Positions 1 to 36,359 of a DNA stretch of 36,359 bases are shown one piece after another. A model generated the notes under the pieces. The model was not told the origin of the DNA and did not search any database. It worked only from the letters and a program-made list of their open reading frames with translations. The stretch lies in contig CACYTU010000034.1 in assembly GCA_902777355.1 (NCBI GenBank), forward strand, positions 1 through 36,359, read 5' to 3'. How positions within the stretch are numbered: position 1 is the first letter of the stretch; the number at the start of each line of letters is the position of its first letter. Position numbers and translations under genes: made by a program. The DNA comes from an uncultured Lachnospiraceae bacterium. Its GTDB lineage: Bacteria > Bacillota > Clostridia > Lachnospirales > Lachnospiraceae.

Positions 1-47
1 GAAAAATTGACAGCCGGTCACGGCAGTTCGAACACTCCCTTATATGG

Positions 48-100
48 GGAAACAAAAGCCAGCTAACTCATGACTGAAGTCACAAGAATGCGCTGGCTAG
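48..100 (-). terminator. Rho-independent terminator after the deoxyribosyltransferase-like gene
   Basis: Read on the minus strand, AGCCAGC pairs with GCTGGCT (plus positions 57-63 and 92-98). A small inner TGACT/AGTCA stem lies inside. The hairpin is followed directly by TTTTGTTT. It lies just past the stop of the minus-strand gene at 128-700, where a terminator would be expected. Confidence 0.6.
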
Positions 101-127
101 TCTTTCAATTTTTTCAATGGACATTTT

Positions 128-700
128 TCACAAAGAGTTTTCTTTCAGATACTCCTCCAATGACTGGATCAGTTCTTCTTCATCCAGATTATAGAAGAGT
201 TTGGTGAAGCAGCCGGTGATCATGGGATTGAGATCCATGCCGAGTTCTGCTGCCCTGGCGTCATTCTTGATCCCGTAGCACCTCTTGCCGGCAGCATAAG
301 CTATTCCCAGTTCTACACAGGTTCCCTCATCTGGAGCTCTGCCATCCAGATTTGCGAATAAAATGTCTGCTTTGAGCACTTCATCCTTGTCTTTTTCAAA
401 TATCTTATTCATTTTTTCATCTTCTGTCATTCCTTCCAGTTCAGGCGCCAGGAAACCGTCACGCTGGGGAAGGAATACTTCATATCCATGACTTTCGAGA
501 ATCGTCACTATTTTGAGGTTGTAATCTCTTTCGGCTTCATTAAAGAGCGGTCCCGCGAAATATACTTTTTTGCCTGTGGATTCAGCATCTGATCCGGTGG
601 TTTCAGCAGAGGTACCGGTAATGGGATGGCTGATGACCAATGCGATGATTGTGATGACCGTCAAAATAACCGATTGGATTTTCATTACTCTGTTCTTCAT
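128..700 (-). CDS. Nucleoside 2-deoxyribosyltransferase-like protein with N-terminal signal or anchor
   Basis: The 190-residue product has a hydrophobic N-terminal segment (about residues 8-24) after a basic start, then a short TSA-type possible cleavage site near residue 32. The catalytic domain runs from about residue 44 to 188. It begins with KKVYFAGPLF and carries the family signature LDGRAPDEGTCVELG, where D119, D124 and E130 match the conserved substrate-binding and catalytic acidic positions of nucleoside 2-deoxyribosyltransferases. These enzymes cleave or exchange the N-glycosidic bond of (deoxy)nucleosides and are normally cytosolic, so export is unusual. The start is supported by GAGGAGG about 6 bases upstream. 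The gene is divergent from the TIR-SIR2 gene at 1057, another predicted glycosidic-bond enzyme. Family membership is fairly sure; substrate and location are inferred. Confidence 0.8.
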   Translation of the reverse strand: MKNRVMKIQSVILTVITIIALVISHPITGTSAETTGSDAESTGKKVYFAGPLFNEAERDYNLKIVTILESHGYEVFLPQRDGFLAPELEGMTEDEKMNKIFEKDKDEVLKADILFANLDGRAPDEGTCVELGIAYAAGKRCYGIKNDARAAELGMDLNPMITGCFTKLFYNLDEEELIQSLEEYLKENSL

Positions 701-804
701 GTATTCCTCCTCTCGTCTGCAATTTAAATCCCACCGCTTATAGAAGAAGGGGGCTTACCCCGTTGAGATAAAAAGATCTCAAAAATATAAAACTCTTCCC
801 TTTC

Positions 805-833
805 CATTATACACCACCGTCCTATCATGATAA
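805..833 (-). promoter_or_regulatory. Probable sigma-A promoter for the 128-700 gene
   Basis: On the minus strand there is a perfect TATAAT (plus 805-810). At 17 bp spacing the candidate -35 TTTATC (plus 828-833) matches poorly. The site lies about 105 bp upstream of the start codon. The -10 is good and the -35 is weak, so this is only a probable promoter. Confidence 0.4.
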
Positions 834-858
834 AATCATAAATAGCCCGGCTTCCTTT

Positions 859-914
859 ATGGCTTTGTGGCTTTGTGGCTTTATGGTTTTATGAATTTAT
901 GGTTTTATGGATTT
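859..914. repeat. 8-bp tandem repeat, 7 copies, upstream of TIR-SIR2 gene
   Basis: Seven contiguous 8-bp units of the form RTGRNTTT (ATGGCTTT, GTGGCTTT, GTGGCTTT, ATGGTTTT, ATGAATTT, ATGGTTTT, ATGGATTT) lie in the divergent intergenic region. The period is not a multiple of three and no gene covers it. Copy-number change would alter promoter spacing or leader length without affecting a protein. Confidence 0.8.
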
Positions 915-1009
915 ACGGAAATTCCAATCATCCCGGAAAATTCTATAATCATGCCGGCGGCCGGTTACCCCCCGTGCAGCAGTTACTACAGTTACTATCC
1001 GGGAGAAGA

Positions 1010-1051
1010 CTAATCACTGAGGCTAATCACTAAGGATCATCACTGAGGAGG
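1010..1051 (+). promoter_or_regulatory. 13-bp triplicate that creates the ribosome binding site of the TIR-SIR2 gene
   Basis: Three 13-bp units (CTAATCACTGAGG, CTAATCACTAAGG, ATCATCACTGAGG) end at 1048. The last unit plus the next three bases gives GAGGAGG at 1045-1051, a strong Shine-Dalgarno sequence 5 bases before the ATG at 1057. Each unit ends in a partial SD (GAGG or AAGG), so array length could tune translation. Confidence 0.75.
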
Positions 1052-1056
1052 CATAA

Positions 1057-2763
1057 ATGACCATATTCATCTCCTGCTCTCTGGCTGATAAAGACATATT
1101 CGACGAACTTGCTGAATATCTGAGGCAGAGAGGACATATTATTTATCCGCGTTCCGGAAAGTATCTCTCCTCTCTTCTTATAACATCACTCAGAAAAGAC
1201 ATTGCTGAGTCTGATTTTTTCGTTGCGCTGATTTCTGAGGATTATTCGAATTCCAAAATCGCGCTTACTGAATTGAATATTGCGTCTTTTACAGGAAATT
1301 CCACCATACTTCCATTTATTCTTGGCAGCGCTTCTGTGCCCGTTTCCGTAGCAGATATTGAATGCGAAAAAGCAGACAGTAAAGAGGAACTAGTTGAAAA
1401 GGTGCTAAACTGCGTCACTCTGCTTGAGAATACGGAAAAACACGAAGACTCGCCGGGCGGCAGGGATCAGAAAAACGGGAATCAGAAGGACGGAAATCTG
1501 GAAGTCGGGAATCTGGAAGTCGGGAATCTGGAAGAAGGGAATCTGGAAGAAGGGAATCTGGAAGAAGGGAATCTGGAAGAAGGGAATCTGGAAGAAGGGA
1601 TTCAGGAAGAAGGGATTCAGGATTGCAATAATAGTGCCGCAGGATATTCCAATGAAAATATTTCAAATGAGGGAATTTCAGACGACAGTTCATCACATGG
1701 CAAAGTTAATAAGGGGACTCTGACCGGGAGAAATGATACGGTGCAGCCTGAAATCTACAACACAGAAAATAAGATCGCGGCCCTTAGAAAGGCATTCGCC
1801 GGCAATCAATTGACACTAGTCTGCGGAGCAGGTATTTCAAGCGATTCGGCGATTCCGACATGGCATGACCTTCTGGTAAATATTCTCAATGATATTTATT
1901 CGGATCATGACCCTTCGAACCCGGATGATATGGTTTCAGCGGAATACCTGCTGTCGCTGATGCCGGAATCCAATCTGATATTGGGAAAATATTTGAGGAT
2001 CCTGCTGGCAGATAGTTTTGAAAAGGTTGTTCAAAAGCATCTTTACGCAAATTATAATCAGAAGCGTGGCCTGAACAGCTGCACAGAAGACAATTCCACA
2101 GAAGACAGCTCCACAGAAAGCAGCTCCACAGGAGACAGTTACACTGGAGACGGCTCCGCAGAACAGAATTTGACCTGCCATGACGATGAAACGCCTATCC
2201 TGAAAGCAATCGTTGAACTGGCCCATCCTAAGAACAGTGACGGTCGGCTTGAGTCGATCATCACTTTTAATTTTGATGACTTAATAGAAAAGGCACTGGC
2301 AAATCACGGCATAGACTGTGCATCCATATGGAAAGAAGGCCAGACCTGCAGGCCTGACCAGCTTCCCGTCTTCCATGTACACGGTTTTCTGCCCAATCAG
2401 GAGGAACTGGATTCTCCCAACCTGGTATTCAGCGAGGAATCCTATCATTCTCAGTTTAATGATCCATACAGCTGGGCGAATTTAACCCAGTTAAATTCTT
2501 TCTCCACAGATGTATGCTTATTTATAGGGATCAGTCTGTCCGACCCTGATCTGAGACGACTGCTGGATATTATCTGGGGAAAAAATCATGCATGTAAACA
2601 CTACATCATCATGAAAAAATCCGACCGGAAAAGTAAAACGGATGAGATTGCCAACATGCTTTTTGAACAGGACGCTTATTTGCTTGGCTTAAATGTCATA
2701 TGGTGCAGCGAGTTTTCCGAAATTCCTGATATTCTGTCCAGGATTGCAGGCACTATATTGTGA
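1057..2763 (+). CDS. TIR-SIR2 fusion protein, predicted NAD-consuming anti-phage effector
   Basis: The 568-residue protein has an N-terminal TIR domain (about 1-125). It shows the TIR start motif FISCS, the central DFFVALIS strand and E72 in the position of the catalytic glutamate. A hydrophilic linker (about 126-235) contains a GNLEE-type pentapeptide array. The C-terminal SIR2 domain (about 238-568) has VCGAGISS with G257-A258-G259, TFNFDD at 403-408 and FHVHG with H442 as a likely catalytic histidine. A second low-complexity stretch (340-369) interrupts the SIR2 domain. Known TIR and SIR2 defence proteins (Thoeris ThsB and ThsA, DSR) act on NAD; here both modules sit in one chain, which suggests a one-protein signalling plus effector or dual NADase device. 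No SLOG domain is visible. The start follows an excellent SD. Domains are clear; the defence role is inferred. Confidence 0.85.
   Translation: MTIFISCSLADKDIFDELAEYLRQRGHIIYPRSGKYLSSLLITSLRKDIAESDFFVALISEDYSNSKIALTELNIASFTGNSTILPFILGSASVPVSVADIECEKADSKEELVEKVLNCVTLLENTEKHEDSPGGRDQKNGNQKDGNLEVGNLEVGNLEEGNLEEGNLEEGNLEEGNLEEGIQEEGIQDCNNSAAGYSNENISNEGISDDSSSHGKVNKGTLTGRNDTVQPEIYNTENKIAALRKAFAGNQLTLVCGAGISSDSAIPTWHDLLVNILNDIYSDHDPSNPDDMVSAEYLLSLMPESNLILGKYLRILLADSFEKVVQKHLYANYNQKRGLNSCTEDNSTEDSSTESSSTGDSYTGDGSAEQNLTCHDDETPILKAIVELAHPKNSDGRLESIITFNFDDLIEKALANHGIDCASIWKEGQTCRPDQLPVFHVHGFLPNQEELDSPNLVFSEESYHSQFNDPYSWANLTQLNSFSTDVCLFIGISLSDPDLRRLLDIIWGKNHACKHYIIMKKSDRKSKTDEIANMLFEQDAYLLGLNVIWCSEFSEIPDILSRIAGTIL
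1492..1620 (+). repeat. 15-bp coding minisatellite in the TIR-SIR2 linker
   Basis: About 8.6 copies of a 15-bp unit, GGGAATCTGGAAGAA and close variants, encode GNLEV twice, GNLEE five times and GIQEE once plus a partial unit (residues 146-188). The central copies are identical, so the array is probably young and prone to length change. The period keeps the reading frame. Confidence 0.95.
2074..2163 (+). repeat. Second 15-bp coding minisatellite, inside the SIR2 domain
   Basis: Six degenerate 15-bp units such as GACAGCTCCACAGAA encode Ser/Thr/Asp/Glu-rich pentapeptides (residues 340-369). They lie between the GAGIS motif and the TFNFDD motif, so they should form a flexible loop that extends a surface insertion of the SIR2 fold. 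Copies are more diverged than in the linker array, suggesting greater age. Confidence 0.9.
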
Positions 2764-2794
2764 TGTACCCGCGGATGAATTTGTCAGCCAGGGG

Positions 2795-2854
2795 TTTTCG
2801 CGTCTTTTCGAGAATTTTCGCGCCTTTTCGAGAATTTACGCGCCTTTTCGAGAA
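2795..2854. repeat. 20-bp tandem repeat, 3 copies, just after TIR-SIR2
   Basis: Three 20-bp units (TTTTCGCGTCTTTTCGAGAA, then two variants with one or two changes) begin 32 bp past the stop codon. Each contains TTTTCGAGAA. No hairpin plus T-tract terminator is evident here, and the array is not in a gene. Confidence 0.85.
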
Positions 2855-2922
2855 TCTGAAATCATATATTCGCTGATGAAGTTCTGAAAGAGCGCAGGAA
2901 TGCAGCGGCAGGTTACCGCATG

Positions 2923-3582
2923 TCAGTCTTCTCCCCCGCTGTTCAGGTACTCAAACTCATCCATATACGGATACCCTGCCGGGAAGGGCTGCGAGTCGTA
3001 AGGAACCACTTTCCGGGGTCTTAGTGAATCTGCGATTTCCCAGACAGTTGCGGGAGTATCATCGTCATCTTTTACTTTCGCGAGAAAATACTGCTTTCCA
3101 CTATAGAAAACTCTTTTCAGTTTTTTACAAGTATAAAAAGCAGTGCTGCGCACAATCGGCCCATATTTAAAGAACCTGACCATCTGGAGATTACTGCATT
3201 CATAGAATGCAAATTCTCCTATATGTTTGACTCCTTCCTGCACTGTAACTTCTTCCAGTGAGCGGCATCCTTGGAATGTGAAATCTTCAATATACCTCAC
3301 GCCGCCCGGTATAGTCATGTTTTTTAATGAATGGCATCCCGAAAATGCACCATAGCCGATTCTGGTCAGACTTTCCGGCATACGGACACTTTCCAGAGAT
3401 TCATTGTCTAAAAAGGCATGTCTGCCGATTTTTTCAACTCCATCGGGTATCCAGACATGTTTAACCGTTTTATTATATGAAAAAGCCCGTTCCCCAATCT
3501 CTTTGACTCCGTCCGGAATAATGACCTCTTCGGCAGTTCCCTCATATTTTAGAAGAGTATGTCTCTGCATTTTAAAACTCAT
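2923..3582 (-). CDS. BspA-type leucine-rich repeat (LRR_5) protein, probably cytosolic
   Basis: The 219-residue product is built of about five 23-residue repeats of the BspA/LRR_5 kind (for example IPDGVKEIGERAFSYN and MPESLTRIGYGAFSGC), from about residue 15 to 150. These have the alternating hydrophobic core and the AF..C/N turn typical of the family. LRR_5 proteins usually mediate protein or host-surface binding and are secreted. This one has no signal peptide, membrane segment or sorting signal, so it may act inside the cell or be a fragment of a larger ancestral protein. The C-terminal 60 residues are not repetitive. The start is supported by AGAGGTGAA about 5 bases upstream. The family is sure, the role unknown. 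Confidence 0.8.
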   Translation of the reverse strand: MSFKMQRHTLLKYEGTAEEVIIPDGVKEIGERAFSYNKTVKHVWIPDGVEKIGRHAFLDNESLESVRMPESLTRIGYGAFSGCHSLKNMTIPGGVRYIEDFTFQGCRSLEEVTVQEGVKHIGEFAFYECSNLQMVRFFKYGPIVRSTAFYTCKKLKRVFYSGKQYFLAKVKDDDDTPATVWEIADSLRPRKVVPYDSQPFPAGYPYMDEFEYLNSGGED

Positions 3583-3623
3583 ATTGGTTCACCTCTTGTA
3601 TGTCTGCTTCACCTCTAGAGCCG

Positions 3624-3653
3624 GCTTATATTTGCTTATATTTGCTTATATTT
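3624..3653. repeat. 10-bp tandem repeat, 3 copies, upstream of the LRR gene
   Basis: Three perfect copies of GCTTATATTT lie 42-71 bp upstream of the minus-strand LRR start. On the minus strand each reads AAATATAAGC, an AT-rich element that could contribute a -10 box. Copies of TTCACCTCT also recur around it (3593, 3608 and 3656). Confidence 0.8.
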
Positions 3654-3696
3654 TCTTCACCTCTCAACTGCTTTCAGGAGAAGTCTGTTCTATGAC

Positions 3697-4332
3697 CTAG
3701 TCCAGCAGCGACTTATCGATGATCTGGAAGTTTGCCCTGTGAATATAGAGCGCCTTTCCGTCAATCATCAGTTTTGTAAATCTCGGCAGGTCCTCCTGTA
3801 TTTCCCAAAAGACTTTTTTGCCGGAAAAAGCATAGATTGGAGCTCCCATCTGCGATTTAATGACTACCACCATGGGTTTTCCGAATTTATTCTTTACACT
3901 GTTCAGCTTTCCGCTGACCAGAGTAGTATCCATGATCCCTGAAGATGTACTCTCCACCTCGTCCAGGTAGAATTCATGTTCCGGAACCAGACGGGTGTCG
4001 TAGAAAACACAGGTGTCGCCGCAGGAAATCAGCTGTTTTCCATCTATAGTGATCGTGATCACGGAACTGAGGGTCTTGGTCGAATACCATTCATCCGTAT
4101 TGGAGGCATAGGTCTTTTCCTCGACAATGTTATTATCGATATCGATCCTTTTTCCGTGGGTTCTCATGGTGCGGATTCCGACATTGTCAAACGTGTCAAT
4201 ATAATACTCATTTCCGATAATGCTTCCATGAAGATCATGTATCCCGCTGCCCGCCTTCGCACAGCCGGCCATAGACAGGGATGTCATTACCAATAAAATT
4301 ATAAAAGCAAGTGTTTTCTTCAGTAGACTCAA
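3697..4332 (-). CDS. Lipoprotein of unknown function
   Basis: The 211-residue protein starts with a classic lipoprotein signal peptide: basic SLLKK, a hydrophobic core, then LSMAGC with the lipidated cysteine at residue 23. It should therefore be anchored to the outer face of the membrane. The rest is a mixed beta-rich domain with recurring GNEYYIDTFDN and FTKLMIDGKALYI segments. It resembles uncharacterised small lipoproteins common in Clostridia (possibly the DUF5052 group, from memory and unconfirmed). It is flanked on the same strand by an alpha/beta hydrolase upstream and an LRR gene downstream, but with gaps over 100 bp, so a shared operon is not certain. SD: GGAGG upstream of the start. 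Confidence 0.75.
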   Translation of the reverse strand: MSLLKKTLAFIILLVMTSLSMAGCAKAGSGIHDLHGSIIGNEYYIDTFDNVGIRTMRTHGKRIDIDNNIVEEKTYASNTDEWYSTKTLSSVITITIDGKQLISCGDTCVFYDTRLVPEHEFYLDEVESTSSGIMDTTLVSGKLNSVKNKFGKPMVVVIKSQMGAPIYAFSGKKVFWEIQEDLPRFTKLMIDGKALYIHRANFQIIDKSLLD

Positions 4333-4370
4333 AGTCCATTCCTCCGTTAATTGGTTTCAATCATTCTATT

Positions 4371-4450
4371 GTCATACTTGTGGTTATGCGCATGGCTCAC
4401 AGACTCGCTCGCGAGTCTTGGTATCCCATGATCTGAAGTCACGGGTATTA
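4371..4450. other. Hairpin-rich spacer, possible diverged relative of the dispersed repeat
   Basis: The spacer between the hydrolase and lipoprotein genes contains AGACTCG-CTCG-CGAGTCT (4401-4418), a 7-bp stem with a tetraloop. It also contains CATGATCTGAAGTCAC, which resembles the inner part of the terminator at 69-83. It starts with TCATACTTGTGG, which is the reverse complement of the right-hand tail of the repeat at 32501-32726. Homology is only suggestive. Confidence 0.35.
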
Positions 4451-4466
4451 CGCGATGAAGAATAAA

Positions 4467-5573
4467 TCAGGCTGCATTATCCATGGCACCGGCGTCGTCA
4501 TTCAGGAAGTCCAGCAGCCGGTCCTGAAAATCATGATAAAATGGCTTCTCTACAAAGACCATATGGGCGCCGCCCGGGATGACTTCCAGGGATGAGCCTT
4601 CCGGCAGGCTGTCCAGACAGGTATTGACTTTATCATAATTCAGATAGGGATCCTGGTCTCCGCAGATGACAAGGGTGGGTGTGCGGATTTTTGACAAATC
4701 GATCAGGTCGACTGAACTGTCCACGCAGACATCTCTTCTGCCTCCGTTGGGGCTCGATTCGCCGTCATAATGCCAGCAGCTCGAGCACCACCATTCCCGG
4801 ATCACCGGATCTGTGATTTCCTCATTGATCGATCCGTCTTCGTTTCGCTGGAAATCATCTGTTGCATGATCCCAGGTATTATGGTGAAATGGCTCTGTAA
4901 CTGTGTACTCTCCTATGCCGGTCAGAATAGGGGCGTAGAGGACCAGCCTGTTGATCAACTCTGGATATTTTACCGCGAATCTGCTGACCGTCACAGTCCC
5001 CCAGCTCCATCCCAGAACATCAATCTTTTCCTGCCCGGTCTCAAGAATGATTTTCTCCACTGCGGCATGGATATCTTCCGCCGCATAGTCAGAATCCGGC
5101 ATAAAGCCATCTTTGACCTCTTCTGACTGGCCGAATCCGGCTATGTCAAGAAGCCAGACTCCATACCCCTCTTGGGCCAGTTTCCGCACCAGGCTGTAAT
5201 CCTCATAGTCAATGTCAAATTCATGAGAGGAATAGGTCACTCCGTGGATCAGCAGAATCTGCTTCTGCGGCTCTGTCCCGCTGAGCATGGTCCGGGTCAG
5301 ATAAAGGTCGATCCCGTTTCTTTCAAGGGGAACGACCGCCCTGCTTAATACATCATCCGATACTGTCTCAGTTTTGTCAGTATCAGTATGGATAGAATCA
5401 TCCGACCTATTATCAGTTTTATCTGTACCGGCATTGACAGAATCATCCGACGTTTTATCAGTTTTGTCTGATCCGGCATGGACAGAAATGACCGGAAGGA
5501 TCATCACACACAGCAATAAACAAACAACTGTTTTTATCTTTGTTTTTATCTTTTTCTTTATCTTCATCTTCAT
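4467..5573 (-). CDS. Exported alpha/beta hydrolase
   Basis: The 368-residue protein opens with a very lysine-rich n-region (residues 1-14), a hydrophobic segment (15-31) and VHAG, giving a signal peptide or anchor. A hydrophilic Asp/Thr/Ser/Lys stretch made of three 15-residue repeats (about 35-79) follows. The hydrolase fold (about 80-360) has the oxyanion strand ILLIHG (106-111), the nucleophile elbow GWSWG with S190, GDQDP with D308 as likely acid, and GGAHMVF with H337, so the triad is complete. Family members hydrolyse esters, amides or lipids; substrate cannot be assigned. It follows the MBL-fold gene by 40 bp on the same strand, so the two are probably cotranscribed. AAAGGAG lies rather far (11 bases) upstream of the chosen ATG. 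Confidence 0.82.
   Translation of the reverse strand: MKMKIKKKIKTKIKTVVCLLLCVMILPVISVHAGSDKTDKTSDDSVNAGTDKTDNRSDDSIHTDTDKTETVSDDVLSRAVVPLERNGIDLYLTRTMLSGTEPQKQILLIHGVTYSSHEFDIDYEDYSLVRKLAQEGYGVWLLDIAGFGQSEEVKDGFMPDSDYAAEDIHAAVEKIILETGQEKIDVLGWSWGTVTVSRFAVKYPELINRLVLYAPILTGIGEYTVTEPFHHNTWDHATDDFQRNEDGSINEEITDPVIREWWCSSCWHYDGESSPNGGRRDVCVDSSVDLIDLSKIRTPTLVICGDQDPYLNYDKVNTCLDSLPEGSSLEVIPGGAHMVFVEKPFYHDFQDRLLDFLNDDAGAMDNAA
5368..5487 (-). repeat. 45-bp coding repeat in the hydrolase N-terminal stalk
   Basis: About 2.7 copies of a 45-bp unit (5368-5412, 5413-5457, 5458-5487) encode a 15-residue motif of the form TDKTDxxSDDSxxxx. They form a charged spacer between the signal sequence and the hydrolase domain. 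The period is a multiple of three. Confidence 0.85.
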
Positions 5574-5613
5574 TCTGATATCAGCTCCTTTACTTGTGAT
5601 CCAATATCCTGAC

Positions 5614-6363
5614 TTAAATGCTGATTTCCATCTCGTCTTCCGCCAGAGAAATATTGGTTCCCGCTAGCAGCATTTTGATCTTACTGAAATCATCTTCTCC
5701 CCAGTCGGGGTTATGGTGGATCAGATAAATCCAGCCGAAGCTGCTGAGGGGAAGCTGTTCTTTGAGCTGTCTGAGCGAGGTGTGTCTGTAACTGTCCTGT
5801 TCCGGCTCTTTATATTCCCAGCATTCGTGGAAAAGGACATCCGCGCTGACTCCTTCCCAGGCATCTGCACTGAAAGACAGGTCTGTCGCGTAAATCAGCC
5901 TGTCATCCAAAGTGATCCGATAGGACGGGGCAGAATGCTTTTGCCTTGTGACGCTTATCTTTGTATCGCCTATGAAAAAAGTTTCCTCAGGAAAATCCAG
6001 TACTTTTACATCATGAGAAAAGCGATCAATACTCCTGGAAAAGAATTCCTGCCTTAGGAAGGCGCTCAGATAATAGTCTGTCGTCTCAGGATAAGCCATA
6101 AGCCCGGGACCGTAGACCCTGAATCGCTTATCCCTGATGAAGGGATCGATGTAACTGAGACCGATCATGTGATCCAGATGGTAATGTGAAAGCAGCAGGT
6201 GGACCGTGTCGTATTTATCCAGGATATGGGCATATTTGCGGATATTGGAAAGTCCGGTTCCCGCATCCAGGATAAAGAGCTGCCCCTTATTTTCCACCAT
6301 AATGCAACTCGTCTCATTGGCTCCAGGAATCCAGCCCGCAGCCCCAAGTATATATATATTCAT
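5614..6363 (-). CDS. MBL-fold metallo-hydrolase (RNase Z / phosphodiesterase-like)
   Basis: The 249-residue cytosolic protein has the metallo-beta-lactamase fold. It starts with MNIYILGAAGW and LDAGTGLSN, then the zinc motif HYHLDH (H60, H62, D64, H65). Downstream are YATDLSF, supplying a bridging aspartate, and LIHHNPDW, supplying a late histidine. The layout matches the RNase Z/PqsE/cyclic-phosphodiesterase-like branch more than true beta-lactamases. The lack of a signal peptide fits an intracellular phosphodiesterase or similar hydrolase. It is the first gene of a likely two-gene unit with the exported hydrolase 40 bp downstream. GAGGTG precedes the ATG. Upstream lies a perfect 14-bp palindrome that may be an operator. 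Confidence 0.82.
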   Translation of the reverse strand: MNIYILGAAGWIPGANETSCIMVENKGQLFILDAGTGLSNIRKYAHILDKYDTVHLLLSHYHLDHMIGLSYIDPFIRDKRFRVYGPGLMAYPETTDYYLSAFLRQEFFSRSIDRFSHDVKVLDFPEETFFIGDTKISVTRQKHSAPSYRITLDDRLIYATDLSFSADAWEGVSADVLFHECWEYKEPEQDSYRHTSLRQLKEQLPLSSFGWIYLIHHNPDWGEDDFSKIKMLLAGTNISLAEDEMEISI

Positions 6364-6415
6364 AAACCGTATTCACCTCCATGTCTGAATACTCTGAAAG
6401 GCATTGTACCAAATC

Positions 6416-6429
6416 GCTATCGCGATAGC
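6416..6429. promoter_or_regulatory. 14-bp perfect palindrome, possible operator
   Basis: GCTATCGCGATAGC is a perfect palindrome 53 bp upstream of the minus-strand MBL-fold gene. It could be a repressor operator or a small stem-loop. Nothing else supports a role. Confidence 0.3.
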
Positions 6430-6477
6430 TATCTTCACACTCACCAAACTCCACTTCTCAGCCTGATCCACAAAAAA

Positions 6478-6550
6478 AGTAGCGGTGTTCTGAATTGTGT
6501 AGTATTGTAGAGTTCCTGACGCTCACAAACACACAATTAGCACCGCTACT
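6478..6550. repeat. Imperfect inverted repeat at the left side of the IS91-like element
   Basis: AGTAGCGGTG (6478-6487) pairs perfectly with CACCGCTACT (6541-6550). Inside it AATTGTGT (6493-6500) pairs with ACACAATT (6531-6538). The 73-bp structure sits 90 bp upstream of the recombinase gene and is a candidate for the terminal hairpin found at IS91-type ends. The exact element boundary cannot be fixed from one copy. Confidence 0.6.
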
Positions 6551-6639
6551 TGTATGCATATATTATCACGTCATTTCTCTCTATACAACAATCATTTCCC
6601 AAGGGCTCCTCCTTAAATACAGTAAGCTGATGTCTGCCT

Positions 6640-7503
6640 TTGGACTATTTAACATCTTATAGGGACATGATCAGGCTTCGCGGCCTTACTGACAAAACTC
6701 TCAAATCTTACTGCACCTACATCAGGGCTTTTCTTCAATTCATGGAATTCGAACTTCAGAAAGAACCGTCTGACGCGGATTATGAAGATCTGCGTCACTT
6801 CATTCAGTGGATCCAGTCAGCCCGCGGCCTTGCTGACAGGACGGTAAATGTTGCCATTTCCCAGCTCCGCTTTTTCCACATGTATGTGCTCCATAAGCCC
6901 TGGGATCCCACACAGCTCCCACTTCGGAAATTCAATACGTATCTTCCCTACGTTCCGTCTCAGGATGAAGTGATGGCCTTTATTTCATCGATCCCGGACC
7001 TCAAAGTGAAGGCTATGGTCTCCCTTCTCTATGGCTCAGGACTGCGCATCGGGGAAGTATGTGCTCTCCGTTATGAAGATATCGAACGCAGGAACATGCG
7101 TGTGCACATAAGCCATTCCAAGAGCAGATCTGACCGGTACGCTATACTTTCAAAGTCCTCTCTGGATATCCTCACACAATACTGGTTTGACTACGGGAAG
7201 CCTCGGGGCTTTCTGTTTCCCAAGCAGAGTGGTGAAGACCGGCCGATCGATACGTTCTATTTGAGCCGGCATATCCATCAGCATGAAGAAAAACTTGGAT
7301 GGCCCAGGAGGATCACCTGTCATACATTCCGCCATGCATTCGGCACTCACCTTTATGAAAACGGAGTGGATCTTCTTGAGATCAAAGAGCTCATGGGACA
7401 TAAATCCCTGACTTCAACAGTCATCTATATCCATACTGCGGCAACTTCATCGAAAAGGGCCCTCAGCCCTCTGGACAGAATGGGAGGGTCTGATAATGTC
7501 TGA
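6640..7503 (+). CDS. Tyrosine recombinase/integrase of the IS91-like element
   Basis: The 287-residue protein has an N-terminal SAM-like core-binding domain (about 1-85) and a catalytic domain (about 100-275). The full catalytic set is present: R136 in GSGLRIGE, H228 and R231 in CHTFRHAFGTH, H254 in LMGH, and Y263 in VIYIHT. It should cut and rejoin DNA through a 3'-phosphotyrosine. The TTG at 6640 keeps the most N-terminal sequence, but no clear SD precedes it; the ATG at 6667 is the alternative. The 3' end overlaps the transposase start by 8 bases (ATG at 7496, stop at 7501-7503), which indicates translational coupling. In IS91 relatives this partner probably helps resolve or target the transposition circle; that role is inferred. 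Confidence 0.88.
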   Translation: MDYLTSYRDMIRLRGLTDKTLKSYCTYIRAFLQFMEFELQKEPSDADYEDLRHFIQWIQSARGLADRTVNVAISQLRFFHMYVLHKPWDPTQLPLRKFNTYLPYVPSQDEVMAFISSIPDLKVKAMVSLLYGSGLRIGEVCALRYEDIERRNMRVHISHSKSRSDRYAILSKSSLDILTQYWFDYGKPRGFLFPKQSGEDRPIDTFYLSRHIHQHEEKLGWPRRITCHTFRHAFGTHLYENGVDLLEIKELMGHKSLTSTVIYIHTAATSSKRALSPLDRMGGSDNV

Positions 7504-8659
7504 CCGCCCCATCCAAAAGATCTTTAAAGCTTTCTGGAAGGAGTATGCCCGCCGGCATAATGTCTCCCTTGTCCAGGAAAAAGCGGCGCTCTCCATCATG
7601 GCATGCAAATCCGGCACACTTGGATGTAATGTCAGCGTCTGTGATTCCTGCGGCCATCATGTGACACACAATAATTCCTGCCGCAACCGCCATTGTCCGA
7701 ACTGCCAGGCTGTCCTTAAGGAACAGTGGATAGACGCAAGGCGGTCAGAAGTGATCGACGGGGCCTATTTCCATGTCGTGTTCACAGTTCCTGCTGAACT
7801 GAGGCCGCTTTTCTTCCAAAATCAGAAGATCCTGTATGCCCTCCTTCATGATGCGTCCGCAAAAACACTCCTGCAGCTTTCCTCTGACAAAAAATATCTG
7901 GGAGCCATGCCCGCGATCATCCAGGTCCTCCATACCTGGGGCCAGGAACTGAATTACCATCCGCATATCCACTGCATTATTTCCGGGGCTGGTCTCACCC
8001 CCTCCATGAAACTCGTCAGCTGCAGGAAGAACTTCTTTATTCCTGTCAAAGTCCTTGGCGCTTTGTTCCGGGGAAAATTCATGGACGCGCTTGAGGACCT
8101 CTATTATGGCAGGCAGCTCGTGCTTAAAGGCCCGTGCAGCAGGCTGATCCCGCAGGAACAGTGGAGATCATTCCGTGACAGCCTTTACAGGAAAGACTGG
8201 TGTCCCTTTATTAAGGAAACCTTCAACGGTTTTGGAAATGCGATCGACTATCTCGGCCGCTATTCCCACAGGATCGCGATCTCTAATGCAAGGATCGAGG
8301 ATGTTTCCGAAACCTCTGTCACTTTCCGCGCTAAAGACTACCGCACAGGTGGTGTGAAACATATCACCATCACTCATGAAGAATTCATCCGCAGGTTCCT
8401 GCAGCACGTATTGCCCGCAGGATTCCAGAAGATCCGCTACTACGGCATCCTCACAAACAGTTTGAAAAAGAAGCGCCTGGAGATCATTTTCCGCATCCAG
8501 AATCACCGGCGCTTCAGATCAAAATATTCCGGGATGGAAACAGATGTAAAACTCTTTGAAATGTTTGGCATTGACATCCATATTTGTCCATGCTGCGGTG
8601 AACGATCCCTCAGGCAGTGTTACAGAACATATGGAAGGACTCCTTCCGGTGTCGGCTGA
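7496..8659 (+). CDS. IS91-family HUH transposase (Y2 type)
   Basis: The 387-residue protein starts with a Cys/His zinc-binding domain (C49, C52, C62, C67, C70 in CDSCGHH and CRNRHCPNC). It then has the HUH metal motif HPHIH (H155, H157, H159) and the paired tyrosines Y252 and Y256 in YLGRYSHRIAIS, which nick and covalently hold single-stranded DNA during rolling-circle transposition. All expected catalytic residues are present, so the element may be active. Length is in the normal range for IS91/IS801 transposases. A C-terminal CPCCG motif suggests an extra metal site. It is coupled to the recombinase gene by an 8-base overlap. Confidence 0.92.
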   Translation: MSDRPIQKIFKAFWKEYARRHNVSLVQEKAALSIMACKSGTLGCNVSVCDSCGHHVTHNNSCRNRHCPNCQAVLKEQWIDARRSEVIDGAYFHVVFTVPAELRPLFFQNQKILYALLHDASAKTLLQLSSDKKYLGAMPAIIQVLHTWGQELNYHPHIHCIISGAGLTPSMKLVSCRKNFFIPVKVLGALFRGKFMDALEDLYYGRQLVLKGPCSRLIPQEQWRSFRDSLYRKDWCPFIKETFNGFGNAIDYLGRYSHRIAISNARIEDVSETSVTFRAKDYRTGGVKHITITHEEFIRRFLQHVLPAGFQKIRYYGILTNSLKKKRLEIIFRIQNHRRFRSKYSGMETDVKLFEMFGIDIHICPCCGERSLRQCYRTYGRTPSGVG

Positions 8660-8713
8660 TTAGGTGATCTCAATATCTCTCCGGTGGCTGCCTGAAAGGA
8701 CAGCTTATTTGCT

Positions 8714-8854
8714 ATGCTCAAATCTCAACGGTCAGATGCTTATACAGCCCATCCCAGCTTCGAAAAACACATTTTGAGGGACGATTCCGGGTACAAGGTC
8801 CACTTCATTCCCCATATACTGAGCCCTCAGGCACGCGATCTGGTACAATTGTGA
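8714..8854 (+). CDS. Possible 46-residue protein after the transposase
   Basis: An ATG at 8714 opens a 46-codon frame (MLKSQRSDAYTAHPSF..., ending in ARDLVQL) that closes exactly where the inverted repeat at 8853 begins. There is no strong SD and no recognisable family. It could be a remnant of a gene interrupted by the element, part of the element end, or chance. Confidence 0.2.
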   Translation: MLKSQRSDAYTAHPSFEKHILRDDSGYKVHFIPHILSPQARDLVQL

Positions 8855-8924
8855 AGAATCATATTCAGAGCAGGTCTACATTAACTCAATGACCTGCTTT
8901 TTTATGCTCTGAATATGATACTTC
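8853..8924 (+). terminator. Nested inverted repeat containing a rho-independent terminator
   Basis: The outer arms (8853-8872 and 8905-8924) match over 20 bp with one mismatch. Inside, AGCAGGTC (8869-8876) pairs with GACCTGCT (8891-8898), followed by a run of T (8897-8903), a typical terminator for plus-strand transcripts. Outer and inner stems share AGCA, so the two structures compete. The outer arms could instead be the right end of the IS91-like element. Confidence 0.7.
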
Positions 8925-8935
8925 ACTTACGAATT

Positions 8936-8964
8936 TTACCATAGACCCTCTGTTTTGCTATAAT
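8936..8964 (+). promoter_or_regulatory. Extended -10 promoter upstream of the repeat-rich lipoprotein
   Basis: TGCTATAAT provides a TGn extended -10 with a perfect TATAAT at 8959-8964. The candidate -35 TTACCA (8936-8941) is at 17-bp spacing. A start near 8971 would give a leader of about 260 nt that contains the whole 24-bp repeat array. Confidence 0.55.
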
Positions 8965-9036
8965 AATACTACAAATACTACAGTCCTTTACAGGTTCCGC
9001 TTTGTTATTTTTTATGCTTAAATACCCGCGCCGGTT

Positions 9037-9180
9037 AAACACCTGTGCCAAAACAGGACGGTACGCCTTTGTCGGAACAGGACACAACATCTGTGTAAGA
9101 TCGGATCAGAACATCTGTGCAAGACCCAAACAGAACACCTGTGCCAGGCCCAAACAGAACACTTGCGACAGACCTGAACA
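9037..9180 (+). repeat. 24-bp tandem repeat, 6 copies, upstream of the lipoprotein start
   Basis: Six contiguous 24-bp units (9037-9060, then every 24 bp to 9180) share a core close to GAACACCTGTGCC followed by an A/G-rich CAAACA end. The array is open in the same frame as the lipoprotein gene from 9002 and could be translated. No SD is seen upstream of it, while a G-rich SD lies at 9221-9226. It is probably a leader array, with coding as the alternative. Confidence 0.85.
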
Positions 9181-9229
9181 GATACCATACACTCAACCCA
9201 CTACATTTGTGTTATTTTACGGGGGAAAA

Positions 9230-10297
9230 ATGAAAAAGATGAAAAAACAGCTGACCTTCCTTTTAACAGCCGCTTTAATCGCAATGTTTTTCATTGGATG
9301 CGGCTCCTCCACAACAGCCGTATCCAATGACGCAGTCCAGGAAGCAGAGAAAACAGAGGATGCAGCGTCCTCAGGGACAGAAGCCGGGAAAACAGAAAAT
9401 GGTACAGTTGCCGGGACAGAAGCCGGGAAAACAGAGGCTTCGCAGGCTGCAGGGATAGAAATCGGGCAAGATGAGACTGCTGCGGCCGCCGGAACAGAAG
9501 AAACAGATCCAGAAACGATTTCTGCACAGGATGAAAAAAAACCTGTTGCAGCAGGCTTTCGACTTCTTGGCCAGACACATACAGCTCCTGGCGGAAAACT
9601 CCTGTACAAGGCTGCTTATTACGAAGACAACAGTCTTGCCAGCGTAATAACAGCAATGGTCGGACCTTATTCAGAATATGTGGTTGAGATTTTCGACAGA
9701 GAGTATGATGAAAAAGGCAGATGGATCTCTTCTTCCGAATATAATGCCTACAAAGTCACCGGAGTGGAAAGAATCAATCTGGATGACTATAAAACCGAAG
9801 AGAATAAAGTAAGCACCGAAGTATGCAAATATAACGAAAATGGTTTCATTGTCGAACACAGTAATCTCGATGGAAGTCTTATTGATGTAAGGACCTATAA
9901 CAAGCAGGGAAAGCCTGTCCACGAAGATGATTATGCTGACGGCTTTGTGGCCGTAAAGAAAGATTATATCTATGATGACCAGGGTAACCTTGTAAAAATC
10001 GTTTCAGACAGTGAATCATATGACTGGCTGGAGGAATACACGCCTTTCGGTGTGACATCGATCCTGACTTTGCGTCAGAAAAAATCAGATGAAGGTGAGA
10101 CAACCGAAAATATGGAACTGCACTATGATGACAAGGGTGTTCTTACCAGTGGTGAATGGTTCGAAAATGGAGATTTGGAATCCACCTATTCATATGAACT
10201 GGATGAATACGGGAATATCATTAGTTTTTCCATATTTAACAAAGACGGCACTCTCCGGAAGGATGTCGAAAATGAAATCGTTCCTTTGGACGAATAA
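9230..10297 (+). CDS. Lipoprotein with YD/RHS-like repeats
   Basis: From the ATG at 9230 the product is 355 residues. It has a signal peptide (MKKMKKQLTFLLTAALIAMF) and lipobox FFIGC with Cys at residue 24. Next comes an Ala/Glu/Thr-rich stalk of four 13-residue repeats (about 49-100), then a beta-rich domain (about 110-350). That domain has repeated Y(D/N)xxG motifs (YDEKGRW, YNENGF, YNKQGK, YDDQGN, YDDKGV, LDEYGN) like those of RHS/YD-repeat and MORN-like surface proteins. It is therefore likely a cell-surface lipoprotein with a stalk and a repeat beta-sheet head; ligand unknown. The longer frame from 9002 is less likely because it lacks an SD and would bury the signal peptide. Confidence 0.78.
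   Translation: MKKMKKQLTFLLTAALIAMFFIGCGSSTTAVSNDAVQEAEKTEDAASSGTEAGKTENGTVAGTEAGKTEASQAAGIEIGQDETAAAAGTEETDPETISAQDEKKPVAAGFRLLGQTHTAPGGKLLYKAAYYEDNSLASVITAMVGPYSEYVVEIFDREYDEKGRWISSSEYNAYKVTGVERINLDDYKTEENKVSTEVCKYNENGFIVEHSNLDGSLIDVRTYNKQGKPVHEDDYADGFVAVKKDYIYDDQGNLVKIVSDSESYDWLEEYTPFGVTSILTLRQKKSDEGETTENMELHYDDKGVLTSGEWFENGDLESTYSYELDEYGNIISFSIFNKDGTLRKDVENEIVPLDE
9374..9529 (+). repeat. 39-bp coding repeat in the lipoprotein stalk
   Basis: Four 39-bp units (9374-9412, 9413-9451, 9452-9490, 9491-9529) encode 13-residue motifs that begin GTEAGKTE. The first two are almost identical and the last two are diverged. The array lies just after the lipidation site, so it should set how far the head domain stands from the membrane. 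Confidence 0.8.
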
Positions 10298-10330
10298 ACA
10301 GGAGACTAGAGGCCGCAAGAGCGGAGCAGG

Positions 10331-10517
10331 GCGCAGTTTATTCATACATGTATGTGAACACGCGATCATGGCCACAAATAAATAAACAGTGAGCAAAAAG
10401 CCGCAAGACGGATATGCCTGCATATCCCGTCTTGCGGACTTTTATGGATATGCCTGCATAACTCGTCTTGCGGACTTTTATGGATATACCTAAGTAACTC
10501 GTCTTGCGGACTTTTGC
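10331..10517. repeat. Rearranged copy (A) of the structured dispersed repeat
   Basis: The left part (10331-10380) matches the right-hand tail of the repeats at 16808 and 32501 (TTCATACATG, then CATGGCCACAA). The right part (from 10382) matches their left-hand head (AAACAGTGAGCAA, then CCGCAAGACGGATATGC). Tail before head is the opposite order from the other two copies, so this is either a junction of two units or a rearranged unit. It lies between the lipoprotein stop and the hydrolase remnant. Confidence 0.7.
10401..10517 (+). terminator. Hairpin terminator with its 3' arm triplicated in 36-bp units
   Basis: CCGCAAGACGGATATGC pairs with GCATATCCCGTCTTGCGG (one bulge) and is followed by ACTTTT, so it could end the lipoprotein transcript. 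The segment GGATATGCC...CTTGCGGACTTTTAT is repeated at 36-bp spacing (10410, 10446, 10482). Only the first copy pairs fully with the single 5' arm, and the second and third have lost symmetry. Confidence 0.6.
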
Positions 10518-10576
10518 GAATGATCACCCTGTGATTCCAGGGTCAACACTGATATTCACCGCGTCAAAGCTGGTAT

Positions 10577-11044
10577 TCACCGCGTCACAACTGAAATGAT
10601 TTTCTCAACGGCAGGCCTTGCTTCCGGAATGGGAAACAGGGGATAGACATGATTCATCTCCTCCGCGACAATCAGTTCGTTTGTCGGATCCTCATCGAGC
10701 ATACCAAACATCCTGACTGAATCGGGATATAATATCTCATCGGTTCCCGTAAATAAAGTGACGTTGCGGATTCCTTTCAGATCCCCGTAGATGGGACTGA
10801 CATGCCAGTCGTGCACGTCCAGATCTCCTTTCCAGAAACCTGCGCAGAGGAGCAGCTGAGAAACAGTCAGGAAGGGATCGCGGGGTATATATTCTTTGAT
10901 CTGTTCGTTGTCCATGGAAAGATCGACCCAGGGAGACAGAAGGATCAGCTCATCGGGGAGACGCAGCCCCTCAGCTTTGAACTGCTCTGTCACAGCCAGA
11001 GAGAGTCCGCCGCGAGATCCGGCCGGCGGCTTGTTTTTAATTAC
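10577..11044 (-). pseudogene. 5'-truncated alpha/beta hydrolase (hormone-sensitive lipase type) remnant
   Basis: The open frame from a GTG at 10993 gives 138 residues that match the C-terminal half of fold-3 (HSL-like) hydrolases: LILLSPWVDLSM, then TGTDEILYPDS with the acid, and EMNHVYPLF with the histidine. Upstream in the same frame the sequence reads AGSRGGLSLAV, a damaged version of the family nucleophile motif GDSAGG-LALA, with two of the first four key positions changed. The N-terminal HGGG region is absent, because the frame runs into the stop of the next gene at 11095. It is therefore a decayed or deleted gene; any short product would lack the oxyanion hole. Confidence 0.75.
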
Positions 11045-11094
11045 ACTTCTGCACCGGGCGCTGCCTGAAGTCGGTCCCGCACAGCTGTAATATC

Positions 11095-11895
11095 TTACTG
11101 CTTTTTGATGGTCATGGAAATCAGGCGGTCACCATAGTATTCATCTTTATCCCTCGGAATACTGCGGGACAGGCAGATATAGTAAGTGCCCTTAGGCAGG
11201 GTGCCGGTAATCACCTGTTGTGAATTTAATTGCGTGGTTCTGATCCTCACACCGTATTTATTGACAATATAAAGACTGAATCCGGGTCCTTCAATATTTC
11301 CGTATCTGGATGTGCTTTCCATTCTCCTGGCGAAGGTTTTAATCTTCTGTTTCTTGTGCAGAGTGATCTTGTACCATTTTGTATACTCATATCCATATGC
11401 AAATACTTCTCTGTAGTTTTTACCGGAAGTAAGGCTTTTCGCCTTATGCATGCAGTAATTGCTTCCGTGGCTCACAGAGGTATGTTCGTATTTAAATTTC
11501 AATTTGTCGTGAGTGCAGCAAAAATAATATGTTCCCTTTTTGATTGCCATATAGTTTTCGCCACTATAAAAACCGGCAACAAAATAGTCTCCAGACGTTT
11601 CCGCATTGACTTTGTAAGTTGTGAAAAGCAATGCACTGGCTCTGTTGACGTGCCTTCCTGTGCATTTATCATTATTTACTTTTACTTTGATATATCCGTC
11701 GGATGAAATCCTCATCTTGTAAACATCGATATAATCCGGATTATCTTTAGGCTCTGTGATCCACCTGCCCTCGCTCATAGAATGGATCCTGTACTCTCCC
11801 TTCTTTTCATAGGCCTGTGCCCTGGCCGGACCAAGACCTGCAATAATGCACAGGACAGCCAGAAGACAAATTGATTGCTTCAGTAGTTTTTTCAT
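11095..11895 (-). CDS. Secreted protein with two PPC-like beta domains
   Basis: The 266-residue protein has a signal peptide (MKKLLKQSICLLAVLCIIAG, with a likely cut after AQA near residue 28). It then has two similar domains, each ending in a KGTYYFCC or KGTYYICL strand (about residues 118-127 and 240-249). The KGTYY(F/L/I) edge strand is typical of bacterial pre-peptidase C-terminal (PPC)-like beta-sandwiches, which bind substrates or aid secretion. No protease or cell-wall anchor is attached. Several cysteines near residues 126-150 could form a disulfide. Function is unknown; export is well supported. The start is followed by the usual lysines and preceded by a GGAGG-type SD. Confidence 0.7.
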   Translation of the reverse strand: MKKLLKQSICLLAVLCIIAGLGPARAQAYEKKGEYRIHSMSEGRWITEPKDNPDYIDVYKMRISSDGYIKVKVNNDKCTGRHVNRASALLFTTYKVNAETSGDYFVAGFYSGENYMAIKKGTYYFCCTHDKLKFKYEHTSVSHGSNYCMHKAKSLTSGKNYREVFAYGYEYTKWYKITLHKKQKIKTFARRMESTSRYGNIEGPGFSLYIVNKYGVRIRTTQLNSQQVITGTLPKGTYYICLSRSIPRDKDEYYGDRLISMTIKKQ

Positions 11896-12172
11896 TTTTC
11901 CCTCCTATCCCGGATCATATGATTCTGATCCTCAATAACACAAAATACATGTACAAATTAAAAAAAGTACACATATCTAGTATAGTACCGATTGTGGCAT
12001 TTTACCAGTACAGACATTGTAATTTTAAATAAATTGTACATTTTGCACATTTTTCGGTTGTGGTTCAAACAAGTGTAATCGCGCAGTCTTAGCCGGCTCA
12101 GTCAAACCGAACTCCCCGCGGCCTGCCTGCCGCCAGGGCTCAAAGCACATCTTCACCGGTTCAGTCTTCCGA
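11896..12172. other. Intergenic region with several TGTAC/GTACA boxes
   Basis: No gene is seen. On the minus strand TATACT (plus 11980-11985 region) may be a -10 box for the secreted-protein gene. The motif GTAC recurs at 11950, 11969, 11985, 12008 and 12035, partly as TGTACA/TGTACT, which could be an operator cluster. The A/T-rich part ends at 12060, where a GC-rich part begins. Confidence 0.3.
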
Positions 12173-12462
12173 CCATGCCGGTCGCCAGAGCGGCACCGCG
12201 AGGAGAAATTCGCGGAGGCGGTTTCTCTGACGCGAGCACAGGATGTTTTGGCTGTCTCGCGGCAAAAACAACCTGAGTGAAAAATAATGTGTCGGCATTA
12301 TTTTTCACTCTTCCAAACCATGCCGGAGCACGCAAGTGCGCAGGCGTGGTCAACGAGAAAATCGTGAAGACGATTTCTCGTTGACATCAGGGGATGTTTG
12401 TGCTCCGGCACAAACATCCGGAGTGAAAAATCTTGTATCGACAAGATTTTTCACTCTTTGTC
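12173..12462. repeat. Tandem duplication of a 145-bp module with three hairpins
   Basis: Units start at 12173 and 12318, both with CCATGCCGG. Each carries three hairpins in the same order: a GAGAAA/TTTCTC stem; a GGATGTTT/AAACA(A/T)CC stem; and a last stem with base GAGTGAAAAAT/ATTTTTCACTC. The last stem is perfect in both units (12275-12310 and 12421-12456). Its tip differs by paired changes: AATG/CATT in unit 1, CTTGT/ACAAG in unit 2. Unit 2 also has GCAC-GCAA-GTGC, a GNRA-loop hairpin. The array lies directly downstream of the zinc-ribbon gene and may end its transcript, but no T-tract follows. Confidence 0.85.
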
Positions 12463-12463
12463 T

Positions 12464-13522
12464 TTAAAGATCGGCCACACGCTCTATGTTCAGGGGTCTC
12501 TCATACAGGAAGGCGGTACCGCAGTAGGAGCAGCGCCTGGCCGTCAGGTCAATGCTGGCTCCGCAGTAGGGGCATTTCACTATGTTGAGTCCGCCCTTCT
12601 GCCCGGTCCCTGCCCGGTCACTCTTCCGCATCCTGATGCGTTTGACCGCCTCATCTGACCACACCTTTTCTTTTTCACCGCTGTTTTCCGCGCTGACGAG
12701 CCGGATGGATACATCGGTCGTGATATAGACTTTTCCGTCCTGACTGGTCAGGTTCTGCCCCCGGTAATCCAGCACGTCAAAGTCGATGATATTGCGGGTC
12801 TCTGAAGATTCGGATCCGAAATAATAATCCCGCAGGCCCAAATTGAGATTGTTGGCAAAGGTGCCCATGGTCAGGCCGTTTTCCTTCAGATCTTTGAGAA
12901 AACGCTGCAGCACAATATCCTGTTCGTGCTTCTTTTTCATCTCTTTGGTGGTCAGGTCGGCTTTATATTTCCATGCGCTGTAGATCAGATAGAGGACACA
13001 TCCTATGATCCCTCCGATCAGGGCGCCCTTTCCATAGTCAAAGACAGTGGATGTCCGTCCTGTCGTCACGGTAAGGAATATGCCCACTGCTATGCAGACC
13101 GCCATGATCAGGATCAGGGGAAGGAGCAGGCTTTTTTTCTCTGCCAGGACATAGTCGCTCTGGTTTCTTCCGCCCAAAAGCTCCGACTGATAATCCATAT
13201 TGTAAAAAGCTCCGCAGTAGGGACACCCGTCCGAAAATAAGGCATCCTCGCCGATGCCGCCGCAGTTGGGGCACTGGACCCTGCCGTCTTCAAGCTTGGG
13301 GAATATAAAGGAATAGAGCATTCCGGGGTTGAATTCGGTCTCCTGATGGATGAGTTTTCCGCCCATATAGTATTTTTTGGCCAGGATCACACCGGATCCC
13401 ACATCGTCCACCCTGGTATGATCACTGGATCGGATCTTCGTCGTCCCCTGGTCATAATAATCGGTGACGATCACCGCGTTTTTCTGCAATAGCCGCTGTT
13501 CATGGACCTTATCGCTGATCAT
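12464..13522 (-). CDS. Membrane protein with two zinc ribbons and a Tim44-like domain
   Basis: The 352-residue protein has an N-terminal domain of about 80 residues and a zinc ribbon (C84, C87, C100, C103). Two membrane segments follow (about 132-151 and 167-183), then a Tim44-like cytosolic domain (about 195-300). A second zinc ribbon closes the protein (C317, C320, C331, C334). Tim44-like domains bind membranes or partner proteins. It is the last gene of a four-gene minus-strand operon, 20 bp after the polyasparagine protein gene. A reasonable guess is a membrane adaptor or transport factor for the modified product; nothing in the sequence proves this. It has no ABC or peptidase motif, so it is not a standard RiPP exporter. 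Confidence 0.75.
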   Translation of the reverse strand: MISDKVHEQRLLQKNAVIVTDYYDQGTTKIRSSDHTRVDDVGSGVILAKKYYMGGKLIHQETEFNPGMLYSFIFPKLEDGRVQCPNCGGIGEDALFSDGCPYCGAFYNMDYQSELLGGRNQSDYVLAEKKSLLLPLILIMAVCIAVGIFLTVTTGRTSTVFDYGKGALIGGIIGCVLYLIYSAWKYKADLTTKEMKKKHEQDIVLQRFLKDLKENGLTMGTFANNLNLGLRDYYFGSESSETRNIIDFDVLDYRGQNLTSQDGKVYITTDVSIRLVSAENSGEKEKVWSDEAVKRIRMRKSDRAGTGQKGGLNIVKCPYCGASIDLTARRCSYCGTAFLYERPLNIERVADL

Positions 13523-13542
13523 GGTTTTTCCGCTCCCTGCCG

Positions 13543-13911
13543 TCAGTTGTTATTGTTGTTATTATTGTTGTTGTTATTGTTGCTGCCGGATCCTCCGGAG
13601 GAGGAGCGGGAGGCAGCCTGGGCTGCCAGATAAGCCGGGGTATAAACCATATCAATGCCTGTAGCTTTGACTCTCATCAATGCATACACATTGGGATCCA
13701 TATTGGAAGTCGCAGTGATCTGGGTCTCTGTCCCGTTTTCCAGGGCATTGATAATCGTTCCGTTGGGGTAGCCCATGATCAGTCTGGACTGTTTGGTGCG
13801 CAGTGATTCGTACAGTTCTTCCGCCTGTTCGTTGGTCAACTCAAAGAAAGAGCGGAGTTTTTTGATACCGACCCATGCAAACATTTCATTATAGGTGGAC
13901 GGATAGATCAT
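13543..13911 (-). CDS. Small protein with polyasparagine tail, candidate radical SAM substrate
   Basis: The 122-residue protein has an ordered-looking N-terminal part (about 1-97), a Ser/Ala/Gly-rich linker (about 98-110) and twelve C-terminal asparagines. There is no cysteine and no histidine. It sits 27 bp after a radical SAM/SPASM maturase gene in the same operon, the position usual for a RiPP precursor, although it is longer than most. If it is a precursor, the linker plus asparagine tail would be the core. It could instead be a scaffold whose low-complexity tail is only a spacer. The start is supported by GGAGG followed by a 7-base spacer. I do not recognise the family. Confidence 0.8.
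   Translation of the reverse strand: MIYPSTYNEMFAWVGIKKLRSFFELTNEQAEELYESLRTKQSRLIMGYPNGTIINALENGTETQITATSNMDPNVYALMRVKATGIDMVYTPAYLAAQAASRSSSGGSGSNNNNNNNNNNNN
13546..13581 (-). repeat. Triplet tract encoding 12 asparagines
   Basis: The tract is a run of AAC and AAT codons right before the stop codon. It uses both codons in irregular order (8 AAC, 4 AAT), so it is not one pure slipped triplet. Mixed synonymous codons suggest that asparagine itself is being kept. Confidence 0.9.
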
Positions 13912-13938
13912 TTTGTTTCCTCCATGTTCTGTTCATGT

Positions 13939-15672
13939 TCAGTTCATGTTCAGGTAGTAGAATTCAAGGTTTTGAAATGGCAGGTCAATCGCCTGTATAT
14001 GATAAAAAGCATTGTTTTTCTGTTTTGTATAATGGTAGTCCCTGAGGGCCGCCGTGGTGAAAAAGATATTGTTTTCCCGGTCAGGGGACAGGTACTTTCC
14101 ATACCGCCTGAGAAAATGCGTGAGGTCGATCTTCAGCCAGCCATCCCTGTCTGACTGGTCTGTCTCCGCGGCCTGTTTATAGATCATTTCATTGGCTATG
14201 TGCCTCTGTTTAGTCCTGCCCTCATCCCCGTAGACAATGGTATCTCCTGTCAGCAGCTGTATATAGAGGGCATTGTTCTCCGGATAGCTGCTCTGAGCTT
14301 CGAAAATCCCCTGCCTGGCATAGAGCACCACTCTGCTGTCCGGAGTGATAAAGGTCAGGGGCCGGTTCTGTTTGATGATCTGGGACTCCAGACGAAAATC
14401 GTTCCCGTCAATGTTGAGGACGAACAGGTCGGGATCATAGATGTATCGAAGGCCGGGATCCTGGCGGATCAAGGTCCTCAGGTCCGGGATCTGCGGGGGA
14501 AGCTTTGCCAGGGCATAACTCTCAATCAGGCCGGGATGCATGGCACAGACGTAATCCAGGGCATCGGGCCTTGCATAATCGTGTCCTTCCAGGCCCCACA
14601 GCCGGTACAGTTCCTTCTGCAGCAGGCAGGTATAGCTGCGCGCCCGCTTCTGCTGCCTTTTCACGAAAGGACAGCCAGTCCTGCACAGATAGAGCCAGGG
14701 GCAGTCCCCGCATTCCTGGTCGAAACCACAGGAGGCGTGGACCCGGCGGATCTTCTCCGCTCCCGTCTCCATGATCCTGCTCATGCTGTCCCGGTAGATA
14801 TTTCCATAATAGAAATCCGGGTTTTTCTGGCCCCGAACGCAGGAATAAATATCTCCGTTCTTCTCCAGCAGGTAGAACTTTTCCCCGCAGTTGACACAGT
14901 TGGTGCAGTAGTCCGGCCCAAACTCCCTGAACCAGGCTCCCTTCAATCCCGGCTCGAGTTCCGTTCCCGTAAAGGCGTCCCGGATCCCGCGGAAAAACTG
15001 CAGCTGCTGCTCTTCCGTCAGGGCGTGCAGAAGCCCGCTGCTGTTTTCAAAGCCGATCATAAAGTTGAAGTCCAGCATATCCAGACAGGTGTTCTTATGC
15101 AGATACCAGATATCCTCGATTACCTGGCCGATCCTTTCCAGATGTTCCCTGAAAATAGTCGCGGACACCTTCCTGTGATTGGGAAGGTCCTGCAGAAGCG
15201 ATACATTGGAGAGGATCTTTTCCAGGGTATCCCCGCCGTCTTTGCCCACCCGGAACCGGCGGTGAAGGGACAGAGGCAGGTCTATGCTGCCGCTCACCGA
15301 TACATTATATGCGCGGATGGCATCCATATGGCTGTCGAGATTGAGCAGATTTGTCTTGATATGGGGCTGGCCGACCCTGAAGCCGGCGCCTGTCAGAAGG
15401 CCTCTGTTCTTTTCATAGTACTGCGAGATATATTCCGCCAGTTCCCGGAATTCATCCTTTTTCAGGCAGGTGACCTCGCCGCCGTGCAGGGAGATATTGA
15501 AGGGAATGATATTCTCCGAATGGCATTTGTCCACAGCATAGGCCAGGGTCTCCAGCGGACTGCGGTCAGTATGCAGATCCTTTGTCTGGTCCTCCAGATA
15601 GCAGTACCTGCAGGCCATATTGCAGGCCATGGTCGGCACATAGAGCAAGTGTATATAAGTATTGGTATTCAT
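13939..15672 (-). CDS. Radical SAM/SPASM peptide maturase
   Basis: The 577-residue enzyme has the radical SAM cluster CNMACRYC (C17, C21, C24) and the SAM-binding HGGE (63-66). A SPASM-type auxiliary cluster region is rich in spaced cysteines (C256, C259, C262, C278, C315, C321, C324, C330, C334, C349). The order CGDCPWLYLCRTGCP is typical of SPASM maturases of ribosomal peptides and of anaerobic sulfatases. A further C-terminal domain of about 200 residues (about 375-577) is not assigned and could bind the substrate. Its operon neighbours point to the 122-residue polyasparagine protein as substrate. The enzyme would use 5'-deoxyadenosyl radical chemistry to modify side chains or backbone; the reaction is unknown. 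The start is preceded by GGGAGAGCC. Confidence 0.88.
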   Translation of the reverse strand: MNTNTYIHLLYVPTMACNMACRYCYLEDQTKDLHTDRSPLETLAYAVDKCHSENIIPFNISLHGGEVTCLKKDEFRELAEYISQYYEKNRGLLTGAGFRVGQPHIKTNLLNLDSHMDAIRAYNVSVSGSIDLPLSLHRRFRVGKDGGDTLEKILSNVSLLQDLPNHRKVSATIFREHLERIGQVIEDIWYLHKNTCLDMLDFNFMIGFENSSGLLHALTEEQQLQFFRGIRDAFTGTELEPGLKGAWFREFGPDYCTNCVNCGEKFYLLEKNGDIYSCVRGQKNPDFYYGNIYRDSMSRIMETGAEKIRRVHASCGFDQECGDCPWLYLCRTGCPFVKRQQKRARSYTCLLQKELYRLWGLEGHDYARPDALDYVCAMHPGLIESYALAKLPPQIPDLRTLIRQDPGLRYIYDPDLFVLNIDGNDFRLESQIIKQNRPLTFITPDSRVVLYARQGIFEAQSSYPENNALYIQLLTGDTIVYGDEGRTKQRHIANEMIYKQAAETDQSDRDGWLKIDLTHFLRRYGKYLSPDRENNIFFTTAALRDYHYTKQKNNAFYHIQAIDLPFQNLEFYYLNMN

Positions 15673-15690
15673 GGCACCGGCTCTCCCGGA

Positions 15691-16608
15691 TCAATAATAG
15701 TTGATCACTGTCGGACTCTCTTTAAAAGCCCTTGAGTTCACATAGCAGCCACTGGGGATGTCAATCGACCACAGCCAGCTGCAGCGACGGAATGCCGAGC
15801 TTCCGATCTCCTTCACAGTAGAGGGTATGGACACTCTCTGCAGACTAGAGCAGTCACAGAAAGCATGACCGCCGATCCTGGTGACGCCCTCAGGGATATC
15901 GATCTCGCGCAGGTCCGAACAGCCCTCAAATGTATTTCCCCGGATCTCTGTGATCCCGGATGGAAGAACGACCGTTTCAATCCCGCTCAGATAGCGGAAG
16001 ACACTGCCGCGGATCTCCACCACAGGCTTCCCTTTATAAGACTCGGGAATGACGACATTTCTTTCCGGAACAAGCGACATCGTGTAATAGCGGAGGGCAT
16101 ATCCGCCGGCCGCGCTATTCTCAAAGATCATATGCGGTTTCAAAAAAATCAACAGGGCTGCCGCTACCGCGATCAGGAGAGGTGCCAGCGTAAAAACGCG
16201 TCCCGCACCGTCATCTTTAGCCCCGCTGACCTGGCTGATCAGGATATTATCCAGAATATCGTCAGGGCGGCGGACAACCTCGCGGACCAGATACTTTTTC
16301 AGGCTCTGCCTGCGAAAAAAGAGTATATAAAAAATGATCTCGAATATTATCAGGATTAAAGCCACCGGATTATGATAGAGGGCCATATAAACGATTTCAA
16401 GAAAAGCCACTGCAGCCAGTACAAGGGAAGCAAGGAACTTCCTTTTTCTGATATCGTTGGTCTCATAGTTCTGAAGTCCGTTTTTCTCGATAAAAATGTC
16501 TACATATGATTCGAGAAGCTTGATCTCCGTGGTCTTACTGTCAACACTCTCAAAAAGAAACTTCTTTGCCTCCTGATCCAGGGGATTAGCAAGTACCGGT
16601 TCTTTCAT
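15691..16608 (-). CDS. Membrane-anchored BspA-type leucine-rich repeat protein
   Basis: The 305-residue protein starts with a cytosolic helix-rich part (1-57). Three membrane segments follow (about 58-77, 81-98 and 139-156), then an LRR_5 domain (about 185-300) with repeats such as VLPSGITEIRGNTFEGC and IPEGVTRIGGHAFCDC. With an odd number of segments and a basic loop after the second, the repeats probably face outside. It is the first gene of the radical SAM operon (18 bp before the maturase). It may act as surface receptor, scaffold or immunity-like partner for the modified product; this is inferred from position only. CGGAGG about 8 bases upstream supports the start. Confidence 0.78.
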   Translation of the reverse strand: MKEPVLANPLDQEAKKFLFESVDSKTTEIKLLESYVDIFIEKNGLQNYETNDIRKRKFLASLVLAAVAFLEIVYMALYHNPVALILIIFEIIFYILFFRRQSLKKYLVREVVRRPDDILDNILISQVSGAKDDGAGRVFTLAPLLIAVAAALLIFLKPHMIFENSAAGGYALRYYTMSLVPERNVVIPESYKGKPVVEIRGSVFRYLSGIETVVLPSGITEIRGNTFEGCSDLREIDIPEGVTRIGGHAFCDCSSLQRVSIPSTVKEIGSSAFRRCSWLWSIDIPSGCYVNSRAFKESPTVINYY

Positions 16609-16724
16609 TAAAAGATCCTCCGTTTAAAATATAGAAATAAAAGGGATGAATCCGGCTGGTTCATTGCCTGCACTGTCTGTCCTGCAGATTTATTCCGGAT
16701 AAAATGTCCTCCGGATCAACTCCG

Positions 16725-16792
16725 AAAAAAAATAGAAGGGACGGATCCGGCTGGTTCATTGCCTGCAATGAGCAGCTGATTGGATCCGTCCC
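16725..16792 (-). terminator. Strong rho-independent terminator after the liv operon
   Basis: On the minus strand GGGACGGATCC (plus 16782-16792) pairs perfectly with its complement at 16738-16748. Inside, CATTGC/GCAATG forms a second stem, and the structure is followed by a run of eight T (plus 16725-16732 is A8). It would stop transcripts coming from the transporter operon. A partial copy of the 5' part (about 31 bp around the GGCTGGTTCATTGCC core) lies at 16641-16673. Confidence 0.8.
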
Positions 16793-16807
16793 AGGCCTGT
16801 CATAGTA

Positions 16808-17034
16808 TGATTAAACAGCGAGCAAGCGGCCGCAAAGACGGATATGCTCGCATATCCGGTCTTGCGGACATTTGCGAGCGCCCACACATGAGCACATAGC
16901 AACGCAAAGGCCCGGAACGCGCCTGCAGCGGGGCGGGGTGCGAATGTGTGGAGCGCTGTGAGAGCGCGGGACGCGCGAATCAGCGCGTGGTTTAATCATA
17001 CATGTTTGCGGTCACTCGCCCATGCCACAAGTAT
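16808..17034. repeat. Structured dispersed repeat, copy B
   Basis: The element has short inverted ends (TGATTAAAC at 16808, GTTTAATCA at 16990-16998) and a tail ending CCACAAGTAT. Inside is a large hairpin (CCGCAAAGACGGATATG with CATATCCGGTCTTGCGG). A second pairing joins GAGCGCCCACACAT to ATGTGTGGAGCGCT across a variable loop. It is nearly identical to 32501-32726 outside that loop. It lies between two terminators or gene ends, in no gene. Confidence 0.9.
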
Positions 17035-17147
17035 TGAAAACCAATTTTCGACAGGATTTTTTATTATATAGTTTTAAACTTGCTTTCACAAAGATAAGTG
17101 ATTAAAGCAGAGAGCCGCTTCGCTCTTGTGAGTTCCCGCATCGCTTT

Positions 17148-17348
17148 TTAATCTGTGATTTCTCCGTAGACACCTTCCATGTATTCACGGACCATAGTCA
17201 TGAGGTCACAGTCCTCTTCGATATGATTTTCATGAACATATTTGAGGTGAAGCCTGACTATTTTCTGCAGGTATGCCTGCTGAATCACATCGGATCCTGT
17301 CAGAATGGAAAAAAGCTCCCTGTTATTCATATCTGTCAGTTTTTTCAT
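17148..17348 (-). CDS. Small protein after livF, function unknown
   Basis: From the ATG at 17348 the product is 66 residues (MKKLTDMNNRELFSIL...). AAGGAG sits 7 bases upstream, so this start is better than the in-frame GTG at 17372, which would overlap livF. It is acidic and helical with no membrane segment or motif I recognise. It is the last gene of the branched-chain amino acid transporter operon, 20 bp after livF, so it may be a small regulator or accessory of the transporter. Confidence 0.65.
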   Translation of the reverse strand: MKKLTDMNNRELFSILTGSDVIQQAYLQKIVRLHLKYVHENHIEEDCDLMTMVREYMEGVYGEITD

Positions 17349-17368
17349 GAAAAACTCCTTATCCCGGA

Positions 17369-18085
17369 TCACTTCCCGGCCGTTCCAAGATATGCCGCCT
17401 TGACACTCTCATCTTCCAGAAGTTCTTTTCCTGAGCCTTCCATGGAGATCCGGCCGTTTTCGATGACGTAGGCACGGTCCGCGACATGGAGCGCCATATT
17501 GGCGTTCTGCTCGATCAGAAGAACTGTGGTCCCTGCCTCGTGGATCTGCTGGATGATGTCAAAAATACCCTGCACTACGATGGGGGCAAGACCCAGGGAG
17601 GGCTCGTCCATCATCAGTAGTTTGGGGCGTCCCATCAGGGCGCGGCCGACTGCCAGCATCTGCTGTTCGCCGCCCGAAAGGGTGCCTCCCGCCTGCCAGG
17701 AACGTTCCCTGAGACGGGGGAACAGGTTGTAGACCATCTCGATGTCCTCGTCCAGCTGGTCTTTTCTGAGATATGCCCCTATGCGAAGGTTTTCCAGTAC
17801 TGTCAGATTGGGGAAAATCTTTCTGCCTTCAGGAACCATCATGAGGCCCTTGGAGACGATCGCCGTGGGATCCATGCCCCGGATCTCATCCCCGTTAAAG
17901 AGGATGGAGCCGCCTTTGGCTTTGACCAGTCCGGAGATGGCGCGCAGCGTGGAGCTCTTGCCGGCTCCGTTGGCGCCGATCAGGGTCACGATCTCCCCTT
18001 CTTTTACATTAAAGCTGATACCGCGCACTGCGTCGATACCGCCGTAACTGACTTGTAAATCTTTGATCTGCAGGATCTCGCCCAT
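17369..18085 (-). CDS. livF: Branched-chain amino acid ABC transporter ATP-binding protein LivF
   Basis: The product (238 residues from the ATG at 18085) is an ABC ATPase. It has Walker A GANGAGKS near residues 33-40, signature LSGGEQQM and Walker B LLMMDEPSLGLAP, followed by the H-loop region VLLIEQNA. SLGLAPIVV and the short length place it in the LivF/HAAT group. It energises uptake of Leu/Ile/Val together with LivG. GGAGG lies 5 bases before the 18085 ATG, so this start is better than the one 12 bases upstream at 18097. The gene lies 172 bp downstream of livG. Confidence 0.93.
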   Translation of the reverse strand: MGEILQIKDLQVSYGGIDAVRGISFNVKEGEIVTLIGANGAGKSSTLRAISGLVKAKGGSILFNGDEIRGMDPTAIVSKGLMMVPEGRKIFPNLTVLENLRIGAYLRKDQLDEDIEMVYNLFPRLRERSWQAGGTLSGGEQQMLAVGRALMGRPKLLMMDEPSLGLAPIVVQGIFDIIQQIHEAGTTVLLIEQNANMALHVADRAYVIENGRISMEGSGKELLEDESVKAAYLGTAGK

Positions 18086-18257
18086 GCTGTCCTCCATTTT
18101 TCTATAATTTGCATCTAATTCCGCAGCTTCCCGGTCACTTATTCAGTCACTCACTGATCACTTTTCAAAAACACGCCGGACCGCGTCAGCAGCAGGCACG
18201 TTTTGCAGGCCGCCTGAAACTATTCCATTTTCAGCGGCGGTCTGAGCAGAGTGGCAA

Positions 18258-19124
18258 TCAGTCCTCTGAAATACCCAGGTATGCCTCAATGACCTTGCGG
18301 TCGGACTGAACCACCTCGGGGATACCCTGAGAGATTTCGCTGCCGAAGTCGATGACATAAATATAATCGGAGATGTTCATGACCAGATCCATGTGATGCT
18401 CGATCAGGAAAACGGTCAGACCATATTTCTCGCGGATTTCGTGCACAAAGTCTGCCAGTTCCAATGTCTCCTGGGGGTTCATGCCGGCTGCCGGCTCGTC
18501 CAGGAGCAGGAGTTTGGGGTTGGTGGCAAGGGCGCGGGCAATCTCCAGTCTTCTCTGCAGACCGTAGGGGAGGCTGGTCGCCAGTTCGTCCTTGAAGGAT
18601 TCCAGACCCTGTTCCACCAGAAGATCCATGGTCTCCTCGCGCATGCGCTGTTCCTCTTTCATATTGGTGCGCAGGATGGCGGAGAAGACGTTCTGTTTGG
18701 CCCTCATATGCTTGGCTGTCAGAACATTCTCAAATACTGTCATGCTCTTCCAGAGACGGATATTCTGGAAAGTACGCGCAATTCCCAGGTGTGTGATCTG
18801 ATCCGGTGTGGGGGTCAGGACATGCTGTCCGGCATAGGTATCCTTGTTCTGTCCCTTGTAGATCTTGACGTCTTTTCCGCGGGGATGGGTGCGGACCATG
18901 GGCTGTCCCATGAATTCGATCAGGCCGTTGGTGGGCTGATAGACACCTGTGATACAGTTGAAGGCGGTGGTCTTGCCGGCTCCGTTGGGGCCGATGAGAG
19001 CGATGATCTGTCCTTTGGGAACATCCAGTGTCAGGTTGTTGACAGAAACGACGCCGCCGAACTGCATGGTCACGTTTTCCAGATGCAGGGCGATTTCCTG
19101 ATTTTTCTTATTCTCTGCGCTCAT
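18258..19124 (-). CDS. livG: Branched-chain amino acid ABC transporter ATP-binding protein LivG
   Basis: The product is a 288-residue ABC ATPase with GPNGAGKTT as Walker A, LPYGLQRRLEIARAL as signature, LLLLDEPAAGMNP as Walker B and LIEHHMD as H-loop. The LPYGxQRRLEIARAL and AAGMNP variants are characteristic of LivG. An insertion (about residues 75-105) is longer than in E. coli LivG. The ATG at 19124 follows AGGAGG at a 7-base spacing, with the SD inside the end of livM; only two bases separate the genes, so translation is coupled. Confidence 0.93.
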   Translation of the reverse strand: MSAENKKNQEIALHLENVTMQFGGVVSVNNLTLDVPKGQIIALIGPNGAGKTTAFNCITGVYQPTNGLIEFMGQPMVRTHPRGKDVKIYKGQNKDTYAGQHVLTPTPDQITHLGIARTFQNIRLWKSMTVFENVLTAKHMRAKQNVFSAILRTNMKEEQRMREETMDLLVEQGLESFKDELATSLPYGLQRRLEIARALATNPKLLLLDEPAAGMNPQETLELADFVHEIREKYGLTVFLIEHHMDLVMNISDYIYVIDFGSEISQGIPEVVQSDRKVIEAYLGISED

Positions 19125-19126
19125 AT

Positions 19127-20425
19127 TCAACCCTCCTGATCATCAGAGGATTTTTCCTCTGTCGCTTTCCCGGCGGCCGCAGCCGAAACCTTGCCTTTGT
19201 CCGCCTTTTTCTGTCCGGCCGGTCTGCCGTTGATTCCGGGCAGACGAAGCTCCCTGTCTCCCATGATACCGTGGGAGAAGAAGAGGACGATGACCATGAT
19301 GACGACGGAGAATACCACCATACGGAAACCGTTGCGCAGCAGCGGAACCTTGAATCCATTGGAGAGCACCATCTCGCTGTCCAGGAAGCGGAGCCACCAC
19401 TCAGAGCATGCCACGTAGAGGAATGTGGCGATGATGGAGCCTGAGATAGAGCCGATACCGCCGACAACGACGATCAGCAGGATCTCATAGGTCATCGTGG
19501 AAGTGAAAGCTTTTGCCTGGGCATTAGCCACATACATGGCAAAGAGAGCGCCGCCCACACCAGCGAAAAAGCTGGAGATGACGAAGGAAAGCATCTTGTG
19601 TTTGGAGAGACTGATTCCCATGGCCTCGGAAGCGATCTCATCGTCACGGATGGACTTGAAAGCACGTCCGTAGGAGGAATTGATCAGCAGCACGATCAGT
19701 ATGATACAGATTGAGGACAGGAGGAAAGGCACAAAAGTCGAGAGTCGAAGCACGACTCCTCCCGATCCGTCCGTAATATTAAAGCTGGAAAAAGTGGGGA
19801 AGCCCTTGATCATGTTGGCGCCGTTGGTCACGGGACCCAGCTTCTGCCACTGGAAGATGGCGCGGATGATCTCCGCGAATCCCAGGGTCGCAATGGCCAG
19901 GTAGTCGCTCTTGAGGCGCAGGACAGGGAGGCCGATCAGATAGGCGAAAAAGGCCGCGACACAGCCTGCCAGAATAATGGCGATCAGGGAGCCCAGCACC
20001 ATGGCGATGGCTCCTCCGGGCCCCTTGGTTCCGAAAATGGCCCCGAACAAATCAACCAGGGAAGATTTCAGGGCGCAGCCTCCGAAGAGATAGTAGACCT
20101 GATCTTTCATACTGGCAGGTACGGTCAGAATGGCGTAGGTATAGGCGCCCAACAGCATAAATCCCGCCTGTCCCAGGGAGAAAAGGCCTGTGAATCCGTT
20201 CAGCAGGTTCATGGAGACTGCCACCAGGGAATAGACAGCACCCTTTTTCAATACGGTAAATAAAGGGCTGGTGGGCTGCAGAACCTGCGGCATCCCCGGA
20301 ATAAACATACTCAGGTTTTCCAGTATGATCACAAATAGAAGGATGAGGCAGATATAACCTGCCACAGCAAGCTTCTTAGAAGCACTTTTTTGATTGGAAG
20401 TACTTTTCTTTTTACTCTGTTCCAT
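19127..20425 (-). CDS. livM: Branched-chain amino acid ABC transporter permease LivM
   Basis: The 432-residue polytopic protein has the LivM signatures GLFSLGQAGFMLLGAY and LRLKSDYLAIATLGFAEIIR, the cytoplasmic loop that contacts the ATPases (GRAFKSIRDDEIASEAMGI), and GGIGSISGSIIATF. About ten membrane segments are visible. The N-terminus has a Ser/Lys-rich stretch (1-18) and the C-terminus a 50-residue charged Ala/Lys/Glu tail. Both are longer than usual and probably cytosolic. It forms the channel with LivH. No strong SD is seen; GGGA lies near the start. Confidence 0.92.
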   Translation of the reverse strand: MEQSKKKSTSNQKSASKKLAVAGYICLILLFVIILENLSMFIPGMPQVLQPTSPLFTVLKKGAVYSLVAVSMNLLNGFTGLFSLGQAGFMLLGAYTYAILTVPASMKDQVYYLFGGCALKSSLVDLFGAIFGTKGPGGAIAMVLGSLIAIILAGCVAAFFAYLIGLPVLRLKSDYLAIATLGFAEIIRAIFQWQKLGPVTNGANMIKGFPTFSSFNITDGSGGVVLRLSTFVPFLLSSICIILIVLLINSSYGRAFKSIRDDEIASEAMGISLSKHKMLSFVISSFFAGVGGALFAMYVANAQAKAFTSTMTYEILLIVVVGGIGSISGSIIATFLYVACSEWWLRFLDSEMVLSNGFKVPLLRNGFRMVVFSVVIMVIVLFFSHGIMGDRELRLPGINGRPAGQKKADKGKVSAAAAGKATEEKSSDDQEG

Positions 20426-20513
20426 AAGTTCCCGTCTTTCTCAACAACAGTCGACCGGTGCATTTTTTGGTGCAGGCAAAAATACCACAGGGTATTTTAT
20501 CACACGCAGATAT

Positions 20514-21401
20514 TCAGACCTTGTCTGTGGCAGCTTCCCCGAAAAGTCCCTGCGGCTTGGCGATCAGGATGACGATCAGCAGGGCAAAAGTGAAGGCATC
20601 TGAAAATACAGACACGTCCCATGAAGAAGGGAGTCCCTTGATGATGGTCTCGCAGATACCGATCAGGAAAGCTCCGATCACGGCACCGGGGATCGAGCCG
20701 ATTCCGCCAAATACCGCCGCGACGAAGGCCTTGAGGCCAGGCATGGCGCCCGCCATAGGTGTGATAGCGGGATAGTTGGTGAAGAAGAGGACTGATCCGA
20801 CAGCGGCCAGAGCGGATCCAATGATGAAAGTCATTGAAATAACACTGTTGATCTTGATGCCCATCAGGCGGCTGGTCTCAAAGTCCTTGGAAACCGCCCG
20901 CATAGCCATACCGATCTTGGTCCGGTCGATCAGCTGTGTCAGAAGGAAGACCAGAACCAGCACGAGAATGGGGGTCAGAATGACGACCCATTTGGTCTGT
21001 GTCCCGAATACGTTGATGGTATCCGAGAGAAACGGGATCGTGGGATATGTCATGGGCTGCCCGCCGGTGACGTAAGTCGCCGAGTTCTGCAGCAGGTAGC
21101 TGACGCCGATCGCGGAGATCATGACAGACATACGGGGGGCATCCCGCAGAGGCTTATAGGCCACGCGCTCGATGGTAAATCCCAGAGCGACAGTAACCAG
21201 TATGACCAGCGGAATGGAGAGTGTGATGGGAAGCGCGGCCGTAAAATAGATTCCCATCAGGCCGGCCACCATGAAAACGTCTCCGTGAGCGAAGTTGATC
21301 AGACGAAGGATGCCGTATACCAGTGTGTACCCGATGGCGATCAGGGCATATTGCCCTCCCACTGAAATACCGGAGAGCAGGACAGAAATGACATATTCCA
21401 T
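20514..21401 (-). CDS. livH: Branched-chain amino acid ABC transporter permease LivH
   Basis: The 295-residue polytopic permease starts with GGQYALIAIGYTLVYGILRLINFAHG, split as two typical LivH motifs. It contains the coupling segment GMAMRAVSKDFETSRLMGI and GGIGSIPGAVIGAFLIG near the C-terminus. Eight or more membrane segments are present and length is normal. AGGAG precedes the ATG. The gene is separated from livJ by a 209-bp gap that holds a strong hairpin, which likely lowers permease expression relative to the binding protein. Confidence 0.93.
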   Translation of the reverse strand: MEYVISVLLSGISVGGQYALIAIGYTLVYGILRLINFAHGDVFMVAGLMGIYFTAALPITLSIPLVILVTVALGFTIERVAYKPLRDAPRMSVMISAIGVSYLLQNSATYVTGGQPMTYPTIPFLSDTINVFGTQTKWVVILTPILVLVLVFLLTQLIDRTKIGMAMRAVSKDFETSRLMGIKINSVISMTFIIGSALAAVGSVLFFTNYPAITPMAGAMPGLKAFVAAVFGGIGSIPGAVIGAFLIGICETIIKGLPSSWDVSVFSDAFTFALLIVILIAKPQGLFGEAATDKV

Positions 21402-21458
21402 AATAAACTCCTGGGAATGCGTGAAAGACGCATGCTTTTTCTATCTGGTTTCTTAACT

Positions 21459-21499
21459 GCAGGCACAGCCCCGGTCGTTCAGCCTGAGGCTGTGCCTGC
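21459..21499 (-). promoter_or_regulatory. 12-bp perfect stem-loop between livJ and livH
   Basis: GCAGGCACAGCC (21459-21470) and GGCTGTGCCTGC (21488-21499) form a perfect 12-bp stem with a 17-nt loop. No T-tract follows on the minus strand, so it is more likely an mRNA-stabilising or partial attenuating hairpin after the abundant binding-protein message than a full terminator. Confidence 0.65.
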
Positions 21500-21610
21500 C
21501 CTCAGCCGTGGATCCTGCATCAGCGCGGATTGCGCGCCTGCCGGATCGAGCGGCTCATGATTCTAAATTTAGCAGGTACTGCTATCCTGCTCTTCCTGTT
21601 TTAACAGGGA

Positions 21611-22855
21611 TCAGTTTCCGGAACCGGACTGGACTTTCTCGAATGCCCAGGCACCGTTTTCTGTATCAGCAGTCTTGATATAAGCAGTGTCACGAACAGC
21701 ATCGCCGACCGGGTCAAACGCGATGGAACCGGACACACCTTCATAGGTCACGCCGCCGATGGCGCCCTTGATGGCTGCCTTGTCGGGGCCGCCGGCTGCC
21801 TTGATGGCCTCAAGAGCCACAAAGTAAGCGTCATAGCCCATTGCGGTAACTGCGGAGATGGTGTCGTTGCCGCCGTTTGCGGTCAGAGCAGCATTATCGC
21901 CGTTGATGTACTCTTTGATGCCCTTATCAAATTCCTCGTTGCCGCCTTCCTGATAGAAAGTGGAAACAAAGAGCTGCAGGTTTGTGCCCTTGGTAGCCTC
22001 GAGAACCATGTTGTCATCAAGTGTATCGGAACCCAGGAAAGGAATCTGGATATCCAGGGAAGCGGCCTGCTCCATGATCTGCTTTGCATATGCGATGGAG
22101 ACAGGTGTGAAGATGACATCAACTCCCTCACTCTTGGCCTTGTTCAGATAGGAAGTAAAATCGGAGTTGTTGGTGGGGAAGGAGTCGGAGATGACTGTTC
22201 CTCCTGCACCTTCGAAGACCTGCTTAAAGAATGCGATCAGCCCCTGGTCATACTCGTTTCCGTTCTCGCCCAGGCAGTATGCCTTCTTGGCGGAGAACTT
22301 GTCCATTGCGAAGTTTGCAAGGACATCAGCCTGGAAGTTGTCCAGGAAGCAGATGCGGAAATAGTAGTCATTTCCTGCCGTAACGTTGGGGTTGGTGCAG
22401 GTAACACCGATCGCTGCCAGGCCTGCCTCCTCAAATTTGGGACCGCCTGCCATGGAGACGCCGGAACCATAGGAACCGAGCACCAGAGATACGTCCTTGC
22501 CGATCAGCTCGGAAGCAGCGCTGGGAGCCTTGTCTGAAGAGGAACCGTTGTCAGCATAAACCAGCTCTACCTGATAGGTCTTGCCGCCGGCTTCCACTGT
22601 GGGCTGCAGCTTGTTGGCGTACTGCATGCCGAGAGCCTCTTTCTTGCCGCCGGAAGCGGAGTCGCCTGTAGAGGGCTCAAAGACACCGATCCTGACTACG
22701 TCGCCGGATGCTGCCGCCGCGGGAGCAGCCGCCCCGGTACTTCCTGCGCCGCTGTCAGCAGGGGCAGCGCCGCCGGCTGCGCCTGAGCCGCCGCCGCAAG
22801 CCGCGAGACTGAGCACCATGGCTCCTGTCAACAATGCTACGATTAACTTTTTCAT
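21611..22855 (-). CDS. livJ: Branched-chain amino acid ABC transporter substrate-binding lipoprotein
   Basis: The 414-residue protein has a lipoprotein signal (MKKLIVALLTGAMVLSLAAC, Cys at 20). A Gly/Ala-rich linker (about 21-52) is followed by a type I periplasmic-binding fold (about 53-405). Motifs such as VRIGVFEPSTGDSASGG, LVLGSYGSGVSMA, YYFRICFLDNFQADVLA and AMGYDAYFVALEAIKAAG are those of the Leu/Ile/Val-binding family (Peripla_BP_6). It is the first gene of the operon and is preceded by GGAGG and a strong promoter. The related name livK is equally possible; the exact ligand is not shown. Confidence 0.92.
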   Translation of the reverse strand: MKKLIVALLTGAMVLSLAACGGGSGAAGGAAPADSGAGSTGAAAPAAAASGDVVRIGVFEPSTGDSASGGKKEALGMQYANKLQPTVEAGGKTYQVELVYADNGSSSDKAPSAASELIGKDVSLVLGSYGSGVSMAGGPKFEEAGLAAIGVTCTNPNVTAGNDYYFRICFLDNFQADVLANFAMDKFSAKKAYCLGENGNEYDQGLIAFFKQVFEGAGGTVISDSFPTNNSDFTSYLNKAKSEGVDVIFTPVSIAYAKQIMEQAASLDIQIPFLGSDTLDDNMVLEATKGTNLQLFVSTFYQEGGNEEFDKGIKEYINGDNAALTANGGNDTISAVTAMGYDAYFVALEAIKAAGGPDKAAIKGAIGGVTYEGVSGSIAFDPVGDAVRDTAYIKTADTENGAWAFEKVQSGSGN

Positions 22856-22903
22856 TTTTTACCTCCTTGTATTAGATGTTGTTTGAGATGCGTACACCTT
22901 TTT

Positions 22904-22923
22904 TGCTCCGGTCTGACGGAGCA
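22904..22923 (-). other. Small hairpin in the livJ leader
   Basis: TGCTCCG and CGGAGCA form a 7-bp stem with a 6-nt loop about 50 bases before the livJ start. A run of six T (plus strand) lies next to it on the side that rules out a terminator in either direction. It may stabilise the leader. Confidence 0.35.
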
Positions 22924-22980
22924 GGGACATGACCGTCCTATTGTTAAATATACACAAAAACAAACGAACAATTACTAGTT

Positions 22981-23009
22981 ATTGTAATAATCCTGCCAGT
23001 ATATGTCAA
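22981..23009 (-). promoter_or_regulatory. livJp: Strong sigma-A promoter for the liv operon
   Basis: On the minus strand a perfect TTGACA (plus 23004-23009) is followed after exactly 17 bp by TACAAT (plus 22981-22986), which differs from consensus at one position. The leader to the livJ ATG is about 120 nt. The best promoter in the window drives the transporter operon. Confidence 0.8.
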
Positions 23010-23136
23010 TTATAGTTTAGATGAATTCATTCTCTTTGAGATTTTTGAGCCGTTTCTTTAGTACAATCCGCACTTTTCCGGCCGTATTATCGCACACCGA
23101 TTTCACTCAAACTATACATTTTTTTTACGAGTCGTG

Positions 23137-23142
23137 TATAAT
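23137..23142 (+). promoter_or_regulatory. Possible -10 box upstream of the moxR operon
   Basis: A perfect TATAAT lies 126 bp upstream of the MoxR gene. The -35 region (around ATACAT) is weak. The remainder of the 22856-23268 divergent spacer is AT-rich and contains no gene. Confidence 0.4.
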
Positions 23143-23268
23143 ATTGGAACATACTGTCATTAAACAGCGGAATCAAAAAATACTGATCAGAATATTCTAT
23201 TATTAATAATGTATTTTAATGAAGAAACGTCGACATATTTTTGAGAAAGGAACCGGAGTAAGCAGACA

Positions 23269-24267
23269 ATGAACAATCAGCGCAGCACTATTTCAAAAGA
23301 TGATTTTTTATTCTCTCAGATGGTAATCGGCAAACTGTCAACTTATTTTTCCAAGCGTGTCGTAGGTCAGGAAACCCTGAAGTACTCGCTGATCGCCTCG
23401 ATCATTGCGGACGGTCACGTCCTGATTGAGTCCGTACCCGGACTTGCGAAAACAACTGCGGCCAAAGCCATATCGGACGCGGTCAACGGACAGTTTTCCC
23501 GTATTCAGTGCACTCCCGACCTGCTGCCCAGCGATATCATCGGCACTCAGATCTATCATCAGCACACCGGAAAGTTCGAAACTATTTTCGGACCGGTTTT
23601 TGCCAACTTCGTCCTCCTGGATGAGGTCAACCGCTCGAGTGCAAAGACACAGAGTGCCATGCTGGAGGCCATGCAGGAGAGGCAGGTGACGATCGGCGGC
23701 ACGACATATCATATGCCCCAGGATATTTTCATTGTCATCGCTACGCAGAACCCGATCGAACAGGAAGGAACCTATCCCCTCTCCGAGGCACAGACGGACC
23801 GCTTTATGATTAAGGAAAAAATCACTTATCCGACTGTGGATGAGGAGATCGAGATCCTCAACCGGATCGAGACCGGCGCTATCGACAATAAGGAGCCCGC
23901 CGTGATCACGATCGAAGATATAGATAAGGTCCAGGACATCTCCGAGCATGTCTATGTGGATGTCACGATCAAAAAATATATCGCGGAGATCGTAAACGCG
24001 ACCAGAATGCCCGGAAAATATCTGGATCAGAAGATGGCATCTTATATCAGGATCGGCGCCAGCCCCAGAGCAACAATCAATTTCCTCAGAATCGCAAAGG
24101 CTTCCGCCCTCATGCACGGAAGGACTTACGTCTCGCCCGATGATATCAAACAGCTGCGCTATCAGGTCCTGCGCCACAGGATCGGCCTCAACTACGCGGC
24201 TGTCGCGGACAATGTCTCCGTGGAATCGATCATCGACAAAATCGTCAGTGTCGTGCCCGCCCCCTGA
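23269..24267 (+). CDS. MoxR-family AAA+ ATPase
   Basis: The 332-residue ATPase has a MoxR-type Walker A VPGLAKTT (K61), Walker B VLLDEVNRS (D118, E119) and sensor 1 ATQNP. The region QEGTYPLSEAQTDRFM and the C-terminal lid ASPRATINFLRIAKA are typical of the APE2220/MoxR branch. MoxR proteins work with VWA proteins as chaperones to activate or insert metal into complexes. Here it heads an operon with a DUF58 protein, a tandem-VWA protein and a TPR protein, as in aerotolerance (Bat) operons. SD-like AGAAAGGA lies upstream, somewhat far from the ATG. Confidence 0.9.
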   Translation: MNNQRSTISKDDFLFSQMVIGKLSTYFSKRVVGQETLKYSLIASIIADGHVLIESVPGLAKTTAAKAISDAVNGQFSRIQCTPDLLPSDIIGTQIYHQHTGKFETIFGPVFANFVLLDEVNRSSAKTQSAMLEAMQERQVTIGGTTYHMPQDIFIVIATQNPIEQEGTYPLSEAQTDRFMIKEKITYPTVDEEIEILNRIETGAIDNKEPAVITIEDIDKVQDISEHVYVDVTIKKYIAEIVNATRMPGKYLDQKMASYIRIGASPRATINFLRIAKASALMHGRTYVSPDDIKQLRYQVLRHRIGLNYAAVADNVSVESIIDKIVSVVPAP

Positions 24268-24377
24268 TCGGCATTTTGGGTATTTTTGCCGCTGTGCGGC
24301 TTTCTCAGAGAAAATATATAAAAGCTGCTTTGTCAGGGATAATATATAAATTCTTCTCCTTATTATAATAAAGAAAA

Positions 24378-25262
24378 ATGAGTATAAACATAAATTACGA
24401 TTATCTGGACAGAGTGAGGAAAATGGCCACACTCTGCACAAAGAGAAAGACGTCGGCTCTGCTGGACGGTGACTATCACTCCCTGCAGCACGGCCGCAGT
24501 CTGGATTTTGATGATCTGCGTGAATATCACATGGGGGATGATGTCAATATGATCGACTGGAAATCATCCTCCAGGGTCGGAAAGACCCTGATCCGCCGCT
24601 ATTTCGCAGACCGCAAGCACAATGTTCTCTTCGTCGGGGACACCGGCCTCAAGATGACCGGTGATACACCTGCGGGAGAGTCCAAGGAGCAGATCGCTCT
24701 CATGGCATTCGGCATCTCCGCTTATCTGGTCGATAAGCAGGGGGTTTCCTATGCCCTCTCCTGCTGCGGACCCAACGGGCACAAGATGACCCCTTTTCTG
24801 TCAGGCGCAGGCCACCTGGAGGAGATGATCTACAGCTATAAGGATGCTATTGAGAGCGGCCAGCCGACCCAGTCTTTCGCCGACACACTGTGGAAGACTG
24901 CCTCAACCTTTACCAGGCACATGGTCATGATCATCATCACAGACGCCGAGGGCCTGGCCCAGATGACTCCCGGTCTGATCAGGCGGCTCACCTATTACAA
25001 TGATGTCTATATATTTAAGATCGAAGACGCCATGCTGACATCAGAGAACACTTTTGATCTGGAAGACAGCCGCTATACGGATCCTTTTCTTTCCATCTGT
25101 GGAGATCTGCGTCAGCAGGAAACCCAGATCAGGGAACATATGGAGCAGGCCGCGATCCGGGATCTGACGCCTAACCGTATTTTTTTCAACAATATTTCCA
25201 GAGAAGAAGAAATCGTCGATGCGCTCATCTGGCTGTTTGCCCGCAGAAAGGGGACTATATGA
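24378..25262 (+). CDS. DUF58 domain protein (VWA-like), MoxR partner
   Basis: The 294-residue protein has the DUF58 core GDDVNMIDWKSSSRVGKTLIRRYFADR (in the family RxYxxGDxxRxIDWxxSAR form), followed by VLFVGDTGLKM where family members often have a MIDAS-like DxSxSM. The metal site is therefore degenerate (D-T-G-L-K). DUF58 proteins are found next to MoxR and bind it. The last residues ALIWLFARRKGTI lie within the first unit of a 71-bp triplication. The stop (TGA) overlaps an ATG (ATGA) that starts a chain of mini-ORFs. The 110-bp spacer before the gene contains a small GCCGC/GCGGC hairpin, and the start has only a weak SD. Confidence 0.88.
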   Translation: MSININYDYLDRVRKMATLCTKRKTSALLDGDYHSLQHGRSLDFDDLREYHMGDDVNMIDWKSSSRVGKTLIRRYFADRKHNVLFVGDTGLKMTGDTPAGESKEQIALMAFGISAYLVDKQGVSYALSCCGPNGHKMTPFLSGAGHLEEMIYSYKDAIESGQPTQSFADTLWKTASTFTRHMVMIIITDAEGLAQMTPGLIRRLTYYNDVYIFKIEDAMLTSENTFDLEDSRYTDPFLSICGDLRQQETQIREHMEQAAIRDLTPNRIFFNNISREEEIVDALIWLFARRKGTI

Positions 25263-25333
25263 AGCCATGTATTCATGCCGTATTTTCCCCGGCGCTCAAG
25301 CGGTTGTTTATCCGCAGAAAGGGGACTACATGA
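25259..25333 (+). CDS. Relay mini-ORF 1 (24 residues)
   Basis: ATG at 25259 overlaps the DUF58 stop as ATGA and is preceded by AAAGGGGAC. The product begins MKPCIHAVFSP and ends ALKRLFIRRKGTT, a copy of the DUF58 C-terminus. It stops at 25331-25333, again as ATGA. Probably a coupling device rather than a functional peptide. Confidence 0.4.
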   Translation: MKPCIHAVFSPALKRLFIRRKGTT

Positions 25334-25404
25334 ATCCCGGTATTCATCCCGCATTTTCCCCGGCGCTCAAGCGGTTGTTTATCCGCAGAAAGGGGACTAC
25401 ATGA
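25330..25404 (+). CDS. Relay mini-ORF 2 (24 residues)
   Basis: It starts inside the previous ORF's stop codon (ATGA) with AAAGGGGAC as SD. The product starts MNPGIHPAFSP and ends ALKRLFIRRKGTT. It is the middle repeat of the chain, and its end again forms ATGA. Confidence 0.4.
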   Translation: MNPGIHPAFSPALKRLFIRRKGTT

Positions 25405-25490
25405 ATCCCGGTATTCATCCCGCATTTTCCCCGGCGCTCTTCTCACGCAGTCACGCGGCGGGAAGAGCAGCGAAAAAGGAGGACTTATGA
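25401..25490 (+). CDS. Relay mini-ORF 3 (29 residues)
   Basis: It starts with the same MNPGIHPAFSPAL, then departs from the repeat (FSRSHAAGRAAKKEDL). Its stop overlaps the ATG of the next gene at 25487 as ATGA. AAAAAGGAGG near its 3' end is the SD of that next gene. Confidence 0.4.
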   Translation: MNPGIHPAFSPALFSRSHAAGRAAKKEDL

Positions 25491-25951
25491 AATTCAGTAT
25501 AGGACTTGAAGACCCCTTCGCCTTTTCGTCTTACTGGTATGCAGTCGGTCTGGGATTGATCCTGCTCGCTTTCGGTCTCTTCATGCTCTGCCCCCCGATT
25601 CTGGACCGGATCGAGAAAAGGTCCCGTTCTTCCTTTAGAAAGAGCTTTTATTCCCGGACCAAGGACAAGTACCTGAAGAAGATCGGGAAGGTCGAAGCAG
25701 CCTTTGACAAAGGCCAGCTCAATATGAGGGGCGTGCACCAGCAGATGAGTTCAATCGTCCGGAGCTTCGTCCAGACAGTGACAGGATGGCCGACTGAAGC
25801 CATGGTTTATCTGGAACTTGTCAACCTTGACCGACCGGAACTGGCAGAACTCGTGAGGCAGTATTATGAGCCGGAATTCGCCTATTACTCGGAAGCAGAC
25901 GCAAAATCCGCGATAGAAAAAGGTAAGGAGCTGATCACAAAATGGTCCTGA
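25487..25951 (+). CDS. Single-span membrane protein of the Bat-like operon, unknown family
   Basis: The 154-residue protein has one membrane segment (about 15-36, WYAVGLGLILLAFGLFML) near the N-terminus and a basic, helical cytosolic remainder (about 37-154). I do not recognise a family. Its place between the DUF58 and VWA genes, at the end of the mini-ORF chain and with a 10-base overlap with the VWA gene (25942-25951), suggests a stoichiometric partner of the VWA protein. SD: AAGGAGGA, 5 bases before the ATG. Confidence 0.75.
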   Translation: MKFSIGLEDPFAFSSYWYAVGLGLILLAFGLFMLCPPILDRIEKRSRSSFRKSFYSRTKDKYLKKIGKVEAAFDKGQLNMRGVHQQMSSIVRSFVQTVTGWPTEAMVYLELVNLDRPELAELVRQYYEPEFAYYSEADAKSAIEKGKELITKWS

Positions 25952-28077
25952 GTTATCATTATCCCCTCAGAATCCTTCTGGGGATAATCATTGCAGCCGC
26001 GGTCGCAGCGGTCGCGTATTATTTAAAGAAAAGGAATAAAAAGGGAAAGCCTCTGCGGGTCGCCAACTCCGCACGCCTGAAATCACACCCTCTTTATAAA
26101 AAGGCCCTGATGCAGTCACGGGTCTTCCGGATCCTGTCTACAGCCGGCATTATTCTCTCGCTCACTGCCGCCCTGTTTCTCTCCGCGAGGCCCTATCGAA
26201 GATCCGCCTTTAAAGAGAACGTCAACCGGCGGGATATCTTTTTGTGTATCGATCTGTCTCCTTCTAATTACAGAGGAGTAAAGGATCTGGTGAATGAATT
26301 CTCCCATGTGGTTGAGGGGCTGGACGGAGACCGGATCGGGATCTCGGTCTTTAATACTTCCAGTGTCCGTTATGTCCCCATGACAGACGACTACGATTTC
26401 GCCCTTGAGAGGCTGGAAGCCCTTGCCGGCTATCTGGCCGCCGAGGAGGAATTCACCACAAAATATGTCGACCGCTATGATTCTGTCTATGACATCCCGG
26501 CATCCGAGAGGGACCGCTACACAGAGCTGAACAACATTCTCTCCACTTTTGACAAGGGAACCACGGCAGGCTATGAGGTCAAGGGAACTTCCGCAGTAGG
26601 CGAAAGCCTGGCCTCCTGTCTTTTCAGCTTCCCTGAACTGTCAAAAGAAGAAAGGACCAGAGCCATTATCCTGGTGACAGACAATCACGAGGAGCTGTTC
26701 GACGATCCTCTTGTCACCCTGGAGGAATCGGCGCAGATGTGCGCGCAGAACAAAGTCACCGTCTTTGGGATCTATCCCGGAGACAGTCAGGCGTCAGCAG
26801 GTTCCGCCGCAGACGGACAGTCCGGCAGCGGTGTGGATGGCGAAGCGCCCTCTTCCCCGGGTCAGACCGGCGGTTCAGGGCAAGGCAGCAATGACGGCAG
26901 TCCCGGCTCCGCTTCCTACTCTGCTTCCGACTCCGCTTCCGACAGGAACAGGATGAAAGAATCTGTGGAACTGACCGGCGGAAAATTTTATGATGCCGGC
27001 TCATCTCTCACGGCAAAAGAGATCCTGGAGGATATCCGGTCTCAGGAAATCATCAATACAGACACAGCTACCGCGTCGGTCGACACGGATATGCCCTTTT
27101 TCTGGTTCTGTGTCCTGATCATCGGGTTCGTCCTCATCGTGGCCACAACCCTTTATTTTGTCCTGCGCAGGGGCATCCGCAGGGGATTATTGTCACGGAA
27201 ACTGACAGCAGCCATCCTGCTTGTCCTGATGACGGCAGGCATCGTGGTTATCGGCATACGGCCTATGTATCTGAGTCCCTCCGCGGAGCTGATGACGGAC
27301 AATCTGGACGTGGCTTTCGTCGTCGACACCACCATCAGTATGTGGGCGGAGGACCACGGCGGAGAGACCCGCATAGACGGCGTGAAAAGGGATATTTACA
27401 GGATCATGAATTCCCTGCCCGGATCCAGCTTTTCTGTCATCCGCTTTGCTGACGGAGCCGAGATCCTGACTCCTTTCACACAGGATATCGATTCCATTTA
27501 CGATATCCTCAATAATCTCAATATGCCCGGCTATTCGACGGCACAGGGTTCATCGCTCAATACAGCCTACGACGCCCTGCAGACAATGCTGACCAATGCC
27601 GGTACCAGAGGCCGGGACCGCAGGACGATCGTGTTCGTTTTCAGTGACGGCGAGACTACCGACGGATCCGAACTGATGAGCTTTTCGTCTCTGGGCGGTA
27701 TGATCCACGAGGGAGCCGTCCTGGGATACGGAACCGAAAAAGGCGGAAAAATGTATTATCCCGGCAGAGGATATGTAAAGAATGTCTCCACGGGAGAAGC
27801 CGCCAGATCCGTCATCGATGAGGACGCCCTGCGTCAGATCGCGTCAGACCTTGGGATCCAGTATATCAACGAGACTGAGTCCCTGAATTCTTCCGGACAG
27901 CTCAACTTTGCCCTCAGCTCAAAGCTGCAGTCCATCCGAATGCTGAGCACAAGGGCTTCTTTCCAGGCGGGGAACAGAACCGGCTACAACGAGACCTACC
28001 ACTACTTCTCTGCCGCCACGGCTCTTCTCCTGATCATTTGGATCAGCCTGACTGTCTACCGGGGAAATGTCGCCTGA
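25942..28077 (+). CDS. Tandem von Willebrand factor A membrane protein (BatA-BatB fusion-like)
   Basis: The 711-residue protein has two VWA domains. The first (about 97-370) has an intact MIDAS start DLSPS (D104, S106, S108). The second (about 458-680) has DTTIS (D462, T464, S466). Membrane segments are at about 11-28, 64-82, 386-408, 421-440 and 693-707. The first domain contains a Ser/Gly/Asp-rich insertion (about 282-330) that looks disordered. In Bacteroides-type aerotolerance operons BatA and BatB are separate VWA proteins with membrane helices; here the pair is fused. It should assemble with MoxR, DUF58 and TPR partners at the membrane. The gene overlaps its predecessor by 10 bases. Confidence 0.88.
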   Translation: MVLSYHYPLRILLGIIIAAAVAAVAYYLKKRNKKGKPLRVANSARLKSHPLYKKALMQSRVFRILSTAGIILSLTAALFLSARPYRRSAFKENVNRRDIFLCIDLSPSNYRGVKDLVNEFSHVVEGLDGDRIGISVFNTSSVRYVPMTDDYDFALERLEALAGYLAAEEEFTTKYVDRYDSVYDIPASERDRYTELNNILSTFDKGTTAGYEVKGTSAVGESLASCLFSFPELSKEERTRAIILVTDNHEELFDDPLVTLEESAQMCAQNKVTVFGIYPGDSQASAGSAADGQSGSGVDGEAPSSPGQTGGSGQGSNDGSPGSASYSASDSASDRNRMKESVELTGGKFYDAGSSLTAKEILEDIRSQEIINTDTATASVDTDMPFFWFCVLIIGFVLIVATTLYFVLRRGIRRGLLSRKLTAAILLVLMTAGIVVIGIRPMYLSPSAELMTDNLDVAFVVDTTISMWAEDHGGETRIDGVKRDIYRIMNSLPGSSFSVIRFADGAEILTPFTQDIDSIYDILNNLNMPGYSTAQGSSLNTAYDALQTMLTNAGTRGRDRRTIVFVFSDGETTDGSELMSFSSLGGMIHEGAVLGYGTEKGGKMYYPGRGYVKNVSTGEAARSVIDEDALRQIASDLGIQYINETESLNSSGQLNFALSSKLQSIRMLSTRASFQAGNRTGYNETYHYFSAATALLLIIWISLTVYRGNVA

Positions 28078-28106
28078 TCACGATACAGTTACAGGTCGAC
28101 AATATT

Positions 28107-28281
28107 GTTGATCGGCTTATCTGTTGATTGACTTAGCTGTTAGTTGACTTAGCTGTCGATCGGCTTAGTTGTTAATTGACTTAGCTGTTGATTGGCCTGG
28201 TTGTTGATTTACTTAGCTGTTGATTGGCCTGGTTGTTGATTTACTTAGCTGTTAATTGCTTTACTGTTGATCGGCTTAGTT
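28107..28281. repeat. 16-bp tandem repeat, 11 copies, between VWA and TPR genes
   Basis: Eleven head-to-tail units of about 16 bp (one is 15) follow the consensus GTTGATTGACTTAGCT. Variation is mild and partly paired (units alternate GGCCTGGTT and TACTTAGCT). They fill the first half of a 336-bp intergenic gap. The remaining 28282-28413 contains no gene. GGAGG at 28399-28403 is the SD of the TPR gene. Confidence 0.9.
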
Positions 28282-28413
28282 ATTGCCTGATAATGGTATA
28301 GACTGATAAAAGTGTATTTTCTTTTTGCGCAGCCGTCTGCTGTCTGAAGCCGGTGGAAATGCGCGATGTATATTATTTTTTAACTGCTCACCCAACAGCG
28401 GAGGTCCTTTTAA

Positions 28414-29262
28414 ATGGATCCTATTCTTGAAAAAAATAAAAAAATCTTCCGGACAATTCTGATCGTCCTGTGGGTCCTGTGCCTGATGATCGCCATCGAT
28501 GGGGTTTTCCTTATAGCCAGAAACGTTGTAAATAATGGCTTCCTCAGAGATTACGAGAACGGCCGTTACTCGGAATCACCGGAGAAACTTTTTCTGCATA
28601 CGGTCTTCGGGGAGAGTTATGTCGTCCCTTACAATCTGGGAAACGTGAACTGTTTCCTGGGAGATTACGAGCAGGCTGTCAAATATTATCAAAAGGCGCT
28701 GAACTCCAATCCGCCCGAGATCGATCAGGAATGCAAGATCCGTGTCAACCTGGCCTTTGCCATGTGCCATACGATCGATTTCGAGACTCTGGATTACTCG
28801 GACGAAGACGCTGTCAACAAGGCAATAGCCACATTGACATCAGCCAGGGCTGTACTGACGGATCATGAGTGCGCCAGCATGCCTGTGGGCAGTGAGGACG
28901 GTCACTTCCATGACGCGGACCTGCTCAAACATGACATCGATGAAATGCTGCAGAAGCTCCAGAATCAGGACAAGTCCGAGGATGGCCAGGATGAAAATCA
29001 GGACCAGAACAAGGATCAGAATCAGGACGACAGCCAGAGCGATGACAAGGACAAAGACAAAGATAAGGGCGACGGCCATGATCAGGACAAGAACAAAGAT
29101 GAGCAGCAGACAGAAGAACAAAAGGCCCGTCAGGACCAGGTAAAGGAACAGCTTGAGAAGCAGAAAAGAGACCTGGAAAACGGCACTTCTTCCGAAAACA
29201 ATGGATTCGACTATATCGATGGCGGCGAAAGCAAAGGATATGGAGATGGGACATTATGGTAA
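28414..29262 (+). CDS. TPR membrane protein (BatC-like)
   Basis: The 282-residue protein has one membrane segment (about 13-34) and a TPR (about 72-100, VPYNLGNVNCFLGDYEQAVKYYQKALNSNP split in two helices) with weaker helices around it. A long Asp/Gln/Lys/Asn-rich low-complexity region (about 187-245) follows. It matches BatC/BatE-like TPR partners of aerotolerance operons in position and architecture. The charged tail probably makes a flexible external or cytosolic tether. Its end overlaps the next gene by 7 bases, so the two are coupled. Confidence 0.78.
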   Translation: MDPILEKNKKIFRTILIVLWVLCLMIAIDGVFLIARNVVNNGFLRDYENGRYSESPEKLFLHTVFGESYVVPYNLGNVNCFLGDYEQAVKYYQKALNSNPPEIDQECKIRVNLAFAMCHTIDFETLDYSDEDAVNKAIATLTSARAVLTDHECASMPVGSEDGHFHDADLLKHDIDEMLQKLQNQDKSEDGQDENQDQNKDQNQDDSQSDDKDKDKDKGDGHDQDKNKDEQQTEEQKARQDQVKEQLEKQKRDLENGTSSENNGFDYIDGGESKGYGDGTLW

Positions 29263-30293
29263 CTAAAAAACGGAAAAAATTATCTGTCATTGTGGCCGCC
29301 TTATCCCTGGCTCTTCTGACTTCGGCCTGCCGGGGCACTGAGATGCCCTATGACCTGCCTGAGCCTTTCGAAAGCGGAAAAGAGCAGGACGAAGATATTA
29401 CCAAGAAGCTGTTCGGCCTGGGAGAGCACAATCATGGAGACGAGGACGACCAGCCTGACGTCGTAATGAACGGCCCTGATATTCCGCCGGAAGGGACCAG
29501 TTACGATGAATGGAAGGGAATCAAATATACGACAGACACCTCCTTCAATCTCAGGTCATTCTGGGCAATGCAGGGCTACGACAGCCATGATATGGCGGAA
29601 GAAGGAATCGTGATGTATCCTGAAGCCATCGAAGATGCCCGGCTTGAGATCATCGACGCCAAAGTGGAACCGATCGGCGGAGAGATGAAACTGCGCTCCG
29701 GCGGATACGTAGACATCACGATCGAGACCCGATGGACAGGGACTATGAATTACTACGTAAAACCCGGATATTTCGCATTCCCCTATTCATTCTGCTTTTC
29801 AGAGAATCCGGCTCTCCCTTTTGACAAATATACAGGGACATCTCTGATTAACGATCTTGATACGGATGACTCCGAAAAAGACGATATCAACATCGGAGAG
29901 GCAGTCGATACCGGAATGGTGGAGTCAGGTGTCACCTGGAAGGGACAGACCTACCGTCTGTTTGCCAAAAGCGATACCCGCAATGCAAGTTTCGAAAGTT
30001 CGTACACCGATTTTGAGGACGGAAAGTCAATCGACGTAGTCCCGGCGGCTGTGGAAACAACACTGACGCTGCGGGTTCCGGCTGACTATGACGGCCTGGC
30101 GCTGGCCATTGACAAAGATATTACGGACGAAAAATCCACAAGGATCTCGCCAAAGGGAGAATGGCTGACCAATTCAGATCTCTATGCGGATATCCTGACT
30201 ACACCCGCCGGTGTGAAACAGTCCCCGGATGACTTTTACTTCCTGAGTGTCCCGGATCTGATCGAAAAGTTCAGCAGCAAACACAACCAATGA
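29256..30293 (+). CDS. Lipoprotein at the end of the Bat-like operon
   Basis: The 345-residue protein has a lipoprotein signal (MVTKKRKKLSVIVAALSLAL, then LLTSAC with Cys at 25). An acidic region (about 26-75) is followed by a mainly beta domain with repeated aromatic strands. I do not recognise a family. The start overlaps the TPR gene (29256-29262), and the gene is followed by a terminator, so it is the last of the operon. It is probably an exported part of the MoxR/VWA complex or its substrate. Confidence 0.72.
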   Translation: MVTKKRKKLSVIVAALSLALLTSACRGTEMPYDLPEPFESGKEQDEDITKKLFGLGEHNHGDEDDQPDVVMNGPDIPPEGTSYDEWKGIKYTTDTSFNLRSFWAMQGYDSHDMAEEGIVMYPEAIEDARLEIIDAKVEPIGGEMKLRSGGYVDITIETRWTGTMNYYVKPGYFAFPYSFCFSENPALPFDKYTGTSLINDLDTDDSEKDDINIGEAVDTGMVESGVTWKGQTYRLFAKSDTRNASFESSYTDFEDGKSIDVVPAAVETTLTLRVPADYDGLALAIDKDITDEKSTRISPKGEWLTNSDLYADILTTPAGVKQSPDDFYFLSVPDLIEKFSSKHNQ

Positions 30294-30330
30294 TGTGCCC
30301 GCGGTATACTATCCCGTGTTATAAATAACA

Positions 30331-30373
30331 GGCGGACAGCTCAATGCACTTGATGAGCTGTCCGTCCTTTTTT
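30331..30373 (+). terminator. Rho-independent terminator of the Bat-like operon
   Basis: GGACAGCTCA (30334-30343) pairs perfectly with TGAGCTGTCC (30354-30363), with a 10-nt loop, followed after GTCC by a run of T. It ends the plus-strand operon 40 bp after its last gene. Confidence 0.85.
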
Positions 30374-30445
30374 AACGTTATAATGTGTTTCCATGTGTTT
30401 TTAACGTAATTTTAACATGCGGGCGGCTTGCTATACGTTGACCAC

Positions 30446-30473
30446 TTGAGCTTTTTAAGTTATGTTATATAAT
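30446..30473 (+). promoter_or_regulatory. Promoter of the Na+/phosphate cotransporter gene
   Basis: TTGAGC (30446-30451), a 16-bp spacer and a perfect TATAAT (30468-30473) give a good sigma-A promoter. The leader is about 165 nt and contains a loose 10- to 12-bp direct repeat of AAAGACCTGTAAA/AAAGACTTGT type (30515-30570). No gene or clear riboswitch is seen in it. Confidence 0.65.
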
Positions 30474-30643
30474 GATTTTTTCTAGTTTTCGCTTGTTTTA
30501 CACCGAATGAGCTTTCAAAGACCTGTAAAGGCTTATAAAGACTTGTCAAAGACCTGTAAATACTTGTAGAAGATGAAAAAATACATCTGAATGCGGTATT
30601 ATCCGCAAATCTCCGGGCTCAGGTCCCGGCAAAAGGAGAAACT

Positions 30644-32497
30644 ATGAATTTTTTTAGTGGTTTGACACTTGCAGGCGGCCTTGCCATGTTCCTGTACGGC
30701 ATGCGCCTGATGGGAGACGGTCTGAAGCAGAGTTCCTCAGGAACTTTGAAGCAGATCATGGAAAAGGTCACAAACAACACCTTTAAGGCCTTTCTGCTGG
30801 GTGTTGCTGTAACGGCGATCATACAGTCCTCAACGGCTACGATCGTCATCACTTCCGGACTTGTCGGAGCCGGTCTTCTCACGCTCCGCCAGTCCCTGGG
30901 CATCATTATCGGCGCCAACGTCGGTACTACGGTGACCGGCCAGATCATCCGTCTGCTGGATATGGACGCCGGCGGCTCCTGGCTGCAGATCTTCCAGCCT
31001 TCTTCTCTGGCTCCCATTGCCCTCATCATCGGCATCGTGATGATCATGGCCATGGAAAAACGTATTTCCAACGCCCGACAGATCGGCAATATCGCCATCG
31101 GTTTCGGAATTCTCTTTTCCGGTCTTATGAACATGACATCCGCGGTCAGCGCTCTCTCCGAGTCCCAGATGATCAAGGATCTTTTCACAGGTATCGGAAA
31201 CAATCCTCTTGCAGGCTATGCCTCAGGTACTGCCGTGGCCTTTGTGCTCCAGAGTTCTTCCGCCACGATCGGTATCCTTCAGGCCTTCTCATCCTCCGGC
31301 CTTCTGATATGGCACGGAATCTATCCGATCATCGTGGGCGTCTATCTGGGCGACTGCGTGACGACCGCAATCGTATGTTCAATCGGCGCCAGTCCTGAAC
31401 CCCGGCGTGTCGGTGTCATCAACATCGCTTACAACCTGATCAAGTCCGCACTTGTGCTGATCGGTGTGGCGATCGCTCACAGGGCCGGATTCCTTGACGG
31501 GCTCTGGAACAAGGTGGTCAATTCCAGTCTGATCGCAAATACAAACACGATCTTCAATATCGTCTGCGCCCTTCTGATTCTTCCCATCATCCCGCTTCTG
31601 GAGAAGCTCAGCTATCGTCTGGTCAAGGACGAGCCTGTGGAAGAAAGCCAGTATCAGGATAAGCTGGACGCTCTCAGCCCTGTATTCTTCTCTTCTCCCG
31701 CTCTTGCGCTGAGTTCCTGCTATGACCTGCTCAAGATCCAGCTGGACCTGTCCAGAAAAAACATAGATCTGGCATACGGGCTGCTCAAGGATTTTGACGA
31801 GAAGATTTATGACCAGATCCAGGAGGACGAAGCCAATATCGACATGTTCGCGGACCGGATCAGCGGATATCTGGTCTCTCTCCTCCCCCATCTGAAGAAT
31901 GAGCAGCAGGTCTCGATCCTGGACGAATATTACAGGGCCTTTCCTGAATTCGAGCGTCTGGGAGACCATGCAGTTAATATCTCCGATAACGCCAAAAGTC
32001 TGGCAAATAACAACACTTCCTTCTCGGAGGCAGCAACTGCTGAGCTTGATGTCCTGATGGCCCTGCTGGACAGGATCCTGGACGAGACAGCCCTGGCCTT
32101 CGGTAAGCGCGACATAGACGCCGCCTACCGCATCCAGCCCCTTCGAAAGCTCACGGCGGACATGATCTCCGAACTCAAGGAAAGCCATCTGGCCCGTATG
32201 GGAACAGGCGAGTGCAATGTCTTTCATGACCCCAATTATGAAAACCTGCTCTCCGACATGATGCGTATCGCGGATGTCAGCTCCAACGTGGGCGAGGCCG
32301 TCATCGTCCGGGTGCGCCCCGAAATCGCCAGCCAGGAGCATTCCTACTTTGCGGATCTGCGCCACGAGGACGAGAACTACGATCGCGTCTACAGGGAGGC
32401 GCATGACCATTTTCATTCTATGCTGCCTGAAGACGCATACGGCAAATCAGGAAGCTCTCTTATGCAGAGTATGATGTCTGACCTTGACGACGCATAA
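30644..32497 (+). CDS. Na+/Pi cotransporter family protein with PhoU-like domain
   Basis: The 617-residue protein has two inverted Na_Pi_cotrans repeats with the QSS signatures AIIQSSTATIVITSGLVGAG and LQSSSATIGILQAFSSSG, about nine membrane segments (1-320), and a cytosolic PhoU-like helical domain (about 335-560). This is the bacterial NptA/YjbB type of Na+-coupled phosphate transporter. The PhoU part may regulate or sense phosphate flux. It is a single-gene unit with its own promoter. AGGAG precedes the ATG. Confidence 0.92.
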   Translation: MNFFSGLTLAGGLAMFLYGMRLMGDGLKQSSSGTLKQIMEKVTNNTFKAFLLGVAVTAIIQSSTATIVITSGLVGAGLLTLRQSLGIIIGANVGTTVTGQIIRLLDMDAGGSWLQIFQPSSLAPIALIIGIVMIMAMEKRISNARQIGNIAIGFGILFSGLMNMTSAVSALSESQMIKDLFTGIGNNPLAGYASGTAVAFVLQSSSATIGILQAFSSSGLLIWHGIYPIIVGVYLGDCVTTAIVCSIGASPEPRRVGVINIAYNLIKSALVLIGVAIAHRAGFLDGLWNKVVNSSLIANTNTIFNIVCALLILPIIPLLEKLSYRLVKDEPVEESQYQDKLDALSPVFFSSPALALSSCYDLLKIQLDLSRKNIDLAYGLLKDFDEKIYDQIQEDEANIDMFADRISGYLVSLLPHLKNEQQVSILDEYYRAFPEFERLGDHAVNISDNAKSLANNNTSFSEAATAELDVLMALLDRILDETALAFGKRDIDAAYRIQPLRKLTADMISELKESHLARMGTGECNVFHDPNYENLLSDMMRIADVSSNVGEAVIVRVRPEIASQEHSYFADLRHEDENYDRVYREAHDHFHSMLPEDAYGKSGSSLMQSMMSDLDDA

Positions 32498-32500
32498 GTC

Positions 32501-32726
32501 TGATTAAACAGCGAGCAAGCGGCCGCAAAGACGGATATGCTTGCATATCCGGTCTTGCGGACATTTGCGAGCGCCCACACATGAGCATAGAGAGATTTTT
32601 TGCGCAGAATGCGCAAAAAAGATCGGGATGCGAATGGGTGGAGCGCTGTGAAAGCGCGGGACGCGCGAAGCAGCGCGTGGTTTAATCATACATGTTTGCG
32701 GGCACCCGCCCATGGCCACAAGTATG
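32501..32726. repeat. Structured dispersed repeat, copy C
   Basis: Begins TGATTAAAC and has GTTTAATCA at 32690-32698, then the same tail as copy B (CATACATGTTTGCGG...CCACAAGTAT). The major hairpin and the second stem are kept. The inner loop differs completely from B and here contains its own palindrome TTTTTTGCGCA/TGCGCAAAAAA. The copy starts 3 bp after the transporter stop codon. Confidence 0.9.
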
Positions 32727-32843
32727 ATTTAAGTTTTTCAAAGTCAAATGGAAAACAAGGCAGAGGCGGTCGCGCCCCTCTGCCCCTGCCCGGCCAGTAT
32801 CCGCCGCAAGGCGGAAAAATTTTTCACGGACCGTGCCATAAAG

Positions 32844-32890
32844 AAAAAAAGACAGAAGAAGATCTTTCACTGATCTCTTCTGTCTTTTTT
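32844..32890. terminator. Bidirectional terminator between the cotransporter and glmM
   Basis: AAAAAAGACAGAAG...GATC pairs with GATCTCTTCTGTCTTTTTT across a 7-nt loop with one bulge. The stem is flanked by A and T runs on either side, so it can end transcripts from both converging genes. A second stem (CCGCC-GCAA-GGCGG with GNRA loop) lies at 32801-32814. Confidence 0.85.
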
Positions 32891-32995
32891 ATACTTTATA
32901 TCGTTGTGTTAAACTCTATTCATCTGATTCTGCATGATTCCATACAGTCATATCTGCATGTTTTCAGGCAGTCTGACTGCATGTTTCCATGTGTT

Positions 32996-34345
32996 TTATT
33001 CACTTATGTGTCCTTTGTCCCTGATCACATCGATTACATCGTCGACATACTTCTCGCAGATATCATCAGACTCGGCTTCGACCATGACGCGGATCACGGG
33101 CTCTGTGCCGCTCTCACGCACCAGGATCCTTCCGGTATCACCCAGCTCATCCGCCACATGGGAAACTGCTGCCTGAACATCAGGATCATTCTGTGCCACA
33201 GGCTTGCTGTTTACCCGGACGTTTTTGAGTACCTGGGGATAGAACACCACGGGAGCCGCAAGCTCGCTCATGGGTTTGTTCTTTGCAAGCATGACTTCCA
33301 TCAGCTTGAGGGATGTCAGGATTCCATCACCGGTAGTCTCGTATTTCAGGAAAATGGTGTGGCCGCTCTGCTCACCGCCCAGGCGGTTGCCGGTCTGCAC
33401 CATGTTTTCATAGACATATTTATCACCGACCGCAGTCTTTTCATACTCGATGCCGACCTTGTCGAGGGCTTTGTAGAGTCCGAAGTTTGACATGACTGTG
33501 GTGACTACTTTGTTGTTGAGCAGTTTTCCGCGCTCTTTCATGTAGAGGCCGTAGATGTAGAGGGTATGGTCGCCTGTGATCAGGCCGCCCTTCTCGTCGA
33601 CTGCCAGGCAGCGGTCCGCGTCACCGTCATAGGCAAAGCCTACATCCAGCTTGTTGTCCAGAACGAACTGCTGCAGATGCTCGATATGAGTGCTTCCGCA
33701 GTCTGTATTGATGTTAAAGCCGTCGGGCTCCGCATTCATGACATAAGTCTTGGCACCCAGGGCATCAAAAACACCTTTGGCGATCTGCCAGGCGGCGCCG
33801 TTGGCGCAGTCAAGACCGACTTTTTTACCCTTGAAGCTGTACTTGGACATGGAAATCAGGTGGCCGATGTAACGGTTTCTGCCCGCTACATAATCGACTG
33901 TGCGGCCGATGTTCTCGCGGGTTGCGATCGGGATCTCGATCTTGCCGTCGATGTAATCCTCGACCTTGAGGATTGTCTCCTCATCCATCTTCTCGCCGTT
34001 TCCGTTCAGCAGCTTGATGCCGTTGTCATAGAACGGATTGTGGGAAGCCGAAATCATGATTCCGCAGTCAAAGTCATCGACGCGGGCGATGTAAGCCACG
34101 GAAGGAGTGGTGGTGACATGCATGATGTAGGCATCCGCTCCGCTGGCCATGAGTCCGGTGCACAGAGCGTACTCAAACATATAGCTGCTGCGCCTGGTGT
34201 CCTTGCCGATGACAACCTTTGCCTTTTTGCCCTGATTTACACCATAGTACCAGCCCAGATAACGTCCGATCTGAATGGCGTGCTCAAATGTCAGGTTTTT
34301 ATTGGCTTCTCCGCGGAAACCGTCGGTTCCGAAATATTTTCCCAT
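32996..34345 (-). CDS. glmM: Phosphoglucosamine mutase GlmM
   Basis: The 449-residue enzyme starts MGKYFGTDGFRG. The active-site phosphoserine loop ISASHNPF holds S101, the metal loop DGDADR is at 240-245, the sugar-binding region is GGEQSGH and the phosphate-binding loop is RESGTEPVIRVMVE. These are the hallmarks of GlmM, which converts glucosamine-6-P to glucosamine-1-P for UDP-GlcNAc and peptidoglycan synthesis. It starts 3 bp after the beta-helix gene in the nagB operon, which links cell-wall supply to amino-sugar turnover. Length is normal for the family. Confidence 0.95.
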   Translation of the reverse strand: MGKYFGTDGFRGEANKNLTFEHAIQIGRYLGWYYGVNQGKKAKVVIGKDTRRSSYMFEYALCTGLMASGADAYIMHVTTTPSVAYIARVDDFDCGIMISASHNPFYDNGIKLLNGNGEKMDEETILKVEDYIDGKIEIPIATRENIGRTVDYVAGRNRYIGHLISMSKYSFKGKKVGLDCANGAAWQIAKGVFDALGAKTYVMNAEPDGFNINTDCGSTHIEHLQQFVLDNKLDVGFAYDGDADRCLAVDEKGGLITGDHTLYIYGLYMKERGKLLNNKVVTTVMSNFGLYKALDKVGIEYEKTAVGDKYVYENMVQTGNRLGGEQSGHTIFLKYETTGDGILTSLKLMEVMLAKNKPMSELAAPVVFYPQVLKNVRVNSKPVAQNDPDVQAAVSHVADELGDTGRILVRESGTEPVIRVMVEAESDDICEKYVDDVIDVIRDKGHISE

Positions 34346-34348
34346 ATA

Positions 34349-35011
34349 TTAATTTTCCTCCTTGTGGACGATCTCACCGCTGTTCTTCCAGATACTGTAC
34401 TCCGGAACAACGCCCCTTACGCAGGAGGTAGGATATACGTTGCAGTGTCTTCCCAGAACAGTCCCCGGATTGCAGACTGCATTACAGCCGACCTCGACAT
34501 AGTCGCCCAGCATCGCTCCGAACTTCTTGATTCCTGTCTCGATCTTCTCGGTGCCGTTGTGGACCACAACAAGCTTCTTGTCGCTCTTGACATTGGAAGT
34601 GATGGAACCAGCGCCCATGTGGCTGTAATAGCCCAGGATGCTGTCGCCGACATAATTGTAATGGGGGGTCTGAACGTGGTCAAAAAGGATCACGTTCTTG
34701 AGTTCTACACTGTTTCCGACGACGCAGTTGGCGCCGACTATAGCTGAACCGCGGATGAATGCGCCGTGACGCACTTCTGTCTCCGGTCCGATAATGCAGG
34801 GTGCTCCGAGATAAGCGGAAGGAAATACCTTTGCTGTCTTGTGCACCCAGACCTGAGGCTGGACTTCCTCATAGTCGTCTCCGAGTTCAGGCCCCAGCTG
34901 AAGGATCAGGTCTTTGATACCCTTGAGGGCTTCCCAGGGATAAGTAAACTTCCGCAGATAATCAGCAGCGATAGTATGATCAAGATCGTAAAGGTCTTTG
35001 ATCGTGTACAT
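34349..35011 (-). CDS. Left-handed beta-helix acyltransferase-like protein (UDP-GlcNAc pyrophosphorylase-related)
   Basis: The 220-residue protein (ATG at 35011; one base after the nagB stop, SD AGAGAGG) has a short helical N-terminus (1-50) and hexapeptide repeats of a left-handed beta-helix (about 55-205), for example ETEVRHGAFIRGSAIVG and GSITSNVKSD. It resembles the C-terminal acetyltransferase half of GlmU and the stand-alone proteins annotated as UDP-GlcNAc pyrophosphorylase-related. It has no nucleotidyltransferase N-terminal domain, so it cannot make UDP-GlcNAc alone. Between nagB and glmM it may acetylate glucosamine-1-P or regulate the branch. Start chosen over the upstream one that would overlap nagB. 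Confidence 0.85.
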   Translation of the reverse strand: MYTIKDLYDLDHTIAADYLRKFTYPWEALKGIKDLILQLGPELGDDYEEVQPQVWVHKTAKVFPSAYLGAPCIIGPETEVRHGAFIRGSAIVGANCVVGNSVELKNVILFDHVQTPHYNYVGDSILGYYSHMGAGSITSNVKSDKKLVVVHNGTEKIETGIKKFGAMLGDYVEVGCNAVCNPGTVLGRHCNVYPTSCVRGVVPEYSIWKNSGEIVHKEEN

Positions 35012-35012
35012 A

Positions 35013-35804
35013 TTACAGCCTCTCTTTCTTCTCGATGTCAAGGAAATACTTGTAGGCGTCCACAGTCAGCTCGCCGCAGGCAGGCTCATCGCAGGCGATG
35101 ATGGCGCCATTGTGATTCTGAAGGGCGCTGCAGGTCCACTTGGCGCTTACTCCGCCCTGGACAGTCTTGGCAAGAGCTTTTGCCTTGTTGTGGCCGTTGA
35201 TCAGGATCAGGACTTCCTTGGATTCCGTAACAGTAGCTACGCCGACAGACAGAGCCTGTGCGGGAACAGCTTCGGGATCGTTGCCGAAGAAGCGGCTGTT
35301 GACGATACGGGTATCAGTGGTCAGATTCCTGACGCCGGTGCGGGAGGAAAGGCTGGTGTAGGGCTCGTTGAAAGCGATGTGGCCGTCAACGCCGATGCCG
35401 CCAAGGAAAAGGTCTACGCCGCCGTAGGAAGCCATCTTCTCCTCAAACTTCGCGCACTCTGCATCCAGATCCTCAGCCATGCCGTTGAGGATATTGATGT
35501 TCTCAGGCTTCATGTCAGTGAGGTGATCGAACAGATAGTAGTGCATGAAATACCAGTAGGACTGGTCGTGCTCGCGGGGAAGGCCCACATATTCATCCAT
35601 GTTGAAAGTCACGACATTGGCAAAGGAGACTTCGCCGGCCTTGTTCATCTTTACCAGCTCCTCATAGACGCCGATGGGGGAGCTGCCGGTAGCCAGACCG
35701 AGCACAAAAGGACGATCCTCTTTGTGCGCGTTGATCCTGGAAGCAATGTACCTTGCTGCCCATTTGCTCATATTGTCGTAATTTTCCTGAATAACTACTC
35801 GCAT
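35013..35804 (-). CDS. nagB: Glucosamine-6-phosphate deaminase NagB
   Basis: The product (263 residues from the ATG at 35804) begins MRVVIQENYDNM. It has the phosphate-binding ATGSSP (38-43), FNMDEY with D70, and GIGVDGHIAFNEP with D140, H142 and E147, the catalytic set of NagB. It interconverts glucosamine-6-P and fructose-6-P plus ammonia. The in-frame start 63 bases upstream lacks an SD, while AGGGAG precedes 35804. It is the first gene of the nagB/beta-helix/glmM operon. Confidence 0.95.
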   Translation of the reverse strand: MRVVIQENYDNMSKWAARYIASRINAHKEDRPFVLGLATGSSPIGVYEELVKMNKAGEVSFANVVTFNMDEYVGLPREHDQSYWYFMHYYLFDHLTDMKPENINILNGMAEDLDAECAKFEEKMASYGGVDLFLGGIGVDGHIAFNEPYTSLSSRTGVRNLTTDTRIVNSRFFGNDPEAVPAQALSVGVATVTESKEVLILINGHNKAKALAKTVQGGVSAKWTCSALQNHNGAIIACDEPACGELTVDAYKYFLDIEKKERL

Positions 35805-36147
35805 AATATAAAATCTCCCTTCTGCGGCAGACAGCCGCTTACAATTTGCATTAAAAATATTCAGCACCGAGAGAACCTCTGTTACGGTTTTGATTCCGCT
35901 TTTTACTTTCTCTCTGACGACCCGCTGAACTATGCCGGTTCCGTTCCGTTCAACCGGTTTTCAGGATATATTATCACCCTGCCGGTCAGATATACTGACA
36001 GGAACGCAGCAAAGAGCCGTGACAGCATCCGCCGAGTCTTTCGATAGCTGCCAACCTCGTCACCCTGTTTTCGGGCCAGGCGCTAACAACTTTTCCGCTC
36101 CTCTTGCACGAAAAATACGCTGTTTTAAAATTTACACAAGTAATTAA
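35805..36147 (-). other. Long nagB leader
   Basis: About 340 bp separate the promoter at 36148-36175 from the nagB start. No gene is visible. Small stems such as GTCAG/CTGAC are seen (35985-36000), but nothing matches a riboswitch I know. A long leader suggests post-transcriptional control. Confidence 0.4.
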
Positions 36148-36175
36148 ATATTATCAGTTTTCCTATATTTGTCAA
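36148..36175 (-). promoter_or_regulatory. nagBp: Sigma-A promoter for the nagB operon
   Basis: On the minus strand a perfect TTGACA (plus 36170-36175) is followed after 16 bp by TAATAT (plus 36148-36153). The surrounding DNA is AT-rich. Confidence 0.7.
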
Positions 36176-36359
36176 TAATCCTATTTTCGTACAGCGGGCA
36201 AAGCATTACAGTTCAGGCCATGCTGAAAACAATACGCCTTTTGTGCATCACAGTTTCGGCGGGACGCTCCCGCTCCGTGAAAAACGCAGCGGATATTACG
36301 GCGCTGTTAAACATTAATCTGTCCATTCTGCTTGTATTTCTGCTCGATAGCTGTGTCAG
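36176..36359. other. Window edge without a supported gene
   Basis: A minus-strand frame without stop runs from the edge to 36213 (49 codons) and could be the end of a gene beyond the window. No motif or terminator supports it. Otherwise nothing is seen. Confidence 0.25.

Follow-up and report, generated by a model that had tools for sequence, protein, structure and literature searches.

What does a chain of three very short reading frames do between two genes of one operon, and how did it come to be there? The window (the whole stretch of 36,359 nucleotides that was analysed) raises this question at the 3′ end of a DUF58 gene, where the DUF58 stop codon, three mini-ORFs and the next gene are joined by four ATGA junctions, with a 4-nt overlap at each, as read from the ORF list and the sequence. 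The neighbouring genes, a putative operon, encode in turn a MoxR ATPase, DUF58, a 154-aa protein, a VWA protein and, some 340 nt further on, a TPR protein; the 154-aa protein gave no Pfam match. We consider, with a probability of roughly 0.72, that the chain lies in an array made by local replication slippage in a repeat-rich genome, that the array is near-neutral, and that it would act as a bridge for ribosomes if it is translated. The features on which the argument draws are the following.

23269..24267, + strand: MoxR-type AAA ATPase gene, upstream of DUF58 (Pfam AAA_3, 5.9e-59; AAA_lid_2, 2.7e-20)
24378..25262, + strand: DUF58 gene, an ORF (Pfam DUF58, 2e-15); its stop at 25260-25262 (TGA) overlaps the ATG of mini-ORF1
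25221..25262, + strand: DUF58 3′ end (GCGCTC ... ATGA), template for 42 of the 71 bp of the unit; 35/42 identical to the inner tail copies
25221..25439, + strand: tandem array of period 71; the unit limits are GCGCTC direct repeats at 25221, 25292, 25363 and 25434
25247..25253, + strand: SD AAAGGGG of mini-ORF1, with the same at 25318-25324 and 25389-25395; -8.1 kcal/mol each
25259..25333, + strand: mini-ORF1, 24 aa, MKPCIHAVFSPALKRLFIRRKGTT
25330..25404, + strand: mini-ORF2, 24 aa, MNPGIHPAFSPALKRLFIRRKGTT
25401..25490, + strand: mini-ORF3, 29 aa, MNPGIHPAFSPALFSRSHAAGRAAKKEDL; its end falls beyond the array
25476..25482, + strand: SD AAGGAGG of the downstream gene; -11.8 kcal/mol, stronger than the mini-ORF SDs
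25487..25951, + strand: downstream gene, 154 aa, hydrophobic by eye over a stretch close to the N-terminus; relatives also have it downstream of DUF58
25942..28077, + strand: VWA-domain protein gene, overlapping the 154-aa gene by 10 nt

Copies, start signals and frame arithmetic

The sequence-only reading had described a chain of 24-, 24- and 29-residue ORFs joined by ATGA and each provided with its own SD, and this chain was confirmed to the base. It had also called the array a triplication of 71 bp. Tandem Repeats Finder indeed gives a period of 71, with 2.9 copies, 94% matches and a score of 356, but the description has to be refined in that the first "copy" is the genuine DUF58 C-terminus and the inner copies are not all alike. 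The likeness begins at the GCGCTC of 25221, upstream of the program's own start at 25234. Copies 1 and 2 differ at 5 of 71 positions, all of them within the 29-nt head (head1 vs head2, 5/29), tail1 and tail2 being identical; no difference separates head2 from head3, and an exact run of 87 nt at offset 71 is common to copies 2 and 3.

The duplex energies listed above were calculated with a presumed 9-nt anti-SD. The block formed by SD and ATGA, CCGCAGAAAGGGGACTAYATGAA, occurs at three places in the window with 0 mismatches when 3 were allowed; the mean over 100 shuffles is 0. In the predicted structure, the SD positions at the starts have mean pairing probabilities of 0.57 to 0.78. RNA structure as the purpose of the repeat was rejected, the fold having a z-score of -1.08 and 31 of 200 shuffles being equally or more stable. 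No promoter-like or terminator-like site was detected in 25221-25490, which speaks against an independent promoter or terminator in the array; the wider interval 24300-26000 has two of each, close to the shuffled means of 1.8 and 1.5, respectively.

The sequence-only reading is correct on the arithmetic of the unit length: 25 codons less the 4-base overlap make 71 bp, and each added unit means one more coupled ORF. On a one-unit junction, an enumeration of tandem duplications between 30 and 120 bp long, with starts from 25201 to 25247, gave 3046 cases, all of which contain the first ATGA and end before the SD of the next gene. Exactly one coupled ORF is added, and the next gene is reached, in 990 of the 3046 (32.5%); these are 990 of the 1011 duplications whose length is 2 mod 3, and none of any other length. 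The apparent "design" is therefore about a one-in-three outcome of junction duplication. With 12 random substitutions introduced, 48% of trials still gave an unbroken chain, and selection is therefore not required to explain its survival.

Of the changed codons, four in five alter the residue, both in mini-ORF1 compared with mini-ORF2 and in the DUF58 tail compared with mini-ORF1, and judging from these substitutions the mini-peptides look unconserved or unconstrained. Between the DUF58 tail and tail1, changes fall on 1 of 22 SD/ATGA positions vs 6 of 20 upstream positions (p 0.04); the fewer changes in the SD/ATGA half could be a weak sign of some selection on the starts. Copies 1 and 2 show a contrast between tail (0/42 changes) and head (5/29; p 0.009), which would be accounted for, without selection, by a second duplication of tail1-head2.

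The junction in relatives and the origin of the unit

We searched 62 genomes of the genus, the genome of the window and 61 congeners, and found DUF58 in 25. These yielded 22 distinct junctions, leaving out the own genome, the weak second hits L022-L024, and L015 and L035, which have no readable next gene (L025 is the same record as L027, and L026 the same as L002). With the start of the next gene taken from the alignment, its spacing from DUF58 is -4 nt in 13 relatives, -17 in 4, -2 in 2, and +1, +44 and +102 in one relative each (n = 22). ATGA stands at the junction in all 13 relatives with -4 nt. A DUF58 with at least 64% identity is present in 14 relatives, and these include all 13. The lone exception among those 14 is the closest relative (81%, L027), in which the aligned ATG follows the DUF58 stop at a distance of 44 nt. 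At that stop the sequence is TTGA, with a TTG that shares the frame of the next gene and precedes its ATG by 16 codons; an SD-like stretch has -8.2 kcal/mol at the TTG and -7.2 at the ATG. This junction may be coupled via the TTG start, with a protein longer by 16 residues, or the gene may start at the ATG after 44 nt, and we rejected it as an "uncoupled" counter-example because the TTGA puts a TTG in frame. The insertion in this relative has no detectable likeness to the insert of the window.

At the junctions of the 22 relatives there is no comparable tandem copy, the longest exact self-match (offsets 20 to 149) being 10 nt against 87 here. With up to 2 mismatches, the SD/ATGA block occurs in the own genome only, at these three places, and in 0 of 61 congeners. 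The 232-nt mini-ORF stretch, when at most 12 candidates per genome were scored, matched itself and, in three other genomes, gave three matches 22 to 29 nt long. Insert and array are found in 1 of 62 genomes. Given this count and the 13 of 22 relatives with direct ATGA overlap, direct coupling is probably the ancestral state, and the relay is known from one genome.

Two further observations concern the same junctions. In a distant relative (L011, 43% DUF58) the DUF58 stop GTGA opens a short frame that has the same TAG end as the longer DUF58 of L034 (by eye); the end of DUF58 may be split there and form a bridge to the next gene. In 10 of the 22 relatives (L004-L009, L029-L032) the 154-aa protein matches twice in succession downstream of DUF58, which suggests a tandem paralogue.

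The genome to which the array belongs is rich in such repeats. In a sample of 836,359 bases (the window with L043-L062 and L072-L091) there are 424 arrays (50.7 per 100 kb), 120 of them with a period of 40 or more and 32 with a score of 300 or more. Eight congener stretches around the same operon hold 58 arrays in 159,906 bases, or 36.3 per 100 kb, so the richness is partly shared with congeners; seven of these arrays have a period of 40 or more and none a score of 300. One 50-kb stretch of E. coli K-12 has a single array. Within the first 436,359 bases, periods that are a multiple of 3 account for 80 of 103 arrays inside ORFs vs 43 of 133 elsewhere (p 3.5e-12), with the ORFs taken by a crude greedy rule that labels the window array by an antisense ORF. 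Pairs of an array (period 20 or more) and a stop number 43 in 836 kb, and 22 of them have a same-strand ORF within 400 bp downstream. None of these 22 forms an ATGA relay; the array of the window is outside this set, its pair having been missed by the greedy ORF set, probably as an antisense ORF displaced DUF58. In this genome it is thus common for arrays to run across the end of a gene, and the relay is the product of such an array at an ATGA junction. Among 612 ends of long ORFs with ATGA or GTGA in the 836 kb (stop-to-stop ORFs on both strands, many of which must be spurious), 27 are connected to an ORF of at least 80 aa by one or more mini-ORFs, and the relay of the window is the only one of these to run through three mini-ORFs. 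Dead-end chains of three or more mini-ORFs occur at 19 of the 612 ends, so chain length alone is weak evidence.

At the 22 array-stop loci with a same-strand ORF downstream, for example L075 (minus strand, 14383-14565) and L087 (minus strand, 2269-2452), the last codons and the stop are repeated several times downstream of the ORF. Between its VWA and TPR genes (28106-28279) the window also has about 11 tandem copies of a 16-bp unit, and at 1466-1620 about 10 copies of a 15-bp unit.

The limits of the array indicate how it may have been made. The spacing of GCGCTC is exactly 71, and the likeness ends left of 25221 and right of 25439. The unit is thus bounded by short direct repeats at which the likeness stops, as in slippage-made repeats, and since it ends left of the first and right of the last GCGCTC, this motif is likely the slippage site. 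Both DUF58 and the mini-ORFs read this motif in one frame, as the codons GCG CTC for Ala-Leu, and therefore each added copy adds one coupled ORF. The tail copies are identical to the DUF58 3′ end at 35 of 42 positions, and the 21-nt part of the tail without the SD/ATGA block is closer to the DUF58 of its own genome than are shuffles (p 0.003). Outside the SD block, the comparison of the tail with the DUF58 tails of relatives gave p above 0.05 in 13 of 14 cases and 0.04995 in one.

For the 29-nt head and the 3′ part of mini-ORF3, comparisons with the own genome, the congeners, the start of the next gene and the insertion of the closest relative did not yield a source. We considered whether the head had diverged from a duplicate of the next-gene start, as by eye both have GTATTCA, yet it is no better than shuffles: in local alignments with 15 next-gene starts the lowest p was 0.24 for head1 and 0.052 for head2, with summed p of 0.74 and 0.70. 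As the head has no significant likeness to the start of the next gene or to the insertion of the closest relative, a duplication straight across the original ATGA junction is unsupported. We also rejected the end of mini-ORF3 as an old DUF58 tail, the likeness being mostly the SD itself (lowest p against 15 DUF58 tails 0.003 for L004 and 0.037 for L002; own tail 0.14), and an insert common to the window and its closest relative (p 0.40, with 84 of the 85 letters of the window insert compared).

We hypothesize that a short insert of about 86 nt would have landed between DUF58 and the next gene, bearing one ORF coupled by ATGA on either side. The 3′ end of DUF58 and the insert would each have had a GCGCTC in the same frame, and slippage from one to the other would then have duplicated a 71-bp unit made up of the tail of DUF58, SD and ATGA included, and 29 nt of the insert; a second duplication, of tail1-head2, would have come later. 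Because the two GCGCTC shared one frame, each copy closes with the stop codon of DUF58 and the ATG that overlaps it, and the chain stays intact. The differences among the copies would fit these two rounds, an older duplication and then a recent one of tail1-head2. The array with its limits, its likeness to the DUF58 tail, the rule on frame and the direct ATGA of 13 among 22 relatives were observed; it is the slippage, the order of these events, the translation of the mini-ORFs and the near-neutrality that we infer.

Two other accounts of how the array came about can be weighed against slippage. The copy number rests on one draft assembly, the array being known from one genome of 150 contigs that is 84% complete with 5.1% contamination, and a number inflated or wrong in the assembly would agree with that quality and with the identity of copies 2 and 3 along 87 nt. 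Such an artefact is nevertheless very improbable: the DUF58 tail and tail1 differ at 7/42 positions and head1 and head2 at 5/29, so at least one duplication is no assembly copy error, and assemblers usually collapse, rather than multiply, such repeats. The array could also be a MIRU-like mobile element with ATGA junctions as its insertion sites, since its architecture is the same as that of MIRUs, as these are outlined in the available part of a 2025 review (PMC12548453). This possibility is largely refuted, and we hold it for extremely unlikely, as the 3.87-Mb genome has no second copy of the insert (other matches are of 15 to 25 nt), the 61 congeners gave three matches of 22 to 29 nt with at most 12 candidates per genome scored, and most of the unit resembles the 3′ end of DUF58 itself.

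Bridge, attenuator or debris

If the mini-ORFs are translated, ribosomes ending DUF58 would reinitiate at each of them in turn and arrive at the next gene, and such a bridge would retain the coupling that most close relatives achieve by direct overlap. ATGA pairs were reported to be coupled in E. coli and H. volcanii reporters, with 15 nt of the upstream gene being enough in E. coli and coupling almost lost at about 20 nt spacing (PMC10666635, accessible text). Since so short a spacing nearly abolishes coupling, the two genes should be uncoupled by an insert of this length unless it is bridged, and mini-ORFs with ATGA at both ends would restore the path. Counting against a bridge, a 2019 study described, in its accessible text, one of five E. 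coli overlap pairs as being without coupling and partial coupling across a 50-bp spacer (PMC6728339). From this literature on ATGA pairs, as far as the accessible portions of the two papers go (PMC10666635, PMC6728339), it would seem that keeping coupling across the insert is at least as likely as lowering output. The effect of the chain, if it has any, is likely coupling kept across inserted DNA, and this is the functional reading that we prefer.

The sequence-only reading proposed that copy number could act as an attenuator that lowers the output of the downstream membrane genes stepwise. In such an attenuator a share of the ribosomes would be lost at each mini-ORF, more units would give stepwise less of the 154-aa and VWA proteins, and slippage would switch the number. 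In its favour, every step of the unbroken chain has an SD, and the unit length preserves the chain for each copy. The 87-nt exact repeat would be prone to slippage, and the steps may be incomplete, as one E. coli pair of the 2019 study, in its accessible text, was about 60% coupled with nearly 40% of starts de novo (PMC6728339). As a functional reading, however, it is without support, given the presence of the array in 1 of 62 genomes, the relay in about one-third of duplications, the mostly residue-altering changes and the stronger downstream SD. The SD of the last gene is the strongest of the four, so independent starts there are likely and may mask any loss, and the array was not found in the other 61 genomes searched. 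We find the attenuator, and with it regulation by copy number, improbable. Its strictest form, a slippage-driven dial in which a fixed share is lost per mini-ORF, unit number sets the ratio of DUF58 to the downstream membrane and VWA proteins, and that ratio varies among the cells of one population, is quite improbable. It is also rather unlikely that the array is purely neutral debris, with mini-ORFs hardly translated or of little import and a downstream gene that starts from its own strong SD, even though the downstream SD (-11.8 vs -8.1 kcal/mol), the altered residue in four of five changed codons in both comparisons, the high background of tandem arrays and the one uncoupled pair among five in E. 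coli (PMC6728339, accessible text) all agree with it. Set against these are four ATGA/SD junctions of the type that works in coupled pairs, for which 15 nt upstream was reported to be enough (PMC10666635, accessible text), and the predicted structure at the starts (SD pairing 0.57 to 0.78), which would favour coupling over free starts. Moreover, most close relatives retain the 4-nt overlap, and even the insertion of the closest relative has an in-frame TTGA at the DUF58 stop; since that TTG is in frame with the next gene, we slightly reduced the odds of debris.

Comparison with known coupled-ORF systems

The closest likeness is to the MIRUs of mycobacteria, successive copies of which overlap as ATGA. 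These are short, apparently mobile repeats with an ORF coupled at -4 nt, a coupling that likely lets them insert with little effect (PMC12548453, accessible text). The closest precedent is the MIRU array of senX3-regX3 (MIRU-VNTR locus 580), with tandem units between two operon genes, as here; its 77-bp repeats are reported, in the accessible part of the source, at 2 and 3 copies in two BCG strains (PMC9392950). The repeat length is 2 mod 3, like 71, and by the same arithmetic each MIRU copy would add one coupled ORF. Like MIRUs, which are short units between operon genes and often in tandem, our array has a 71-bp unit in 2.9 copies between DUF58 and the next gene, and its four ATGA junctions give the -4 nt spacing of mini-ORF to flanking gene, a spacing known from sequence alone. 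MIRUs, however, are dispersed over many genomic loci and apparently mobile (PMC12548453, accessible text), whereas the 71-bp unit resembles its own upstream gene and sits at one place in its genome, with congener matches of 22 to 29 nt. It would thus appear MIRU-like in look, and since it lacks the dispersal we do not file it as a MIRU. Its proposed history would offer a simple origin for MIRU-like arrays outside mycobacteria.

With ATGA termination-reinitiation pairs, as described in the accessible parts of two studies, the array has in common the 4-nt overlap and the SD inside the upstream frame (PMC6728339, PMC10666635); the stop/start overlap, of 1 or 4 nt in such pairs, is 4 nt at every junction here. 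It differs from them in having three short frames in series between two real genes. Short uORFs and engineered leaders likewise consist of a short ORF with the sole role of delivering ribosomes to the next start, but those described in the available portion of the review are single short ORFs before a gene, whereas here a serial chain lies between two genes (PMC12548453). Slippage-made VNTRs, like our array, have a unit bounded by direct repeats and an older, diverged copy beside younger, identical ones; in contrast to an ordinary VNTR, the 71-bp array straddles an overlapping stop and start, so that its copies are ORFs. Among the titles and abstract beginnings searched, a body of text mostly outside the subscription literature, we found no paper on serial mini-ORF chains.

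A serial chain of coupled ORFs can therefore arise without design: when a tandem duplication covers an ATGA junction and its length is 2 mod 3, such a chain results in almost all cases (990 of 1011 here). The authors of the 2019 study stated, in its accessible text, that quantifying coupling efficiency will be important (PMC6728339), and the array is a natural construct in which to measure the translation lost per termination-reinitiation step. A role as a regulator is without support; the relay layout itself is real and neat, and is a variant of known coupled-ORF architecture.
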